Shown here piece after piece: positions 1 through 64,000 of a DNA stretch of 64,000 nucleotides. Position 1 is the first letter of the stretch; the number at the start of each line of letters is the position of its first letter. Where the stretch lies: the NCBI GenBank assembly GCA_001567275.1, contig LNBX01000024.1, positions 124,001-188,000 of the forward strand. The letters run 5' to 3'. The notes under the pieces are model-generated. The model did not search any database, was not told where the DNA came from, and was given only the letters and a program-made list of their open reading frames with translations. The translations under genes were made by a program, and so were the position numbers. Source of the DNA: Bacteroidetes bacterium OLB10. Its GTDB lineage: Bacteria; Bacteroidota; Bacteroidia; AKYH767-A; OLB10.

Positions 1-1
1 C

Positions 2-694
2 GAACACCAACTGGTGGTAAAAGAAATATTAGCTGATACAGGCTACAGCAGCGGATCTGCTTTAAAATATCTTGAAGCTGCTAACCTAACCGGATATATT
101 CCCAACTTTGGCCAATATAAACCCGAGCGAAAGGGTTTTGTCTATAACAAGGAAAAAGATCAATACCAATGCATACAACAAGGCGGATTGATGGCCCTGC
201 TGCCTCACAAACGCACCGGTGCCAACAGCAATGGCTACATCCAAAAAACCTATCGCAGCAGCGAAACCGTTTGTAAGAACTGTCCGCTAAAACAACAATG
301 TATTGGTAAAAGCAACTTTAAAAAATTAGACCAATGCATTGACAAACCTCTCTACGACCAAATGCACCAACGCTTGCAAACACGTAAAGCAAAAATTTAT
401 AAAAAATTACGATGCTCAACTGTTGAACCGGTACTCGGCACGCTCATTAACTTCACCGGCATGCGAAGAATTTGGACTCGCGGATTAAAAAACGCCAACA
501 AGTTTATCATTGGTGCAGGAATAGCCTACAACCTTAAAAAATATATGCGCTTTATTAACAAAAAAAGGATAAGTGTGTGCATGCAACTCGAAAAACAGAC
601 GATATTAACAACAGAAAGCCTTTTTTCAACAATTTTAATGCTCAGCCAACCTATACAGCATTATAAATCCAAAAATATTTTTCAAATCGTATAG
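2..694 (+). CDS. IS1182-type transposase, C-terminal part (cut by window start)
   Basis: The frame is open to the left edge, so only the C-terminal 230 residues are present. It resembles the DDE transposase of IS1182/IS5-like elements: a DTGYSSG segment near the start, a Cys-rich stretch (CKNCPLKQQC) about 90 residues in, and a C-terminal block with TVEPVLGTLINF and GLKNANKFIIGAG containing the family's last catalytic Glu region. The enzyme would cut and rejoin the ends of its own element. The last 40 residues after the conserved KKYMRF block look unlike the family and may be read-through. No terminal inverted repeat could be fixed between here and 790. Family assignment is fairly secure; whether the copy is intact cannot be judged. 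Confidence 0.8.
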   Translation, partial: EHQLVVKEILADTGYSSGSALKYLEAANLTGYIPNFGQYKPERKGFVYNKEKDQYQCIQQGGLMALLPHKRTGANSNGYIQKTYRSSETVCKNCPLKQQCIGKSNFKKLDQCIDKPLYDQMHQRLQTRKAKIYKKLRCSTVEPVLGTLINFTGMRRIWTRGLKNANKFIIGAGIAYNLKKYMRFINKKRISVCMQLEKQTILTTESLFSTILMLSQPIQHYKSKNIFQIV

Positions 695-790
695 CGCACC
701 TTAATTCATACCACTACCAAATTTTTTTTGCATCTTTTGTCTGAGGTTGTGCAACTGCCACCATTGTTGTGTGCTGCCATTCTTTTGTTG

Positions 791-2341
791 TCAATGCACT
801 GCTGTAACATTTACCTTTTTTATTCCCTTTAAGTTTAGTTCTATGTTCCTGTCCTTAGCTTTGTTATCGTATTGACTGATTATTTCCAAAATGTCATAGT
901 CAATAAAATTACATTCGCTGCCGTCTATTGTCAATTTGCTATTTTCATGAACATCGTCTAGCGACTTTCGTAAATTAACTTTGTTGAGAAAAGTTACGTT
1001 GCTGTTCAGTTTAATTAAATAGGTATCAATGCCATTTTCAAATGTTTCAGTTATTTTATATTCTGCTTTGAAATTGTTACGAATAATGTAATAAATTGAT
1101 AAAACAAGTCCAATACTAACTCCAATTAGTAAGTCAGTCAATAGGATAGCGAAAATGGTAATCATAAATGGGAGAAACTGCTTTAATCCCAAACTCCACA
1201 TATTGCGAAATAGTTTTGGTTTTGCCAGGTTATAACCCGTTACAATGAGAATTGCTGAAAGCGAAGCGTAAGGAATTTTATTTAATAAGAATGGAATAAA
1301 TAACACAGACAATAGTAAAAACAACCCGTGTGTAAATGCAGAAAGTTTTGTCCTTGCTCCAGCATCAACATTGGCTGAACCCCTTACAATTACCGCAGTA
1401 ATGGGTATTGCTCCTAAGAAGCCACAAGCCATATTCCCTATGCCTTGTGCAACCAACTCACGATTTACAGGGGTTATTCTGTTTCGCCTGTCTAATTTAT
1501 CAATGGCTTCTATGCAAAGTAGTGTTTCAAGTGTCGCAAGCATTCCTATTGTCAAACCGTCTTTCCAAAGACTACCGGATGAAAATAGTTTTGTAAAGTC
1601 AGGAAAAGTTATGCCTGAAAAAACATCGGATGGAATATTTACCAATTGTGTTGGTTTAAGAGAAAATCCAGAAGATACACTTGTAAATGCAGTGTTAGCA
1701 AGAATGCCAATTACTACAATGAGCAAAGGGGCAGGAAGTATTTTAAATTTATTGGCGAAAGGTCGTTGAAGCAACCCCATTACAATGATGGAAATACATG
1801 TAATTAAAATTGCCCCTCTTGTAATGTGATGATTGAAATCATTTATGTTTCCAACAAAATGGTCAGTAGAGAATAGTTTTAAAATACCACCTGCCCAAAA
1901 GTCGGGTTGGTCATAACCTAATGCCACAGGGATTTGTTTAGAAATAAGAATAATACCAATAGCTGCTAACATTCCTTTAATAACTGCCGAAGGAAAATAA
2001 TTTGCAATGACACCAAGTTTCAACAGTCCAAGTATTAGTTGAAACAATCCTGCAATAATTACGGCAAGAAGAAATATTTTATAGTCGCCATGCGAAACGA
2101 TGGATGCTGCTACTACGGTTGTCAAACCCGCAGCAGGTCCTGAAACCGCTAAGTGCGAACCGCTGATGAGGGAAACAACTAAGCCGCCAATAATACCTGA
2201 AAGAATTCCTGAATAGAGTGGTGCTCCCGAAGCTAAAGCAATTCCTAAGCAAAGCGGAAGAGCGACAAGAAAAACTGAAAGTCCGGCTGGTAAGTCATAT
2301 TTGAGCCATATTATTCTGTAATACTTTATTGTTCTTTTCAC
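791..2341 (-). CDS. SulP-family inorganic anion transporter with STAS domain
   Basis: A 516-residue inner-membrane protein with about ten to twelve hydrophobic segments and a cytoplasmic C-terminal STAS-like domain (roughly residues 430-516). The N-terminal segment ALPLCLGIALASGAPLYSG and the following SGSHLAVSGPAAGL are typical of the SulP/SLC26 core, which carries sulfate, bicarbonate or related anions; the substrate cannot be read from sequence. It begins with GTG, preceded by an AAGGAAG stretch, and follows cvpA by 12 bases, so the two are probably cotranscribed. No carbonic anhydrase gene lies next to it, which would have pointed to bicarbonate. Confidence 0.9.
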   Translation of the reverse strand: MKRTIKYYRIIWLKYDLPAGLSVFLVALPLCLGIALASGAPLYSGILSGIIGGLVVSLISGSHLAVSGPAAGLTTVVAASIVSHGDYKIFLLAVIIAGLFQLILGLLKLGVIANYFPSAVIKGMLAAIGIILISKQIPVALGYDQPDFWAGGILKLFSTDHFVGNINDFNHHITRGAILITCISIIVMGLLQRPFANKFKILPAPLLIVVIGILANTAFTSVSSGFSLKPTQLVNIPSDVFSGITFPDFTKLFSSGSLWKDGLTIGMLATLETLLCIEAIDKLDRRNRITPVNRELVAQGIGNMACGFLGAIPITAVIVRGSANVDAGARTKLSAFTHGLFLLLSVLFIPFLLNKIPYASLSAILIVTGYNLAKPKLFRNMWSLGLKQFLPFMITIFAILLTDLLIGVSIGLVLSIYYIIRNNFKAEYKITETFENGIDTYLIKLNSNVTFLNKVNLRKSLDDVHENSKLTIDGSECNFIDYDILEIISQYDNKAKDRNIELNLKGIKKVNVTAVH

Positions 2342-2353
2342 TTCCTTGTCAAA

Positions 2354-2923
2354 TTATTTTTGTCTGTCAACGATAGAGTTTAAAGGTTGAGATGTCGTCA
2401 TACGGTTGCGCACACCTTCCAGATTATTTCTGAATTCGTTTTTTATATCCTGAAAAGCAGGAGTAAGAAAGGTGGAAGTTTTTAATACTGGTTCATACAA
2501 CACTGATTCTTTCCTGGTTTCTTTATTGATAAAATTCAGGTGTGGTTCAAGTGATTTCAGCAACCAAAGGATAACACTTATTACCAAAGCATATTTAAGC
2601 AAGCCGAAAACTGCTCCAGCAATTTTATTGAACACGTTCAAATCGCCTGCTTTCAAAACACCTTCCAGCAAACGTGCATACAAAATAAAAACAGCCATGA
2701 TAATTCCGGAAACAATAAAAAATCCCACCCACGAAGGAATGGCACTGTCTTTAGAAACAAACTGCTGAAGCCACGATTGAGCAAGCCCTGAAAACTTAAA
2801 TGCCAAATACAAGCCCGCAATAAGCCCTAAGATCATGGCAATTTCGTAAATGAGGCCACGGGTAAATCCTTTGTATGCTCCCCAGAGCAGCGGTATGGCA
2901 ATAACAAGATCGAGAATGTTCAT
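2354..2923 (-). CDS. CvpA family membrane protein
   Basis: A 189-residue protein that starts MNILDLVIAIPLLWGAYKGF and has four hydrophobic segments in its first 130 residues, followed by a polar tail. This is the CvpA (colicin V production) layout; the short N-terminal ILD...GAYKGFTRGLI motif is characteristic. CvpA proteins are inner-membrane proteins linked in enterobacteria to colicin export and envelope stress; their role in Bacteroidota is not settled. It is the upstream gene of a probable two-gene unit with the SulP transporter. The start is an ATG with an A/T-rich leader, usual for this phylum. Confidence 0.85.
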   Translation of the reverse strand: MNILDLVIAIPLLWGAYKGFTRGLIYEIAMILGLIAGLYLAFKFSGLAQSWLQQFVSKDSAIPSWVGFFIVSGIIMAVFILYARLLEGVLKAGDLNVFNKIAGAVFGLLKYALVISVILWLLKSLEPHLNFINKETRKESVLYEPVLKTSTFLTPAFQDIKNEFRNNLEGVRNRMTTSQPLNSIVDRQK

Positions 2924-3040
2924 GCAGATAAATACACTTCAAAGAAAAGAAGGAATAGGAAACAGCAACACACTGTTAAGTGCGATTACCCAACAAAGCA
3001 ATGTTAAAAGAATCAGAAAGAAAAATAAGGGAACTGCTGA

Positions 3041-3964
3041 TTAAACTAATGTAATATCAAACTGCACCAAGTCAATAAATTCCTGAATACGCTCGTTCAG
3101 CTCTTCGGAAGAAAGATTCATAATACGTTCGGTTCCGAATTTTTCTACACAGAACGAAGCCATTGCCGATCCATAAATGATGGCACGTTTCATACTGCTG
3201 AACGATATATCTCTGGTTTTTGCCAGATAACCGATAAATCCACCTGCAAAAGTGTCACCGGCACCTGTGGGGTCAAACACATCTTCGAGAGGAAGTGCAG
3301 GAGCAAAGAATACCTGATTTTCGTGGAATAACAATGCGCCATGCTCGCCTTTTTTGATAACCAGAAAACGTGGCCCCATGGTGAGAATTTTCTTGGCTGC
3401 TTTTACCAGTGAATATTCATTGGTGAGTTGCCGTGCTTCAGCATCGTTGATGGTGAGAACATCAACCATGGCAATGTTTTCAAGTAAATCATTCATAGCT
3501 GTTTCCATCCAAAAGTTCATGGTGTCCATCACAATAAGTTTAGGACGTTTATTCAATCGCTCAATCACCTGCCTCTGAATTTTTGGCATCAGGTTGCCCA
3601 ACATCAGAAAATCACAATCCTGATAACTTTCGGGAATAATAGGATCAAAATTCGCCAAAACATTCAGTTGTGTATCCAAAGTATCGCGGCTGTTCATGTC
3701 GGTATGATATCGCCCACTCCAGAAAAATGATTTCTGACCTTCCAGTATCTGCAAACCTTCGGTGCGGATATGATGATTATTAAATTCTTTAATCATAGTT
3801 TGTGGAAAATCATCGCCCACAACACCAACAAGATTTACATCAGATGCAAAATACGATGCCGATAAAGAAGCATAAGTGGCGGCACCGCCAATAATCTTAT
3901 CAGTCTTTCCAAAAGGTGTTTCAATAGCATCAAAAGCAACAGTTCCAACTACGAGTAATGACAT
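3041..3964 (-). CDS. PfkB-family carbohydrate/nucleoside kinase
   Basis: A 307-residue cytosolic kinase of the ribokinase/PfkB fold. The N-terminal GG substrate signature is seen in KIIGGAATYASL, and the C-terminal DPTGAGDTFAGG (near residue 230) holds the anion hole and the catalytic Asp. It would transfer phosphate from ATP to a sugar or nucleoside hydroxyl; Bacteroidota homologues of this length are usually annotated as generic sugar or adenosine-type kinases, and I cannot name the substrate. The gene is divergent from pyruvate kinase. A -7-like TAGTTTTG lies on the minus strand at 3990-3997, about 25 bases before the ATG. Confidence 0.88.
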   Translation of the reverse strand: MSLLVVGTVAFDAIETPFGKTDKIIGGAATYASLSASYFASDVNLVGVVGDDFPQTMIKEFNNHHIRTEGLQILEGQKSFFWSGRYHTDMNSRDTLDTQLNVLANFDPIIPESYQDCDFLMLGNLMPKIQRQVIERLNKRPKLIVMDTMNFWMETAMNDLLENIAMVDVLTINDAEARQLTNEYSLVKAAKKILTMGPRFLVIKKGEHGALLFHENQVFFAPALPLEDVFDPTGAGDTFAGGFIGYLAKTRDISFSSMKRAIIYGSAMASFCVEKFGTERIMNLSSEELNERIQEFIDLVQFDITLV

Positions 3965-4129
3965 AATATCCCGATTTTTAAATTCCGCGCAAAACTAAAC
4001 TTTTAATCGGAAATAGAAGCTTTGTGTTTACATCACAGAAAAATTAAAATCAGCGACCTGATAAAATCAATACTTTTGGAGTTTATAAATTTAATTTATA
4101 AAGCCCCCATTTTCTAAACAGGAATTATA

Positions 4130-5554
4130 ATGCAGTTTAATAAAACTAAGATTATTACAACACTTGGTCCGGCTACCGGCACCAAAGACATGATTTGGAA
4201 ATTGATAAAAGCCGGTGCTGATGTTATGCGCATCAATGCTTCGCATGGCGACCATCAGTTTTTAAAATCTATAGTGGATAATGTTCGCAGCATCAATGAA
4301 GAGGAAAACCTCAACATTGCTTTATTACTCGATTTGCAAGGCCCAAAAATCCGTATTGGCGAAATTGAATCAGGTGAATGTGTGCTCAACGATAAACAAA
4401 CTTTTATACTTACTACCGAAGAGATGACAGGTAATGCGCAGAAAGCAACCATACGTTACAGTCATTTTTCTTCAGATGTAAAAAAAGGCGACATTGTGCT
4501 GATTGATGACGGTAAACTAAAACTGGAAGTAAAGAAAGTAGAAGCCAATGGCGATGTGGTTACGCAGGTCATCAATGGTGGTGTGCTCATGTCGCGCAAA
4601 GGAGCTAATCTTCCATTCACCAAAATCAGTATTCCATCTATCACCGAAAAAGACAGGGAAGATATTTCATTCGCTCTTGAAAATGATATTGAGTGGATAG
4701 GTTTATCATTTGTCCGCACGGCACAGGATATTATTGATCTGAAAAATATTATCAAAGAACATGGCAAGCCGATGCGTGTGATTGCAAAAATCGAAAAACC
4801 CGAAGCTGTTCGTAATATGGATGCGATTATTGAAGTCGCTGACGGCATTATGGTGGCACGTGGTGATCTGGGTGTAGAGATTGATCTTGCACAGGTACCT
4901 ATCATTCAGAAAAAACTGGTGCACAAAAGTCGTGCTGCCGGAATTCCTGTAATCATTGCAACACAAATGATGGAGAGCATGATTACCAACTTCAGGCCAA
5001 CACGTGCCGAAGCCAACGATGTGGGCAATGCTGTGTATGATGGTGCTGATGCGCTTATGCTGAGTGCCGAAACTTCCGTAGGAAAATTTCCTGTTGAAAC
5101 GGTGCAGTCTATGCGCAGGATTATTCAGGCAATTGAATATGATCAGAGTATTTATTACCGAATGAATTCGCCCGACAAACATTCCAAAACATTTATATCC
5201 GACACCCTTTGCTACCATGCTGTGGAGCTTGCACAACAGTCGGGAGCCAAAGCCATTGCTGCAATGACACATTCAGGTTATACGGCATTCAAAATTTCGA
5301 GCCAGCGACCTAAAGCAGGTATTTTTATTTTTACGGATTACAAACCTATTCTCAATACCCTGAATCTTGTGTGGGGAGTGCGCGGATTGTATTACAACAA
5401 ATACATCAGCACCGACCAAACCATTGACGATATTAAGAATACGCTGAAGAATGACGGTTACATTGATGCAGGTGATGTAATCATACATGTGGCCAGCACA
5501 CCCATGCATAAGCGTTCAAGAGCCAATACCATTAAAATAAATGTAGTGGATTAA
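4130..5554 (+). CDS. pyk: Pyruvate kinase
   Basis: A 474-residue enzyme that converts phosphoenolpyruvate and ADP to pyruvate and ATP, the last step of glycolysis. Recognisable blocks in order: KIITTLGPAT, MRINASHG (nucleotide-binding Asn-Ser-His), DLQGPKIRIGE, the catalytic-Lys loop IAKIEKPEA, GIMVARGDLGVEI, and the signature ATQMMESMI followed by PTRAEANDVGNAVYDG. Length matches bacterial pyruvate kinases. A -7-like box TACTTTTG is at 4071-4078. The stop codon is directly followed by the recX ATG, so the two are translated from one message. Confidence 0.98.
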   Translation: MQFNKTKIITTLGPATGTKDMIWKLIKAGADVMRINASHGDHQFLKSIVDNVRSINEEENLNIALLLDLQGPKIRIGEIESGECVLNDKQTFILTTEEMTGNAQKATIRYSHFSSDVKKGDIVLIDDGKLKLEVKKVEANGDVVTQVINGGVLMSRKGANLPFTKISIPSITEKDREDISFALENDIEWIGLSFVRTAQDIIDLKNIIKEHGKPMRVIAKIEKPEAVRNMDAIIEVADGIMVARGDLGVEIDLAQVPIIQKKLVHKSRAAGIPVIIATQMMESMITNFRPTRAEANDVGNAVYDGADALMLSAETSVGKFPVETVQSMRRIIQAIEYDQSIYYRMNSPDKHSKTFISDTLCYHAVELAQQSGAKAIAAMTHSGYTAFKISSQRPKAGIFIFTDYKPILNTLNLVWGVRGLYYNKYISTDQTIDDIKNTLKNDGYIDAGDVIIHVASTPMHKRSRANTIKINVVD

Positions 5555-6007
5555 ATGGTAAGCAGCGACATTCTGAATAAGGCAAAAAAATATTGCGCAT
5601 ATCAGGAGCGCTCGCAACAGGAGGTGAGGGATAAACTTTATTCATTGGGCTTGCATAAAAGTGATGTGGAGGAAACACTGGCTTTGCTTGTAACAGAAGA
5701 TTATGTAAACGAACAACGTTTTGCAGTGGCCTATGCAGGTGGAAAATTCAGGATAAAAAAGTGGGGTAAAATAAAAATCAAACAGGGCCTCAAACAGAAA
5801 AAAGTTTCTGACTATTGTATTCGCTATGCATTAAACAGCATCAGCTTTGGCGACTACAGAAAATGCATTTCAGAAATTATTTCAGAAAAAAATGCCAGAG
5901 TGACAGAAAAAGATATGGTCAAACGCAAAGCTAAAATTGCCCGACAGGTTATTTCGCGCGGGTTTGAACCGACTCTGGTATGGGATTTACTGAACGATGC
6001 TGATTAA
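5555..6007 (+). CDS. recX: Regulatory protein RecX
   Basis: A 150-residue helical, basic protein. The motif order CAYQERSQQEVRDKL, YVNEQRFAVAYAGGKF and KWGKIKIKQGLKQKKV matches the three-helix repeats of RecX, which binds RecA filaments and damps recombination activity. The ATG abuts the pyk stop with no gap, so expression depends on the pyk transcript. No recA lies nearby; recX separated from recA is common in Bacteroidota. Its 3' end overlaps the end of a convergent small ORF by four bases. Confidence 0.9.
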   Translation: MVSSDILNKAKKYCAYQERSQQEVRDKLYSLGLHKSDVEETLALLVTEDYVNEQRFAVAYAGGKFRIKKWGKIKIKQGLKQKKVSDYCIRYALNSISFGDYRKCISEIISEKNARVTEKDMVKRKAKIARQVISRGFEPTLVWDLLNDAD

Positions 6008-6144
6008 TGAGATAATGTAATCTTCTTAGAATTAAGTGCTTCAATTTCTTCAGCAAATAAATCGCGCAGGAAAGCGAGAATGGCTTTTGGCTGAGTAATA
6101 ATTTTTTTAGCTCTTTTGGTTTTTTTAGCAGTTACCTTTTTCAT
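6004..6144 (-). CDS. Small Lys-rich protein, 46 aa, unknown
   Basis: A 46-codon frame starting at an ATG (6144) with an A-rich leader (AAAAACAAAGACA), typical of Bacteroidota starts. The N-terminal third is very basic (MKKVTAKKTKRAKK), followed by an amphipathic segment AILAFLRDLFAEEIEAL. It ends within four bases of the recX stop, on the opposite strand. The basic tail suggests nucleic acid binding or ribosome association, but this is inference. It fills most of the 314-base gap between recX and the M1 peptidase. I do not recognise the family; it could be a chance frame. Confidence 0.45.
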   Translation of the reverse strand: MKKVTAKKTKRAKKIITQPKAILAFLRDLFAEEIEALNSKKITLSH

Positions 6145-6321
6145 TGTCTTTGTTTTTAAATGTTATACTTTTAATTCGGTAAATTATCTATTCAAATGCC
6201 GTACCAAAATTTTATCTTAAAAAGGGCATCAGCGATACTTTTCTGAACATTTGTTAAATTTCGTTATGCCCGAATATGGTAAGGCTTCTAATTTTAGCTT
6301 TGTGTAACAAAACCAATTATT

Positions 6322-7998
6322 ATGACGCGACCTGTATTAAAGGCCATGCTGTTTTGTATGGCAGTGTTGCTGCAGCAGTCATCCTTTGCGCAGCATCTGT
6401 CGGGTAAAGAAAAAATATTTACTCATGCTGATTCTCTTCGCGGAATGTTGACACCTTTCCGTACCTGCTATGATGTTACTTATTATGACCTGAATGTGGA
6501 TATTGACATAGAGAATAAATCCATCAGCGGATATAACAAAATTTATTTTGATGCAGTAAGTGATTTTGAAGTGATGCAGGTGGACCTGTCTTCTCTTTTG
6601 AAAATAGCCTATATCACCGATCGCGGAAACAACTCATTGCGGTTTACCCGCGATGGAGATGCCGTGTTTATTACCATGAATACAAAAATCAATAATGGCG
6701 AACGAACTTATATCTCCATCCATTATTCCGGCCAACCTAAGGAAGGTAAAATGCTTCCATGGGATGGTGGATTCAAATGGACGAAAGATGCCGATGATCA
6801 GCCGTGGGCTGCAGTTGCCTGTCAGGGGACAGGTGCCAGTGTATGGTGGCCTTGTAAAGAGCACCAGAGTGATGAGCCGGACAGTATGGCAATAAATATT
6901 ACCGTACCCGCTTCGCTGATGGATGTTTCAAACGGAAGATTGCGTGAGGTAAAAAATGTTGATAATGGAAAAAAACAATACTGTTGGTTTGTGAGCTATC
7001 CTATCAACAACTATAATGTGACAGTGAATGTGGGAGTGTTTACACATTTCAGTGATGTATATGTGAGCGGAAAAGATTCTCTTACGCTTGATTATTATGT
7101 GAAACCATACAACCTCGAAAAAGCAAAAAAACAGTTTCAGCAGGTGAAGCCGATGCTTGCCTGTTATGAAAAATATTTCGGACGATATCCTTTCTGGCGT
7201 GACGGATACAAACTTGTGGAAACGCCCTATGTTGGCATGGAGCATCAGAGCTGTATTGCCTATGGCAATAAATACAAGAATGGATATTTAGGAATGGATT
7301 ATTCGGGAATAGGTGTTGAGTTTGATTACATTATCATACATGAAACGGCACATGAGTGGTGGGGCAATAACATCACTACAAAAGACATTGCCGATATGTG
7401 GGTACATGAGGGTTTTGGAAATTATGCTGAAGTACTGTATGTGGAATGTTTGTATGGAAAGCAAAAAGGGAATGACTACGTCAATGCACTGAAAAATAAA
7501 GTTTCAAATGATCGTCCCATTATAGGACATTATAATGTTAACGAAGAGGGAAGTGGTGATATGTATCCCAAAGGGAGTCTGATGCTGCATACCATCAGAA
7601 ATTATATCAACAACGATTCATTATGGTTTTCGATTATACTTGGATTACAACAAACATTTGCATTGCAAACAGTAACCACTCAACAAATAGAAGACTATAT
7701 AAGTAAGCAAAGCGGCATTGATTTGTCACCTGTATTTAATCAGTATCTGCGACATTCAGCCATACCGGTTTTGGAATATGAAGTAAAAAGCACAAATCCG
7801 CTGACCTTACGTTGCCGATGGAAAGCGGATGTAAAAGATTTTAATCTCCCCGTTTGGGTTGGCAAAGGTTCTTCCATGCAATCGCTGAAAGTAACTACCT
7901 CATGGCAAAATTTTGAATTGAAAGGAGTGGATGAGAAAACTCTTGATATAAGAGATGATCTGGGTTATTTTAATATAACTGATCTGAGTAATAAATAG
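6322..7998 (+). CDS. M1-family zinc aminopeptidase, secreted
   Basis: A 558-residue protein with a signal peptide (hydrophobic to residue 24, SSFAQ). The gluzincin zinc site is complete: HETAH at residues 340-344 with the third ligand Glu363 in WVHEGFGNYAE, 18 residues on. The exopeptidase loop reads VGMEHQS instead of the classical GxMEN. A short C-terminal domain follows, so this is one of the compact M1 enzymes common in Bacteroidota. It would trim N-terminal residues from peptides in the periplasm or at the surface. A TAGCTTTG -7-like box is at 6295-6302, 20 bases before the ATG. Confidence 0.92.
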   Translation: MTRPVLKAMLFCMAVLLQQSSFAQHLSGKEKIFTHADSLRGMLTPFRTCYDVTYYDLNVDIDIENKSISGYNKIYFDAVSDFEVMQVDLSSLLKIAYITDRGNNSLRFTRDGDAVFITMNTKINNGERTYISIHYSGQPKEGKMLPWDGGFKWTKDADDQPWAAVACQGTGASVWWPCKEHQSDEPDSMAINITVPASLMDVSNGRLREVKNVDNGKKQYCWFVSYPINNYNVTVNVGVFTHFSDVYVSGKDSLTLDYYVKPYNLEKAKKQFQQVKPMLACYEKYFGRYPFWRDGYKLVETPYVGMEHQSCIAYGNKYKNGYLGMDYSGIGVEFDYIIIHETAHEWWGNNITTKDIADMWVHEGFGNYAEVLYVECLYGKQKGNDYVNALKNKVSNDRPIIGHYNVNEEGSGDMYPKGSLMLHTIRNYINNDSLWFSIILGLQQTFALQTVTTQQIEDYISKQSGIDLSPVFNQYLRHSAIPVLEYEVKSTNPLTLRCRWKADVKDFNLPVWVGKGSSMQSLKVTTSWQNFELKGVDEKTLDIRDDLGYFNITDLSNK

Positions 7999-8016
7999 AG
8001 ATTGAATGTAATAAAA

Positions 8017-8043
8017 AAAGCAGGTAAATGAATACCTGCCTTT
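8017..8043. terminator. Rho-independent-like hairpin between convergent genes
   Basis: Stem GCAGGTA (8020-8026) pairs with TACCTGC (8033-8039). On the minus strand it is followed by a run of T, so it best serves as terminator of the leftward heme-uptake operon; on the plus strand it ends in CTTTAA and could also stop the M1 peptidase transcript. Confidence 0.65.
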
Positions 8044-8127
8044 AATGTCTTACATCATTTTATTTCTGATGCAAGAGGGGGATTAACCAATATCTCAGAG
8101 TAACATTTTATTAAATGTACATTCAGA

Positions 8128-9363
8128 TTAATTCTTCACTAATTTAAGCTGTGTTTGCTCACCTGCGGTTTGAATGTTTACTACGTAAATGCCCGCTGCG
8201 AATCCGGCAGTAGGGATATCTATCCGTTGCATACCTGCCAACTGATAATTGCTTTTGTAAACACTTTTTCCGCTGATATCATAGATATTAATTTCTGCCT
8301 GCTGATTTTTTGTTGTAGTCAGCACAAGTGATGTGTTGTCAGTAGCAGGGTTGGGATATAATGAAACCACATCAACCGTTTTTACATCGTTTACACTTAA
8401 CGGGCCTAAGTCATACTGGTCAAAATAAAAATTACCATTTGCAGAACCTCCAAAGCCGGTAAAAACAATTTTCCATTTATGTGCATGACGGTCAATTACA
8501 AAATAAACAGTAGAGTCGGCAACAACGTATGTGGTTCCGTTAAAAGATTTCCAGTCGTAGCCAATGATGTTGTTGTCAAAAGAATAAGTAAGTCCTGCAT
8601 CAGTTGCTGTAGCAGCATCCACAGGATAGGCTTTTACTGCCTGCACACTGTCGTTGGTAAGCACTCCCGTAACTTTGTAATTGATAAAATGGTCAACATA
8701 CTGTGCAAAGCTCAGATCCCAATCCTGTTTCAGAGGTTCACGGTCTAAATATTGATCATTTTGAATAGAGTAGTACCCGAAATTTTTGCCGGGATAATTC
8801 AGTTTGTTGAATGAACGTAATACTTCATTGCTGCCGTCTAAATCTGCATAGCGAAAGTTGTAAGTAGAGTTAGACAAAGATTCAATACAAAGTTTTTTAT
8901 ATGTATTGTTGCTGAGTTTGATAAAATAAATTGAGTCGCCCATGATAATATGAGTTCCCAGATCATAAATACCCCATCCCAAATCGAATTGATTACTTGT
9001 ATCAGCAGTGGTGTTGAAAGCACCATTGAACATGTGTGCTTCATTATTTAAAAGCTCATTGTTGGTCATGCCTGCGGTGTCGGCAACTGTCATGCTTAAC
9101 CACTCCGAAACATTTTTATTTGCGTTGTACAGCTTCACATTATTTTTTGAATTAATGAGTATGGCAGCTTCAAATCCTGAAATCTGAAATGCCAGATCCC
9201 AGTCGGTATTGCTGACTGTTGATACTGTTGCATTGGCCATGCTGTAAAATGTTTGATCGGCATATCCTGTGTTGGTAGTTACTGTTTGTTGCACTTGTGC
9301 AGTTGCCATTACAGGAAGCAGTAATGCTAATATGGTTTTTTTAATAGTTGATAAATGTATCAT
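8128..9363 (-). CDS. HmuY-like protein with T9SS type A sorting domain
   Basis: A 411-residue secreted protein: signal peptide (ends ...VMATAQ), an HmuY-like body and a C-terminal T9SS type A sorting domain (last ~75 residues, starting VVSLYPNPATDN and ending in IYVVNIQTAGEQTQLKLVKN). The body holds the repeated phrases of HmuY-like proteins: DWDLAFQ near residue 55, DWDLSFAQYVDHF near 215, then GYDWKSF. HmuY proteins bind heme and hand it to a TonB receptor. It lies 18 bases after the HmuY lipoprotein and ends the operon. A heme binder exported by T9SS would be released or surface-attached instead of lipid-anchored. The HmuY link is by motif only. Confidence 0.75.
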   Translation of the reverse strand: MIHLSTIKKTILALLLPVMATAQVQQTVTTNTGYADQTFYSMANATVSTVSNTDWDLAFQISGFEAAILINSKNNVKLYNANKNVSEWLSMTVADTAGMTNNELLNNEAHMFNGAFNTTADTSNQFDLGWGIYDLGTHIIMGDSIYFIKLSNNTYKKLCIESLSNSTYNFRYADLDGSNEVLRSFNKLNYPGKNFGYYSIQNDQYLDREPLKQDWDLSFAQYVDHFINYKVTGVLTNDSVQAVKAYPVDAATATDAGLTYSFDNNIIGYDWKSFNGTTYVVADSTVYFVIDRHAHKWKIVFTGFGGSANGNFYFDQYDLGPLSVNDVKTVDVVSLYPNPATDNTSLVLTTTKNQQAEINIYDISGKSVYKSNYQLAGMQRIDIPTAGFAAGIYVVNIQTAGEQTQLKLVKN

Positions 9364-9381
9364 GTAATTATAGTATTGATG

Positions 9382-10413
9382 TTATAAAATTCGTTGATAT
9401 TGAAATGCCGGGCATCCGCGCAACCCCTGCGCATTGTAGAAATCGTAATACTTCAGTTTGTAATATTCACCATTATGGTTTTTTATCACATAAAATAAAT
9501 TCGGAACGATGTAATACATATTGGTGTTGAAATCAAAATCTTTCCAGTCGAAGCCCATGATATCTGCATCAGCATAGAATGGAAAATTGGGAATGTCATT
9601 ATGATTGAATACATCAAAAGGTTTGTATCCGGGTACTGAATCTTTTTTCAGGATGGCACAGGACGTTTCATTCCATCTGTTGGTCATGGTTCCGTTTACG
9701 AGATAAAACCTGAACTGCAACGTCTCTTCCCAGTATGTATGTATGTAGCGCGTGAAAACAATGTCCCACTGATCTTTGGGTGGAGCCAATGAAACCATGG
9801 TTCCGCCATTGGAAAAGCTAAAATACATGAGCGAATAGGTGTCGTCTTTTGGAACAGTGAATTCGTGATAATCGCTGTTGTCAAGTTTGGAATAACGTAT
9901 TACATATTCACTGCTGCTGATTGAAACTATCTGTAATTTTCTGTATCTGTCGCTGCCGAAGTGGTTATACTTGCCACGGTCAATCACTACAACAGTGTTG
10001 TTGCAGTTTCCTGAAGCATCCTTATTTTTTCCAAAAGCAGTGCTGTCGCCCAACCAGGTATCAGCATCTGTTGCCCACACCAATCCTGTTGTATCCGTAT
10101 TTGCAAGGTCAGTTGAAGCTGAACGCCATGCAAACATATACTTACCTGTATTCAGATAGATATATTGTCCCTGCGGTGATGCTTCAAAAGCCAGGTCATA
10201 ACTTTTGATAGCACTGTATTTAGTATCTCCTGTAGCCAGGTTTACAAATATCATGGTGTCATAATTCACTCCCATACTCACCTGCATGGAACTCATGGTG
10301 GTGTCAATAGGAGGAAGTACTATTGCCTTGTCATTGTCTTTTTCGCAGGATGCAAACAGCAATGTTGTGATGATTGCAGAAACAAAAAATAAAAGTTGTT
10401 TTGTTTTTTTCAT
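9382..10413 (-). CDS. HmuY-family lipoprotein (putative heme binder)
   Basis: A 343-residue lipoprotein: lipobox LLFASC with Cys near residue 23 followed by acidic residues, suiting outer-membrane export in Bacteroidota. The C-terminal block FYVIKNHNGEYYKLKYYDFYN and then GCPAFQYQRIL is the HmuY signature, as is DQWDIVFTRYI mid-protein. HmuY of Porphyromonas gingivalis takes heme from host proteins and passes it to HmuR. The gene starts three bases after the TonB receptor stop, so the two are tightly coupled, supporting the hmuR-hmuY comparison. Ligand identity is inferred. Confidence 0.82.
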   Translation of the reverse strand: MKKTKQLLFFVSAIITTLLFASCEKDNDKAIVLPPIDTTMSSMQVSMGVNYDTMIFVNLATGDTKYSAIKSYDLAFEASPQGQYIYLNTGKYMFAWRSASTDLANTDTTGLVWATDADTWLGDSTAFGKNKDASGNCNNTVVVIDRGKYNHFGSDRYRKLQIVSISSSEYVIRYSKLDNSDYHEFTVPKDDTYSLMYFSFSNGGTMVSLAPPKDQWDIVFTRYIHTYWEETLQFRFYLVNGTMTNRWNETSCAILKKDSVPGYKPFDVFNHNDIPNFPFYADADIMGFDWKDFDFNTNMYYIVPNLFYVIKNHNGEYYKLKYYDFYNAQGLRGCPAFQYQRIL

Positions 10414-10416
10414 TTG

Positions 10417-12639
10417 CTAAAGACTCAGTTGAAGTTTAATACAGTAAAGTCTGCCCGGCAGTACGGATGATGAACTGCTGCTGCTTCCATGCACCTGACC
10501 GGTTGACATTTGTCTGATAGTTGAAACGTTGAAAAGATTTTTTACCCCTGCACTTAATGTGAATCGCTCTTTCCAGAAAGATTTACCGGCAATAATATCC
10601 ATCACCTGATAAGCTTCGCTTCGCAGAATACTTTCTTGTTCAGCATCATCTACCACAAACACCGGCATGGCTCCGTTATATTTATAATAAGCATTCACAT
10701 TAACTCCAACTGCCGGCCATTGCCATCCGAGAGCACCGTTGACCTGTGTGTACCATTCCGGATTATTGCTGCCTTCTGCATATTGCGAAGAATTGCCCGT
10801 ATATGCTACACCACCGCTCAGCGACCAGTTGCCATAAGTTACTGTCTCCGTCCATTCGGCACCTGTTGCTGTGTAATGTCCAACATTGATGTAGGTGTAA
10901 AGGTTGGATGTATCGCTGTACTGTGCTAATGTAATCAGGTTCGACACTTTATTATAAAAACCTTTTATTTCTGATTCCAATTGCAGCTTTCCTGTTTTGT
11001 AGCGATGGTTCAGTGACAGCTGATAGTTGTCAGACGACTCAGGTTGAATATCAGGATTGCCCTGAATGTTGTGATTGATATCCACAAAATCGAGATACAG
11101 CTCTTTCAGTCCGGGAGCACGAAAACCTTTGCTGTAACTTGCACGCACTGCCATAGCAGAAGTAATATCATATTTTACATTCACCGATGGAAGCAGCGGA
11201 GTTTTGTACATGGTGTTGTACGAATAGCGCAAGCCCGGTCTGATGAGAAGATTTTTTATCCCTGTATATTCAGCACTGGCAAAAACTGCATAATCATCCA
11301 CATACCGGTTGCGGTCGAGTCGCTTGCCGTTTCCGTTTTCAAGATTAATATCTATCCCTGTCTGAAAATTTATTTTACGTGAGTCATTGATGTGATTCCA
11401 TGTGCTGCGGACATTCCATGCAGCAAATGTTGTAGTGTCACGAAATTCAGGAGTTGTAAGCTCAGTTTGCTGAAGAGCAACCATATCTTTAAAATACACT
11501 TCTTTTCTTCTGTTGTAGGAAGAGTAAGAAACGTGACCTGTAATTTTATTTTTTTCGTCAGCATAGTAGTCATAGCTTATCACCTGACTATGTCGCAGTG
11601 TTTTGTAATATGAATCGTAGGCATAAGCTGAAAACGGTGTGATGGTAACAGGCCCTTTGTCTGTAATTTTTTCATCAAACAAGTTGAGCTGATAGTTCAG
11701 TTTTACTTTGCCAAAAACAGCACTTATCATTGCCGAACCATAATACTGTGTTTTAGGTTTCCATTCATACACCCTTCTGTCGTCTGTCAGATTCCATCCC
11801 TGAAATAAATTACGTCCGGCAGAAAGTTTCAGATTAATTTTATTCAGTGCAGCCTGAGCACTTACGTCAGCATTGTAGGTGCCAATACTTTCGTAATATG
11901 CAGTGGCCGATGCCGAATTTTTTCTGATATTCTGTGGTTTGGTAATAATGTTGATGACCCCTGCAATTGCATCAGTACCGTAAGAAGTACTCATGGGTCC
12001 TTCAACCACTTCTATGCGTTCCACATTGGAAGTGTTGAGCTGGCTCAGGTCAATATTTCCATTCATTCTGCCGATAACGGGAACTCCATCAATCAGCACT
12101 TTGATATTGTTCATATCCAAGCCCTGCATCGTCAAAGTACTTCCGAAAGCCTGATCGTAACCCGTGCGCATGTTCAGTTGTTTGCCGAGTACATCAGCAG
12201 CATTTACCGCTGCCATTGAAGAAATCTGTTCTTTGTCAATAATTTTCACTGTATAAGCCGACTGCATTACCGGTACAGGAGTGTAAGTAGAAGTGATAGC
12301 TACCTGATCAAGTGTTATTTCGCTGCGATGCAGATGTATGGTTTGCTCACCGGATGTGAGCGAAGTGAGCGTTTGAGAAATATAACCAATACATTTTATT
12401 TCAACTACAGATTTTTCAGTGTCGTGTAGCGACATGGTAACACGCCCTTTATAGTCAGGTAGATAAACGTTGGTTTTTCCTGAAGGTAAATTTAAAAACA
12501 CCACAGCCCCCGTTACTGCTCTGTTGTCAGTTGCATCTTTAATTACCAGAGTATGTTCCGAAGCAAAGAGGCCTGTTGACTGAATCAGAAAAATGAATAT
12601 AAACGCTGCTTTTCTCACGGGGGACAAAAGTATTTCCAC
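10417..12639 (-). CDS. TonB-dependent outer-membrane receptor (HmuR-like by context)
   Basis: A 740-residue receptor: signal peptide, a carboxypeptidase-regulatory-like domain (about residues 30-105), a plug domain containing VEVVEGPMSTSYGTDAIAGVINIITK (given here in part as SYGTDAIAGVINII), and a 22-strand-type beta barrel ending with Leu. It would import a bound ligand using TonB energy; the two HmuY-like genes downstream suggest heme. The longest frame begins at GTG 12639, but a TACTTTTG box (12625-12632) lies inside it, so a GTG at 12618 is an alternative start, leaving a very short or absent leader. The intergenic region to the divergent gene at 12809 is 169 bases. Confidence 0.88.
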   Translation of the reverse strand: MEILLSPVRKAAFIFIFLIQSTGLFASEHTLVIKDATDNRAVTGAVVFLNLPSGKTNVYLPDYKGRVTMSLHDTEKSVVEIKCIGYISQTLTSLTSGEQTIHLHRSEITLDQVAITSTYTPVPVMQSAYTVKIIDKEQISSMAAVNAADVLGKQLNMRTGYDQAFGSTLTMQGLDMNNIKVLIDGVPVIGRMNGNIDLSQLNTSNVERIEVVEGPMSTSYGTDAIAGVINIITKPQNIRKNSASATAYYESIGTYNADVSAQAALNKINLKLSAGRNLFQGWNLTDDRRVYEWKPKTQYYGSAMISAVFGKVKLNYQLNLFDEKITDKGPVTITPFSAYAYDSYYKTLRHSQVISYDYYADEKNKITGHVSYSSYNRRKEVYFKDMVALQQTELTTPEFRDTTTFAAWNVRSTWNHINDSRKINFQTGIDINLENGNGKRLDRNRYVDDYAVFASAEYTGIKNLLIRPGLRYSYNTMYKTPLLPSVNVKYDITSAMAVRASYSKGFRAPGLKELYLDFVDINHNIQGNPDIQPESSDNYQLSLNHRYKTGKLQLESEIKGFYNKVSNLITLAQYSDTSNLYTYINVGHYTATGAEWTETVTYGNWSLSGGVAYTGNSSQYAEGSNNPEWYTQVNGALGWQWPAVGVNVNAYYKYNGAMPVFVVDDAEQESILRSEAYQVMDIIAGKSFWKERFTLSAGVKNLFNVSTIRQMSTGQVHGSSSSSSSVLPGRLYCIKLQLSL

Positions 12640-12808
12640 GGGAAAAAACTATACCCCTTACTTTGTTGATAAAAATCAAAGTCAGCACAATATTGACAGA
12701 TGTCTGACAATTAATTTAGCACGTGAAAATTCACTGAGTAATACAATTAATTTTTCCAAAAGGAAAATGTAAATAGTAATACTGCGTTAGAACAAAAATC
12801 ACAATTTA

Positions 12809-13642
12809 ATGACAAAACAATCTGTAGTCGAAGAAATACGTACAGCACTGGAGCAAATCAGTCGTCAGTTTGCTGTATTCACTGCGGGCAACCGAATTCC
12901 TGAAGATGACGAACTGGATATGCTTAAAGGAAAAATGATCCGTTTGTATGATAAAATCAATATGCTTCAGTTAGTGGAGGGAAACTCTGTTCAACCTCCG
13001 GTTCAACACTTTCCTTCATCCGGCATAGAGTTGATGCAAGTTGAAAGTACACCGGTTTCCAATGTGCAGCATGAAATTATTGAGACCGTTAACCTGACTG
13101 AAGAAAAGTCGGAAAATATACAGCCAGCTGAAGAAAAACATGAAACGATAGTGGCTGTTACACCATCAACACCGGAACCGCAAATCTCTTTTACACCTGA
13201 GCCTGAGGTGAAAATCGAGCCGATAGTAGAACAGAAACAAGAACCTGCTAAACCTTTGGTTGCAGAAGTGCAGGCAGTTCGTTCAGGTATTTTTAAAGAA
13301 AGTGAGCCTACCATTGCACAGCAGTTTCATGAGTCGGAAACCATTCACGATAAAATTGGCGCAGAACAACATGCCTTTGCTGTTGCCGACAAACTCAAAC
13401 TCAGTCCTGTTGCCGATTTGGTTAAAGCTATCGGTATAAACGAAAAATTTTTATTCATCAGTCAGTTGTTTAACAACAACCATCAGGCTTATCAGCAAGC
13501 TATTGACAAACTCAACAACTCCAAAACTTTTGCTGATGCCTACATGTATTTTGATAAGGAAGTAGTTTCTCAGTTTCATTCAGACAAAACTTCTGACGTG
13601 TACAAACAGTTTATAGACCTTCTTCAGAGACGATTTATATGA
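12809..13642 (+). CDS. Conserved hypothetical protein, 277 aa
   Basis: I recognise no named domain. The first 55 residues are helical, the middle (about 60-160) is rich in Pro, Glu and Val and probably disordered, and the last 90 residues form a compact block with VKAIGINEKFLFISQLFNNN and AYQQAIDKLNN, a pattern shared by uncharacterised Bacteroidota proteins. No signal peptide, so cytosolic. The stop overlaps the ATG of the next gene (ATGA, 13639-13642), indicating translational coupling with the M28 peptidase. Confidence 0.8.
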   Translation: MTKQSVVEEIRTALEQISRQFAVFTAGNRIPEDDELDMLKGKMIRLYDKINMLQLVEGNSVQPPVQHFPSSGIELMQVESTPVSNVQHEIIETVNLTEEKSENIQPAEEKHETIVAVTPSTPEPQISFTPEPEVKIEPIVEQKQEPAKPLVAEVQAVRSGIFKESEPTIAQQFHESETIHDKIGAEQHAFAVADKLKLSPVADLVKAIGINEKFLFISQLFNNNHQAYQQAIDKLNNSKTFADAYMYFDKEVVSQFHSDKTSDVYKQFIDLLQRRFI

Positions 13643-14898
13643 ATGTAAGCAGGCAGCAAAGCATAACAACGGTTATGGCATTGCTGCTGTTGCTTTGGCA
13701 ACCTTTGCAGGCACAGCATGTGCAGGCAATGAAAGATATCTGTTATCTGACATCGCCCAAAATGGCAGGCCGTGGTTATGTAAAGAACGGACATCATAAG
13801 GCAGCCTGTTTTATCCGTGAACAGTTTAAACTTTGCGGCCTGACTCCCGTCAGTGACAAATGGTTTCAGCAATTCACGTTTCCTGTAACCACTTTCCCCG
13901 GCAAAATGCAGTTATCACTCGGAGATAAAATGCTGACACCCGGAGAGGATTATCTTGTGCATCCTTCATCAGCAGGTGGTAAAAAAACTTTGCCGCTGGC
14001 ATTTGCAGATTCCACTGACTTGAATCGCCTAATAGAAAACAGCGACACCTGTTTTGTCATTTCACAGAAAGTATATGAACTACTGCGACAATCCGAAGAC
14101 CGTTTGCTTTATACCAAAACCAAAGGAGCCATTCTGATTACGGAACCAAAAAAACTTACCTGGAGTGTGGGTGCACAGCCTTTTGGTATTCCTGTATTCA
14201 GAATGTTGCAAAGTGTTTTTGATTCTTCAGCAAAGAATATTTCATTCAGCATCAGTCAGCACTTTTATCCTGCATTTCAAACACAAAATGTATTGGGAAT
14301 GATACGTGGCAGTGAGCAACCCGATTCATTCATTGTTTTTACGGCACATTACGATCATCTGGGTATGATGGGAAGAAAAACTATTTTCCCGGGAGCCAAT
14401 GACAATGCCAGTGGCACGGCAATGTTGCTTGCATTGGCCAGACATTATTCAATAGCAATCAACAAACCAAAATACAGCATGCTGTTTATTGCCTTCAGTG
14501 CCGAAGAAGCAGGACTGCTTGGCTCAAAGTATTATACAGAACATCCTTTGCTGCCACTTGCATCCATTCATTTTCTGATTAATCTCGATCTGGCAGGTAA
14601 TGGTTCTGAAGGAATTACTGTTGTGAATGCTACTGAATTTAAAAACCAGTTTAATTTACTCGATAGTCTGAATACTGCAATGCATGCATTGCCCTCTGTT
14701 CATCAGCGTGGAAAAGCACGAAATTCCGATCACTATTATTTTTCAGAAAAGGGAGTACCTGCTTTTTTTATTTATACCATGGGAGGTGCACCCTGGTATC
14801 ATGATATTCACGATAAGTGCAATACATTAACGTTATCGCATTTCGATCGCTTTTTTAATTTGATAACTTCTTTTGCTGAAGCTTTGCAGTACAAATAA
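13639..14898 (+). CDS. M28-family metallopeptidase, secreted
   Basis: A 419-residue protein with an N-terminal signal peptide (LLLLWQPLQAQ). The M28 zinc ligands can be followed: FTAHYDHLG (His-x-Asp), GANDNASG (bridging Asp), AFSAEEAGLLGS (catalytic Glu pair), NLDLAGNG (Asp) and the late His in NSDHYYF/PWYHDIHD. M28 enzymes are aminopeptidases or carboxypeptidases of the periplasm or surface. An inserted PA-like region is likely between residues 90 and 220. It overlaps the upstream hypothetical gene by four bases. Confidence 0.9.
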   Translation: MNVSRQQSITTVMALLLLLWQPLQAQHVQAMKDICYLTSPKMAGRGYVKNGHHKAACFIREQFKLCGLTPVSDKWFQQFTFPVTTFPGKMQLSLGDKMLTPGEDYLVHPSSAGGKKTLPLAFADSTDLNRLIENSDTCFVISQKVYELLRQSEDRLLYTKTKGAILITEPKKLTWSVGAQPFGIPVFRMLQSVFDSSAKNISFSISQHFYPAFQTQNVLGMIRGSEQPDSFIVFTAHYDHLGMMGRKTIFPGANDNASGTAMLLALARHYSIAINKPKYSMLFIAFSAEEAGLLGSKYYTEHPLLPLASIHFLINLDLAGNGSEGITVVNATEFKNQFNLLDSLNTAMHALPSVHQRGKARNSDHYYFSEKGVPAFFIYTMGGAPWYHDIHDKCNTLTLSHFDRFFNLITSFAEALQYK

Positions 14899-14926
14899 AA
14901 CAGAAGATTTAAGTTTTGTTTTAGGA

Positions 14927-15455
14927 CTAATGATCCAATCTGTTTTCAATTTCCTGATCAATATAATCTTCAATCTCTTCGCGGCTCATATTTTTTTGCT
15001 TTTGTTTTTGTAATTCTTTTTTCAGCTCTTCAATTTCCTTTTGCTGATTGCGCCACTTGCGTAAGGAGTCAGGGTTGATGACAGTATCATTATCTGATGT
15101 GGGATTGAGTAACGGTTTCTCATTTGCATCGAAAGAATTATTGTTGCTATCAGACCTGAAAGTGGGAATACCGGATGATGAAGTATTCATATCTGGCTGA
15201 CGGCTGTCATCGTCATAACTGTTATCGGGGTTGCTGATTTTTTTTGCTTTGTTCTCATGAATCTTTTCTTTTATAAAATTCACAAGAGTTACTGATAACA
15301 CCAAAATCAGAGCCCATTTGAATAACCATCTAAAACAACCCATGCATGATCTTAAATCAATCGGATCATCAGACGGATTTTTTAGCATTTGTTTTAGTTC
15401 GTCAAATGATTTCTGCTCAGGATTTGGCTCCGGCAGTTTTTTTCTTCTTGCTCAT
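14927..15455 (-). CDS. Membrane-anchored hypothetical protein (frameshift near N-terminus)
   Basis: The intact frame from ATG 15388 gives 153 residues: a Cys-containing hydrophobic anchor (about 17-40), a Ser/Asp/Asn-rich linker, and a C-terminal Lys/Glu coiled coil (RNQQKEIEELKKELQKQKQ). Upstream, an ATG at 15455 opens a short frame that joins it if one base is removed from the run of seven T at 15437-15443; the restored start reads MSKKKKLPEPNPEQKSFDEL and gives 175 residues with an exact codon count. I recognise no family. It may be a single-pass inner-membrane protein; function unknown. Confidence 0.65.
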
Positions 15456-15559
15456 TTCTGATAGAGACGATTTATTTATAGAAATACGAAGATAATTATA
15501 TCCTGAAATCAGATTAGGAATTAAATCAGATGTTAACAAAGATTAAATTTCGCCTGAGG

Positions 15560-15590
15560 TTTGTAAAGTTTATTTTCTCCGTTACCTTTG
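15560..15590 (+). promoter_or_regulatory. Bacteroidota-type promoter of the DUF885 gene
   Basis: A -33 box TTTG (15560-15563), 19 bases, then TACCTTTG (15583-15590), fitting the TTTG-N19-TAnnTTTG pattern of the primary sigma factor of Bacteroidetes. The ATG of the downstream lipoprotein follows after 19 bases, leaving a short leader. Confidence 0.7.
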
Positions 15591-15609
15591 AACCATAAAT
15601 TCATAATGT

Positions 15610-17385
15610 ATGAGAAACATATTACTTGCACTGGTGTTAATCGGAACAGTTGCAGCCTGCAACAACCCCGAACAGAAAACAGTTCGTTCCATGTCGGATG
15701 AATTAAAGGAATTGGCAAATAATTATTATCAGGAGCGGCTGAAGTATTACCCTTTGGAAGCTACTGCCATTAACGATAACCGTTACAATGATTTACTTCC
15801 TAACGACATCAGTGAAAGTTACCGTGATACACTTCGTAATTTTTATACCCGCTATCAGAAGCAACTCGAAACCATCAACGAACCTGAACTTACAGGACAG
15901 GATTTAATCAGTTATAAAGTGCTGGTGCGTGAAATGAAAATTCAACTGGAAGAACTTTCTTTTCATTTTAACCTGATGCCGGTGAATCAGTTTACAGGAT
16001 TGCAACTGGCTTTTCCGGTGCTTGGCTCAGGCAGCGGCAATCAACCTTTCAAAACGGTAAAAGACTATGACAATTTTCTGAAACGAATTACTGCCTTCGT
16101 AGTGTATGAGGATACAGCTATCGTAAACATGCGCAGAGGAATGAAAGAAGGTATTATGCCTGCTCGCATTTTGATGCAGCGTACATTACCACAGTACAAA
16201 GGACTCATTGCTGCAAAAGCAGAAGAAAGTATTTTTTATAATCCTGTTAAAGATATGCCTGACTCTTTCAGTGATGCTGATAAGCAACGACTGAAAGATG
16301 CTTATGCCAAAGCTATTACCGAAGAGCTGAACCCATGCTTTCAGCGTATGTACGATTTTATTGAGAAAGAATATATTCCTGCATGTCCTGAAGCAGTAGG
16401 TATTTCCAATGTTCCGCAGGGAAAAGAATACTACGCTCATCTTGCCCGCTTATGGACAACCACCAACCTTACTCCTGACGAAATTTTTGAAATCGGACAA
16501 AAGGAAGTTGCACGTTTGCAAAAAGAAATGGAAAAAGTAAAAGAGGAAACAGGATATAAAGGAACAATGAAAGAATTCTTTCACTACCTGCATACCGATC
16601 CTAAATTTTATCCTTTCAAAAAAGATTCAGATGTGCTGAATGCATACCTCGATATTGAAAAACGTATGCAGCCGCAACTGAAAAAACTTTTTGACAAAAC
16701 ACCTAAATCGCCATTTGAAGTAAGACAGACAGAAGCATTTCGTGCAGCATCTGCCAGTGCAGAGTATATGCAGGGTTCACCCGATGGAACACGGCCCGGA
16801 GTGTTTTATGTTCCTATATTAAACCCCGCCAAATACAGTGAAGTAGGTATGGAAGATTTGTTTTTGCACGAAGCAATTCCGGGACATCACTATCAGATTT
16901 CATTGCAGCAGGAAAATACTTCGCTGCCCGACTTCAGACGATTTGGTTGGTACGGTGCCAATGGCGAAGGCTGGGCATTGTATTGCGAATCGCTGGGCAA
17001 AGAACTTGGATTATATACCGACCCTTATCAGTATTTTGGTTGCTTGTCAGAAGAGATGCATCGCGCCATACGACTGGTAGTAGATGTGGGTATGCACCTC
17101 AAAGGATGGACCCGCGAGCAGGCTATACAGTTTTCGTTAGACAATGAAATGGAAAGCGAAGCTGATATTACAGCAGAGATTGAAAGGTATATGGCATATC
17201 CTGCGCAGGCACTGTCGTATAAAATCGGACAGATGAAAATTCTGGAGCTTCGGCATAAAGCGGAGCAGGAGCTGAAAGATAAATTCAGCATAAAAGAGTT
17301 TCATAATCATATTCTGGAAAATGGATGCCTGCCACTCGATATTTTTGAAGAAGATATGAATCAGTGGATAAAGAGCAGAATGTAA
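15610..17385 (+). CDS. DUF885-family lipoprotein, putative metallopeptidase
   Basis: A 591-residue protein with a lipobox (GTVAAC, Cys at residue 17). The DUF885 signature HEAIPGHHYQISLQ lies near residue 420 and forms an HExxxH-like zinc site; GEGWALYCESLG and later GQMKILELR are also typical. The family is thought to comprise zinc peptidases or dipeptidases of the cell envelope, but few members are characterised. It has its own canonical promoter and no close operon partner. Family call is secure, activity is inferred. Confidence 0.88.
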   Translation: MRNILLALVLIGTVAACNNPEQKTVRSMSDELKELANNYYQERLKYYPLEATAINDNRYNDLLPNDISESYRDTLRNFYTRYQKQLETINEPELTGQDLISYKVLVREMKIQLEELSFHFNLMPVNQFTGLQLAFPVLGSGSGNQPFKTVKDYDNFLKRITAFVVYEDTAIVNMRRGMKEGIMPARILMQRTLPQYKGLIAAKAEESIFYNPVKDMPDSFSDADKQRLKDAYAKAITEELNPCFQRMYDFIEKEYIPACPEAVGISNVPQGKEYYAHLARLWTTTNLTPDEIFEIGQKEVARLQKEMEKVKEETGYKGTMKEFFHYLHTDPKFYPFKKDSDVLNAYLDIEKRMQPQLKKLFDKTPKSPFEVRQTEAFRAASASAEYMQGSPDGTRPGVFYVPILNPAKYSEVGMEDLFLHEAIPGHHYQISLQQENTSLPDFRRFGWYGANGEGWALYCESLGKELGLYTDPYQYFGCLSEEMHRAIRLVVDVGMHLKGWTREQAIQFSLDNEMESEADITAEIERYMAYPAQALSYKIGQMKILELRHKAEQELKDKFSIKEFHNHILENGCLPLDIFEEDMNQWIKSRM

Positions 17386-17463
17386 ACAGAATTGTAATGG
17401 TTTAAGAAACTTTTGTAAAGTACATTTGTTGTTCTGACACACCTTCATTAAATCAGAATATTT

Positions 17464-18150
17464 ATGCCAAATAAACTAACAGTTGCCATGGCTTCTGCAA
17501 CAATGCTCTTGTTTTTCAGTTCATGTTATTTCAATTCACGCAAGGCTGCCGGCTTGCTTAAAGATGCAGAAAAGAAAACCTACGATATCATTGTAGTGCC
17601 CGGTGTGCCACTTGTCAACGGGCAATGGAGTGATGTGATGAAAGCGCGCGTGTATTGGTCTAAATATCTTTTCGACAAAGGAATTGCACGCAACATCATG
17701 TACAGTGGCAGTTCTGTTTATACCCCATATAAGGAAGGAGAAGTGATGGCCATGTATGCCAAAGCAATCGGAATACCTGCCGAACATATTTTTACCGAAA
17801 CCAAAGCCGAACACAGCACTGAGAATATTTACTACAGTTATAAGAAGGCAAAAAAACTCGGCTTCAACACCGTTGCACTTGCATCAGACCCTTTTCAGAG
17901 CAAATTGCTGAAGTCGTTTATAAAACGAAAAGTAAGCCGCGAAGTAGGGATTATTCCTTTTATTGCTGATACTTTAAGGGCTATGCAACCTACCATGACA
18001 GACCCTGTACTGGATTTTTCTGCTTTAAAGGTCGAAAATTTTACCGCATTGCCCGAGAGAGAAGGTTTCTGGAAACGTTTTCGCGGAACCCGTGGACACA
18101 ATATTGATAAAAACGCCTACAGCGATACGCCTGTAAGCAGGGAAAAATGA
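17464..18150 (+). CDS. YdcF/ElyC-family (DUF218) envelope protein
   Basis: A 228-residue protein with an N-terminal lipoprotein-like signal (FFSSCYF). The DUF218 core is evident: YDIIVVPGVPL, GIARNIMYSGSS, GIPAEHIFTETKAEHSTENI (acidic and Ser/Thr residues lining the pocket) and ALASDPFQSKLL. Members of this family (SanA, ElyC, YdcF) act in envelope maintenance; the reaction is unknown. A -7-like TACATTTG lies at 17421-17428. The C-terminal 40 residues are polar and not part of the core. Confidence 0.82.
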   Translation: MPNKLTVAMASATMLLFFSSCYFNSRKAAGLLKDAEKKTYDIIVVPGVPLVNGQWSDVMKARVYWSKYLFDKGIARNIMYSGSSVYTPYKEGEVMAMYAKAIGIPAEHIFTETKAEHSTENIYYSYKKAKKLGFNTVALASDPFQSKLLKSFIKRKVSREVGIIPFIADTLRAMQPTMTDPVLDFSALKVENFTALPEREGFWKRFRGTRGHNIDKNAYSDTPVSREK

Positions 18151-18285
18151 AACATCAGATCAACTTTAATTTTTTGAAAATGCATTGCTGAGCAATTCAC
18201 AGGTAGTCGTTAATTAAGCAATTGTTTTTACTGTTTTGGATGACAACCTTTTTTAGCTTTGCATTTCTTATTTATAAAAACTGCA

Positions 18286-19479
18286 ATGAGAAAGTTAGCA
18301 GACCGTGTAGAAAATTTAGAAGAGTCGCAAACCATAGCCATGGCGCGCATCAGCCGCGAATTACAGGAGCAGGGACATAACGTCATCAGCCTGAGCCTTG
18401 GTGAACCCGATTTTAATACTCCTGAATATATAGGCAATGCTGCCAAACAGGCCATTGATGACGGATTTACGAAGTATCCTCCTATATCAGGTTATGGAGA
18501 TGTGCGCGAAGCTATTGCACAAAAATTTAAGAAAGACAACAACCTTGATTTTAAACCTTCGCAGATAGTAGTGAGCACCGGTGCCAAACAGTGTATTGCC
18601 AATGCTGTGTTATGTTGTGTAAATCCGGGAGAAGAAGTACTGCTGCCGGCACCCTATTGGGTGAGTTATTCTCAGATAATTGAACTGGCAGGAGGCATTC
18701 CGGTATGTCTCAACACAACTATTGAATCCGATTTTAAAGTTACACCACAAGAAGTAGAGAAGGCCATCACTTCAAAAACAAGAATGTTTATTTTTTCATC
18801 GCCATGCAATCCTACAGGAACAGTGTATGGCCGTGACGAACTGAAGGCACTTGCTGCAGTATTTGCAAAACACCGGCAGATCATCGTATTGTCTGACGAA
18901 ATTTATGAGCACATCAACTTTGTGGGAAAACACGAAAGCATAGCCCAGTTTGAAGAGATAAAAAACAATGTGATTGTGGTGAATGGTGTGAGTAAGGGTT
19001 ATGCCATGACAGGGTGGCGTATTGGCTACATGGCTGCACCGCAGGATATCGCTACTGCATGTGATAAAATGCAGGGACAGTTTACATCAGCAGCATGCAG
19101 CATTGCACAAAAAGCTGCAAAGACAGCCATCAGCGTAACTACTGACGACAGAAAAAAAATGGTGGACACATTTCACAAAAGACGTGATATGGTTCTCGAC
19201 CTGATGAAGGATATTCCCGGATGGAAAACCAACAAACCTGAGGGAGCTTTTTATGTGTTTCCTGACATCAGCTATTACTTTGGAAAAACTGACGGACAAA
19301 AAATAATCAGAACACCTTCAGACCTGTGTATGTATTTGCTGCAGGATGCCAAGGTAGCACTGGTAACAGGCGAAGCTTTTGGTGACAACCGCTGCATCCG
19401 TTTTTCGTATGCCACCGGTGACGACTTACTCAGAGAAGCCATTCGCAGAATAAAAGAAAGTCTGGCCAAACTGAAGTAA
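18286..19479 (+). CDS. PLP-dependent class I/II aminotransferase (aspartate type)
   Basis: A cytosolic fold-type I aminotransferase of 397 residues, starting at ATG 18286 (MRKLADRVENLEESQT); the frame is open nine codons further upstream from a TTG, but that lies in a TAGCTTTG -7-like box (18254-18261) and is unlikely to be translated. Key elements: SLGEPDFNTP, the PLP-phosphate segment STGAKQ, ADENE-like SSPCNPTG, SDEIYEHI, and the Schiff-base Lys in NGVSKGYAMTGWRIGY, with the substrate Arg in RFSYATG near the end. The set fits bacterial aspartate/prephenate-type aminotransferases of the Ib group. Confidence 0.92.
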   Translation: MRKLADRVENLEESQTIAMARISRELQEQGHNVISLSLGEPDFNTPEYIGNAAKQAIDDGFTKYPPISGYGDVREAIAQKFKKDNNLDFKPSQIVVSTGAKQCIANAVLCCVNPGEEVLLPAPYWVSYSQIIELAGGIPVCLNTTIESDFKVTPQEVEKAITSKTRMFIFSSPCNPTGTVYGRDELKALAAVFAKHRQIIVLSDEIYEHINFVGKHESIAQFEEIKNNVIVVNGVSKGYAMTGWRIGYMAAPQDIATACDKMQGQFTSAACSIAQKAAKTAISVTTDDRKKMVDTFHKRRDMVLDLMKDIPGWKTNKPEGAFYVFPDISYYFGKTDGQKIIRTPSDLCMYLLQDAKVALVTGEAFGDNRCIRFSYATGDDLLREAIRRIKESLAKLK

Positions 19480-19572
19480 CAGTTGGTTACCAACTGAAAT
19501 TTATTTTTTACGGGAAGGTTTTTAAGTCAGAGAGCAAACTTATCCTGTTCTGATCTTTCAAAAATTATTCAA

Positions 19573-19796
19573 TTTACTTTCGAATCCCGATGTGTCGGGA
19601 ATCTTTGATTAAGTTCTTTCAATTTTGATACGGCATGGCTATATTATTCTTAGTTGTGATTTACTTTCGATCCCGACACATCGGGAATCTTTGATTAAGT
19701 TCTTTCAATCATCACGAAGAATTCCCTCGTAGTTGGAGCGTTGTGATTTACTTTCGAACCCGATGTATCGGGAATCTTTGATTAAGTTCTTGCAAT
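19573..19796 (+). repeat. Three 57-bp direct repeats with unique 29-30 bp spacers (CRISPR-like)
   Basis: Copies end at 19623, 19709 and 19796 with an exact 87-base period. Copies two (19653-19709) and three (19740-19796) are 57 bases starting GTTGTGATTTAC and ending TTCAAT/TGCAAT; the first is degenerate in its first ~7 bases. Each holds a small hairpin (CCCGA-4 nt-TCGGG) whose loop varies (TGTG, CACA, TGTA) while the stem is kept, then an ATCTTTG resembling the TAnnTTTG -7 box. Spacers 19624-19652 and 19710-19739 are unrelated to each other. GTTGTG starts, 30-base spacers and in-repeat promoters suit type II-C arrays, but 57 bases is long and no cas gene is in the window. Confidence 0.55.
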
Positions 19797-20110
19797 GGCA
19801 ACACGCTGTTGTAAGCTGGCCTTCTGTCCTCCATGCTTATCAGGTCGTTGTTTATGTAGTATTTAGATATCACTGATTGATGGTAAGTTGTCGGGCTGTG
19901 GGTGGTGTTTTTTATTTTTTTTGAAGTGTCCGGAAATTTTTTTAAAAACAATTTTGTCTTTAGTTGGCTTTGCAAGCTCTTTGTTCACTTCATATCTATT
20001 ATTAAAAGGTGTTCACGAATTCCGCTACGCTCCATTTGACAAAGCTTTGCCTTGCGGGTTGGCTTGTGGGGCTTTGGCAATGTGCTTGCAAAATGCGTGG
20101 GCTATTTTCG
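19797..20110. other. Intergenic, no gene seen
   Basis: The 314 bases between the last repeat copy and the end of the short Argonaute gene. Frames here lack Bacteroidota-like starts and protein-like composition. No tRNA, hairpin terminator or further repeat copy was found at the expected 87-base step. Confidence 0.5.
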
Positions 20111-21536
20111 TTACATATAAAAAGCATAAGTTTCTTTTGGTTGTTCGTTTTCGCCAAGATATTTCATTATTTCACCAACTCGTCTTGCACAGCCAATTGT
20201 GATGGGATATTTGTTGTCGAACTGAGTGTTGTTCCAATTCATCTTTGTAAGTCCAAGAACTTCCTTGCAAACTGTTTTTACAGAAGAAACAGATTCTACT
20301 ATTCGAACTTCCAAAGGAGCAGGAATATACATTCCGGGATATGTCTGATATTGATGAACTGAGCCTCTTGTATATAAAATGTGCCGTTTCTCAGTCAATG
20401 TAAAAACGGAACCTCTTACTGGTGGATAAAGATTATTTCTAAAAAAAACGTAAATCGGTTTCCATAACTGTTACGATGTCATACTCCGTAATTCCTAAAT
20501 CTTGCATTGCTTGAATAAAACCATCTAGCTCATCTTCATAATATTTTGAAGTTTTATGCAACACAACACGTCCTGGCATTGTGCCAGTAGCAAATTTGTA
20601 TTTGGTTAAAGCATCTTTCAAAAGATGTAATGACTGGTCATAGGTCAAGTGGGGCTTTTTGTCGTCTTTGTCCTCCATTACAGGAGTTCCACGAAGAATT
20701 ACGCCTTTACCATTTTCATTGAAGATTTGAGCTAAACTTGTTTGAATTGTCTTTTTGTCCCGACTTCTGTAAAAACCGATGCCAACAAAGCAAACCTTTG
20801 GCTTATTCTCGTCAACATCTAATTTCCAAGGAATTGTTTGAAGCCCTTTGTAATATAGTGCCGTGCAAAAATTCCAAGCTTTTGTTGCGGCATCTTGTGA
20901 TTTATTATTGTCGTGTAAAACATATTCTCTAAGAAGTTGAATTGGAGTATTGTATTTCATTGCGCGTGCTTTTAATGCACGTCTAAAATTTAATTCCAAT
21001 TCTGGTTCTCCATTATCTTCTGCATTCTGTTCTACTGGTTCATCGTCTTTATTCTCCTTTACTATTTTCCCTTCAAAACTTTTAGGAATAATACAAACGA
21101 TAACATCACAGTTCTTTATATCAGAAAGAAACCCGATGTTTTCACCAAACATGTCAACAGCATTTAATACTTTCTTATCCCTATCAGGTTCTTTCAAAAT
21201 CTTCTTAATATCATTCGGAGAAAGGATGCGTTCGTAGTTAGAATCGTAAATGAACTTAGCACAAAATCCTTTTTCTTGATTGAAGCCGGGAAAGGACTTG
21301 AAAAGGCCTTTTTGCTTACCTTTTGGACTTGTAGGAATGTAACTTTCAAATCTTTTAAGCCAATTTTTCAGATTTTCAACATCTTCTTCAATGCCAATAA
21401 TTCCAAGTAATAATTGATTTTTTCTTGCTTCAATTACGGTGTCGTAAACACTTAATTCGGAAATACCTTCTCTTGGACAAATGCTTTTGCCTTTGCCAAA
21501 TAATAAAAATGGTTCTTGTATATATTCCGCTTTCAT
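20111..21536 (-). CDS. Short prokaryotic Argonaute (MID-PIWI), frameshifted
   Basis: From ATG 21536 the frame runs 365 residues to DLRFF; the remainder lies in the next frame (20438-20111). Removing one base from the eight A at 20441-20448 joins them into 474 residues, the usual short pAgo length. A MID-like region spans about 125-240; the PIWI part has VCFVGIGFYRS (247-258), RVVLHKTS (323-330) and, after the break, LYTRGSVHQYQTYPGMYIP and KMNWNNTQFDNKYPIT, all PIWI hallmarks. The first catalytic Asp is replaced in GIGFY, so it should be cleavage-dead, as in short pAgos that use a guide to sense invader nucleic acid and activate a partner. It overlaps the APAZ gene by ATGA. Last gene of the operon. 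Confidence 0.85.
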
Positions 21537-22924
21537 ATTCCAAATAAATCTACGTTACCATCTTCGTCAGTCATTTTCTTTTGATTGCCAACAGCTTCCA
21601 AACTACTCCACACAGAATCAGGGACAATAGGAGCAAAATCAAATTTTTCTATTTGCTCCAATTTTAAGAAAGGGTAATCCATGTATTCCATAAATAGAGA
21701 TTCCATTTGTGACGGCTGGAGATAACGAAGTATAAAGTTGTAATGATTAAATACGTGCATATTACGCTCATTTTTTTTGAGCCATTGAATGTTCTTGTAA
21801 GCGTAATTGCATACTCTCAAATCATTCCAAAGGAAAATCCATTCAGGTTTTAAAGCTAAATACCAGTCGTTTTCAAAGTTTTCAAAGCCAGTTTTGAATG
21901 CCAAACATTTAAGATTAAAAACCTTTGACTTGTCCTTTAAATCATACTTAACGTCAACAACTTTACGTGTTGCTCGCTTCACTGTTTTTGTCCATTCAAT
22001 AGACCTTGGCTGCCATCTGCCTAACTCATCGGATTGTGACGGAAGAAATACAAACAACTTCTCCTCTTTAAACCATTTGATTTTTAGTTTATGAAGTTTC
22101 GCTTCGAGGCATTTCTTTAAAAGATACTTGAATTGAGATAAGTGGTCTGATGATGTATCATAAAACTCATCACAAGAAAAAGGTTCTGCTGTTCCTTTGT
22201 CAATTATTTTGGTTAAGCCTACTGAATCATCTTGAAGGTTGTGAAAAGTGATAATTTTGCCATCCCAAACCAACCAGTCGTGAGGGAATGAAATATCCTG
22301 CATATACAATGCAGAAACTGCATAATCGTGTAAACTAGGTTTGAAAAAGGGGCGTTTCCTTTCTTTGTTGTATTGCTTAACGGCCTTCTTATCAATATCC
22401 AAATCGGCAATATATAAATGACTTGGAAATTGAATCTTTACGAGGTTAGAATAAACCGCTTCGGTTCTATTGAAATACTCGTTCTGCTTTTTATCAATTT
22501 CAGTTTTTAAAGCTTGTTCAAGTTCTCTTTCTAATTCAAATGCGTCATTAACCGTTTTTCTAAAATAGTTTGGCTCAACCCGACCTTCAAAATCCTTTTG
22601 TAATGCTTCTTTGGGATAGGTTGTATTAATAACCAAAACAGGAATATTTTTGCTACGTGCAGTTTGATATTCTAATTCGGTGATAGATTCTTTTCCTTCG
22701 GGCTGCCAACCATAACGGCTACCAAGAATTAGCACATAAATATCCGATTCCATTACCTTGCTCAAACAAGCCGTAAGTGAATCGGTGCTTTGCGCCTCCA
22801 TTGTTTTTTCTGACATCACAGGGAAACCACCCACCTTATTCACAGCATTGTATGCAGCAGTTCTTTCGTTTGCTAAATCGAAAACTGTGCTACTAATGAA
22901 TATTTTGGGTTGCGTTATAAACAT
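21533..22924 (-). CDS. DUF4062-APAZ protein, putative effector partner of the short Argonaute
   Basis: 463 residues. Residues 6-115 match DUF4062, a TIR-like Rossmann fold: KIFISSTVFDL (8-17), LILGSRYGWQP (65-75), SITELEYQTA (80-89) with Glu83/Glu85 as candidate catalytic acids. From about 185 to 440 the pattern fits APAZ, the domain that replaces the N-PAZ half of Argonaute: LAFKTGFENF (341-350), WYLALKPEW (354-362), KKNERNMHVFNHYNFILRYL (383-402). It would sit on the pAgo and be switched on by target recognition, perhaps consuming NAD or another nucleotide (inference from TIR-APAZ systems). Two bases separate it from the ATPase gene. The usual APAZ partners are TIR, SIR2 or DREN, so DUF4062 is notable. 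Confidence 0.78.
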   Translation of the reverse strand: MFITQPKIFISSTVFDLANERTAAYNAVNKVGGFPVMSEKTMEAQSTDSLTACLSKVMESDIYVLILGSRYGWQPEGKESITELEYQTARSKNIPVLVINTTYPKEALQKDFEGRVEPNYFRKTVNDAFELERELEQALKTEIDKKQNEYFNRTEAVYSNLVKIQFPSHLYIADLDIDKKAVKQYNKERKRPFFKPSLHDYAVSALYMQDISFPHDWLVWDGKIITFHNLQDDSVGLTKIIDKGTAEPFSCDEFYDTSSDHLSQFKYLLKKCLEAKLHKLKIKWFKEEKLFVFLPSQSDELGRWQPRSIEWTKTVKRATRKVVDVKYDLKDKSKVFNLKCLAFKTGFENFENDWYLALKPEWIFLWNDLRVCNYAYKNIQWLKKNERNMHVFNHYNFILRYLQPSQMESLFMEYMDYPFLKLEQIEKFDFAPIVPDSVWSSLEAVGNQKKMTDEDGNVDLFGI

Positions 22925-22926
22925 TA

Positions 22927-24903
22927 CTAAACGATTAAAGAAATCAATGGCTGGTTGTTTTCAATCTGGTAAATCTCATTCCAAAGTCTTTCCATAGAAA
23001 CATTTGGGATATCAGGTTGAGCTAAAAGGCTTCTCCACTTGTTATTGAAGAAACTGATGAGTCGTAGTTGATTTCCTCCATTTATTGTCCAATTAACTGC
23101 AACGGGAGCTTCATCATTTTTAGTCCACTCATAACATTGTATGCTTGGATTTGTTAAGATGTTTCCTTCATGTGATTTTATCCAACGTAAATTTTCCCGT
23201 AATTCAATTTTATAATTTCTTGTCTGACCTGCACCATTATCGAAGTTGAAATACAGTCGTTTACCAGCTTCAAGCAGAATATTGAATTGAAATTTGTTCA
23301 ATTTATCTACAAGCTCTAATGCTAAATCGAGCTCTCGTTTAAAAATAGGAGTGTGAATGTTGTCATGTGAGAATGGATTAAAATACCAGTCCTTCAGATT
23401 TTTCAAGTCGATAAGTACTGAAGCATCTATGTCATTTTTTTCAAAATAGCTAATAAACTTCTCGAGATACTGATTAAGCGTCTTCAGTTTTTTTATTTCG
23501 ATTATACCGGTTTCTGCATCAACATACTCTGCATAATGCTCATTTGGTGGCAGCAAGGATTTTAATCTTTCTTCAAGAGCCTTCCTCAAGTGATTTGCAC
23601 AGGACGGATAATCATGTTTCGAATAATGGTATTTTGCTTTCTGTATGTAATTCAGTGAAGTATAAACCAATGGTGTATTAAAATTTAAACCTACCTGTTG
23701 GTTTGCAAACATCTCAAAGTAGTGCCATTTACCTTTGGATTTTGATTCTAACCAGTTCCTTGCCACACTAAACCAATATCTGTCATAAGTAGAAATAAAT
23801 ATTTGATAGTCACGAAAGAAAGGGTTTGGTTCAGTCTGCTGAACTCCATCTATTTCTTGAATTCTTTCAGCAATAGGATTTTCGCCATCAACATATTGTT
23901 CAATTATTGGCTTCTTGAAATTTTTGAGGATTTCTAATAGCGGAAGCCTATTACCCATGTCTAAACCGATAAAAATGTCATCGAGAAACAGGATTTTGAA
24001 ATCAAAATTATCCTGAGGAGTGTTTATTAATGAGGCGAGGTAAATTGAAATGGCTAAAGATGATAAACGTGCTTCATTCAATACAGTAAGATGATTTTCT
24101 TCATCGCTATCTGTGCTTTCCCCAAACAACGAAACTTTCAAATCGATTTCACAAATAGGATACTTACCCCACCTGTTAACTTTTTGAGAGTGATACTTGT
24201 CTACTTCACTTGTGGTAACTTCGAGCTGAGCACTAAATCCAGTTTCAAAGTAATTTAATAGAAACGGTAATAATAAATTAATTCGATTGATTTCATAATT
24301 CAGACCCTTGGTAAATTTTACCATTAGTTCATCTTTATACCAAGCTCTTGGGATAAATAAATCATTCCAAGATTTTAGGAATGTTTGCTGGGTTCCTGTA
24401 TTTTTCTGTTTTGCTAAGATTCCTTCAATTACCAATTCTGCAAACTTCAACCGGAATTTCTCCCTATCTCTTGGATTTTCCATCAAATAAGTTCTCAATA
24501 ACTCACGATAAGAAAAGAAAGTATTTAGCAAATTTGCTTTAGATATGTATGCAGTGCCTGCTGTATTAGAAGTTGGTATTCCGAATGTTTTTATTTCGTC
24601 ATTCGTGCCATCATTAAAAGTTACTTTTACGGCAACCTCGTTTAATACTTCTGTTTGGTTTGGCTCACCTTCATTTTCCAAACGAGTTTTCGAAACTTTA
24701 ATATGCCTTGAAGGGACTGTATCGCTTGTTGCTTCTGAACTACTGAAAAATTGCTTTAAACCTTCGTATATACTAGACTTTCCGCTTCCGTTTTCTCCAT
24801 AGAAAAGAACGCTTTTACCTTGCGGGATAATGATTTTGTTCTCATTTCCACTTCTGTAAAATGCCTTATAGTTCACAAACTCTATTGAAGTAATACGTCT
24901 CAT
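22927..24903 (-). CDS. AAA-family (RecF/SMC-like) ATPase, defence-associated
   Basis: A 658-residue protein. Walker A is GENGSGKSS (about residues 35-43) after an IEFVNYKAFYRSG start typical of RecF-like ABC ATPases; the signature helix reads LNEARLSSLAISIYLASL and Walker B FKILFLDDIFIGLDMG. Residues ~420-560 form a helical region (CANHLRKALEERLKSLLP, FSHDNIHTPIFKREL) that might be HEPN- or DUF4145-like, which I cannot confirm. Such ATPases act as sensors or switches in defence systems like Septu and retrons. Its ATG overlaps the methylase stop by four bases, and its stop is two bases before the APAZ start, placing it between the restriction and Argonaute halves. Confidence 0.82.
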   Translation of the reverse strand: MRRITSIEFVNYKAFYRSGNENKIIIPQGKSVLFYGENGSGKSSIYEGLKQFFSSSEATSDTVPSRHIKVSKTRLENEGEPNQTEVLNEVAVKVTFNDGTNDEIKTFGIPTSNTAGTAYISKANLLNTFFSYRELLRTYLMENPRDREKFRLKFAELVIEGILAKQKNTGTQQTFLKSWNDLFIPRAWYKDELMVKFTKGLNYEINRINLLLPFLLNYFETGFSAQLEVTTSEVDKYHSQKVNRWGKYPICEIDLKVSLFGESTDSDEENHLTVLNEARLSSLAISIYLASLINTPQDNFDFKILFLDDIFIGLDMGNRLPLLEILKNFKKPIIEQYVDGENPIAERIQEIDGVQQTEPNPFFRDYQIFISTYDRYWFSVARNWLESKSKGKWHYFEMFANQQVGLNFNTPLVYTSLNYIQKAKYHYSKHDYPSCANHLRKALEERLKSLLPPNEHYAEYVDAETGIIEIKKLKTLNQYLEKFISYFEKNDIDASVLIDLKNLKDWYFNPFSHDNIHTPIFKRELDLALELVDKLNKFQFNILLEAGKRLYFNFDNGAGQTRNYKIELRENLRWIKSHEGNILTNPSIQCYEWTKNDEAPVAVNWTINGGNQLRLISFFNNKWRSLLAQPDIPNVSMERLWNEIYQIENNQPLISLIV

Positions 24904-27900
24904 ATTTCTACACTATTCATTATTAATTCTATTTGAGGAATAGAAAGCATACTAAACAGCGATTGCTTTACCGCATGATTATCTTGATTGATTGAAACAT
25001 ATGTTTTACGCAATTGGTGTAAGGCTTTTTCTTTTTCATTCAAATCGGGCAGTTCACGAATGTATTTTGCAATTTCAAGATTCATGTATTTAAACTCTTC
25101 TTTGAAATACAACTCAAACACCAAAGCATTAGCAATTTGCTCAAAGTAGATAAACATAAACTGGTCTGTTGGTTCTTGACTATTTTCCTTTTTCAACGCT
25201 ACCAAGTAGTCAACCATTTTGGCAAATGGAATTTCTTGTTCATCTGTTATCTGTTTGACAGGTATTTTGTCAAAGAATACCTTTCTTAGTTCTCTTGTTC
25301 CTCCTTGTAATTCAGGGAAATTATCAGAGAAACAATACTTGAATAGCTTAGAGTTGAAAAAACAAGTTAGGTATTTTAAGTGCTTCCCAAGTAGAAAAAA
25401 AACTTTTGTCATTAGAATAGAAATTGTCTTTTTCATCATATACAAAAGGTAAATACTTGGTCATATTTGGATATATGATTTTAGGTTTCTCAAAGTCTTT
25501 CCAATAATTTGAGCCGAATCGCTGTAGTGCGAACCATTCGTATCTTATGCCTATTTCAGCTTGGTTTCTTGCGGATAGTTCTTTTTTAAATTTTAAAAGG
25601 TGATTGTAGATTGCGGGATATTGCTTTCTAAATTCTGGTTCTGCTTTAGGAGTAGCTCCTACTATTGAAGGATCTTCATGTAATGGGAAATGCCAAGGAA
25701 TATAAACAAGCCACAAATTCGCAAATTCAGGATACCAAGAGGAGATATCTTTACCCCTAAGAATTGGCTTTAATACTTGCTCGCTACTTTCATGTTCTTG
25801 TATTAGCTTGTCCTTTTCAGCGCCTGATATTATAAAGGCATCATTCAGGCCTGTTTTGAGTCCATAGTTTATAACAATGTCCCATTTAGTCAACGGAGTG
25901 CCTTGTTGTTCTACATAATCTTTTATGTCATAGATATCTTTTTCACCTACTACCCATGCGTTGTGATTTAATGATGAAAGTTTATAACCGTTACTTAATA
26001 CAAACTCTTGTAAACTTTGGTCTTCAATATTGAAGTCATTGTTTATGCGGACTGCAAGTGCTTCTTTACTTTCGTGCTTGTTAGCTTTCGGTTTGTTTTG
26101 AAGGATAAAAATATTTGTGTCAACGGTAGCTGTATCAAATACCTGAACATTACCAAAATCAATGAGCAAAAGTGGATAGGTTTTTTCAGCAAAGAATTTT
26201 CGTGTGCTAGCTCCATAATTTGCCCTCATCCATTTATTGGAAGTTATGTAACAAAGTATGCCTTTGTCATTCAATAGCTGAACACCTCGTTCATAGAATA
26301 ATGAGTAAATATCGCCTGTTCTTTCAAAAGTGTCATACTGGTATGGCTGATACAGTTTTGCTAATTTCCCACTATCTTTTTGAAGCTGCACATAAGGTGG
26401 ATTGCCAATAACAATATCAAATCCATCTTTTACGCCAAACATCCACCAAGGATCAAACCAAGAACAGCTTTTATCTTCAAAAGGATTAAACTCTAACAAT
26501 CTTTGATAAATCTCAGCGTCTTTGCTTACAACCCAGTCTTTGGCAGTATTCCACAGTTTGTTTTGTAGATTTTTAAACTGGCGCTCTAATTCCTTCTTTT
26601 CCTCTTTACTACTATCAAAATAACTATGTCGTACCTTTTCTATTTCTTTAATAATATCCGTAGCTCCTGCAATCTGATACTGCATGCTTTTATCTGTACT
26701 TAGCGGAATCAATGTATTTGCACAAACAATTTTAAATGCCAAATTTGGTAGAGGTTGAGGCACCTCTTCATCTACAACCAGGCTTAACCAAAAGCGTAAT
26801 CGTGCAATATCAACGGCACCTGCATCAATATCTACACCGTAAATGCTTTCTTCAATGATGTGCTTTTTAATCTCTGCATCGGTAATTCCTTTTTTAAATC
26901 CCTTAAGTTCCTGTAAATAGATTTGCGCATTAAATATTTCCTGTAATAATCCCATCGGAAATGCTCCCGAACCAATGGCTGGATCGCATATCTTTACATT
27001 ATCTAATGCGCCAATAATTGCGTAAGCATTTTTTTCAGCAAATTCTCTCTCATCTTCACTTAATTCTTGTTGCTGAATAATTTTTTCAATTGCTACAACT
27101 GCAATTTCGTTATCAGTAAATAGTTTTTCATCGTGAGCAAGTAAATACTCCTTCAAACTCTCCTTGCACATATAATGTACAATTTCTTTTGGCGTATAAA
27201 AAGCACCTTTGTCTTTATTATCTTCCAATAGGTTTTCAAAAATATGCCCCAACATCTCCGGGTCAACAGCTACTGTGTGTTCATCGGGTGCATCTTCATG
27301 TATTGTAAAGTTGTAGTTGTTGAAAGTTGTAAATAGCTTTTCAAATATTTCAGATGGTAGTGCTATTTTATCGTACCGGTAATCTTGAGATTTATCAAAT
27401 AAACCACCATTTAAATATGGAAAGCGTAATTCGTTACTGTCTTTTTGAACTCCCGGATTATTTAAAGTATCGAAAAATAAAGGCACCAAATAGTCACTAT
27501 AAAAACTCTCCTTGTATTTTGCTTTATCAAACAATTCAAATAAGTAATCTGGATTTCCTTCACCCCATTTTTTACCCTTTGGAACAGCTAACCAACCTTT
27601 CTTTTGGATGAAATATAAAAACACAATCCTACCCAACATTCTTTTCACAAAATCTCGGGCATGTTTATTTTCGCCACCAAAGTAATTGCGGAGTTGAAAA
27701 TGTGCTTCATGGGTAGTAATTTCTGTCCATTTACTACCTCTTTTCACGTAACGCTTTCCGGTAATAAACTCGACAAAATCCTCATACACCTCTTTATACT
27801 TATCAAAAAATTCTTTGCTTAATTTTTCTACCGAAAAAGCATCTTCGAAATCGTCTAAAGAAAGTAAATCGAAAAAATTGCCTTTTTGTTTTTGAATAAG

Positions 27901-28365
27901 TTTGTCAAAACGTTGAGCTGCAGTTAATGCTTTTTCACCTTTACCAAATAAGTATGTGTAGCGTTTTGGTGCTGTTTCTTTTTCCTGAATTTCGTTGGTT
28001 TCTTTGTTCTTTACTTTTCGTTTGCTGATATAACTGAAACGCCATTTATCTCCCTGTACAAATACAACCATTGCACCTGCAACCTGTTTAGTCAAATCTT
28101 TAATTAAATTTCTTAAAGCAACACGGTTTCGGGTAATGTTTACTTTTTCATTTAGTTCAACTTCAAAGATTCCGATTTTGGTGTATTCGTTTAGTTCGTA
28201 GTTACCCAAACTCAAACATTGCTTACTCAATGTTTTGTCAGATAACGAAATGACACGGTCTTCTGCATTCAGTTTATTGTTGGTAAACTGTGTTTGCAGG
28301 AAGTTTTTCCAAACTTTTCTGTCGTATGGGCTTTCAAGGATATGTCTTATTTCTGTGATGGTCAT
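24900..28365 (-). CDS. Eco57I/TaqI-like DNA methylase-restriction protein (type IIG-like), frameshifted
   Basis: Frame 28365-25348 gives 1005 residues; the C-terminus continues in another frame to 24900. Dropping one base from eight A at 25395-25402 restores 1154 residues (SFFLLGKHLKYLTCFFNSKL at the join). Landmarks: an N-terminal nuclease-like and helical region, KGAFYTPKEIVHYM, the AdoMet loop DPAIGSGAFPMGLL and the N6-adenine motif IGNPPYVQLQ, then a TaqI-like specificity domain. It should methylate adenine in a recognition site and may also cut unmodified DNA; PglX-like roles are also possible. It overlaps both neighbours by four bases (ATGA). Confidence 0.85.
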
Positions 28366-29374
28366 TGTTCGTCATTTTTGTTGTCCAGTTTTTCTATTTC
28401 CTTCTTTACTTCGGCTATCAATTGTTGTTCAGAAGGTAAATAGAGTTGATATTTACTGGCGATGATGGTTTTGTTATTTTCGGGCAAGGTAATTTTTACG
28501 ACCGCATCGTTTTTATCGGCACAGAGCAAAATACCGATAGTTGGGTTTTCAAAATCCTGCTTTTCATAACGGTCGTAGTAGTTTACATACATTTGTAACT
28601 GGCCAATATCTTCGTGTTTGAGTTTGGTTGTTTTGATTTCAATGATTACAAAGCATTGTAAAAGGCGGTTGTAAAAAACAAGGTCGATAAAAAACTCATC
28701 CCCCTCTAAATGAATACGTTTTTGTCTTGCTACGAAAGAAAATCCATTGCCTATCTCCAATAAAAAATCGTGTAAGTGTGTGATAATGGCAGACTCTAAA
28801 TCCTTTTCGTAATAAGCCGCTTCTCTTTTAAGCCCTAAAAATTCAATACCATTGGATCTTTAATAATTTCTTTGGCATCGGTTGGCATTTTTTCTTCTCT
28901 GGCAACAGCTAATACATCCTTTACATCATTACTCAGTAATAAACGTTCAAAAAGTTGGCTGCTCACTTGTCGTTCCAATTGTCTGGCAGTCCAATTGTTT
29001 TTTTCAGTTTCTGCAATATAGAATTCCCTTTTATCTTGATTGTCAATACGTATGAGTGTTCGGAAATGTGTCCAACTCAATTGCGAACGCAGTGCGTTCG
29101 TATTTGGGAATATTCGGTAAAACTGTCTGTTCATTTCTAATTGACGGACTGAAAAACCACTTCCAAATTGTGGTTGAAAAGTTTCGGAAATGGTTTTGAT
29201 TAGATATTTACCATAATCAGCACGATCTTTTCCCTGTTGTTCCTCTTCAAAAATTATTTTTCCGATTTGCCAATACATCAATACCCGTTCATTATCAACT
29301 GCCCGAATGGCTTTTGTTTGAGCATTGGAAATAATGTTTTGAATTTGAACGAATATGTCTTTTTTAATCTCCAT
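28362..29374 (-). CDS. DUF1016/YhcG-type PDDEXK nuclease, frameshifted
   Basis: Two frames (29374-28835 and one ending at 28362) form one 337-residue gene if one base is added to the five A at 28837-28841, giving MVLNFLGLKREAAYYEKDLE across the break. The N-terminal DUF1016 part has YWQIGKIIFEEEQQGKDRADYG and SWTHFRTLIRI; the C-terminal PDDEXK part has FFIDLVFYNRLLQCFVIIEIKT, with Asp and Glu-x-Lys metal and catalytic residues. Family members are found beside restriction-modification systems and probably cut DNA. The ATG overlaps the helicase stop by one base (TAATG), and the stop overlaps the methylase start. Confidence 0.85.
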
Positions 29375-32300
29375 TATACAAAAGTTTCGGATATGATAAT
29401 TTTTGGTTGCAAGGGTTCTAAGTCCTTTTTTGATTCCCGCTTTATTTTGGAAGTGTATTTTCTGGAAAGCTTTATCAATTCCATTTCCAGTTTCATTGGA
29501 TTTGTTTCGTTTCTTAATTTGTAAACTTCATTGGTCAGGTTGGTGTAAGTTCCATTCTTTAGCAAAGGCAATAAATTTGTTCCTGCTTCAATGGCTTCAG
29601 GCGCTGACAGAATTTGGTTTGCTAACCAATTATTCAAATCATTCAAAGCCTTGTTTGACCTTACGTCTAATTTGTCATCAGTGCCACCAATCATTTCAGG
29701 AGTAGTGATGTCTCTTTCAAACTGTTCTAAAATGTTGTTGATGTGTTTGTAATGCAAATCAGGGACAGGTAAAATGCCATCTTCTGATTTTGGAGCTTCA
29801 AAAATCTTAACTGCTTTTTCAAAAGGAATTGAAAACGACTTTCCTTCCGAATGCAAATAGATATTCTTGTGGTCGCCATTTTTCACAAAAGCAACACTGA
29901 TTTCCTTTTCTGCTGCTTTGCGAATGCAGCGGACTTTTAAAGGTATTTTTCTGATTGTGTTAAAATGCTCTTCATTCTGTTCACGATATTTACGCAACCA
30001 TTCCAAATATTCTGTTCTTAGATCTTTATCTTCTTCCTTTTCCTCAAACATTCTGAACTGGTCTATAATCTCTTCCAGCGTGTAAATTTTGTTGTCCTCT
30101 CCAAAAGTGCTGTGGCTACTTTGCAGTTTTACCAAAGATTTTTGACGAAGATTGATGCGATTGTCTCCGTGTTCGGAAGGGTAGAAGTTGTAATTGTAAA
30201 TGTATTGGGCTTTTGTTCCAATTCGGTTGATGCGTCCAAGACGTTGAATAAGTCTTGTTGGATTCCAAGGTGTATCATAGTTTACAATTACGTTGGCTCG
30301 GTGTAAGTTAATACCCTCTGCTAATACATCAGTTGTGAGAATGATGTCGTAATCGTTTCTAAAAGTTCCTTCGTAGTTGGCATCAAAATTTTCACGTATG
30401 GTTTCAAACTCCTTATTCCTATTGTCGGAAGTGATGCTAAGAACTTTGTAAAGCGTTTCTTTTTTCAGTCTTGAAGTCAGGTAATTTAAAGTATCTGCCG
30501 ATTCTGTGAAGATTACCAGTTTGCCTAACTCGTTTTTGTCCTTGTTGAAATATTCGTTTTCAAGCAATTGAATAAACACATTCCATTTCGGGTCGTTATG
30601 TTCTTCTATGGCTTGCCATCTCTCGTTTAAAGCGTTTAAGTTTTCATAATCTCTACGCAAGCCTTCAATAAATCCTGCTTTGAAATCTTCTTTTTTGAAC
30701 TTTTTGTTCTTTGGCTTTTCATCGTCTATTTTCAGAATCTCAATTTCAATTTCTTCATCGGTGTAGCCTTTGTTCAGCAAGTCCGAAATATCTAAATCAG
30801 GGGCAATGAAAACACTGTCTCTTTCATACATTCCAATCATTTGCTTTGTAGAAGCAGTGATTTTATTCAACGAATTTTTGAAAGCATAAAAACTACTTTC
30901 CAAACGCTTGATTAACTGCGTTTGCATAATGAAAGCCAATGAACGGGAAATTGTCTGAGCACTTTGATAAAGACCGTTATTTGCTTCGTCTGTCAAATAG
31001 GCAATTGCCTGATAGCGGAAAAAGTCAATTTTATTTTTATCAATGATGCTGTTTGCCGTGTCAAGAAAAAGCGTTGCTAAGTTGTGGGGTAATTCATATT
31101 CATTGGCAAATGGGTCAGCCACTTTCGGGAAAATGATACCTTGCTCTTGCAAGTCCTTTGCATAACGTTCATTTTTCTTTAAATCCGTTCGGGTTCTGCG
31201 TATGGTAATGTCCTTGACAACTTTATCTCTGATGTCGTTGAAAATGTCTTGTATAGCTTGTAAATCAAGCGGTGTTTGTTGTATAAGCGTCTTGTATCGG
31301 ATAATGTGCGGATAGAAATACTTTTGCAGATTAGGTTCTCCCAAGTTGCTGTTTCTTATATCTTGAAACAGAGAAATGAGATAATAAATATCTTCGGGTT
31401 TGTTGTTCAATGGGGTTGCAGAAATCAGCACAACCTTTTTTTCAAAACCTTCAATTCCACCAATGTTCTCACGTCCTGATTTGCAGATTACTTGTAAGTT
31501 TTCAAACTGCTGGCTTCTGTGGTTTCTGAATTTGTGTGCTTCGTCAACTAAAATTAAATCATAGCGTTCTTTGTCGGCATAGTTGTGGTCGCCTTCTACA
31601 ATTTTGCTCAAACTACCATTAGCAATAAAATGGCACTTTTCATCAATCCTAAATTCCTTGAAAGTGCTTTTCCAGTTTTTTTCAAGTGTTGGCGGATAAA
31701 CAATTAGAATTTTGGTTTTCGGTCCATTGTTGATGATAAATTTCTTAGCCAACAATGCAGCCATTACCGTTTTTCCTGTTCCAACTACGTCTGCTAAAAA
31801 GAAGCCATTATGTTTTAACAGTAACTCATAACCCTGATTTACTGCATCAATTTGATAGCTTAGTTTTTTGAATTTCTTCAATGGAATATCGCTGATGCTG
31901 TCCGGGTCGTATTCAATATTTTTACCGAAAAATTCAATTAGGAATTTTACATACAGTTCAAAAGGAGTAGGAGCAGCATCTAAATAAGTTTTCTTAATCA
32001 ATGCCGGTGCATCAACTGGAAGTATTGGCGTGCTTTGTTCCCAAAGCTTTTCAAATTCGGTGTTGGCAAATTTTACGTTTTCATAATCTCTTAGCTCAAC
32101 ATTCATTTCGTAATTGTACTCAACATCTTCCAATCCTAAACCTTGTGCAGAAAGATTCGATGAACCCATAATCACCATCCCGTTGGGATTGTGCTCATTG
32201 AAATTCGGAGAAAGAAAAATGTAAAATTTTGAATGAAGTTTTTTTGAATTGTGTGCTCTTATTTCAATTCGTCCGTCTGCAATGTCACCAATCAATTGTA

Positions 32301-32632
32301 AGATTCCCGCCTCAATGTCTTTGCCATACTTCGCATTGATGATGTCTTGCTGAATCGATTCAATGAATGATTCTTTGGTATCTTTTGCGTTTAGATTAAA
32401 TAAAAGTCCTTGTTTTTGAGCTAATGCAATGAAAGGGTCAACATTGATACCTGCAATAATTTTTACTTTTAAATTCTCAGGGAAGTGTTTGCGAATTGCG
32501 AAATAACCTGATGCACGGAAATAGCCAATAACGGATTTGAAGAATTCTATATTTTGCATATGCTCAAACACACCTACAAATTTTTTTGTAGAGCGTATTC
32601 TCGCCTTGGTTTGTAAAAAAGTTCGATGCCAT
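29374..32632 (-). CDS. PLD-domain SF2/SNF2-type helicase, frameshifted at N-terminus
   Basis: From GTG 32571 the frame gives 1065 residues, but removing one base from the seven T at 32581-32587 extends it to ATG 32632 (MASNFFTNQGENTLYKKFVG, then VFEH), 1085 residues and directly after the XRE stop. An N-terminal phospholipase D-like domain has LHSKFYIF and GSSNLSAQGLG; the helicase core has Walker A-like DVVGTGKTVMAALL, DEAH box LILVDEAHKFRNH, and motif VI RLIQRLGRINRIG. It would be an ATP-driven DNA translocase with a possible nuclease or DNA-binding arm, as in DISARM-like and related restriction cassettes. Confidence 0.87.
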
Positions 32633-32926
32633 CTATTTCCTTTTTTTGATTTTCTTAGAAACTGATTTGAGTGCTTCGTCAGCCAATGGTTCGTCTTTTA
32701 TCACGTCCATAACTTGGTCAGCCAGCCAAAGTGTATAAAGCACTTCTTTGTCTGCTTTAAGTATGTCAGCCAAGATTGCAATTTGCTCTTTCTTGATTGG
32801 TCTTTCACCTCTCTCCATTTTGCTGATGATAGAAGTGTCAACGTCAAGTTTAGAGGCAACTTGTCTTAAAAGCAGGTTTTGCTTTGTTCTAAGCTCTCTG
32901 ATTTTGTCTCCGAGTTGTGTCGCCAT
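32633..32926 (-). CDS. XRE-family transcriptional regulator
   Basis: Starting at ATG 32926 (MATQLGDKIRELRTKQNLLL) the protein has 97 residues; a frame open 21 codons further upstream would overlap the promoter and is unlikely. Helix-turn-helix residues are clear in LLRQVASKLDVDTSIISKME followed by RGERPIKKEQIAILA. Small XRE proteins heading restriction operons act as controllers that delay or limit expression. The stop (TAG) abuts the helicase ATG. The last 15 residues are very Lys-rich. Confidence 0.88.
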   Translation of the reverse strand: MATQLGDKIRELRTKQNLLLRQVASKLDVDTSIISKMERGERPIKKEQIAILADILKADKEVLYTLWLADQVMDVIKDEPLADEALKSVSKKIKKRK

Positions 32927-32945
32927 TATAAAATTATTGTCTTGA

Positions 32946-32963
32946 CAAATATTGGCAAATATA
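32946..32963 (-). promoter_or_regulatory. Candidate promoter/operator of the defence operon
   Basis: On the minus strand a TATATTTG -7 box (32956-32963) lies about 30 bases before the XRE ATG, and the heptamer ATATTTG is directly repeated 10 bases apart (32956-32962 and 32946-32952). Repeats overlapping the -7 box are placed where an autoregulating XRE protein would bind. No good -33 box at 19 bases was found. Confidence 0.45.
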
Positions 32964-33098
32964 ACAGAATTAATGATTCCGTTTTCCAAGCGATGGCTAA
33001 AATTTGGCTCTTTTGGGTTTACTTTTTTGACTCATTTTGTGCGAAATTAAGCTAACATTTCTGTCAACTTATTTCAGGGCAAGTCATGGCGCCAAAAC

Positions 33099-33154
33099 GC
33101 TGTAATTTACTTTCGATCCCAAGTATCGGGTATCTTTGATTAAATTCTTTCAAT
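33099..33154 (+). repeat. Fourth copy of the 57-bp repeat, right of the defence operon
   Basis: A 56-base copy (GCTGTAATTTAC...CTTTCAAT) of the repeat found three times at 19573-19796, same orientation, with about eight substitutions and one deletion in the hairpin loop region; the -7-like box is here a perfect TATCTTTG. It stands alone in a 347-base gap (32927-33273) that otherwise holds only the XRE promoter. Confidence 0.75.
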
Positions 33155-33273
33155 TCTTCAAACTTAGAAGTGTAGGTATTCCGGGCAGGCGCACAAACAA
33201 CTGTCCATTGTTTAAACTCAGATAGGAGGGATTTTCGAAGTAAATAGTGTGTTTTATCATTAGCAGGAATTAG

Positions 33274-33746
33274 TTATTTTCTATCAGGATTGTGAATTTG
33301 CTGTAATTGCTCTATGTCATTTTTGTCCTTAGGTCTGTTAGTGTTTATTTTTGTGAGAATGAGATGATCATAACCAATGACTGCAACAGAGAAGTCTTCT
33401 ATTGTAAAAAACTTCTGATGAGATAAAGCTTCTTCAAAACTTACCAGATTAACCTTAGTAAGAAAATCAATTCGTAATGGAGGCTCACCTATAGAAAACA
33501 CCTGAGCTTCTCTGAAATCACATTTCCTTATACGGTCAATATCTTCAGGATGCATATTTAGTAAACGGAGTGCTTCAAGAAAATGTTTTTTATTTCCTTC
33601 ATCAGGATTTAGCCAAATATCCAAATCGCCTGTATATCTGCCATAACCATAATAATTTACTGCATAGCCTCCTATGAGCATGAAAGAAGTTTTTGTTTCA
33701 TTCAATTTTTTAGCACATCAACAAATAAAGGCTCAAGAATTTTCAT
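33274..33746 (-). CDS. Nucleotidyltransferase (AbiEii/MNT-like), frameshifted
   Basis: The visible 143-residue frame lacks its natural start; ATG 33746 (MKILEPLFVDVLKKLNETKT) joins it if one base is added to the six T at 33706-33711, giving 157 residues. The nucleotidyltransferase core is clear: MLIGGYAVNYYGYGRYTGDL with DLDIW holding the metal Asp pair, and LRIDFLTKV the third Asp. Such proteins transfer nucleotides to a target, often as the toxin-side or antitoxin-side enzyme in TA modules. Its start overlaps the upstream 74-residue gene by 14 bases. Confidence 0.8.
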
Positions 33747-33957
33747 CTAATCGGTGTATCTTAACTCTGCTTTTGTAAAATAATTCTTCTGTTTTACTTA
33801 AATCATTTCCATGGATGACTGAACGAAGTTTAAGAAGATATTCCATTCGTTGTTCCGGTGTCATATTTAGTGTATGCAACAGACTTTGCATCTCTAACTG
33901 CTCAAGAGTTGTTATTCTTATGCGATTGTGTTTAGTGTTATTTGTCATTTTATCCAA
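33733..33957 (-). CDS. Small partner protein of the nucleotidyltransferase, 74 aa
   Basis: A 74-residue helical protein (LEQLEMQSLLHTLNMTPEQR and then MEYLLKLRSV). I do not recognise a named family, but small helical proteins of this type commonly precede orphan nucleotidyltransferases and are annotated as hypothetical or antitoxin-like. It overlaps the next gene by 14 bases, so the pair is coupled. A toxin-antitoxin role is possible but unproven. Confidence 0.7.
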   Translation of the reverse strand: MDKMTNNTKHNRIRITTLEQLEMQSLLHTLNMTPEQRMEYLLKLRSVIHGNDLSKTEELFYKSRVKIHRLDENS

Positions 33958-34009
33958 AACTATGTTTTTGGAATCCTATTAAATTATTTCCTTCTTAGAA
34001 AAAAGCAAC

Positions 34010-34080
34010 AAGGCTATAAGCCGTAGAGTATTTGTACTCTTAGCTCCGCAAACCTTTGTGGAGCTTCTTTTTTGTTGATT
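34010..34080. ncRNA. Cluster of three hairpins, possible small RNA or leader
   Basis: Three adjacent inverted repeats: GGCTATAAGCC (34012-34022), AGAGTA-TTTG-TACTCT (34025-34040) and an 11-bp stem AGCTCCGCAAA / TTTGTGGAGCT (34042-34065, one G-T pair). The plus strand ends in TTCTTTTTTG and the minus strand in a run of six T, so either strand could give a terminated structured RNA. No matching family is recognised. The 289-base gap 33958-34246 holds nothing else. Confidence 0.35.
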
Positions 34081-34246
34081 CATTTCACCCCCTAAAGAAA
34101 AGAAATTTACTTCAAAAAGAAAAGTATCAGCAAAGGAACTTCTTAAAAAAGTCATCATATTCAAAATAATTCATTCTTGGCTGTTCTGATATTCGCATTT
34201 CATCCTGCAAATCTTTTCTTTGCATTTTTGTAACAGCTTGTTGTGT

Positions 34247-36088
34247 ATGTTTTCAGTTTTGGTAAGAGGGTTTTTCGGAAAAATTTTTCCTGTCATCTGT
34301 TTTTGTTGTCTTACTGCAGATGTGCATGCACAAACCGACAGCGCTAAAAACAGTACGCAGCAACTCTATCGTAATATGGAGAACAAAACTTCGGGCAACA
34401 AGTACCTCCGTCAGTTTTACCGTCTTATTTTCAGGCCTGCAGGCAAAACAAGCAAACAACGCAGAGCAGATAAAACAGAAGTGATTTATCAGAATCCGGA
34501 GTGGCAGGGGTTGGCGGTTGGTGATATACATGTTACGGTTTACGATCCGTTTGGATATTCGCTGAGTGATACCTTGCGAAGACCTTCAGGATTTTTGCCC
34601 AAGGCAGGAAATTTCATGCATAGAAAAACAAGAACGAGTCAGATTATGGGTATGCTGCGGATATTGCCCGGAGAGTTGTATGACTCACTGCAAGTGCAGG
34701 AATCGGAAAGGCTTATACGAAAACAGATTTATGTGCGCGAAGTAAAAATCCTCCCTCACCTGAACGACAGCACAGGCAAGGTGGATATGAATGTGTATGT
34801 GCTGGATGCATGGAGCTTAATTGTAACCGGAAGTACTTCGGAAACTGCCACACGAATTGGTATTTCAGAGAGAAATTTTGCCGGTATGGGTCATACATTC
34901 GAGAATTCGTACAAATGGTATTACAACAGAAAAGCGGATGTGTATGAAACCGGTTATACGGTTCCTGATATTTTGCGCAGCTACGCCATGGCAAAGGTTG
35001 CTTACACCTACGATGCCTATCATGGCGAAAAGAAAAGTATCATTGCTGAACGTCCGTTTTATTCTTATGACACTCGTTATGCAGGTGGTGCTGCCTACAG
35101 TCAGAATTATGTGAAATCAAGATTTATTGCTGCCGATACTACTCAGATTACCACTTACCGCCAAAACATTACCGATTTGTGGGTAGGTCATGCTTTGAAA
35201 CTTCTCAGAGGTAATGCCGCTTATCAGCGAGGTTCGCGGCTGGTTACTACTGCACGTTTCTACAGCGAACAATATCCTGTAAAACCATCACCGCTGTTTG
35301 ATACGTTGGGAATTTTTACCAATCAGAATTTTTATCTGGCAGGCATTGGATATTCTTCGCGTTTTTATAACACCGAAAAATATTTGTTTAAGTACGGACA
35401 AACAGAAGATGTTCCCTCAGGAAGAATGTTGGGAGCAACCATTGGCTACCGCGAAAAAAACGGAAGCGGAACGTGGTATGCAGGATTTACTGCCGGTGTG
35501 GGCGATTATACTTCATTGGGATATTTCAGTGCAATTGGTCAGTATGGAACTTATTTTTATACAGCACGCCCGCGTGAGTCAACAGTAAAAATAAACGGCA
35601 GTTACTTCACACCATTGCTCACAGCAGGCAAATGGAAACTGCGACAGTTTTTGCGCATGGAGTCGGTATTGGGTATTGACAGGGTGTCTGATGAAGTGAT
35701 TACTTTTAAAGATGAGCTGAATGGTTTTGAAGAATATCCTTATGGCACCAGCAGAATTACCGTTTCTTTTCAGACACAGTCGTATGCACCGGTTGATTTT
35801 TATGGATTCAGGTTTGGTCCTTATCTGGTGGCATCATTTGGAATGTTGGGCGAAAACGGAAAAGCATTTTCGCGAAGCCGCATTTATTCTTTGTTTGGTT
35901 TGGGATTGCTCATCCGCAACGATTATCTGGCACTGAGTAATTTTCAGTTGAGTTTTGCTTTCTATCCTGAACTTCCGGGCAAAGGGGTGGATGTTTTTAA
36001 ATACAATCCACTGCGAAGCAGTAATTTCAGTTTGTCTGATTTTGACCTTGAAAAACCTTCTACCGTTGAGCTGATTCAGAATAACTGA
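34247..36088 (+). CDS. POTRA/Omp85-like outer-membrane barrel protein
   Basis: A 613-residue protein from ATG 34247 (MFSVLVRGFFGKIFPV), with a signal peptide ending near DVHAQ; a TTG nine codons earlier is a weaker start. A region with LPGELYDSLQVQESERLIRK and QIYVREVKILPHL is POTRA-like; the rest alternates like a beta barrel (many Tyr/Phe/Gly strands), and the last strands include NDYLALSNFQLSFAFYPELP. Omp85-type proteins insert or export other proteins in the outer membrane. It precedes the T9SS adhesin set but has a separate promoter, so the link is only positional. Confidence 0.7.
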   Translation: MFSVLVRGFFGKIFPVICFCCLTADVHAQTDSAKNSTQQLYRNMENKTSGNKYLRQFYRLIFRPAGKTSKQRRADKTEVIYQNPEWQGLAVGDIHVTVYDPFGYSLSDTLRRPSGFLPKAGNFMHRKTRTSQIMGMLRILPGELYDSLQVQESERLIRKQIYVREVKILPHLNDSTGKVDMNVYVLDAWSLIVTGSTSETATRIGISERNFAGMGHTFENSYKWYYNRKADVYETGYTVPDILRSYAMAKVAYTYDAYHGEKKSIIAERPFYSYDTRYAGGAAYSQNYVKSRFIAADTTQITTYRQNITDLWVGHALKLLRGNAAYQRGSRLVTTARFYSEQYPVKPSPLFDTLGIFTNQNFYLAGIGYSSRFYNTEKYLFKYGQTEDVPSGRMLGATIGYREKNGSGTWYAGFTAGVGDYTSLGYFSAIGQYGTYFYTARPRESTVKINGSYFTPLLTAGKWKLRQFLRMESVLGIDRVSDEVITFKDELNGFEEYPYGTSRITVSFQTQSYAPVDFYGFRFGPYLVASFGMLGENGKAFSRSRIYSLFGLGLLIRNDYLALSNFQLSFAFYPELPGKGVDVFKYNPLRSSNFSLSDFDLEKPSTVELIQNN

Positions 36089-36116
36089 TGAATGTAAAAT
36101 AAATATTGCAATAAGG

Positions 36117-36146
36117 TTGTTGCACCATGATGTTTCGCTATCTTTG
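36117..36146 (+). promoter_or_regulatory. Bacteroidota-type promoter of the adhesin operon
   Basis: TTG (36117-36119), 19 bases, then TATCTTTG (36139-36146), fitting TTG/TTTG-N19-TAnnTTTG. The first ATG is 11 bases downstream, so the mRNA leader would be only a few bases. Confidence 0.65.
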
Positions 36147-36157
36147 TTTACTTTCGC

Positions 36158-38542
36158 ATGTGTATGAGCATTGAAAATAGATTCAGGAGTTTTATAATTT
36201 TTCTGTTTGTGCTGTTGGGATTTTCGCAGGCAATGGCCACACATATTGTTGGTGGTGAAATTTATTACGATTATCTGGGGAACAACAACTACCGCGTTAC
36301 CATGATTATATATCGCGACTGTTTCAATGGTGTTCCTCCTTTCGACAATCCCGCTTCCGTTGGTGTATATGATCAGAATAATAATCTGGTACGACAACTG
36401 GCAGTCACAGTAAATCCCGACTCTGTACTTATTCCTCCTACCATCAACAATCCCTGCTTTATTCCTCCTACCAACATTTGTTACCGCAAAGCATCTTATA
36501 CATTTTTTCTCAATCTTCCTCCCACATCAGGTGCATACTACATCGTTTATCAGCGTTGCTGCAGGAATAATACCATAAACAACATTTTAAATCCGGATCA
36601 GACTGGAGCCACATATATCGGAGAAATACGCACCAGTAATTTTTTCCCGAATTCAAGTCCGCGTTTCAATGCGTTGCCTCCTCCTTTCGCCTGTCTCAAT
36701 TATCCGTTGGTATTCGACCATTCTGCAACCGACCCTGATGGCGACAGCATTCGTTATACTTTATGTACACCCCTTATTGGTGGCGATACCCTGAATCCTG
36801 CACCTACACCACCTACTGCTCCTCCCTATAACAATGTGATTTATGTTCCTCCGTACGGAGTAAACAATATGCTGAATGGTACTCTGGGAATTCAGCCACT
36901 GAGTATTGATTCCATCACAGGACTACTCACTGCCACTCCCAACACTTATGGTCAGTTTGTGATTGGAGTTTGTGCGAAAGAATATCGCAACAATGTTTAT
37001 TTGGGTGAGACACGCAGAGATTATCAGCTGAATGTGGTGCCATGTCCTTCATTGGTGGTAGCAGCATTTCTGAATCCTATAACCAGTTGTGGCAGCAATA
37101 CTGTAACTTTTCAGAATGGAAGTTATGGTGCAGTATCTTATCACTGGGATTTTGGTGTGGATGGTGCTACTGATGATACATCCAATGCTGTTAATCCCGT
37201 ATTTACCTATCCTGATACCGGAACTTATACAGTAACGCTGCTGGCATTTTCGCTGTTTAATCCTAACTGTGCGGATACCGTCACCGGTATTGTAAATGTG
37301 CGGCCACAGATGGTTGCTGATTTTACTTTTACCAAAGACAGCTGCACCAATCAGTTTCAGTTTAATGATACCATTCTTTCGGCTTTTACTCCTTCATCGG
37401 TTTCTTACAGCTGGAATTTTGGAGATAACACATCTTCAGGTATTCACAACCCACAACACACTTATAGTTCTCCGGGCAACTATAATGTAACACTGATAGC
37501 ATCGGCTGACGGCTGTAAAGATACTGTCGTCAAAACTGTGACTGCTTTGCCGGTGTTAACTGCCTCTACTCATTTGATAAAAAATGTTTCCTGTTCAGGA
37601 CTTTGCGATGGTGCCGGTTATATACAGGCGGTAAATAATCAGGGGCCGTTCACCATACTGTGGACAAATCCACCCGGACAAACAAATGATTCCATCAGTA
37701 ATCTTTGCAGCGGCACATACAATGCAGTGATTACCGACTCTGCCGGATGCACTGCCTCAGCTACACTTGCAATTACCGAACCTGCACCTTTGAATTTGAG
37801 TGTAAGCACCACACCTGATTACTGCGGAGGATTGTGTGTGGGTACAGCTTCTGCACAGGTAACCGGGGGCACTGCTCCTTACAGTTATAACTGGAGTAAC
37901 GGAAATACAACCTCTTCAATACAACATTTGTGTGATGGCAATTATACGATAACAGTAACGGATGCCAATGGTTGCACCTTGCCTCCTATTGTGGCTACAG
38001 TAGTTTATATTGACTCAATACCACCACTGGAAGTTATTCCGGATTCAGCCGTAATTTATTTAGGTCAAAGTGTAAATCTGCAGTCCACAGTTGCAGCAGG
38101 TTATACCTATAACTGGCAACCGCCCACATTCTTAAACAACAGCGCAATTGCCAGCCCCGTTAGTACACCTGCACAGGACATTCAGTACGTGCTGACAATA
38201 ACAGATCAGTATGGATGCACCAACAGAGATACTTCTGTCATTCATGTGTTGATTTATATTTGTGATGAACCTGAAATTTATATTCCCAACGCATTTTCAC
38301 CCAATGACGACAATAACAATGATGTAGTGTATGTGTATGGTGATCAGATAAAAGAATTGTTGTTCCGCATTTACGACCGGTGGGGCGAGAAAGTATTTGA
38401 AACCACTAAACCTGGTGAAGGATGGGACGGCACTTACAAGGGCAAGAAGGTAATGCCAGGAGTGTTTGTATATTATGTGGAAGCCACTTGTTACAACGAT
38501 GAGAAATTTTTCAAAAAAGGAAATATTACGGTTATACATTAA
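36158..38542 (+). CDS. SprB-like surface protein with PKD domains and T9SS type B sorting domain
   Basis: A 794-residue secreted protein (signal peptide ends SQAMA). Two PKD-type domains lie around residues 305-470 (YHWDFGVDG...FTYPDTGTYTVTL and YSWNFGDNTSSGIHNPQHTY), followed by two SprB-type repeats (NVSCSGLCDGAGYIQAVNNQ; DYCGGLCVGTASAQVTGGTA). The last 90 residues are a gliding-motility-associated type B C-terminal domain (IYIPNAFSPNDDNNN, then FRIYDRWGEKVFET). Type B cargo needs a PorP/SprF-like partner, and one lies four bases downstream. Likely a cell-surface adhesin. An in-frame ATG two codons in is an equal start candidate. Confidence 0.88.
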   Translation: MCMSIENRFRSFIIFLFVLLGFSQAMATHIVGGEIYYDYLGNNNYRVTMIIYRDCFNGVPPFDNPASVGVYDQNNNLVRQLAVTVNPDSVLIPPTINNPCFIPPTNICYRKASYTFFLNLPPTSGAYYIVYQRCCRNNTINNILNPDQTGATYIGEIRTSNFFPNSSPRFNALPPPFACLNYPLVFDHSATDPDGDSIRYTLCTPLIGGDTLNPAPTPPTAPPYNNVIYVPPYGVNNMLNGTLGIQPLSIDSITGLLTATPNTYGQFVIGVCAKEYRNNVYLGETRRDYQLNVVPCPSLVVAAFLNPITSCGSNTVTFQNGSYGAVSYHWDFGVDGATDDTSNAVNPVFTYPDTGTYTVTLLAFSLFNPNCADTVTGIVNVRPQMVADFTFTKDSCTNQFQFNDTILSAFTPSSVSYSWNFGDNTSSGIHNPQHTYSSPGNYNVTLIASADGCKDTVVKTVTALPVLTASTHLIKNVSCSGLCDGAGYIQAVNNQGPFTILWTNPPGQTNDSISNLCSGTYNAVITDSAGCTASATLAITEPAPLNLSVSTTPDYCGGLCVGTASAQVTGGTAPYSYNWSNGNTTSSIQHLCDGNYTITVTDANGCTLPPIVATVVYIDSIPPLEVIPDSAVIYLGQSVNLQSTVAAGYTYNWQPPTFLNNSAIASPVSTPAQDIQYVLTITDQYGCTNRDTSVIHVLIYICDEPEIYIPNAFSPNDDNNNDVVYVYGDQIKELLFRIYDRWGEKVFETTKPGEGWDGTYKGKKVMPGVFVYYVEATCYNDEKFFKKGNITVIH

Positions 38543-38545
38543 CGA

Positions 38546-39550
38546 ATGAAAAAAATAATTTTACATATAACCTTTATTTTTCTTTTGGCTGAAATAGCTT
38601 CTGCACAGGATGTACATTTTTCGCAGTTCGATTTTTCGCCATTGCATCAGAGTGCTGCCAACACCGGAAATTTTAATGGTGATTATCGTTTTACGGCTAT
38701 TCACCGCAATCAGTATCGCTCAGTTACGGTACCTTATAAATCTATCGGTGCATCATTCGATATGAATCACAATCTGACGGACGAAAAGATGAGTTACTGG
38801 AGTTCAGGAATTATGTTTGAGCAGGACAAAACCGGTGATGCAGGTTATTCTACTCTTGATATTGAGTTATCTGTTGCATGGAACCGTTTTTTAGACAGTG
38901 ATAAAAAACATCGCATAACACTGGGATTGCAACCGGGATGGTTTCAGAACGGATTGGATTTTTCTGAATTGTATTTCGGAAATCAGTATGACAATGGTTC
39001 ATTCGATTCAAATTTGCCAACCAATGAAAATCCTGATCAAACAAAAAACAATAATTTCAATCTGAATGCGGGACTTGGTTATCGTTACCTTTTTTCAGAG
39101 GAGTCAGACATGCAGATTATTTTAGGAATGAATCACCTGAACAAGCCCAACCTCTCTTATTATGGCGATAAAGCACCATTGTTTATGCGTTTTACTGCTC
39201 TTGCAATGTTTAATATCCGCATGAGCGAGCGGTTGTATTTACTTCCGCAGTTATTGTATTATAACCAGAATAAGTTTAACCAGATTAATGGTGGAGCCAA
39301 TCTGTCATTCCGTTCTGCTGATACTAAAAATTATCGTTTTCTGGCAGGGGTTTTCTACAGGAATAAGGATGCCGTGATTGGAAGATTAGGAGCAGGCTAT
39401 AACAATCTTGATATTGGATTTGCTTATGATTTCAATATTTCTGATTTAAAACGTGCAAGCAATGGAAGAGGTGCGTATGAAATTGCACTTACTTATATTA
39501 TTCATACCGTAAAACCATTGAAAAAGAATCCGCCTTGTCCGGTTTACTGA
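38546..39550 (+). CDS. PorP/SprF-family T9SS outer-membrane protein
   Basis: A 334-residue protein with a signal peptide (IASAQ) and the PorP/SprF start QDVHFSQFDFSPLHQSAANT followed by DYRFTAIHRNQYRSVTVPYK. SprF-like proteins are needed for secretion or surface retention of type B sorting-domain proteins by T9SS and form a beta barrel. The gene starts three bases after the SprB-like stop and is followed 22 bases later by the OmpA/TPR gene, so the three form an operon dedicated to one adhesin. Family assignment is secure; exact partner is inferred from position. Confidence 0.9.
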   Translation: MKKIILHITFIFLLAEIASAQDVHFSQFDFSPLHQSAANTGNFNGDYRFTAIHRNQYRSVTVPYKSIGASFDMNHNLTDEKMSYWSSGIMFEQDKTGDAGYSTLDIELSVAWNRFLDSDKKHRITLGLQPGWFQNGLDFSELYFGNQYDNGSFDSNLPTNENPDQTKNNNFNLNAGLGYRYLFSEESDMQIILGMNHLNKPNLSYYGDKAPLFMRFTALAMFNIRMSERLYLLPQLLYYNQNKFNQINGGANLSFRSADTKNYRFLAGVFYRNKDAVIGRLGAGYNNLDIGFAYDFNISDLKRASNGRGAYEIALTYIIHTVKPLKKNPPCPVY

Positions 39551-39572
39551 TTTTAAAATGATACAGCGTTAG

Positions 39573-41537
39573 ATGAAGTTGAAAATAATTTTTGTAATCG
39601 GTTTTGTTTTGTGTGGTATAGTTGCAACTGCGCAAAGCCCGTCAGCGTATGTGCGTGCAGGTGATAAAGCAATGGAACAGGCTGATTATTATTCAGCATC
39701 AACCTATTATTACTCAGCGTATGTGGCAGATGCTTCCAACACGGAAGTGGTGTACAAACTGGCAGATGCATGCCGTCAGTACAATGATTATGAAAATGCT
39801 GAAAAATATTTTACCAAAGCCTATGCCCTCGATCGTGAGCACCGTTATCCGCTCATATCCTTTTATCTGGCTGATATGAAGCAGCGACTTGGTGATTATT
39901 CCGAAGCTTCAAAAATTTATTCCAACTACCTTCAGATGTTTGGCCGCGACAGCAGCTATTATACTTATAAAGCACGTTTCGAGATGGAAAGCTGCAACAG
40001 GGTGAACGAGATTCTGAAAGATACCGTACAGGCTGATATCAATAATCTCGGTACAGAAATCAACTCGGTATATTCTGATTTTGCAGCACAATATACTGAT
40101 AGTACGCAGTTGGTTTATTCTTCATTGCGATATCTTAATGAAAATTCAAAAACAAAAAAGCGCAACAAGTATATTTCAAAAATTCTGTCGTCAGAAAATG
40201 AAAAGCAAACATGGAGCAAGCCTGTTGCATTGGGTGCAACCATCAATGCTGACGGATTGCATTCATGCAATTCTGCAATCAGCAGTAATAACACGTTTAT
40301 GATTTACACACAGTGCAGCCAGGTTAAAGACAAGTTGATTTGCGAATTGTATTACAGCATGCATAAGGATGGAGAGTGGACAAAGGCTGTGCGATTGAAT
40401 GACAGCATCAACTTAAAAGGTTATACAGCCACCATGCCATGTATTGCCAATAATGGAATAAGTGGTTACACTGTTTATTTTGTGAGTGATCGCCCGGGAG
40501 GTTTTGGCAAACTTGATATCTGGAAAAGTGAAGTGAATGCTGAATTTCAGTTTTCAAATCCTGTGAATGCAGGGCCTGAAATCAATACTCCGGATGATGA
40601 CATTACTCCATTTTACGATAACCTGAACAATGTATTTTATTTTTCGAGTGACGGACATCATGGTTTGGGTGGTTTTGATGTTTATAAAGTTCTTTCTGCA
40701 GGAGGGCAGGTTATGAATGCCGGTTACCCCATCAACACCAGCTACAACGATTTGTATTTTACCGCTTATCCCAATAAATTTTTATTGTCGTCAAACAGAC
40801 CGGGCTCTATGTATATCAAGGCACGAACCTGCTGCTATGATATTTATGAAGGTGTTTATCGTGACACAACAAAGAAGACAGATTCTGTAAAAATACTTCA
40901 GCCACTGACTGCATTGGATTCGTCACGTCAGGAAACCGCAAAGCAGATAGAACCACTGCTGCCGATGAAACTTTATTTTGATAATGACCGACCTGACCCC
41001 AAAACCATGCTCACTGTTACACGCCACAACTATGTTGAATTATACAATCAATACATTGCCAGGGAGCCGGAGTATGTACAGAATTACATTGCCGGTATTA
41101 CTGACAATGCAAAAATGCTGGATGCAAAGAAAAGGATGACTGACTTTTTTACGAATACCGTAAAGAAGAGCTTTAATGACCTGGATCGTTTTTCAGGATT
41201 GCTGCTTAAACAATTGCAGGCAGGCGATAAAATTGAAATAGCAGTAAGAGGCTCTGCCAGCCCTCTTGCCGAAAGTAATTACAACAAAAATCTTTCGAAG
41301 CGAAGAATAAGCAGTGTGATGAATTTCTGGAAGACTTACGATAACGGAAAGCTGTATAATTTTATCAGCAATGGTTCGTTGAAGGTTGTGGAAGAACCTG
41401 TTGGAGAAGATATGGTAGGTAAGAACATCAGTGACGATTTGAAGGATAAACGTAATTCTGTATTTAGCCCTGCAGCGTCATCGTTGCGTTACATAGAAGT
41501 AATCAGGGTATTAAACAACGGAGTCCCGGTAGAGTAA
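39573..41537 (+). CDS. TPR-PD40-OmpA-like protein (PorE-like)
   Basis: A 654-residue envelope protein: signal peptide (IVATAQS), TPR repeats (AYVRAGDKAMEQADYYSAST and NAEKYFTKAYALD, about 20-110), a WD40-like/PD40 beta-propeller region with SDRPGGFGKLDIWKSE and SSDGHHGLGGFDVYKV, and an OmpA-like C-terminal part (about 470-654) with KLYFDNDRPDP and KRRISSVMNF. This layout matches PorE-type proteins that tie the T9SS or its adhesins to peptidoglycan. The OmpA domain has an insertion after KLYFDNDRPDP compared with the canonical fold. Third gene of the adhesin operon. Confidence 0.82.
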   Translation: MKLKIIFVIGFVLCGIVATAQSPSAYVRAGDKAMEQADYYSASTYYYSAYVADASNTEVVYKLADACRQYNDYENAEKYFTKAYALDREHRYPLISFYLADMKQRLGDYSEASKIYSNYLQMFGRDSSYYTYKARFEMESCNRVNEILKDTVQADINNLGTEINSVYSDFAAQYTDSTQLVYSSLRYLNENSKTKKRNKYISKILSSENEKQTWSKPVALGATINADGLHSCNSAISSNNTFMIYTQCSQVKDKLICELYYSMHKDGEWTKAVRLNDSINLKGYTATMPCIANNGISGYTVYFVSDRPGGFGKLDIWKSEVNAEFQFSNPVNAGPEINTPDDDITPFYDNLNNVFYFSSDGHHGLGGFDVYKVLSAGGQVMNAGYPINTSYNDLYFTAYPNKFLLSSNRPGSMYIKARTCCYDIYEGVYRDTTKKTDSVKILQPLTALDSSRQETAKQIEPLLPMKLYFDNDRPDPKTMLTVTRHNYVELYNQYIAREPEYVQNYIAGITDNAKMLDAKKRMTDFFTNTVKKSFNDLDRFSGLLLKQLQAGDKIEIAVRGSASPLAESNYNKNLSKRRISSVMNFWKTYDNGKLYNFISNGSLKVVEEPVGEDMVGKNISDDLKDKRNSVFSPAASSLRYIEVIRVLNNGVPVE

Positions 41538-41578
41538 TTTGCAAATTCATGTAATTCCGATTGAGCTAATTCCTAAAT

Positions 41579-44113
41579 TTGCAGGAAAGTCAGAAAATAT
41601 TGAATAACGGACAACAGAAAATAAACAGTTTACGCGAACAGGCCGAATCGCTGATGACGATTGACCCAGGGAATGCATTGCAGTCAGTGGAAGAAGCATT
41701 TTTATTACTTACCAAGGAGCCTGACAGCGAAAAAGCTCTTGCTGAATGTGGATTGCAACTTGCAACAGCTTATCATAACAGCAGAGAAGATTTAAAAGCG
41801 ATAAAAATTATTACGCAGTGCTTAGACGAAAAGGCCATTGCAGAACATGCCAAACTCAATATCCCATTGCATGAGTTTGCTGCTGAAATTTATTCCGGTT
41901 TAGGGCAACATGACAAAGCGCTGGAGCATCTGCTTAAAATTGCATCATCCTACACTTCGGTAAAAGATAAATCCAAACTCGGACACATCTTAAATAAAAT
42001 CGGAGAAACCCATAAAATGCTCAGCGAATATGCTGAAGCGATAGCACAACATGAGCATGCACTTAAGATATTTGAAGAGTTGGACAATAAAGAGCAGATT
42101 GCTGTTTCAAATTATTATATCGGTAATTGCTACAACTGGGCCGATGAATTGGATATTTCATACAACTACCTGATCAAAGGACTTAAAACTGCTGAGAAAC
42201 TAAGAAACCCTGAGCTGAAGATTAAGCCACTCGGAAGTCTTGCAATCTTATTTACCAAACAGAAGAATTACGAAAAATCATTAGATTATTTTTTTGATGC
42301 AATTGACAATTGCAGCCTTGTTGACAATGTAAGACTGAAAAGTGATTTACTGAAGAGCCTTGGCAATTTGTACAATCAGATGGGACGCTACAACGATGCA
42401 ATAAGAGTGTTGCTGGAAGCTGCTGAAATTTGTCATAAACTCAATCTGAAGCAACCTTTGCATCTGGTGAATTTGTTTTTGTCGGATTCATACAAAGCAC
42501 TTGGTAACCATGAGAAAGCACTTGAACATTTTAAATCTTATCATCAGCTGTGTCGTGAAATACAGAGTGAGGCGGTAAGCTTAAAAACGAAAGGCTTGCA
42601 GTTAAAATATAATCTGGAAGAAACAGAGAGACAGAAAATGTTGGTTGAGCAATCGTTGTTGCTGAAGGATACTTTTTTGGCCAACGTAAGCCATGAGTTT
42701 CGTACGCCTCTCAACGGCATCATCGGAATGGCGAATCTATTAGCTGATGCCAATCTTCCGAAAGAGCAACAAAATTATTTGGCTACCATCAGAAATTCAG
42801 CTTATCAGTTGGTTTATATCGTTGACGATATTCTGGATTATGCCCGCCTGAATACAGGCCAGGTGGTTTCGTCTGAGCATATAGCCAGTCTGAATCAGGC
42901 CGTGACCGAAACTATAAAAAGACTTGCAGAACGTTACCCTGAGAAAACAATTGAAACAGATACTGATTTCAAAGAAGAAGACGAGTTGATTTTTGACGAC
43001 ATACTTTTCCGAAAAGTTATTTATAATATTTTGTTTTTCGGAAGTGCATTTTCAAGTAATGACAAAATTCAACTGGCAATTTATCATTCACAGAATAAAT
43101 TGTTTGCCAATATCAAATTCAACATACATAGCAAAAAGGCGTTTCCGCGTCCGGAAGATTTTTTTGAACTCAACAATCCCCATTTCACTCAGGCCGGATT
43201 AAATGGATACGGGCTTGGATTATCGCTGATTAATGCACGGACATTTACACAGATTGCAGGAGGAAAAATTTCTGTCAAACTTGAAAATATGAAGTGCAGC
43301 TTTGTGGTTGAACTTCCTTACAAACTCAGCCCGTCATTAAAAAAGACAACTGAAAGAAGTAAAGCAACGGTAAAAACTACCGCTTCCATTCTGCTGGTGG
43401 AAGACAATAAAATCAATCAGTTTCTGGCACGCACCATGTTGCAGAAAAAAGGCCACACGGTGGAACTGGCTTCCGATGGCGAAGAAGCATTGCATCTCCT
43501 TCGTGATCAGCATTTTGATTTGATTATTACCGATGTGCAGATGCCCGGGATGGACGGATATCAGCTTACTTCGCAAATACGAACTACGTTACCTTCACCG
43601 GCATGCAGTACTCCTGTAATTGCTTTGACTGCTTACGAGTCAACGGCTGAAAAAGATAAGGCAAAGGAATCAGGCATGACAGATTTCCTTACAAAACCTT
43701 ATCTGCCTGAGCAGTTGTATGATATGATCAGTAAGCATCTGAATAAGGATAATCAGGAAGTGCCGTTTTTTGATTTTGATATTGATGAAATTTACGACAA
43801 CCTGTTAACGCTGATGTCAGGCGACCGCAAGGAGACAGCCAATCTTATAAACATGTTCAGTAATCAGTTTCCTGAATTGCTGAGCGACATGACCAAAAGA
43901 ACATTGGCGGAGGATGCAAAAGGTTTATACAAAGCAGCACATAAGATAAAACCCAACCTCATGTTGTTTAAGAACAACCTGCTCACTCATCTGATTGAGA
44001 AAATTGAGAAAAAAGCAAAAGAGGGGAAAATCAATTTTGAACTGACACAATCTGTCAGAGAACTAACAGGGATGACACAGCAGATTATTAATCAGCTCGG
44101 AAACCCGAAGTAA
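41579..44113 (+). CDS. TPR-containing hybrid sensor kinase with receiver and Hpt domains
   Basis: Soluble multidomain kinase of up to 844 residues. TPR-like repeats occupy about 20-330, then a coiled stretch, HisKA with the phospho-His in VSHEFRTPLNGIIGMANLL, a divergent HATPase lacking a clear N box but with GYGLGLSLINA, a receiver (ILLVEDNKINQFLARTM, phospho-Asp in IITDVQMPGMDGYQ, Lys in FLTKPYLPEQ) and a C-terminal Hpt with HKIKPNLM. The degenerate ATPase domain could mean weak kinase activity. The frame starts at TTG 41579 inside a TAAATTTG box (41574-41581); true starts may be TTG 41600 or ATG 41654. Confidence 0.85.
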   Translation: MQESQKILNNGQQKINSLREQAESLMTIDPGNALQSVEEAFLLLTKEPDSEKALAECGLQLATAYHNSREDLKAIKIITQCLDEKAIAEHAKLNIPLHEFAAEIYSGLGQHDKALEHLLKIASSYTSVKDKSKLGHILNKIGETHKMLSEYAEAIAQHEHALKIFEELDNKEQIAVSNYYIGNCYNWADELDISYNYLIKGLKTAEKLRNPELKIKPLGSLAILFTKQKNYEKSLDYFFDAIDNCSLVDNVRLKSDLLKSLGNLYNQMGRYNDAIRVLLEAAEICHKLNLKQPLHLVNLFLSDSYKALGNHEKALEHFKSYHQLCREIQSEAVSLKTKGLQLKYNLEETERQKMLVEQSLLLKDTFLANVSHEFRTPLNGIIGMANLLADANLPKEQQNYLATIRNSAYQLVYIVDDILDYARLNTGQVVSSEHIASLNQAVTETIKRLAERYPEKTIETDTDFKEEDELIFDDILFRKVIYNILFFGSAFSSNDKIQLAIYHSQNKLFANIKFNIHSKKAFPRPEDFFELNNPHFTQAGLNGYGLGLSLINARTFTQIAGGKISVKLENMKCSFVVELPYKLSPSLKKTTERSKATVKTTASILLVEDNKINQFLARTMLQKKGHTVELASDGEEALHLLRDQHFDLIITDVQMPGMDGYQLTSQIRTTLPSPACSTPVIALTAYESTAEKDKAKESGMTDFLTKPYLPEQLYDMISKHLNKDNQEVPFFDFDIDEIYDNLLTLMSGDRKETANLINMFSNQFPELLSDMTKRTLAEDAKGLYKAAHKIKPNLMLFKNNLLTHLIEKIEKKAKEGKINFELTQSVRELTGMTQQIINQLGNPK

Positions 44114-44118
44114 GCAGT

Positions 44119-44673
44119 TCAGTTGAAATGATGCGGGTAATATGGCGATATCATCAGATAAGCTAACACTCCCGTTAAGGTTACATACAACCAGATAGGC
44201 AGCGAAAAACGAGTAATACGTTTATGTTTCTTAACATCCATTTTAAGCCCGTAGTAAAATGACAACAACACCAGTGGCAACACCACAGCTGAGAGAATGA
44301 TGTGGGTTATAAGTATAAACAGATAAAATCCTCTCAGCGGATTGTCTTTGGGAAAATGGGTTTCTTCGGCAAAGTAGTGATAAGTGATATAAGAGACAAT
44401 AAAAATTGCACTGAGAAAAAATGCAGTTAAATTCAGTTTCTTGTGAATGTCAATCCGTTTTTTTCTGATATAATAAAACGAAACAAGTAACAGGATAAAA
44501 CACGTGCCATTGATAATGGCATTCAATGCAGGCAGTATGTAAATTATTTCAGGAGTAGCATCAGGTCGGGGAAATACTCTTCGGTTTAAAAACAGAACAA
44601 GCAACAGCACTACTGCTGATACAACAGCCACTAATCTGAAAGTGGCTTTTTCATTTGGCAACAGTTTACTCAT
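44119..44673 (-). CDS. DUF420 membrane protein of the cytochrome oxidase cluster
   Basis: A 184-residue protein with five hydrophobic segments and paired His residues in ITYHYFAEETHFP and FYLFILITHIILS, as in DUF420 proteins. These are regularly encoded with caa3-type oxidase genes and resemble CtaM/heme-copper oxidase assembly proteins; the job is not proved. It overlaps the SCO gene stop by four bases and is the last gene of the leftward cluster. Confidence 0.85.
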   Translation of the reverse strand: MSKLLPNEKATFRLVAVVSAVVLLLVLFLNRRVFPRPDATPEIIYILPALNAIINGTCFILLLVSFYYIRKKRIDIHKKLNLTAFFLSAIFIVSYITYHYFAEETHFPKDNPLRGFYLFILITHIILSAVVLPLVLLSFYYGLKMDVKKHKRITRFSLPIWLYVTLTGVLAYLMISPYYPHHFN

Positions 44674-45314
44674 TTCTTTTCTTTAAGTTTTGCTTCATAA
44701 CTCAGCATTTTGATGTCATCCTTCAGTCTGCGCATTTCCATAGGGTCGGCACCGTCATAAATACCGCGCAGATGTTTATAACTGTCAACCAAAAATACGG
44801 AATTAAGAGCAGCATCGTTAAGGTTGCCATGCAGAAAGAAAGACTCACGCATCAGTGAATCGGTAAGCATTGAATCTTGCACACAGATAAACCATTGAGG
44901 CGAGGTAATTCTGATTTTATTTTTCAAAGCCAGCAGCGAATCAGGATTATCTCTTGCAGGTTGTGTGGATATGGAAACAAACTTCACCTTCGGTGCATCC
45001 ACAAAATCAGGCATCAGCCCATTGAGATTATAAAACACATCATCACAGGGATGTAAACATCCGGTATTGAAAAACTGAAAAACCCAGTAGGAAGGATTGT
45101 ATTTTTCAAATGAAACCTTATTTTGGCTCAGGTCAGTAGCTGAAAAATCCGCAATCGTATGATAGATGGTGTCGGTGCCGGCAGCGTTCAGATGTTTAGG
45201 GCCGTAATACTCAACAAAACGATAACGGTGATGTCCTTCTTTTACCAGAAGATAAAAAAATAAAGGCAACAGGAATATGATAAGTAATATTATTGTTGCC
45301 TTTGACCCCTTCAA
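44670..45314 (-). CDS. SCO1/SenC-family copper chaperone for cytochrome oxidase
   Basis: A 214-residue protein with one N-terminal membrane anchor (ATIILLIIFLLPLFFYLLV) and a thioredoxin-like periplasmic domain carrying the copper ligands in FNTGCLHPCDDVF (CxxxC) and the late conserved block VFLVDSYKHLRGIYDG. SCO proteins deliver copper to the CuA site of subunit II. Position among subunit III, subunit IV and DUF420 genes supports this. The CxxxC pattern here is CLHPC. Confidence 0.87.
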   Translation of the reverse strand: MKGSKATIILLIIFLLPLFFYLLVKEGHHRYRFVEYYGPKHLNAAGTDTIYHTIADFSATDLSQNKVSFEKYNPSYWVFQFFNTGCLHPCDDVFYNLNGLMPDFVDAPKVKFVSISTQPARDNPDSLLALKNKIRITSPQWFICVQDSMLTDSLMRESFFLHGNLNDAALNSVFLVDSYKHLRGIYDGADPMEMRRLKDDIKMLSYEAKLKEKK

Positions 45315-45324
45315 AATTGTAATT

Positions 45325-45687
45325 CTAACCTATATTATGGAGGTATATTCCTTCAATAAGGCAAAGTGCAATCAGATAAACGATAAGAACAAAAGGCAGT
45401 AAGATAGAATACTGCAAGTCTCTCTTTTCTTTTCCTAAGTGCATAAAAACTCCTACAATATAAGCAGACTTAAAGATGGTCAGTGCTACGAATGTCCACT
45501 GCAGAATTTCTTTATGAACGGGAATAAAAGCGATAGCCACTTCCACAATAGTTGCAATGAGTAAAATCCAGAATGTACGCCAGATTATTTTTTTGTTTTT
45601 AGGATCGTAATGCTCCTCTACAAACTGATTATGTATATCTCCGGTATAATATCCGTGCTTGGGTTGATTATGCATATCGTTGCTCAT
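45325..45687 (-). CDS. Cytochrome c oxidase subunit IV (prokaryotic)
   Basis: A 120-residue protein with three hydrophobic segments (WILLIATIVEVAIAFI; FVALTIFKSAYIVGVFMH; LPFVLIVYLIALCLIEG) and a hydrophilic N-terminus (MSNDMHNQPKHGYYTGDIH) typical of Bacteroidota subunit IV. It stabilises the oxidase complex in the inner membrane. It lies 24 bases after the subunit III stop and 10 bases before the SCO start. Confidence 0.87.
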   Translation of the reverse strand: MSNDMHNQPKHGYYTGDIHNQFVEEHYDPKNKKIIWRTFWILLIATIVEVAIAFIPVHKEILQWTFVALTIFKSAYIVGVFMHLGKEKRDLQYSILLPFVLIVYLIALCLIEGIYLHNIG

Positions 45688-45711
45688 ATCAAATTTGAAT
45701 TTTTATAATTG

Positions 45712-46526
45712 TTAAACAAGATAGAAAAAGGTAAAGACGAAAACCCATACCAAATCCACAAAGTGCCAGTATAAACCGGCTTTTTCAACTTGTTCATAAT
45801 GTCCTCTTCGCGTGTAAACTCCACCTAATACATTCAACAGAATAATGATGTTGATCACCACGCCACTGAAAACGTGAAAGCCGTGAAAACCTGTGATAAA
45901 GAAGAAGAAATTAGCAAACAATGGGGTGCTTCCATATTCGTTTTCTATCAGGTTGGCTCCTTTGATGTTTTTTACTGCAGATGCTTTTAATTTTTCAGCT
46001 TCGGCTCCTTCTATTACTGTTTTATGATGCTATGCCAGATAAATAATTTACCGGGTTCGTAAACATCAGTACGTGCAAAACGACCGTCAGCTAAGATATA
46101 GGTTCCTTCTTCAGAGCCTTTAATAAAGTGATACCACTCCCATGCCTGCGAACCGAGGAACATCAATCCTCCTACAATAGTAAGTCCAAGCCATGTAGCT
46201 ACACTTTTGTTATTCCGCTGATGACCTGCATCTACAGCAAGAACCATAGTTACTGAACTCATGATGAGAATAAAGGTCATAAGACCTACATAAGCTAAAG
46301 GAACATGTCCGTGAATAAATGGGAAATGCGTGAATACATCACCCGGTGCAGGCCATATATCGGTAAAGCGATGACGCATGGTACCATAAGCTACCAGAAG
46401 TGATGAAAATGTAAAAGCATCAGATACGAGGAAAAACCACATAAACATTTTTCCCCAGCTTATGTTGAATGGAGAAAAACCTCCGCTCCACATGGACTTT
46501 GGCTTTGCTTCAGTTGTTGTTGACAT
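45712..46526 (-). CDS. ctaE: Cytochrome c oxidase subunit III, frameshifted
   Basis: The first frame (170 residues from ATG 46526) covers the N-terminal helices up to KLFIWHSIIK and stops; the other frame supplies TVIEGAEAEKLKASAVKNIK and the C-terminal half (LFANFFFFITGFHGFHVFSG, GLYWHFVDLVWVFVFTFFYL). Adding one base to the four T at 46020-46023 restores 271 residues, consistent with Bacteroidota subunit III, which have a long loop here. It forms part of the proton-pumping oxidase. Since respiration would depend on it, a true null is doubtful; see the homopolymer finding. Confidence 0.88.
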
Positions 46527-46658
46527 ATTATATTAAGTAACTTGTATTATTAGAGGTTGCAAATATTTAATTTTTTTTTTCAATTCATCAATTTATTGTA
46601 AAATTTTAAGGTCTTACAGCAGCATTTTCATAGCTGAATGTAAGTACTATTATCATTA

Positions 46659-47237
46659 TCAGGCTATAAATGCAACGAATAAAAAGAGATATACCCACAA
46701 TAAATCAAGAAAATGCCAGAAAATAGCTCCGAGTTGCAATCCCAGGTAATTCTGTGGAGTATATTTTTCAAGAATTGCCTTGGTAGCAATGACTATCATA
46801 GCTATAATACCTCCGAACAGGTGAACGAGGTGCAATCCTGATAAAACATAAAGAAAAGACCCTGAAGGATTTCCTACAAAATAAATTCCGTTCTTTACCA
46901 ATATAGTCCATGCATAAAATTGCATAAACACAAAGGCAAGTCCTAATCCAAGCGTAACTAAAACGGCTGTCTTCACCATGTTCAACTTATTACGTTTCAC
47001 ATACATGAGAGCAAAATGCATGGTAAAACTGCTTATGATAAGAACAATGGTGCTGAGGGTAAACATTTTCGGTAAGGTAAATTCAACCCAGTTACCTTCG
47101 GCCTTGCGTACAACATAAGCACTGGTAAGACCTGCAAAAAGCATGACCATACTGGCCATTGCTACCCATAATAATATTTTAGCCGTAGGGATTCCTGTAT
47201 AATTATTTTCTTCGTGAGAAGGTGCTGTTGTATGCAT
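46659..47237 (-). CDS. Cytochrome c oxidase subunit III (second paralogue)
   Basis: A 192-residue protein with five hydrophobic segments, including LWVAMASMVMLFAGLTSAYV and GLHLVHLFGGIIAMIVIATK and the end LGAIFWHFLDLLWVYLFLF, the subunit III hallmark. Bacteroidota usually have two subunit III-like genes in tandem; this is the shorter one. It follows the heme O synthase gene with two bases between. A 132-base gap with an A/T-rich stretch separates it from the next subunit III gene. Confidence 0.88.
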   Translation of the reverse strand: MHTTAPSHEENNYTGIPTAKILLWVAMASMVMLFAGLTSAYVVRKAEGNWVEFTLPKMFTLSTIVLIISSFTMHFALMYVKRNKLNMVKTAVLVTLGLGLAFVFMQFYAWTILVKNGIYFVGNPSGSFLYVLSGLHLVHLFGGIIAMIVIATKAILEKYTPQNYLGLQLGAIFWHFLDLLWVYLFLFVAFIA

Positions 47238-47239
47238 GA

Positions 47240-48130
47240 TTAATGGATTTTATCTAAAACTAATGCAATCAATACTACGGGTAAATAAATAAACGAACCG
47301 AACATAAGTTTTTTGGCAGCTTCGTCAGTACAGTATTTGAGTAACCGAAAACTTTGAAAGAAGAATACTAAACCTGCCAGTGTTATAACTATGGCAGAAA
47401 TTTTTCCACCCATACCGGAATAATATGGAACTAAACCTAAGGGAATCAGTGTAAAAGTATAAATGGTTGTTTGGAGTGCAGATGCATTGTTTTTGCCACC
47501 TGCCGGTAATAACTGAAAACCTGCATTCTGATAATCATCATGCATAAGCCATGCAATAGCCCAGAAATGAGGAAACTGCCAAATAAACTGAATGGCAAAT
47601 AGTATCCAGCCTTCAAAGCTGAAAGTATTTGTGGCAGCAACCCAGCCAAGCAGGGTGGGTACAGCACCCGGAAATGCTCCTACAAAAACTGCAAAAGGCG
47701 TAACTCGTTTTAATGGGGTATATGCAAAAGCATAGCTAAGTAAACCGAATAATCCGAGCAGTCCGCTTTTTAAATTTAAAAAATAAGTGAGCAAAAAGAA
47801 TCCTGAAGCACCTGCAATGATACTCACAATCATGGCCTCAGTAATGGTCATCCTTCCATCAGGCAACGGCCGATTTTGGGTACGTTTCATTAGCTTGTCT
47901 GTCTTGCGTTCATAAATTTGATTGAGCGCATTTGACGAACCGGTTATCAGGAAGCCACCCAGTGCCAGCATCCAAAGTTTGGTATAATTAACCGATTCGG
48001 AACCGATAAGAAATGCCAGAACAGCAGAGATAACAACAAGAATAGTGAGGCGAAATTTGAAAAGTAAGCCATAGTCATAAATACGACTTAATGGTGAATT
48101 ATGACTCATAGTCATGGATAACTTTGACAT
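47240..48130 (-). CDS. ctaB: Protoheme IX farnesyltransferase (heme O synthase)
   Basis: A 296-residue UbiA-family membrane enzyme that adds a farnesyl tail to heme B to make heme O for the oxidase. The two Asp-rich sites are IYERKTDKLMKRTQNRPLP and WLMHDDYQNAGFQLLP. I prefer ATG 48130 (MSKLSMTMSH); the frame is open eight codons further from a TTG, but that overlaps a TATCTTTG -7 box (48152-48159, minus strand). It heads the leftward oxidase cluster. Subunit I and II genes are not in this window. Confidence 0.92.
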   Translation of the reverse strand: MSKLSMTMSHNSPLSRIYDYGLLFKFRLTILVVISAVLAFLIGSESVNYTKLWMLALGGFLITGSSNALNQIYERKTDKLMKRTQNRPLPDGRMTITEAMIVSIIAGASGFFLLTYFLNLKSGLLGLFGLLSYAFAYTPLKRVTPFAVFVGAFPGAVPTLLGWVAATNTFSFEGWILFAIQFIWQFPHFWAIAWLMHDDYQNAGFQLLPAGGKNNASALQTTIYTFTLIPLGLVPYYSGMGGKISAIVITLAGLVFFFQSFRLLKYCTDEAAKKLMFGSFIYLPVVLIALVLDKIH

Positions 48131-48190
48131 TGATTTAATAAAAAGAGCATGCAAAGATATGAAAACTGATAAAAGACACTCTTAAAATGA

Positions 48191-48219
48191 AAAAAGACGA
48201 AGCATAACTTCGTCTTTTT
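48191..48219 (-). terminator. Hairpin terminator after the 67-aa gene
   Basis: A 12-bp perfect stem (AAAAAGACGAAG 48191-48202, CTTCGTCTTTTT 48208-48219) with a five-base loop; with one bulged base it extends outward through ATG/CAT. The stem itself supplies a T run in either direction. It lies between the 67-aa gene and ctaB. Confidence 0.7.
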
Positions 48220-48247
48220 CATTTAATAAATTTCGTCAGTAATCAAT

Positions 48248-48451
48248 TTAATCTTTATCCTTTTCAACACGGTCAGCAAGATAATTTCGTGTTTTTCCCT
48301 TATTTACCCTTTGCTCATAAATAAGCCAATAGATACAACCAATTGCAATGATTATGATAAAAATAACATCCACCATCATTCCTACAGGTTTCATCAAATT
48401 GAAGATAAATTGAAAAATAGCTGCAATTCCGTTACAAATAGCGTTTATCAT
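48248..48451 (-). CDS. Small membrane protein, 67 aa, unknown
   Basis: A 67-residue protein with two hydrophobic segments (AICNGIAAIFQFIFNLM; MMVDVIFIIIIAIGCIYWLI) and a charged C-terminal tail (RVNKGKTRNYLADRVEKDKD). Codon use and the ATG start look genuine. I do not recognise the family. It has its own terminator, so it is probably a separate transcript from the oxidase cluster. Confidence 0.65.
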   Translation of the reverse strand: MINAICNGIAAIFQFIFNLMKPVGMMVDVIFIIIIAIGCIYWLIYEQRVNKGKTRNYLADRVEKDKD

Positions 48452-48528
48452 AAATCAGTAAATTTTGGGCAAAAATAATATTTTTAGAATACAGATATTC
48501 GCACCAACAAAATTTTAATATCTGGATT

Positions 48529-49518
48529 GTGATTATCCGCCTTTTTAAATCCATACAAACTCCGCCATTGTTTTTGATTCCGGTGCTTTCGTTGCTGGTT
48601 ATTTATATTGCATTCAGAACTAATACACTAAACCTGCTCCACGATACAAGTCATGGCCCCTTATATTCCCTGTTAATCAGTATTCCTGTGTGGCAGTCAG
48701 ATGGAAGTGTTATGGCTTTGGTTTTTATTTTGTTTACCTCACAAATTTATTTTTTTAATTATGTTGTCAACCGGTATGAAGTTTTATATAAAAAAAGCAA
48801 CATTCCGGCTATTGTTTATTTGATGCTTTATGCATGTGTTCCCGAGTTCTTAATGTTAAGCCCTTTCCTGATTTTAAATAGCCTGCTGCCGGTGCTTTTA
48901 TACAGTTTGTTCGGGATATATAAGTCTGAACGTCCGTTGGCTTTCGCTTTTGATACAGGTTTCATTATGTCACTGATGATATTGTTTTATATTCCATCCA
49001 TCATTTTAATACCGTTTCTTTTTACAGGCATTGCCATTTTAAGACCTTTTAACTCACGTGAATGGATAGCTGCTTTAGCAGGAATAGCTGTGCCATTTAT
49101 ATTATTGATAACTATTTTGATATTAATGGATAACCGCCAACTGATTTATCCGGCATTTAACAGCGACAAATGGATTCCGGTTCTGCAATTCAAAACAATA
49201 AATTTCAGGTATCTTATTACAGGAATAGTGATTGCGTTTATACTTGGTTTATCGGCTTTGAAACTCAGTGCTAATTATTACAAAAATATAATCAGAACCC
49301 GTAAGTATCAATTGTGTTTCATATTGCTTTTGTTGTTTTTAATCTTAATTATCACTTTGCCGTTACAACAAAGTGTTTCAAGATTTAATCTCTTAATTAT
49401 TCCTATTTCGTTATTTTTATCTTATTATTTTCTAACGATTAAAAAAAACTGGTGGTTTGAATTTCTTACTTTCTTAATTATAGGTTTAATTCTGCTCAAC
49501 AATCTCAGAATCAGTTGA
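48529..49518 (+). CDS. DUF6427-like multi-pass membrane protein
   Basis: A 329-residue, very hydrophobic protein with about eight to ten membrane segments, starting from GTG (MIIRLFKSIQTPPLFL). The beginning and the FTSQIYFFNYVVNRYEVLYK segment are as in Bacteroidota DUF6427 proteins, whose function is unknown. No hydrophilic domain or catalytic motif. It stands 77 bases from the divergent 67-aa gene and 94 bases before the next gene, in a region with a 14-bp perfect palindrome ATGATTATAATCAT (49554-49567). Confidence 0.75.
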   Translation: MIIRLFKSIQTPPLFLIPVLSLLVIYIAFRTNTLNLLHDTSHGPLYSLLISIPVWQSDGSVMALVFILFTSQIYFFNYVVNRYEVLYKKSNIPAIVYLMLYACVPEFLMLSPFLILNSLLPVLLYSLFGIYKSERPLAFAFDTGFIMSLMILFYIPSIILIPFLFTGIAILRPFNSREWIAALAGIAVPFILLITILILMDNRQLIYPAFNSDKWIPVLQFKTINFRYLITGIVIAFILGLSALKLSANYYKNIIRTRKYQLCFILLLLFLILIITLPLQQSVSRFNLLIIPISLFLSYYFLTIKKNWWFEFLTFLIIGLILLNNLRIS

Positions 49519-49612
49519 CAAAACCATATAAAAACTAATAAGATTTGCATTTTATGATTATAATCATTAATTCTGCACTCCAATACTTAAACAATTTAAT
49601 ACAGTAAATATA

Positions 49613-51448
49613 ATGATCAGAAAATTACAGCTAATACTTTTACTGATTGCAACGGTATCAATTGCTCAGGCACAGCATAATCGTGCAGGTAAAACACCAA
49701 ACAGCTTGGCTTTATCAAAAGGCACATTGAATTTTCCCGTTAAGGCAAATAATTCTTTTAAGGTGCAAATGTCGCCACCATTTTTTTCAGAAACGTTTGG
49801 TGGAGGTATTCCTGCCAGCTGGACAGTTACAGATAATTTAGGTGCCGGAGGGGTAATTTGGGAATATACAACTACCGGTGCTACATATCCTTACCCGTTT
49901 GATTATCAGTTAAGCCCAATAAACACTACTGCAAGCAACGGTTACGTCAAAGTAGATAGTGACTCAGCAATTGGCGAGCAGGTAAATACTTCATTAACCA
50001 CTCCTGCAATTAATTGTACAGGAAAATCGGTGGTACATCTTTCTTTTGCAGAGTATTTTGTGCAACTGGATGTAAGTACCGGAACTGTAGAAGTTAGCAA
50101 CAATGGCACAACCTGGACAGCAGTACATCATGCAGAGGCAGGATTAGCTCCGGATTCTGCTACAGCAAATCCCAATCTTGTTGATATAGATATCAGCAGT
50201 GTTGCAGCCAATCAGGCAACAGTTTATATTCGCTTTACTTATGTGGCCAACTGGGAATACTGGTGGTTTGTTGACGATGTAGCTTTATATGAACCATCTG
50301 CAATTGATCTGGCAGCTCAAACAGCTGAAAATTTAGGTGGTGCTTATACATCTGTTCCATTGTCACAGGTAGCTCCGGTAACAATGAAAGGTAAAGTGAA
50401 AAACACAGGAGTTAATTCCATAAGCGGTGCAACGGCTTTATTTGAAGTAATCAATACCGCAACATCAGGTGTTGTACATAATGAGACAGTGAATTTATCT
50501 GCCATTGCATCAGGAGCTACACAAAACATAGTTTCATCAACTACATTCAGCCCGGTGGCAACAGGTTCATATAAGTTACGAATGACTGTAAATGCAAGTG
50601 GAGATGGTAATGCTCTGAATGATGTGTCGGAATCAGTCATCAATTATGTTTGCAGTGATTCGGTTTATGCACGCGACAATGGTCAGTGGACAGGTTTTGT
50701 TGGAATAGGTGCAGGTCAGGGCGAAGATGGAATTGCAGGGAATAGTTTCAGAGTAAATTATAACGATGTACTTACTTCAGTAAGCATGTATCTGAGTGAT
50801 ACCAACGGAATTCCGGCTTCAGGCATTCCTGTTTACCTGACGATTCATCCTCAGGCTAACGATACAGTACACCCTGATAAAAATACAATTTTGGCAACTA
50901 CTGACACCATTACTCTGATGCCGGGACTTATTCAACCCGGAGGAGAATGGTTTACTTTTGATATTAGTGGTAGTGGCTTAGCAGTTACACCCGGTCTTTA
51001 TTTCATCGGATTTCATGAAGACTCTGCCATGCTTGCAGTTGGATATTCCAACCAAATTTATACTCCCGGATCAACGTGGTTTTATTTTAACAGTAACACA
51101 CTTCCCCAGTCAGTTGACGGATGGTCTCATCTGGAAGATGTAGGCTATCAGATTGCACCAATGATCCGTGCGAATTTCGGTACTACAGTGGGCATAGCAT
51201 CAGTTGAGAATAATAAACTTGAAGTTTATCCTAACCCTTCGGCAGGATTATTCAATTTTAGACTGACAGGAAATGAAATTAAACGGATTGAGGTATATAA
51301 TTATCAAGGGCAAATGATTAAGAAAATGCAAGTAAACGGAACTTCGGCTATTCTTGATTTAAGTTCTATGGCTGATGGAGTTTATCAGACGATTATTTAT
51401 AACCAAAACACAAGACAAAGGAAAGTTTTAATGAAATTCACGAAATAA
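49613..51448 (+). CDS. Secreted T9SS type A protein with jelly-roll-like domain
   Basis: A 611-residue secreted protein: signal peptide (VSIAQAQ), an N-terminal MAM/concanavalin-like region (FSETFGGGIPASWTVTD, then WWFVDDVALYEP at about 220), a CARDB-like middle (VKNTGVNSISGATALFEVIN) and a T9SS type A sorting domain (VENNKLEVYPNPSAGLFNF, then LSSMADGVYQTII). The first part resembles domains of gingipain-type peptidases and adhesins but no protease motif is present. Probably a surface or released binding protein. Confidence 0.82.
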   Translation: MIRKLQLILLLIATVSIAQAQHNRAGKTPNSLALSKGTLNFPVKANNSFKVQMSPPFFSETFGGGIPASWTVTDNLGAGGVIWEYTTTGATYPYPFDYQLSPINTTASNGYVKVDSDSAIGEQVNTSLTTPAINCTGKSVVHLSFAEYFVQLDVSTGTVEVSNNGTTWTAVHHAEAGLAPDSATANPNLVDIDISSVAANQATVYIRFTYVANWEYWWFVDDVALYEPSAIDLAAQTAENLGGAYTSVPLSQVAPVTMKGKVKNTGVNSISGATALFEVINTATSGVVHNETVNLSAIASGATQNIVSSTTFSPVATGSYKLRMTVNASGDGNALNDVSESVINYVCSDSVYARDNGQWTGFVGIGAGQGEDGIAGNSFRVNYNDVLTSVSMYLSDTNGIPASGIPVYLTIHPQANDTVHPDKNTILATTDTITLMPGLIQPGGEWFTFDISGSGLAVTPGLYFIGFHEDSAMLAVGYSNQIYTPGSTWFYFNSNTLPQSVDGWSHLEDVGYQIAPMIRANFGTTVGIASVENNKLEVYPNPSAGLFNFRLTGNEIKRIEVYNYQGQMIKKMQVNGTSAILDLSSMADGVYQTIIYNQNTRQRKVLMKFTK

Positions 51449-51521
51449 TATTTTGATTTATCAATAAAAACAGTAATATTGTAATCCATAATAATTTATT
51501 AATACTTAAATTCACAAAAAC

Positions 51522-53204
51522 ATGAAGAAGTTATCTTTAGCAGTAATGATTTTGTGTTGTGCAATGATGTCGAATGCACAGTTTACAGAAAACTGGAATG
51601 TTCGTTATCAGGCAACAGGGACTCAAAATTTTAGTAATGAAGGACGAAAAATAGCAGTAGATGCTATGGGCAATACTTTTGTTCTGGGCGATTTCAGTTC
51701 CGACCGTGATACTACAGGCACTTTGTTGCCAAGCGGTACACAGTACACAGTTCGCCTGCAGAAATATGATTATATGGGCACGCTTGTTTACTGGCGTAGC
51801 TACATTGTAAATGGCTTATTGGCTCAGCCCGGTGGTGAAAACGTTGCAAGTTTTGGTTTGGAACTGGATGCTTCCAATAATGTTTACATTGGATTTAATA
51901 CAGTGAATGCTTTAGGAAACAGAGATGTGGTCTTTAAGAAATTCAACAACTCACTTTCTTCTGAAGTATGGAGCAGAACTTATGCTACTCCTGCAAATGA
52001 ATACGGGGCCATGATGAAAGTAGCCACCAATGGTCAGATTACAGGTTTGATTAAAACTGTTGCAGGAGCAAATACAACATATTCTTTGGTACGTGCGACT
52101 AACTTTTCAATGACAGTGCTTAATTTTTATAGTTTCACAGCCAATACTGAAGTGATTAATTCTATTGCTATTACATCCAGACAAATTTATGCAACAGGAT
52201 ATTCATTGTCAGGCGGTGTTAAATCACTTCTTGTAGCTGCAATCAGCTCAGGTGGAAGTACTATTTGGAAACAATATTTTAATAATGGAACTCCATCCAG
52301 TGGTAATGATTTAGGAAACGATATTATGGTTGGTGTTAATGGCCGGTTATATGTTGCAGGTACTACCTATACCAATGCAACTAATGGAAATGATGCAGTA
52401 GCGTTGTCTTATCTGACAAATGGAACATTAAGCAATCTGCAAATAGTCAATCAGGGTACAACAGATAATGGTTGGCGAATAGTAAATGGCCCTGCAGCGT
52501 ATGTTTATCTGGTTTCTACAACAACTTCCAGTCTTACCGTACATAAGTTATTCGCATCAAATCTGCTGGTAAATTCTAAAGCTACTTACGTTCCTGTTCC
52601 TAATTCAAATTATACAGGAATTACGGATATGTCTGTTGCTGATGTAAGGGTTTCCAGCGGTGGAAATGCTTATGTAGCAGGCACTGTTACATGCTCATCT
52701 GTTGCAGGAACTTTTGGAGCATCTTTCTTATCTAAATTCGGATTAAATGGAGTTGTTTTCAAAAACATTGCAAATATGAAAGTATTAGGGTCCTTTACCG
52801 ACAGTTATAAAACCGCTGCAATAGCAATTAATCCTCTGAGAACAGATGTGGTGCTTCTTAAAAATGTGGCGAATACTTATACGAGTCATGCTGTTGAGAA
52901 AATGTGTGTGAACAGTCAGGATGCATCAATACCATTCAGAATGGCAGATGATAATCAGGTAGGTGAGCAAACAAATCTGATATTAAGTCCAAATCCGGCA
53001 ATAAACAATGTTACTATCAGTTGTAATCAACCGGTAAGTTCAGTGACATTGTATGACTTACTTGGTAAGCAGGCACTGATTCAGACCGGTGATGGTCAGA
53101 ATTCAATTAATCTTGAATTAAGCAATCTGAATAACGGAATTTATATCTGTAAAGTTATCTTTAAGGATGGCAGTTCAGAAAGCAGAAGATTAGTTGTACA
53201 ATAG
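51522..53204 (+). CDS. Secreted beta-propeller-like protein with T9SS type A sorting domain
   Basis: A 560-residue protein: signal peptide (MMSNAQ), a body of repeats of the SBBP type (AVDAMGNTFVLGDFSSDRD; ELDASNNVYIGFNTVNALGN; GVNGRLYVAGTTYTNATNGN) suggesting a beta propeller, and a type A sorting domain (LSPNPAINNVTISCNQPVSS, ending YICKVIFKDGSSESRRLVVQ). It follows the other T9SS protein after 73 bases and is closed by a strong terminator, so the two may share a transcript. Function unknown; probably exported to the surface. Confidence 0.84.
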   Translation: MKKLSLAVMILCCAMMSNAQFTENWNVRYQATGTQNFSNEGRKIAVDAMGNTFVLGDFSSDRDTTGTLLPSGTQYTVRLQKYDYMGTLVYWRSYIVNGLLAQPGGENVASFGLELDASNNVYIGFNTVNALGNRDVVFKKFNNSLSSEVWSRTYATPANEYGAMMKVATNGQITGLIKTVAGANTTYSLVRATNFSMTVLNFYSFTANTEVINSIAITSRQIYATGYSLSGGVKSLLVAAISSGGSTIWKQYFNNGTPSSGNDLGNDIMVGVNGRLYVAGTTYTNATNGNDAVALSYLTNGTLSNLQIVNQGTTDNGWRIVNGPAAYVYLVSTTTSSLTVHKLFASNLLVNSKATYVPVPNSNYTGITDMSVADVRVSSGGNAYVAGTVTCSSVAGTFGASFLSKFGLNGVVFKNIANMKVLGSFTDSYKTAAIAINPLRTDVVLLKNVANTYTSHAVEKMCVNSQDASIPFRMADDNQVGEQTNLILSPNPAINNVTISCNQPVSSVTLYDLLGKQALIQTGDGQNSINLELSNLNNGIYICKVIFKDGSSESRRLVVQ

Positions 53205-53220
53205 TTAATATTCAGCGATA

Positions 53221-53256
53221 ACAAAAACGGGGTTGAATTTTCAACCCCGTTTTTGT
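53221..53256. terminator. Bidirectional hairpin terminator
   Basis: A perfect 16-bp stem (53221-53236 with 53241-53256) and a four-base loop ATTT, GC-rich at the top (CGGGGTTGA) with T run on either strand. It lies between convergent T9SS and ispH genes and can stop both. Confidence 0.9.
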
Positions 53257-53283
53257 TTGAAATATGTTAATTGACTTGTAATG

Positions 53284-54174
53284 TCAGGCAACTTCAAATT
53301 TTTCTTCAATAGCTTTCTTCACATCTTTCATCAGCCAGAATGGAGTAGAAGTAGCACCACAAATTCCTACCGTGTTCACCTGATTAAACCATGTAGGGTC
53401 AAGTTCTTCAACAGTTGAAATGAAGTAGCTTTTGTCATTGGCTTCTTTGCAGGCAGCATATAATGCTTTGCCGTTGGATGATTTTTTACCTCCTACAAAT
53501 ACTATTACTTCGTGCTGCGATGCAAACTCACGCATCTGAGGTTCGCGGTTGCTTACCTGACGGCACAGAGTATCATTGGCCACAAAATCATTTTCTTCGA
53601 GTGAGCCTTTGGCTTTGATTATTCGCTCCTGAATCATCTGCTCCATTTTCTGAAATCCGAGCGTGCTTTTAGTAGTCTGAGAAAAAAAGTGTACCGGCTT
53701 GGTAAAGTCTATTTGTTCCAGGTCTTCTTCCGTTTTTACAACAATAGCTTTTCCTCCGGTTTGCCCTACCAGTCCATTCACTTCCGCATGTCCTTTTTCA
53801 CCATAAATGATTATCTGACCTTTTCCTTCTTCTATAATCTCATCAAAACTGTCATGCACACGATGCTGCAACTTCAGTACTACGGGACATGATGCATCTA
53901 TCAGTTCAATATTGTTTTTTATGGCTAATTCATAGGTAGAAGGAGGTTCGCCATGTGCTCTGATTAACACCTTACAGTCTTTCAGTTTACTCAAATCATC
54001 GTGATTGATAATCTTGAGACCCTTTGCTTTGAGTCTGTCCACTTCCATGTTGTTGTGAACGATGTCGCCAAGACAATATAACTCACCACTTCTTTCCAGT
54101 TCTTCTTCGGCATGCTGTATTGCATAAGTCACTCCAAAGCAAAAACCCGAACGGGCATGAATAGTTACCTGCAT
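53284..54174 (-). CDS. ispH: 4-hydroxy-3-methylbut-2-enyl diphosphate reductase
   Basis: A 296-residue cytosolic iron-sulfur enzyme that makes IPP and DMAPP in the last step of the MEP pathway. The three cluster Cys are in SGFCFGV, DASCPVV and NDTLCRQVSNR; the substrate-binding HGEPP and the TTKSTL segment are also seen. Length fits. A TAATTTTG -7-like box (54195-54202) precedes it. It is the third of three leftward genes (unknown, MBL hydrolase, ispH). Confidence 0.95.
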   Translation of the reverse strand: MQVTIHARSGFCFGVTYAIQHAEEELERSGELYCLGDIVHNNMEVDRLKAKGLKIINHDDLSKLKDCKVLIRAHGEPPSTYELAIKNNIELIDASCPVVLKLQHRVHDSFDEIIEEGKGQIIIYGEKGHAEVNGLVGQTGGKAIVVKTEEDLEQIDFTKPVHFFSQTTKSTLGFQKMEQMIQERIIKAKGSLEENDFVANDTLCRQVSNREPQMREFASQHEVIVFVGGKKSSNGKALYAACKEANDKSYFISTVEELDPTWFNQVNTVGICGATSTPFWLMKDVKKAIEEKFEVA

Positions 54175-54235
54175 GTAATAGTTTTAATTTTCGACAAAAT
54201 TACAGAGAAAAACACATAAAGTGGTAATAAGTTTG

Positions 54236-54999
54236 TCAGGATACTTCTATCTCCAATCCGTCATAAGCAAGAAAAACATTTTCAGGCAATTCTTTCTGTA
54301 CATCAGTGTGTTTGCCAAGCTGATGGCTGATATGCGTCAGATATGCCTTTGCGGGCTTTAATTCATCAACCAGCGACAGCGCTTCCTCCAGATTGAAATG
54401 CGATACGTGTTTCTCTCTCCTCAGCGCATTAATAACCATTACTTCACTTCCTCTGATTTTGTCCTTCTCTTTATCAGAAATGAAATTAGCATCTGTTATG
54501 TAAGTGAAATCATGAATTCGATAGGCCATCACCGGCAACTTATAATGCATTACTTCAATAGGAATAAACTTTAGGCCTTCAATGATAAAAGGATTTTCTT
54601 CAATGGTATGAAGGTTGATTTCAGGTACTCCCGGATATTTAAAATCATGAAAAACATAAGGAAATTCCCTCACCAGTGCTTCCTGCACTCTCAGTGTACA
54701 ATAAATATCAATTTTTTTTGCAACACATAGTTAAATGCACGTATGTCATCCATGCCCGCAACATGATCTTTGTGTTCGTGAGTAAAAATCAGAGCAGTCA
54801 GGTCATTGATTTTCGCTCTGAGCATCTGTTGCCTGAAATCGGGCCCTGAATCAATAACGAAACTATTGTTCCGATGTGAAATATGGATGGATGTGCGAAG
54901 ACGCTTGTCACGTTCATCAGTACTCAGGCATACAGGGCAGTTGCAGGCTATTACCGGAACGCCTTGTGATGTGCCCGTACCTAAGAACGTTATTTTCAA
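54236..54999 (-). CDS. PhnP-like metallo-beta-lactamase-fold hydrolase, frameshifted
   Basis: ATG 54999 opens the first frame (MKITFLGTGTSQGVPVIACN, two Cys pairs, THEHKDHVAG zinc site) which stops after 102 residues; the second frame gives RVQEALVREFPYVFHDFKYP through TYITDANF to THISHQLG. Adding one base to the eight T at 54712-54719 yields 254 residues, the length of the family. These enzymes hydrolyse cyclic phosphodiesters or act on similar esters, with two metals. The start overlaps the stop of the upstream 101-aa gene by four bases. Confidence 0.87.
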
Positions 55000-55301
55000 G
55001 ATAATTTATTAATCTTTTCGTTAAGGACAGATTCTGTTTCCTGTTCAGGTGATTGCATGGCAGCAAACAATTCCTGCCTTTGCATACTTATTTTTTGCTG
55101 TGATTCAAGAATGTTAATGATTTCGAGCAGCGCACTGCAACGTGTTTCCATTGCTGAAAACTTATTTACCATCACCAGTTTTTTTGACTCCAGCAGGCAA
55201 TAACCATTTTTAAAATTGCCTTTCTCGTAACGTACCTCAAATCCGTTTTCTTCCAGGTGTTCTTCTAACTTTTTGAGGTACTGTGTTGTAAATTTAGCCA
55301 T
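54996..55301 (-). CDS. Conserved hypothetical protein, 101 aa
   Basis: A 101-residue, charged protein (MAKFTTQYLKKLEEHLEENG; CLLESKKLVMVNKFSAMETR) predicted mixed alpha/beta then helical. I recognise no named domain; homologues are expected only in Bacteroidota (inference). It overlaps the MBL hydrolase start by ATGA, so the two are coupled. Divergent from the transhydrogenase operon. Confidence 0.75.
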   Translation of the reverse strand: MAKFTTQYLKKLEEHLEENGFEVRYEKGNFKNGYCLLESKKLVMVNKFSAMETRCSALLEIINILESQQKISMQRQELFAAMQSPEQETESVLNEKINKLS

Positions 55302-55472
55302 ATCGTTTTTAGAGGTTCTCTAATGTCAAAAATATCAACATGTATTATTTGTTTTTGTTTAAACCAAAATAATTTTCAACAAAGAAGATGGCACGTTTTA
55401 CCTTGCAGTTACGGCTAAAATTATTTTCTTTGCACCGCTTTTGTAAAAATTGTTAATCAAAAAATTAACTGT

Positions 55473-56558
55473 ATGATATTAGGCGTGCCAAAGGAGTTAA
55501 AAGAACGTGAAAGTAGAGTAGCACTTACTCCTGATGTTGTTAAAAGTCTGGTGTCTTCAGGCTATCAGGTAATGATAGAGGCTGATGCCGGAGTGAAATC
55601 TTTTTATACCAATGATCAGTATAAGGCCGCAGGTGCTGAAATTGTTGATAAAGATAAAGTGTATAGCAGTGATGTGGTCTTAAAGGTGAATGCACCGCAA
55701 CCTGCAGAAATAAGCAAGATGAAAAAAGGGGCAACGCTCATATCATTTATGTGGGCTGCCACCAATCCTGAACTTGTAGAGGTATGTAAGCAGGCGGGAA
55801 TCAATGCATTTTCGATGGATGCCATTCCGCGTATTTCACGTGCACAGAAAATGGATGCACTGAGTTCGCAAGCTAATCTTGCCGGATATAAAGCAGTGTT
55901 GTTATGTGCTGATACCATTGGAAAAATTCTACCCATGATGACCACTGCGGCAGGAACCATTCGTCCTTCTAAAGTTGTGATTTTTGGAGCCGGTGTTGCA
56001 GGCTTGCAGGCAATAGCAACAGCCAAGCGTCTGGGAGCAGTAGTAGAAGTAAGTGACATCCGTCCTGAAACAAAAGAACAGGTTCAGTCACTCGGTGGAA
56101 AATTTATTGAAGTAACAGGTGACGACAGTATAAAAATTGAAGGAGGTTATGTAAAAGGTGTTTCAGAAGAGTTTTTGAAAAAACAACAGGAACTGGTAGC
56201 CAAACATATTCGCGAAGCAGATATTGTAATCACCACTGCATTAATCCCAGGTAAGAAGGCTCCCCTGTTGGTAACAGAGGAGATGGTGAAGAGTATGAAA
56301 AATGGTTCTGTGATTCTTGATATGGCAGTGGAGCAGGGTGGCAATGTAGTGGGAAGTGAACTGAATAAAACCATACAGAAAAATGGTGTAACAATCATTG
56401 GTGAAAGCAATATTCCGAGTATGCTGCCGATGAATGCAAGTGATTTGTATGCTAAAAATATTCAAACACTGCTGTTGCACCTTACTACTAAAGACGGTTT
56501 TAAATGGGAGATGGAGGAAGAAATTACCAAAGGAAGTTTGATAGTAAAAAGCGCATAA
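55473..56558 (+). CDS. pntAA: NAD(P) transhydrogenase subunit alpha part 1
   Basis: A 361-residue cytosolic NAD-binding subunit (domain I). Motifs: KERESRVALTPDVVKSLVSS, FMWAATNPELVE, the Rossmann site VVIFGAGVAGLQAIATAKRL, DIRPETKEQVQSLGGKFIEV and ITTALIPGKKAPLLV. With PntAB and PntB it couples hydride transfer from NADH to NADP to proton entry, supplying NADPH. The bacterial alpha chain is here divided into two genes, as in Rhodospirillum-type enzymes. First gene of a three-gene operon. Confidence 0.95.
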   Translation: MILGVPKELKERESRVALTPDVVKSLVSSGYQVMIEADAGVKSFYTNDQYKAAGAEIVDKDKVYSSDVVLKVNAPQPAEISKMKKGATLISFMWAATNPELVEVCKQAGINAFSMDAIPRISRAQKMDALSSQANLAGYKAVLLCADTIGKILPMMTTAAGTIRPSKVVIFGAGVAGLQAIATAKRLGAVVEVSDIRPETKEQVQSLGGKFIEVTGDDSIKIEGGYVKGVSEEFLKKQQELVAKHIREADIVITTALIPGKKAPLLVTEEMVKSMKNGSVILDMAVEQGGNVVGSELNKTIQKNGVTIIGESNIPSMLPMNASDLYAKNIQTLLLHLTTKDGFKWEMEEEITKGSLIVKSA

Positions 56559-56603
56559 GCTTTAATTGAAAATTAACGAAACAAAAATTCAACAACAAAA
56601 AAT

Positions 56604-56909
56604 ATGACTGAAATAATCAATTTTATTGGAAATCATCAGGAGATTATTTTCTTTATCATCCTCTCTGTATTTGTAGGAGTTGAAGTCATTGGTGGTGTGC
56701 CTACCGTATTGCACACACCACTCATGTCAGGTGCCAATGCCATTCACGGAGTGGTGATTGTAGGTGCAATCATTGTAATGCTTAATGCCGATCCCGGAGA
56801 TTATCTGGCACTCACTCTTGGATTTCTGGCAGTAGTGCTTGGAACACTCAATGTGGTTGGTGGTTTCGTGGTTACCGATCGTATGCTGGAAATGTTCAAG
56901 AAAAAATAA
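56604..56909 (+). CDS. pntAB: NAD(P) transhydrogenase subunit alpha part 2 (membrane)
   Basis: A 101-residue membrane segment with three or four helices, holding the typical VEVIGGVPTVLHTPLMSGAN that ends helix one and starts two, plus the C-terminal FLAVVLGTLNVVGGFVVTDR. It supplies the alpha part of the proton channel (domain II). It lies 45 bases after pntAA and 39 before pntB. Confidence 0.95.
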   Translation: MTEIINFIGNHQEIIFFIILSVFVGVEVIGGVPTVLHTPLMSGANAIHGVVIVGAIIVMLNADPGDYLALTLGFLAVVLGTLNVVGGFVVTDRMLEMFKKK

Positions 56910-56948
56910 ATACTTTCTGAATTTATAAAGAACTCAATAAAGAAATAA

Positions 56949-58370
56949 ATGCAACCTGAATTTTTATACAGTCTTAAAACTATAGCATACATCATCGCCT
57001 CTGCAACATTTATCATAGGCCTGAAGCGTATGGGTAATGCAAAAACTGCACGCAGCGGCAATCTTATTGCTGCAGCAGGTATGACGCTGGCTATTATTGC
57101 TTCTATTTTTATCCATGTCAACAAAACAGCTGATGGGTATGAAACAGTTGAAACTTCCGGATTCATCTATACATTAATATTTGCAGCAATTGTAATCGGA
57201 ACCATTATCGGATGGGTGACAGCAAAAAAAGTGCAGATGACTAAAATGCCCGAACTGGTATCTATGTTCAACGGTATGGGTGGAGCTTGTGCTGCTCTCA
57301 TTGGGTTGATGGAGTTTCATCATAATCTGGATAACACAGGCGCACTTCTTGCAATTATTTTAGGTTTGATCATTGGCAGTGTATCTTTCTCAGGAAGTGT
57401 TATCGCATTTCTGAAACTAAACGGAACTATGAACAAACCGGTACGTTTGCCCTCTTACAACATTATCAACACACTGGTGATGATTGGTGTGTTGGCATTT
57501 GGCGCACACATGGTGTTTAGCGGAACACACAGCACCACATTGTTGTATTTGCTTTTTGCATCTGCATTGGTGTATGGTATTTTATTCACCATACCGATTG
57601 GTGGTGCCGATATGCCTGTTGTTATTTCATTGCTTAACTCGTTTACAGGATTGGCAGCTGCCTTCGGAGGATTTTTGTACGACAACAAAGTGATGCTTAC
57701 GGGAGGTATTCTGGTAGGCTCTGCAGGTACGTTACTTACCTTAGTGATGTGTAAAGCGATGAATCGTCCGCTTAGCAATGTGATATTCGGTGCATTTGGT
57801 GGTAATGCTGCATCAGGTTCAGGTCCTGATGTGAAAGGAAGTATCAAAGATTTATCAGTTGCAGATGCAGCCGTGTTGCTGAATTATTCAAAGAAAGTAG
57901 TTATTGTACCGGGTTATGGACTTGCAGTTGCACAGGCGCAACACATCATTCACGAATTGGAAGTGTTGCTTGAAGAGCGTGGTGTAGAAGTAAAATATGC
58001 TATACATCCTGTTGCAGGTCGTATGCCGGGCCACATGAATGTACTGCTTGCCGAAAGTAATGTTGATTATGGCAAACTGGTAGAAATGGAAGACATCAAT
58101 CCTGAATTTGATCAAACGGATGTAGTGTTGGTAGTAGGCGCAAATGATGTGGTTAATCCTGCTGCGAAAACAGATCCTTCATCACCCATTTATGGAATGC
58201 CAATTCTGGAGGTTGAAAACGCTAAGCATATTATTGTAAACAAACGTTCCATGAATGCAGGTTATGCAGGAATTGATAACCTGTTGTTTTATGATCCAAA
58301 AACAAGTATGCTCTTTGGCGATGCCAAGAAAGTATTAACTGAGCTTGTAGCAGAATTAAAGACAATGTAA
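56949..58370 (+). CDS. pntB: NAD(P) transhydrogenase subunit beta
   Basis: A 473-residue protein: about nine membrane helices (domain II) followed by the NADP-binding domain III (about 300-473). Domain III landmarks are VIVPGYGLAVAQAQ, HPVAGRMPGHMNVLLAES, VVGANDVVNPAAKTDPSSPI and VNKRSMNAGYAGIDNLLFY. It completes the transhydrogenase. A terminator follows at 58392-58420. Confidence 0.96.
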   Translation: MQPEFLYSLKTIAYIIASATFIIGLKRMGNAKTARSGNLIAAAGMTLAIIASIFIHVNKTADGYETVETSGFIYTLIFAAIVIGTIIGWVTAKKVQMTKMPELVSMFNGMGGACAALIGLMEFHHNLDNTGALLAIILGLIIGSVSFSGSVIAFLKLNGTMNKPVRLPSYNIINTLVMIGVLAFGAHMVFSGTHSTTLLYLLFASALVYGILFTIPIGGADMPVVISLLNSFTGLAAAFGGFLYDNKVMLTGGILVGSAGTLLTLVMCKAMNRPLSNVIFGAFGGNAASGSGPDVKGSIKDLSVADAAVLLNYSKKVVIVPGYGLAVAQAQHIIHELEVLLEERGVEVKYAIHPVAGRMPGHMNVLLAESNVDYGKLVEMEDINPEFDQTDVVLVVGANDVVNPAAKTDPSSPIYGMPILEVENAKHIIVNKRSMNAGYAGIDNLLFYDPKTSMLFGDAKKVLTELVAELKTM

Positions 58371-58391
58371 AACAAGATATGTTGATTATAT

Positions 58392-58420
58392 AAAAGGCTG
58401 TCGTAAGAAGACAGCCTTTT
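58392..58420 (+). terminator. Terminator of the pnt operon
   Basis: An 11-bp stem AAAAGGCTGTC (58392-58402) / GACAGCCTTTT (58410-58420), seven-base loop, followed by TTTTATG. It lies 21 bases after the pntB stop. Confidence 0.9.
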
Positions 58421-58510
58421 TTTATGACTGAATTCCAGAAAATCAATTTATAAGCAATTGTGAAGCAACAGGTAAACCAGAATGCTGACTTTTATCATTC
58501 TTTTAATAAT

Positions 58511-58548
58511 TTTGTAAATATTTAATTTGTAGATATTTTATTTACAAA
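58511..58548. promoter_or_regulatory. Inverted repeat upstream of the glycosyltransferase
   Basis: TTTGTAAATA (58511-58520) and TATTTACAAA (58539-58548), 18 bases apart, in the 217-base A/T-rich leader before the glycosyltransferase. The half-sites are perfect and could bind a dimeric regulator, but no known operator is recognised. Confidence 0.3.
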
Positions 58549-58637
58549 TCATTTGTTAAAATTAACTTTAGTAGAGGCTGAAGTTTTTACGGAATACAGG
58601 GAGATAAACATAGTTTTTAATAAAAGAAAGAAAATCT

Positions 58638-59801
58638 ATGAAACTACTCTATATAACTCCATATTACAAACCAGCATGGTATTTTGGTGGTCCACCTCGT
58701 TGCATTGCTGAGCAAGCTGAAATTTTACATTCAACTTATAACTGGAAAGTTGATGTATTGACTCTGAATCTTAATGGATCAAGAAAAATATTTGATAGTA
58801 ACAACACAGTGGTGTCTGATGAAAATGGAATCAATGTAAACTACCTTCCATTTTACAGAGTACCTTTCTATAACTATTTCTTTTCAAAAAAACTTTGTAG
58901 TTATCAGTCTGAAGTTAAAAATTATGACGCTGTTCATATTCATGGTTTGTTTAATGCATTTTCAAGTTTGGGTATAAGAATGGCCAATAGTGCAGGAGTG
59001 CCATATGTTATTACCCCTCATGGTATGCTCGATAAATGGTGTCTGCGAAAATCGGCAGTAGCTAAATTCCTGCATAGTTATTTTGTTGATCGTAAATTCC
59101 TGAAGAAGGCCGGTGTAATTCATTTCACCACTGAAGACGAAAAGCAAAACAGCATCTATCCTGAAAATGTCAGATGCAAGATAATACCATATCTCATCAA
59201 CTTCAATGTGAGAAATAATCTGCATAAAGCATTACCGGAGAATGAGCAAAAAATAAAAGCGGTGTTCTGGGGAAGGATTAATCCCAAGAAAGGATTAATG
59301 CTTTTTGTAGAAGCAGTCAGCAAACTTTCTCCTGAAGAGAGGCAACGTTTTACTCTGGATGTTTATGGCAACGATGAAGAGAATCATCTGAACGAAATTC
59401 AACAGCTGATTAAACGTTATGGGTTAAATCATATCATTCAGTATAAAGGTTTTTTAGATCCGAATGAAAGAGAAGAAAAGATTAGCCGATATGATGTAAT
59501 GATACTTACAAGTTATCAGGAAAACTTAGGTATTACAGTTTTAGAATCACTCCAACAACAGATTCCTGTTTTTATTTCCGACAGAGTAAATGTAGCTGAC
59601 TGGATAAGGAAATACAATTGTGGATGGGTAACGGAGATGGAAATTTACAGTATGGTGAATGAATTGAAGAAACTAATGAAACTCACACCATCACAGATAA
59701 GAGAAGCCGGCAAAAACAGTGTGCAACTTTTTAAAGAGGAAATGAATATTGAACAATTAACCAAGGAATACAGGAAGATGTATGAAGAGTTAATTCACTA
59801 A
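58638..59801 (+). CDS. Glycosyltransferase family 4
   Basis: A 387-residue GT-B enzyme. N-terminal domain begins MKLLYITPYYKPAWYFGGPP with the glycine loop; C-terminal domain has KAVFWGRINPKKGLMLFVEA (donor phosphate and ribose region) and SRYDVMILTSYQENLGITVL, the EX7E-type Glu pair. It would transfer a sugar from a nucleotide donor in surface polysaccharide or glycan making; acceptor unknown. It stands alone, without a polysaccharide cluster around it. Confidence 0.88.
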   Translation: MKLLYITPYYKPAWYFGGPPRCIAEQAEILHSTYNWKVDVLTLNLNGSRKIFDSNNTVVSDENGINVNYLPFYRVPFYNYFFSKKLCSYQSEVKNYDAVHIHGLFNAFSSLGIRMANSAGVPYVITPHGMLDKWCLRKSAVAKFLHSYFVDRKFLKKAGVIHFTTEDEKQNSIYPENVRCKIIPYLINFNVRNNLHKALPENEQKIKAVFWGRINPKKGLMLFVEAVSKLSPEERQRFTLDVYGNDEENHLNEIQQLIKRYGLNHIIQYKGFLDPNEREEKISRYDVMILTSYQENLGITVLESLQQQIPVFISDRVNVADWIRKYNCGWVTEMEIYSMVNELKKLMKLTPSQIREAGKNSVQLFKEEMNIEQLTKEYRKMYEELIH

Positions 59802-59843
59802 AGAATATTGAATACCTCTCGGATTTTATAATTGCTGTGCAAC

Positions 59844-60443
59844 TTAAAACCTGTATCCCATCGAAAAGCTGAATTGCACATTTGGACTTACCACATCTGT
59901 TTCAAAATTATTATGATCCTTTTCGTTTTCTTTTTCAGAGTCATAATATCTTACTCCAATACCTAAATCCATTCCCATATACAGATTTTTTGCAATGGTG
60001 AGGTTGAAGCTGTTATTAAGCATAAAGCCTAATTGTGTGTGATTATCGCTGTGAGTAGTTTCATTGTAGATATACTGGTTACCGTTCCAATAAGATTCTG
60101 TAGTAGTGTGTTTTACTTTTCCTCCTGCAATATAAAACTGCGGTCCTACAGCATAACGCACAATACCCTGACGAGTAGGATATAATTTAATAGTAGGCAT
60201 GAAGTAATAAAACCCGGAATTTCGCAATGAAAAATTGAAAGGGAGTTTAATCCCAATCAGTCCGTTGTTTAATATCCTCTCATAGTTAAAGCCCACACCT
60301 ATATCTGAGTCATCATCCATTACGTCATTTGAAATTATCATCATAGGTGTAAACGAAATCATGTTGTTGCCATATTCAGGTTTGTCCTGACCTTTAGCCA
60401 GTCCTGCAATGAAAAGCAGAAATATTACTGTAATTTTTCTCAT
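59844..60443 (-). CDS. Outer-membrane beta-barrel protein, 199 aa
   Basis: A 199-residue protein with a signal peptide (IAGLAKGQ) and strands alternating toward an aromatic C-terminus (NVQFSFSMGYRF), typical of small eight-strand outer-membrane barrels. The barrel motifs are generic (LGFMLNNSFNLTIAKNLYMG). A TAACTTTG -7-like box (60485-60492, minus strand) lies upstream. Function unknown. Confidence 0.75.
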   Translation of the reverse strand: MRKITVIFLLFIAGLAKGQDKPEYGNNMISFTPMMIISNDVMDDDSDIGVGFNYERILNNGLIGIKLPFNFSLRNSGFYYFMPTIKLYPTRQGIVRYAVGPQFYIAGGKVKHTTTESYWNGNQYIYNETTHSDNHTQLGFMLNNSFNLTIAKNLYMGMDLGIGVRYYDSEKENEKDHNNFETDVVSPNVQFSFSMGYRF

Positions 60444-60585
60444 AAAATTTTTGTTTAAAACGGAATTATAGAATGTTTAGTGTACAAAGTTAAGAATAGC
60501 TGGCCACAACCACTCATTTGATGAAAAATTACTTTCAGAATTAGGGATGATTGTTTAATTTTGTAAATGACTAAACTGTTGAGCA

Positions 60586-63011
60586 ATGTCCGAACAAAAA
60601 GCAATTTCCGAGAATAAAAACCTGTCGTTTGAAGATTTTAAGAATTCAGTGAAGAATGATTACCGCATTGGAAGAATAAGCCGCGAGACCAGTTTACTTG
60701 GGCGCAAGGAAGTGTTGACAGGTAAGGCTAAGTTTGGCATTTTTGGCGATGGAAAGGAAGTGGCACAAATAGCATGGCAAAATATTTTCGTAAGGGAGAT
60801 TATCGTTCAGGATATTATCGCGATCAGACTTTTATGTTTGCTTCGGAATTACTTACAGTACAGGAATTTTTTGCTCAGTTGTATGCGCATCCATCAGTAG
60901 AAGCCGAGCCTGCCACTGCAGGACGTGCCATGAACGGACATTATGCTACCCGGATGCTGAATGATGATGGCAGCTGGAAAAATCTTACTCAACAAAAAAA
61001 TTCTTCTGCTGATATATCGCCTACTGCAGGGCAAATGCCCCGATTACTTGGACTTGCATTAGCTTCTAAATTTTATCGCAACAATCCCGAATTGAAGGAT
61101 GCACGTTTTTCTGGTTTTTCAGACAATGGAAACGAAGTTGCTTTTGGTACCATTGGTGATGCAAGTACCTCGGAAGGAATTTTTTTCGAAACCATCAATG
61201 CTGCAGGTGTGTTGCAGGTGCCTATGGTGATGAGTGTGTGGGATGATGGCTACGGCATTTCTGTTCCCAATAAATTTCAGACTACCAAACAAAGTATCAG
61301 CGAAGTATTACAAGGCTTCGGTCGAACAGCAGATAAAGCAGGATATGTTATTCTCAAAGCTAAGGGATGGGATTATCCCGGCCTATGCGAAGTGTATGAA
61401 GAAGCAGCTGCTATTGCACGCAAAGAGCATGTTCCCGTTCTGGTGCATGTGCAGGAGATGACACAACCGCAAGGTCACTCCACATCAGGCTCACACGAGC
61501 GTTATAAATCAAAAGAGCGACTTGCATGGGAAGAAGAATTTGACTGCCTCAGAAAAATGCGTGAGTTTATGCTGCAATCGGCAATAGCTACTGAGGCAGA
61601 ACTGGACGAAATAGATGCTGAAGCAAAAAAATCAGTTCAGGAAAGTAAAAGAAAAGCATGGGATGATTTTACTTCTGAAATAAAAACAGAAAAAAATCAG
61701 GCGCTGCAGCTTGCACAACAGGTTATTGCAGGAAGTGAGAATGGAGTCTTTCTGCAAAAGGAACTGGATGATTTCAGTGCACAATCCGACAGCGAGCGAA
61801 GAGATATTGCAGCTTTTGTACATCAGATGCTATTTATGATTCGTGCTGAATCATCAGCAGCAAAGAATAACCTCACAGCCTGGTTTGAACAGTGGAAACA
61901 ATTGAATTTTGACCGTTACAGCTCACAACTTTACACCGAAGGTGCAGGCAGCGCATTGCGCATTGCCGAAGTAAAGCCTGTATATGATGAACAGCCGCAG
62001 ATGATTGATGGCCGCGAAGTTTTACTTTACAACCATGATGTTTTATTAAGCCGTTATCCGGAGTATATTGCATTTGGCGAAGATGTAGGAAAAATTGGAG
62101 GGGTGAATCAAACCTTTGCAGGACTGCAGGAGAAATACGGAGAGCACCGTGTGTTTGATGTTGGAATTCGCGAAGCTACCATTGCAGGACAAGGAATAGG
62201 AATGGCTTTGCGCGGACTTCGTCCTTTAGCGGAAATTCAATATCTCGATTATCTGGCTTACGCTATTCAGATACTTTCTGACGACCTGGCATGCTTGCGC
62301 TACCGTACAAAAGCGGGTCAGAAAGCGCCTCTCATCATCAGCACTCGCGGTCATCGTCTCGAGGGAATATGGCATTCGGGTTCGCCCATGCAGTTTATTC
62401 TTGGTGCTTTGCGCGGAATGCTGGTACTTGTGCCTCGCAACATGACGCAGGCTGCAGGATTTTACAACACGTTGTTGCAGGCTGATGATCCTGCATTGGT
62501 CATTGAGCCTTTGAACGGTTATCGTATTAAAGAAAAGAAACCTGTAAACCTTGGAGATTTTACAGTGCCTGTGGGAGTTCCTGAAATTATGCAACAGGGT
62601 GATGATGTTACACTGGTAACGTATGGTTCATGTGTGCGTGTTGCTCAGGATGCAATTAAAAAACTACAACAATGCGGCATCAGTGTAGAGCTGATAGACG
62701 TTCAGTCACTCATTCCTTTTGATATACATCACATCATTGGCGAATCAGTTCAGAAAACAAATAAGGTTGTATTCCTTGACGAAGATGTTCCTGGAGGTGC
62801 CACAGCTTACATGATGCAGGAAGTACTTGAAAAACAAAAAGCGTTTGATTTTCTTGAAGCACCACCGGTGACAATTACAGCAAAAGAACACCGTCCTGCA
62901 TACGGCAGTGATGGTGATTATTTCTCCAAACCCAATGCCGAAGATATTTTTGACGGAGTTTACAACCTCATGCACAGTGTCAGTCCACAAATGTTTCCTA
63001 AAATATTTTAA
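60586..63011 (+). CDS. 2-oxoacid dehydrogenase E1, fused alpha-beta, frameshifted
   Basis: The first frame starts at ATG 60586 and the second at 60774; they join to 808 residues if one base (most simply A) is added near 60773 (QIA then [20 protein letters not shown]). Alpha part: [12 protein letters not shown] holds the ThDP/Mg region and WDDGYGIS follows. Beta part from about 470: [57 protein letters not shown]. Fused E1 enzymes of this type act on branched-chain 2-oxoacids or pyruvate, with E2 and E3 elsewhere. The substrate cannot be fixed. Confidence 0.9.
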
Positions 63012-63052
63012 CAGGAAACATATTTTAATATGAACATTCATATTTTTCAGAG

Positions 63053-63403
63053 ATGATTAAAATGTACATAAAGCCGGATTGCTCAACATGCAGAACGGCA
63101 GTGAAACTTGTTTCCGAAAATTCTTCAGAAGAACTTGAAACTATTCAATACCTTGTTGATACTCCTTCTGAAAAGGAGATTAAAGAAATTATCAGGATGC
63201 TTGGTATAAAGCCTATAGAATTAGTCAGAAAAAAGGAAACATTGTACAAGGAAAAATATATGGATAAGAAAATTTCAGATGCTGAGTGGATAAAAATTTT
63301 GCATAAGCATCCGATACTTATCGAAAGGCCCATTGTCATTTATCACGACCGTGCCATTATTGGAAGACCCCCTCAAACCATTGTTTCATTTTTGAATTCC
63401 TGA
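63053..63403 (+). CDS. ArsC/Spx-family thioredoxin-fold protein
   Basis: A 116-residue protein with the ArsC/Spx start KMYIKPDCSTCRTAV (Cys10 and Cys13), YLVDTPSEKEIKEIIRML and the anion-binding RPIVIYHDRAIIGRPP. ArsC proteins reduce arsenate with glutathione or thioredoxin, and Spx proteins bind RNA polymerase; an arsenate reductase-like enzyme is likelier since no Spx-type features are visible, but no ars genes are beside it. Confidence 0.83.
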   Translation: MIKMYIKPDCSTCRTAVKLVSENSSEELETIQYLVDTPSEKEIKEIIRMLGIKPIELVRKKETLYKEKYMDKKISDAEWIKILHKHPILIERPIVIYHDRAIIGRPPQTIVSFLNS

Positions 63404-63446
63404 AACATACAGGAAATTAATTCTGATTTAAAGAAATTTAAGCGTA

Positions 63447-64000
63447 ATGTTATTAAAGAAAATTTCAGGACTCATTCTGTTTTTAGTTTGTTGTTACACT
63501 GCCATAGCCCAGGATACTACTCAACTTTATATTCCCCGCAATATTCAGAAGGCGTATGATGCAGGCACAAGAAACATCAATGGTACTCCGGGCAAACGCT
63601 TCTGGAAAAATTATTCTGAATATTATATCCGTGTTAAATTCAATCCTAAAACCCGAAAAATAGAAGGCGAACAAAATATAACCTATTATAATAACTCACC
63701 CGACACATTGCGTCAACTTGTTTTCAGAATAGCTCCCAACCATTATCAAAAAGGAGGTGAACGAAATAAAATTCTTGAGCCTGCTGATATTGGTGACGGA
63801 GTAAAAATAGAATCACTTTCAGTTAATGCAGATCCTGTTAATACTGCTGATGACAAGGTGTATAAGCAGGAAGGAACAATCACTAAACTTAGAATAAAAC
63901 CTTTAGCACCACATGGAGGACGCATCACTGTTCAGATGAAATGGAATTATACATTGAACAAGACTTCGCATGAACGTACGGGAATGATTGATGAGGGTAC
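63447..64000 (+). CDS. M1-family metallopeptidase, N-terminal part (cut by window end)
   Basis: A frame from ATG 63447 (MLLKKISGLILFLVCCYTAI) that remains open at the edge, 184 codons visible. Signal peptide ends near AIAQD. RNIQKAYDAGTRNINGTPGK and then RFWKNYSEYYIRVKFNPK, with IEGEQNITYYNNSPDTLRQL, match the N-terminal beta domain of the larger Bacteroidota M1 aminopeptidases. The zinc site would lie beyond the window. This is distinct from the compact M1 enzyme at 6322. Confidence 0.8.
   Translation, partial: MLLKKISGLILFLVCCYTAIAQDTTQLYIPRNIQKAYDAGTRNINGTPGKRFWKNYSEYYIRVKFNPKTRKIEGEQNITYYNNSPDTLRQLVFRIAPNHYQKGGERNKILEPADIGDGVKIESLSVNADPVNTADDKVYKQEGTITKLRIKPLAPHGGRITVQMKWNYTLNKTSHERTGMIDEG

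Follow-up and report, generated by a model that had tools for sequence, protein, structure and literature searches.

A TonB receptor, an anchored HmuY lipoprotein, and a T9SS-exported HmuY paralogue: a probable heme-acquisition operon in Bacteroidetes bacterium OLB10

A three-gene operon of Bacteroidetes bacterium OLB10 probably encodes a HmuYR/HfpRY-type system for the acquisition of heme, which combines a TonB-dependent outer-membrane receptor, an anchored HmuY lipoprotein, and a second, HmuY-like protein that is exported by the T9SS. The operon lies on the minus strand of the window, i.e., the whole stretch of 64 kb that was analyzed. The first gene (10417..12639) encodes the HmuR/HfpR-like receptor, identified by Pfam and NCBIfam profile matches, the second (9382..10413) a HmuY lipoprotein of 343 amino acids with two HmuY-like repeats, identified by Pfam, PDB profiles, and Foldseek, and the third (8128..9363) a T9SS-exported HmuY-like protein of 411 amino acids, recognized by paralogy and sorting-domain profiles. 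The original prediction of a leftward operon, in which the genes are separated by 3 and 18 bases, was confirmed from the ORF coordinates. The flanking genes are divergent or convergent, and therefore the operon comprises three genes; the gene following the T9SS protein gene is convergent, so that the operon stops there. HmuS and HmuTUV do not follow downstream. A terminator-like hairpin after the last gene (8016..8043, minus strand) is well placed, in a scan in which the number of hairpin matches was close to chance. A possible Bacteroidota -7 element of the type TAnnTTTG (TACTTTTG, 12625..12632, minus strand), read from the sequence, overlaps the listed start of the receptor gene (12618-12639). 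The listed GTG start (12639) is probably too early, and the GTG at 12618, which would yield a better signal peptide, seems likelier.

The assignment of the lipoprotein is based on several lines of evidence. It matches the Pfam family HmuY (PF14064) over residues 195-339 with an E-value of 2.7e-10 (41 bits, compared to a cut-off of 27), profile searches of the PDB retrieved 8b6a (2.2e-12) and 3h8t (2.6e-5), and its two HmuY-like repeats align with one another at an E-value of 4e-8. The lipobox LFASC contains Cys23 (10345..10347, minus strand), and a cysteine is present at this position in 51 of 54 homologues. Met93 is a candidate heme ligand and is partly conserved (38 of 54). A seemingly single-domain lipoprotein in one related locus (L016) was rejected as apparent only, the case being an assembly gap (a run of X).

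Judged by sequence comparison, the T9SS-exported protein is a paralogue of the lipoprotein. A search against the OLB10 genome aligned residues 8-304 with the lipoprotein at 27% identity (E-value 4.6e-6), and a profile-profile comparison of 48 T9SS proteins with 54 lipoproteins gave an E-value of 1.2e-49. The protein's own sequence had no match to Pfam HmuY; in its close-family alignment of 12 sequences, three reached that family, with a best E-value of 3.8e-10. In the PDB, a profile of the 48 sequences without the sorting domain found 8b6a of B. fragilis (8.6e-6) and HmuY of P. gingivalis (3h8t, 1.3e-3). The domain organization starts with a Sec signal peptide without a lipobox (residues about 1-22, 9298..9363), as read from the translation, followed by a first HmuY-like repeat (residues 21-182, 8818..9303), a second one (residues 183-325, 8389..8817), on which most of the PDB profile matches fall, and a type A T9SS C-terminal sorting domain (CTD; residues 335-411, 8131..8361), all on the minus strand. 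The two repeats align with each other at an E-value of 2e-9 (hhalign). Both the T9SS protein and the lipoprotein are, according to these alignments, internally duplicated, unlike the classical HmuY, which has a single domain. The sorting domain is recognized by Por_Secre_tail (PF18962, 2.2e-13) and by TIGR04183 (5.8e-14, 51.8 bits compared to a cut-off of 23). The OLB10 genome contains a SprA_N match (4.0e-152), by which the T9SS is judged to be present, and dozens of further CTD-matching frames. 

The proposed comparison of predicted structures with HmuY had a divided outcome. With the model of the lipoprotein, the ten best Foldseek matches were all HmuY-type structures (E-values 2.5e-4 to 2.3e-2; low TM-scores, pLDDT 63.9), whereas the 50 best matches of the T9SS protein model (pLDDT 75.5, pTM 0.63) were sorting-domain structures and unrelated folds, with no HmuY among them. 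The AlphaFold models of both HmuY-type proteins were built on few sequences and are weak. The sorting domain of the second model matched the CTD of mirolase (8qb1) and T9SS substrate chains in 8gl6, 8gl8, and 8glk. With such a mixture of matches, the search with the full model says nothing about the HmuY part of the protein.

The T9SS protein family shows many conserved aromatic residues and one conserved histidine only, His138 (8950..8952, minus strand; 44 of 48 sequences), which is a candidate axial heme ligand. Among histidines and methionines, no conserved candidate ligands other than His138 (T9SS form) and Met93 (lipoprotein) were seen, and a conserved ligand pair as in HmuY of P. gingivalis (His/His or Met/Met) was not seen in the alignment of either protein. 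The many aromatic residues and the solitary histidine would also fit a surface capture adaptor that binds host or environmental hemoproteins, e.g., globins or cytochromes, and leaves the handling of heme to the lipoprotein and the receptor only. Such a role is known for the T9SS-exported gingipain domains of P. gingivalis. However, the OLB10 protein shares homology with the heme-binding HmuY family over its entire non-CTD part, and we regard the adaptor as rather unlikely.

The receptor is composed of a plug (Pfam, 1.6e-20) and a beta-barrel (1.8e-34) with a FRAP...His...NPxL-type box (FRAPGLKELYLDFVDINHNIQGNPDI). In the translation, the box has the form FRAP-x13-H-x4-NPDI (residues 506-531, 11047..11124, minus strand) and includes His523. 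The FRAP and NPNL motifs together with the box histidine are a mark of heme receptors (PMC6449446, PMC3832793). Of 53 related receptors that could be scored, 51 keep the box histidine (FRAP...H...GNP); a second heme-binding histidine was not seen in the plug, as the translation contains no histidine in residues 125-230. The best NCBIfam model for the receptor is TIGR01785 (TonB-hemin, 4.4e-38), though its score of 131 bits is below the cut-off of 317, and models for TonB-B12 and siderophore receptors also score.

The genomic context of related loci points to heme as well. About ten of them encode, beside the trio or the receptor-lipoprotein pair, HemS (1.5e-66), a FecCD permease, and a Peripla_BP_2 protein, together with an ATPase whose score exceeds the threshold of PRK13548, a heme ABC model; one representative per cluster was scanned for these neighbors. 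HemS was not found in the OLB10 genome, which is 96% complete. Neither ferrochelatase nor uroporphyrinogen decarboxylase (HemE) was found in this genome, which contains five genes for COX1-type heme-copper oxidases. HemB and HemH (ferrochelatase) are both absent from all 24 genomes of OLB10's family, while 14 of 18 genomes from elsewhere in the order have HemB. Every known route to heme needs HemB, and therefore heme auxotrophy is predicted for the family; on the basis of gene content, it would represent a respiring heme-auxotroph lineage. Heme as the ligand of the system is well supported by HemS and the heme ABC importer beside related loci, by the receptor box, and by the absence of HemB and HemH despite the presence of oxidases. 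Both initial readings of this operon, heme uptake and a second HmuY-like protein exported by the T9SS, are supported by the similarity of profiles, by the gene context, by the motif in the receptor, and by the predicted heme auxotrophy.

Bacteroidota use lipoprotein partners for several ligands, and together with the scores of the TonB-B12 and siderophore models this could be taken to indicate that the same layout of receptor and surface lipoprotein serves cobalamin or a siderophore. We consider this very unlikely, because TonB-hemin outscores the other models, the 64-kb window has no cobalamin riboswitch, related loci are flanked by genes for HemS and a heme ABC importer, the box histidine is kept, and heme biosynthesis has been lost. 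Cobalamin uptake was rejected as the function, given the missing riboswitch in the window and a context and motif that favor heme. A link to BtuH was sought in the literature, and none was found.

The heme-acquisition trio is conserved far beyond OLB10. In most of 11 relatives that were fetched from GTDB genomes, the genes for the receptor, the lipoprotein, and the T9SS protein adjoin. A HmuY match is present in 152 of 395 sampled Bacteroidia genomes, and among 58 loci fetched around such matches, a sample that is biased to strong HmuY scores, all three components occur together in 41, and the receptor and the lipoprotein only in 12. The lipoprotein and T9SS protein genes are on one strand in 39 of the 41 trio loci. 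The retention of the trio in related genomes places the operon far beyond chance. Most of the class has the order T9SS protein-receptor-lipoprotein, and OLB10's family the order receptor-lipoprotein-T9SS protein; exceptions among the family loci are one genome that keeps the other order (L135/L136) and one locus that is cut by a contig end. As the gene order varies, the linkage of the trio has been kept through rearrangement. In a phylogenetic tree the 48 T9SS proteins group together without exception (support 0.996), and a second clade unites 53 of the 54 lipoproteins (0.933); this separation indicates that the split is ancient. Within OLB10's family the T9SS protein is present in 20 of the 24 genomes and absent from four. 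That the T9SS protein does not feed the receptor but scavenges extracellular heme to detoxify or store it, or to withhold it from competitors, is likewise very unlikely, since, even though a separate secreted product is encoded and an hmuY deletion in Flavobacterium columnare had no growth phenotype (PMC9618737), the linkage to the receptor and the lipoprotein persists despite changed gene order, and a need for heme is predicted.

Several other genes recur around the trio. In the family loci L122, L124-L130, and L132-L134, the T9SS protein gene is followed, at a distance of about 0.7 kb downstream, by another gene that scores as a TonB receptor. Proteins with DUF6607 (14 loci) and DUF6686 (eight loci) recur beside the trio (L058, L067, L070, L075, L099, L104, and others) and are candidates for heme handling. 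At L093:9253-11555, and likewise in L056, L059, and L065, the T9SS HmuY gene is separated from the receptor gene by genes for a chelatase lipoprotein of the CbiX type and a membrane protein with FMN_bind/Fer4_5, and this pair might possibly be involved in reductive iron removal from heme outside the cytoplasm.

For the heme-acquisition module, the following mechanism can be envisaged. The T9SS would carry the double-domain HmuY-CTD protein over the outer membrane, where it would be attached to surface lipopolysaccharide or released, and it would capture heme outside the cell or strip it from hemoproteins. The heme would then be handed either to the double-domain lipoprotein, which would reside on the outer membrane beside the receptor as an anchored acceptor, or directly to the receptor, which would bring it into the cell driven by TonB. 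Heme binding by each of the proteins, the order of transfer, and attachment versus release are what we infer, and feeding of the anchored form by the secreted form would be plausible. Because heme biosynthesis has been lost but heme-copper oxidases have been kept, much of the heme for respiration probably comes in through this operon, as one of its main sources, and the operon would not supply iron only. A broader view, which is conceivable but on balance doubtful, is that of a Bacteroidia-wide module in which two ancient double-domain HmuY paralogues, using a histidine (secreted) and a methionine (anchored) as ligands, form an outward-to-inward relay that replaces heme biosynthesis for respiration in one family.

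The closest characterized pair is HfpR/HfpY of Flavobacterium psychrophilum, which also consists of a TonB receptor and a HmuY-family protein, is encoded on one transcript, and serves heme use; however, it has one HmuY-type protein, a small inner-membrane protein is encoded between the two genes, and a T9SS paralogue has not been described (PMC9331221). HfpY binds heme in vitro in a 1:1 ratio, and HmuY relatives differ in their heme ligands (PMC9331221). The HmuYRSTUV system of P. gingivalis and Bacteroides likewise combines a HmuY lipoprotein with a TonB receptor for heme, but its HmuY has a single domain, a T9SS HmuY is lacking, and the operon runs on into HmuSTUV (PMC12583661). The premise of the original prediction that known HmuY proteins are lipid-anchored turned out to be wrong. 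HmuY of P. gingivalis is also released through gingipain cleavage (PMC3832793), and HmuY of F. columnare (C6N29_01035), which has HmuY and Por_Secre_tail domains and is a predicted extracellular heme binder, has been reported to be T9SS-secreted (PMC9618737). Its domains and export route resemble those of the OLB10 T9SS protein; in contrast, the paper lists it as the sole HmuY and describes no receptor-lipoprotein partner.

Another T9SS cargo, the hemin-binding HBP35 of P. gingivalis, is of the thioredoxin type and not a member of the HmuY family. A T9SS-secreted HmuY with a sorting domain is therefore already on record, and in our literature search PMC9618737 was the only source that joined HmuY with Por_Secre_tail. 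A description of conserved double-domain paralogues, one anchored and one secreted, that share a receptor was not found in this search, and their occurrence next to a receptor in a family with predicted heme auxotrophy is new. The trio seems to be a widespread module for catching heme in two steps, of which only a part has so far been described. If this is true, the T9SS, with its proteases, adhesins, and polysaccharide enzymes, would also export a conserved protein that captures a nutrient in partnership with a TonB receptor, and Bacteroidota would have a true secreted hemophore alongside the lipid-anchored one. Furthermore, it points to an environmental Bacteroidota family that respires yet needs the heme of its neighbors, a community dependency that can be tested.
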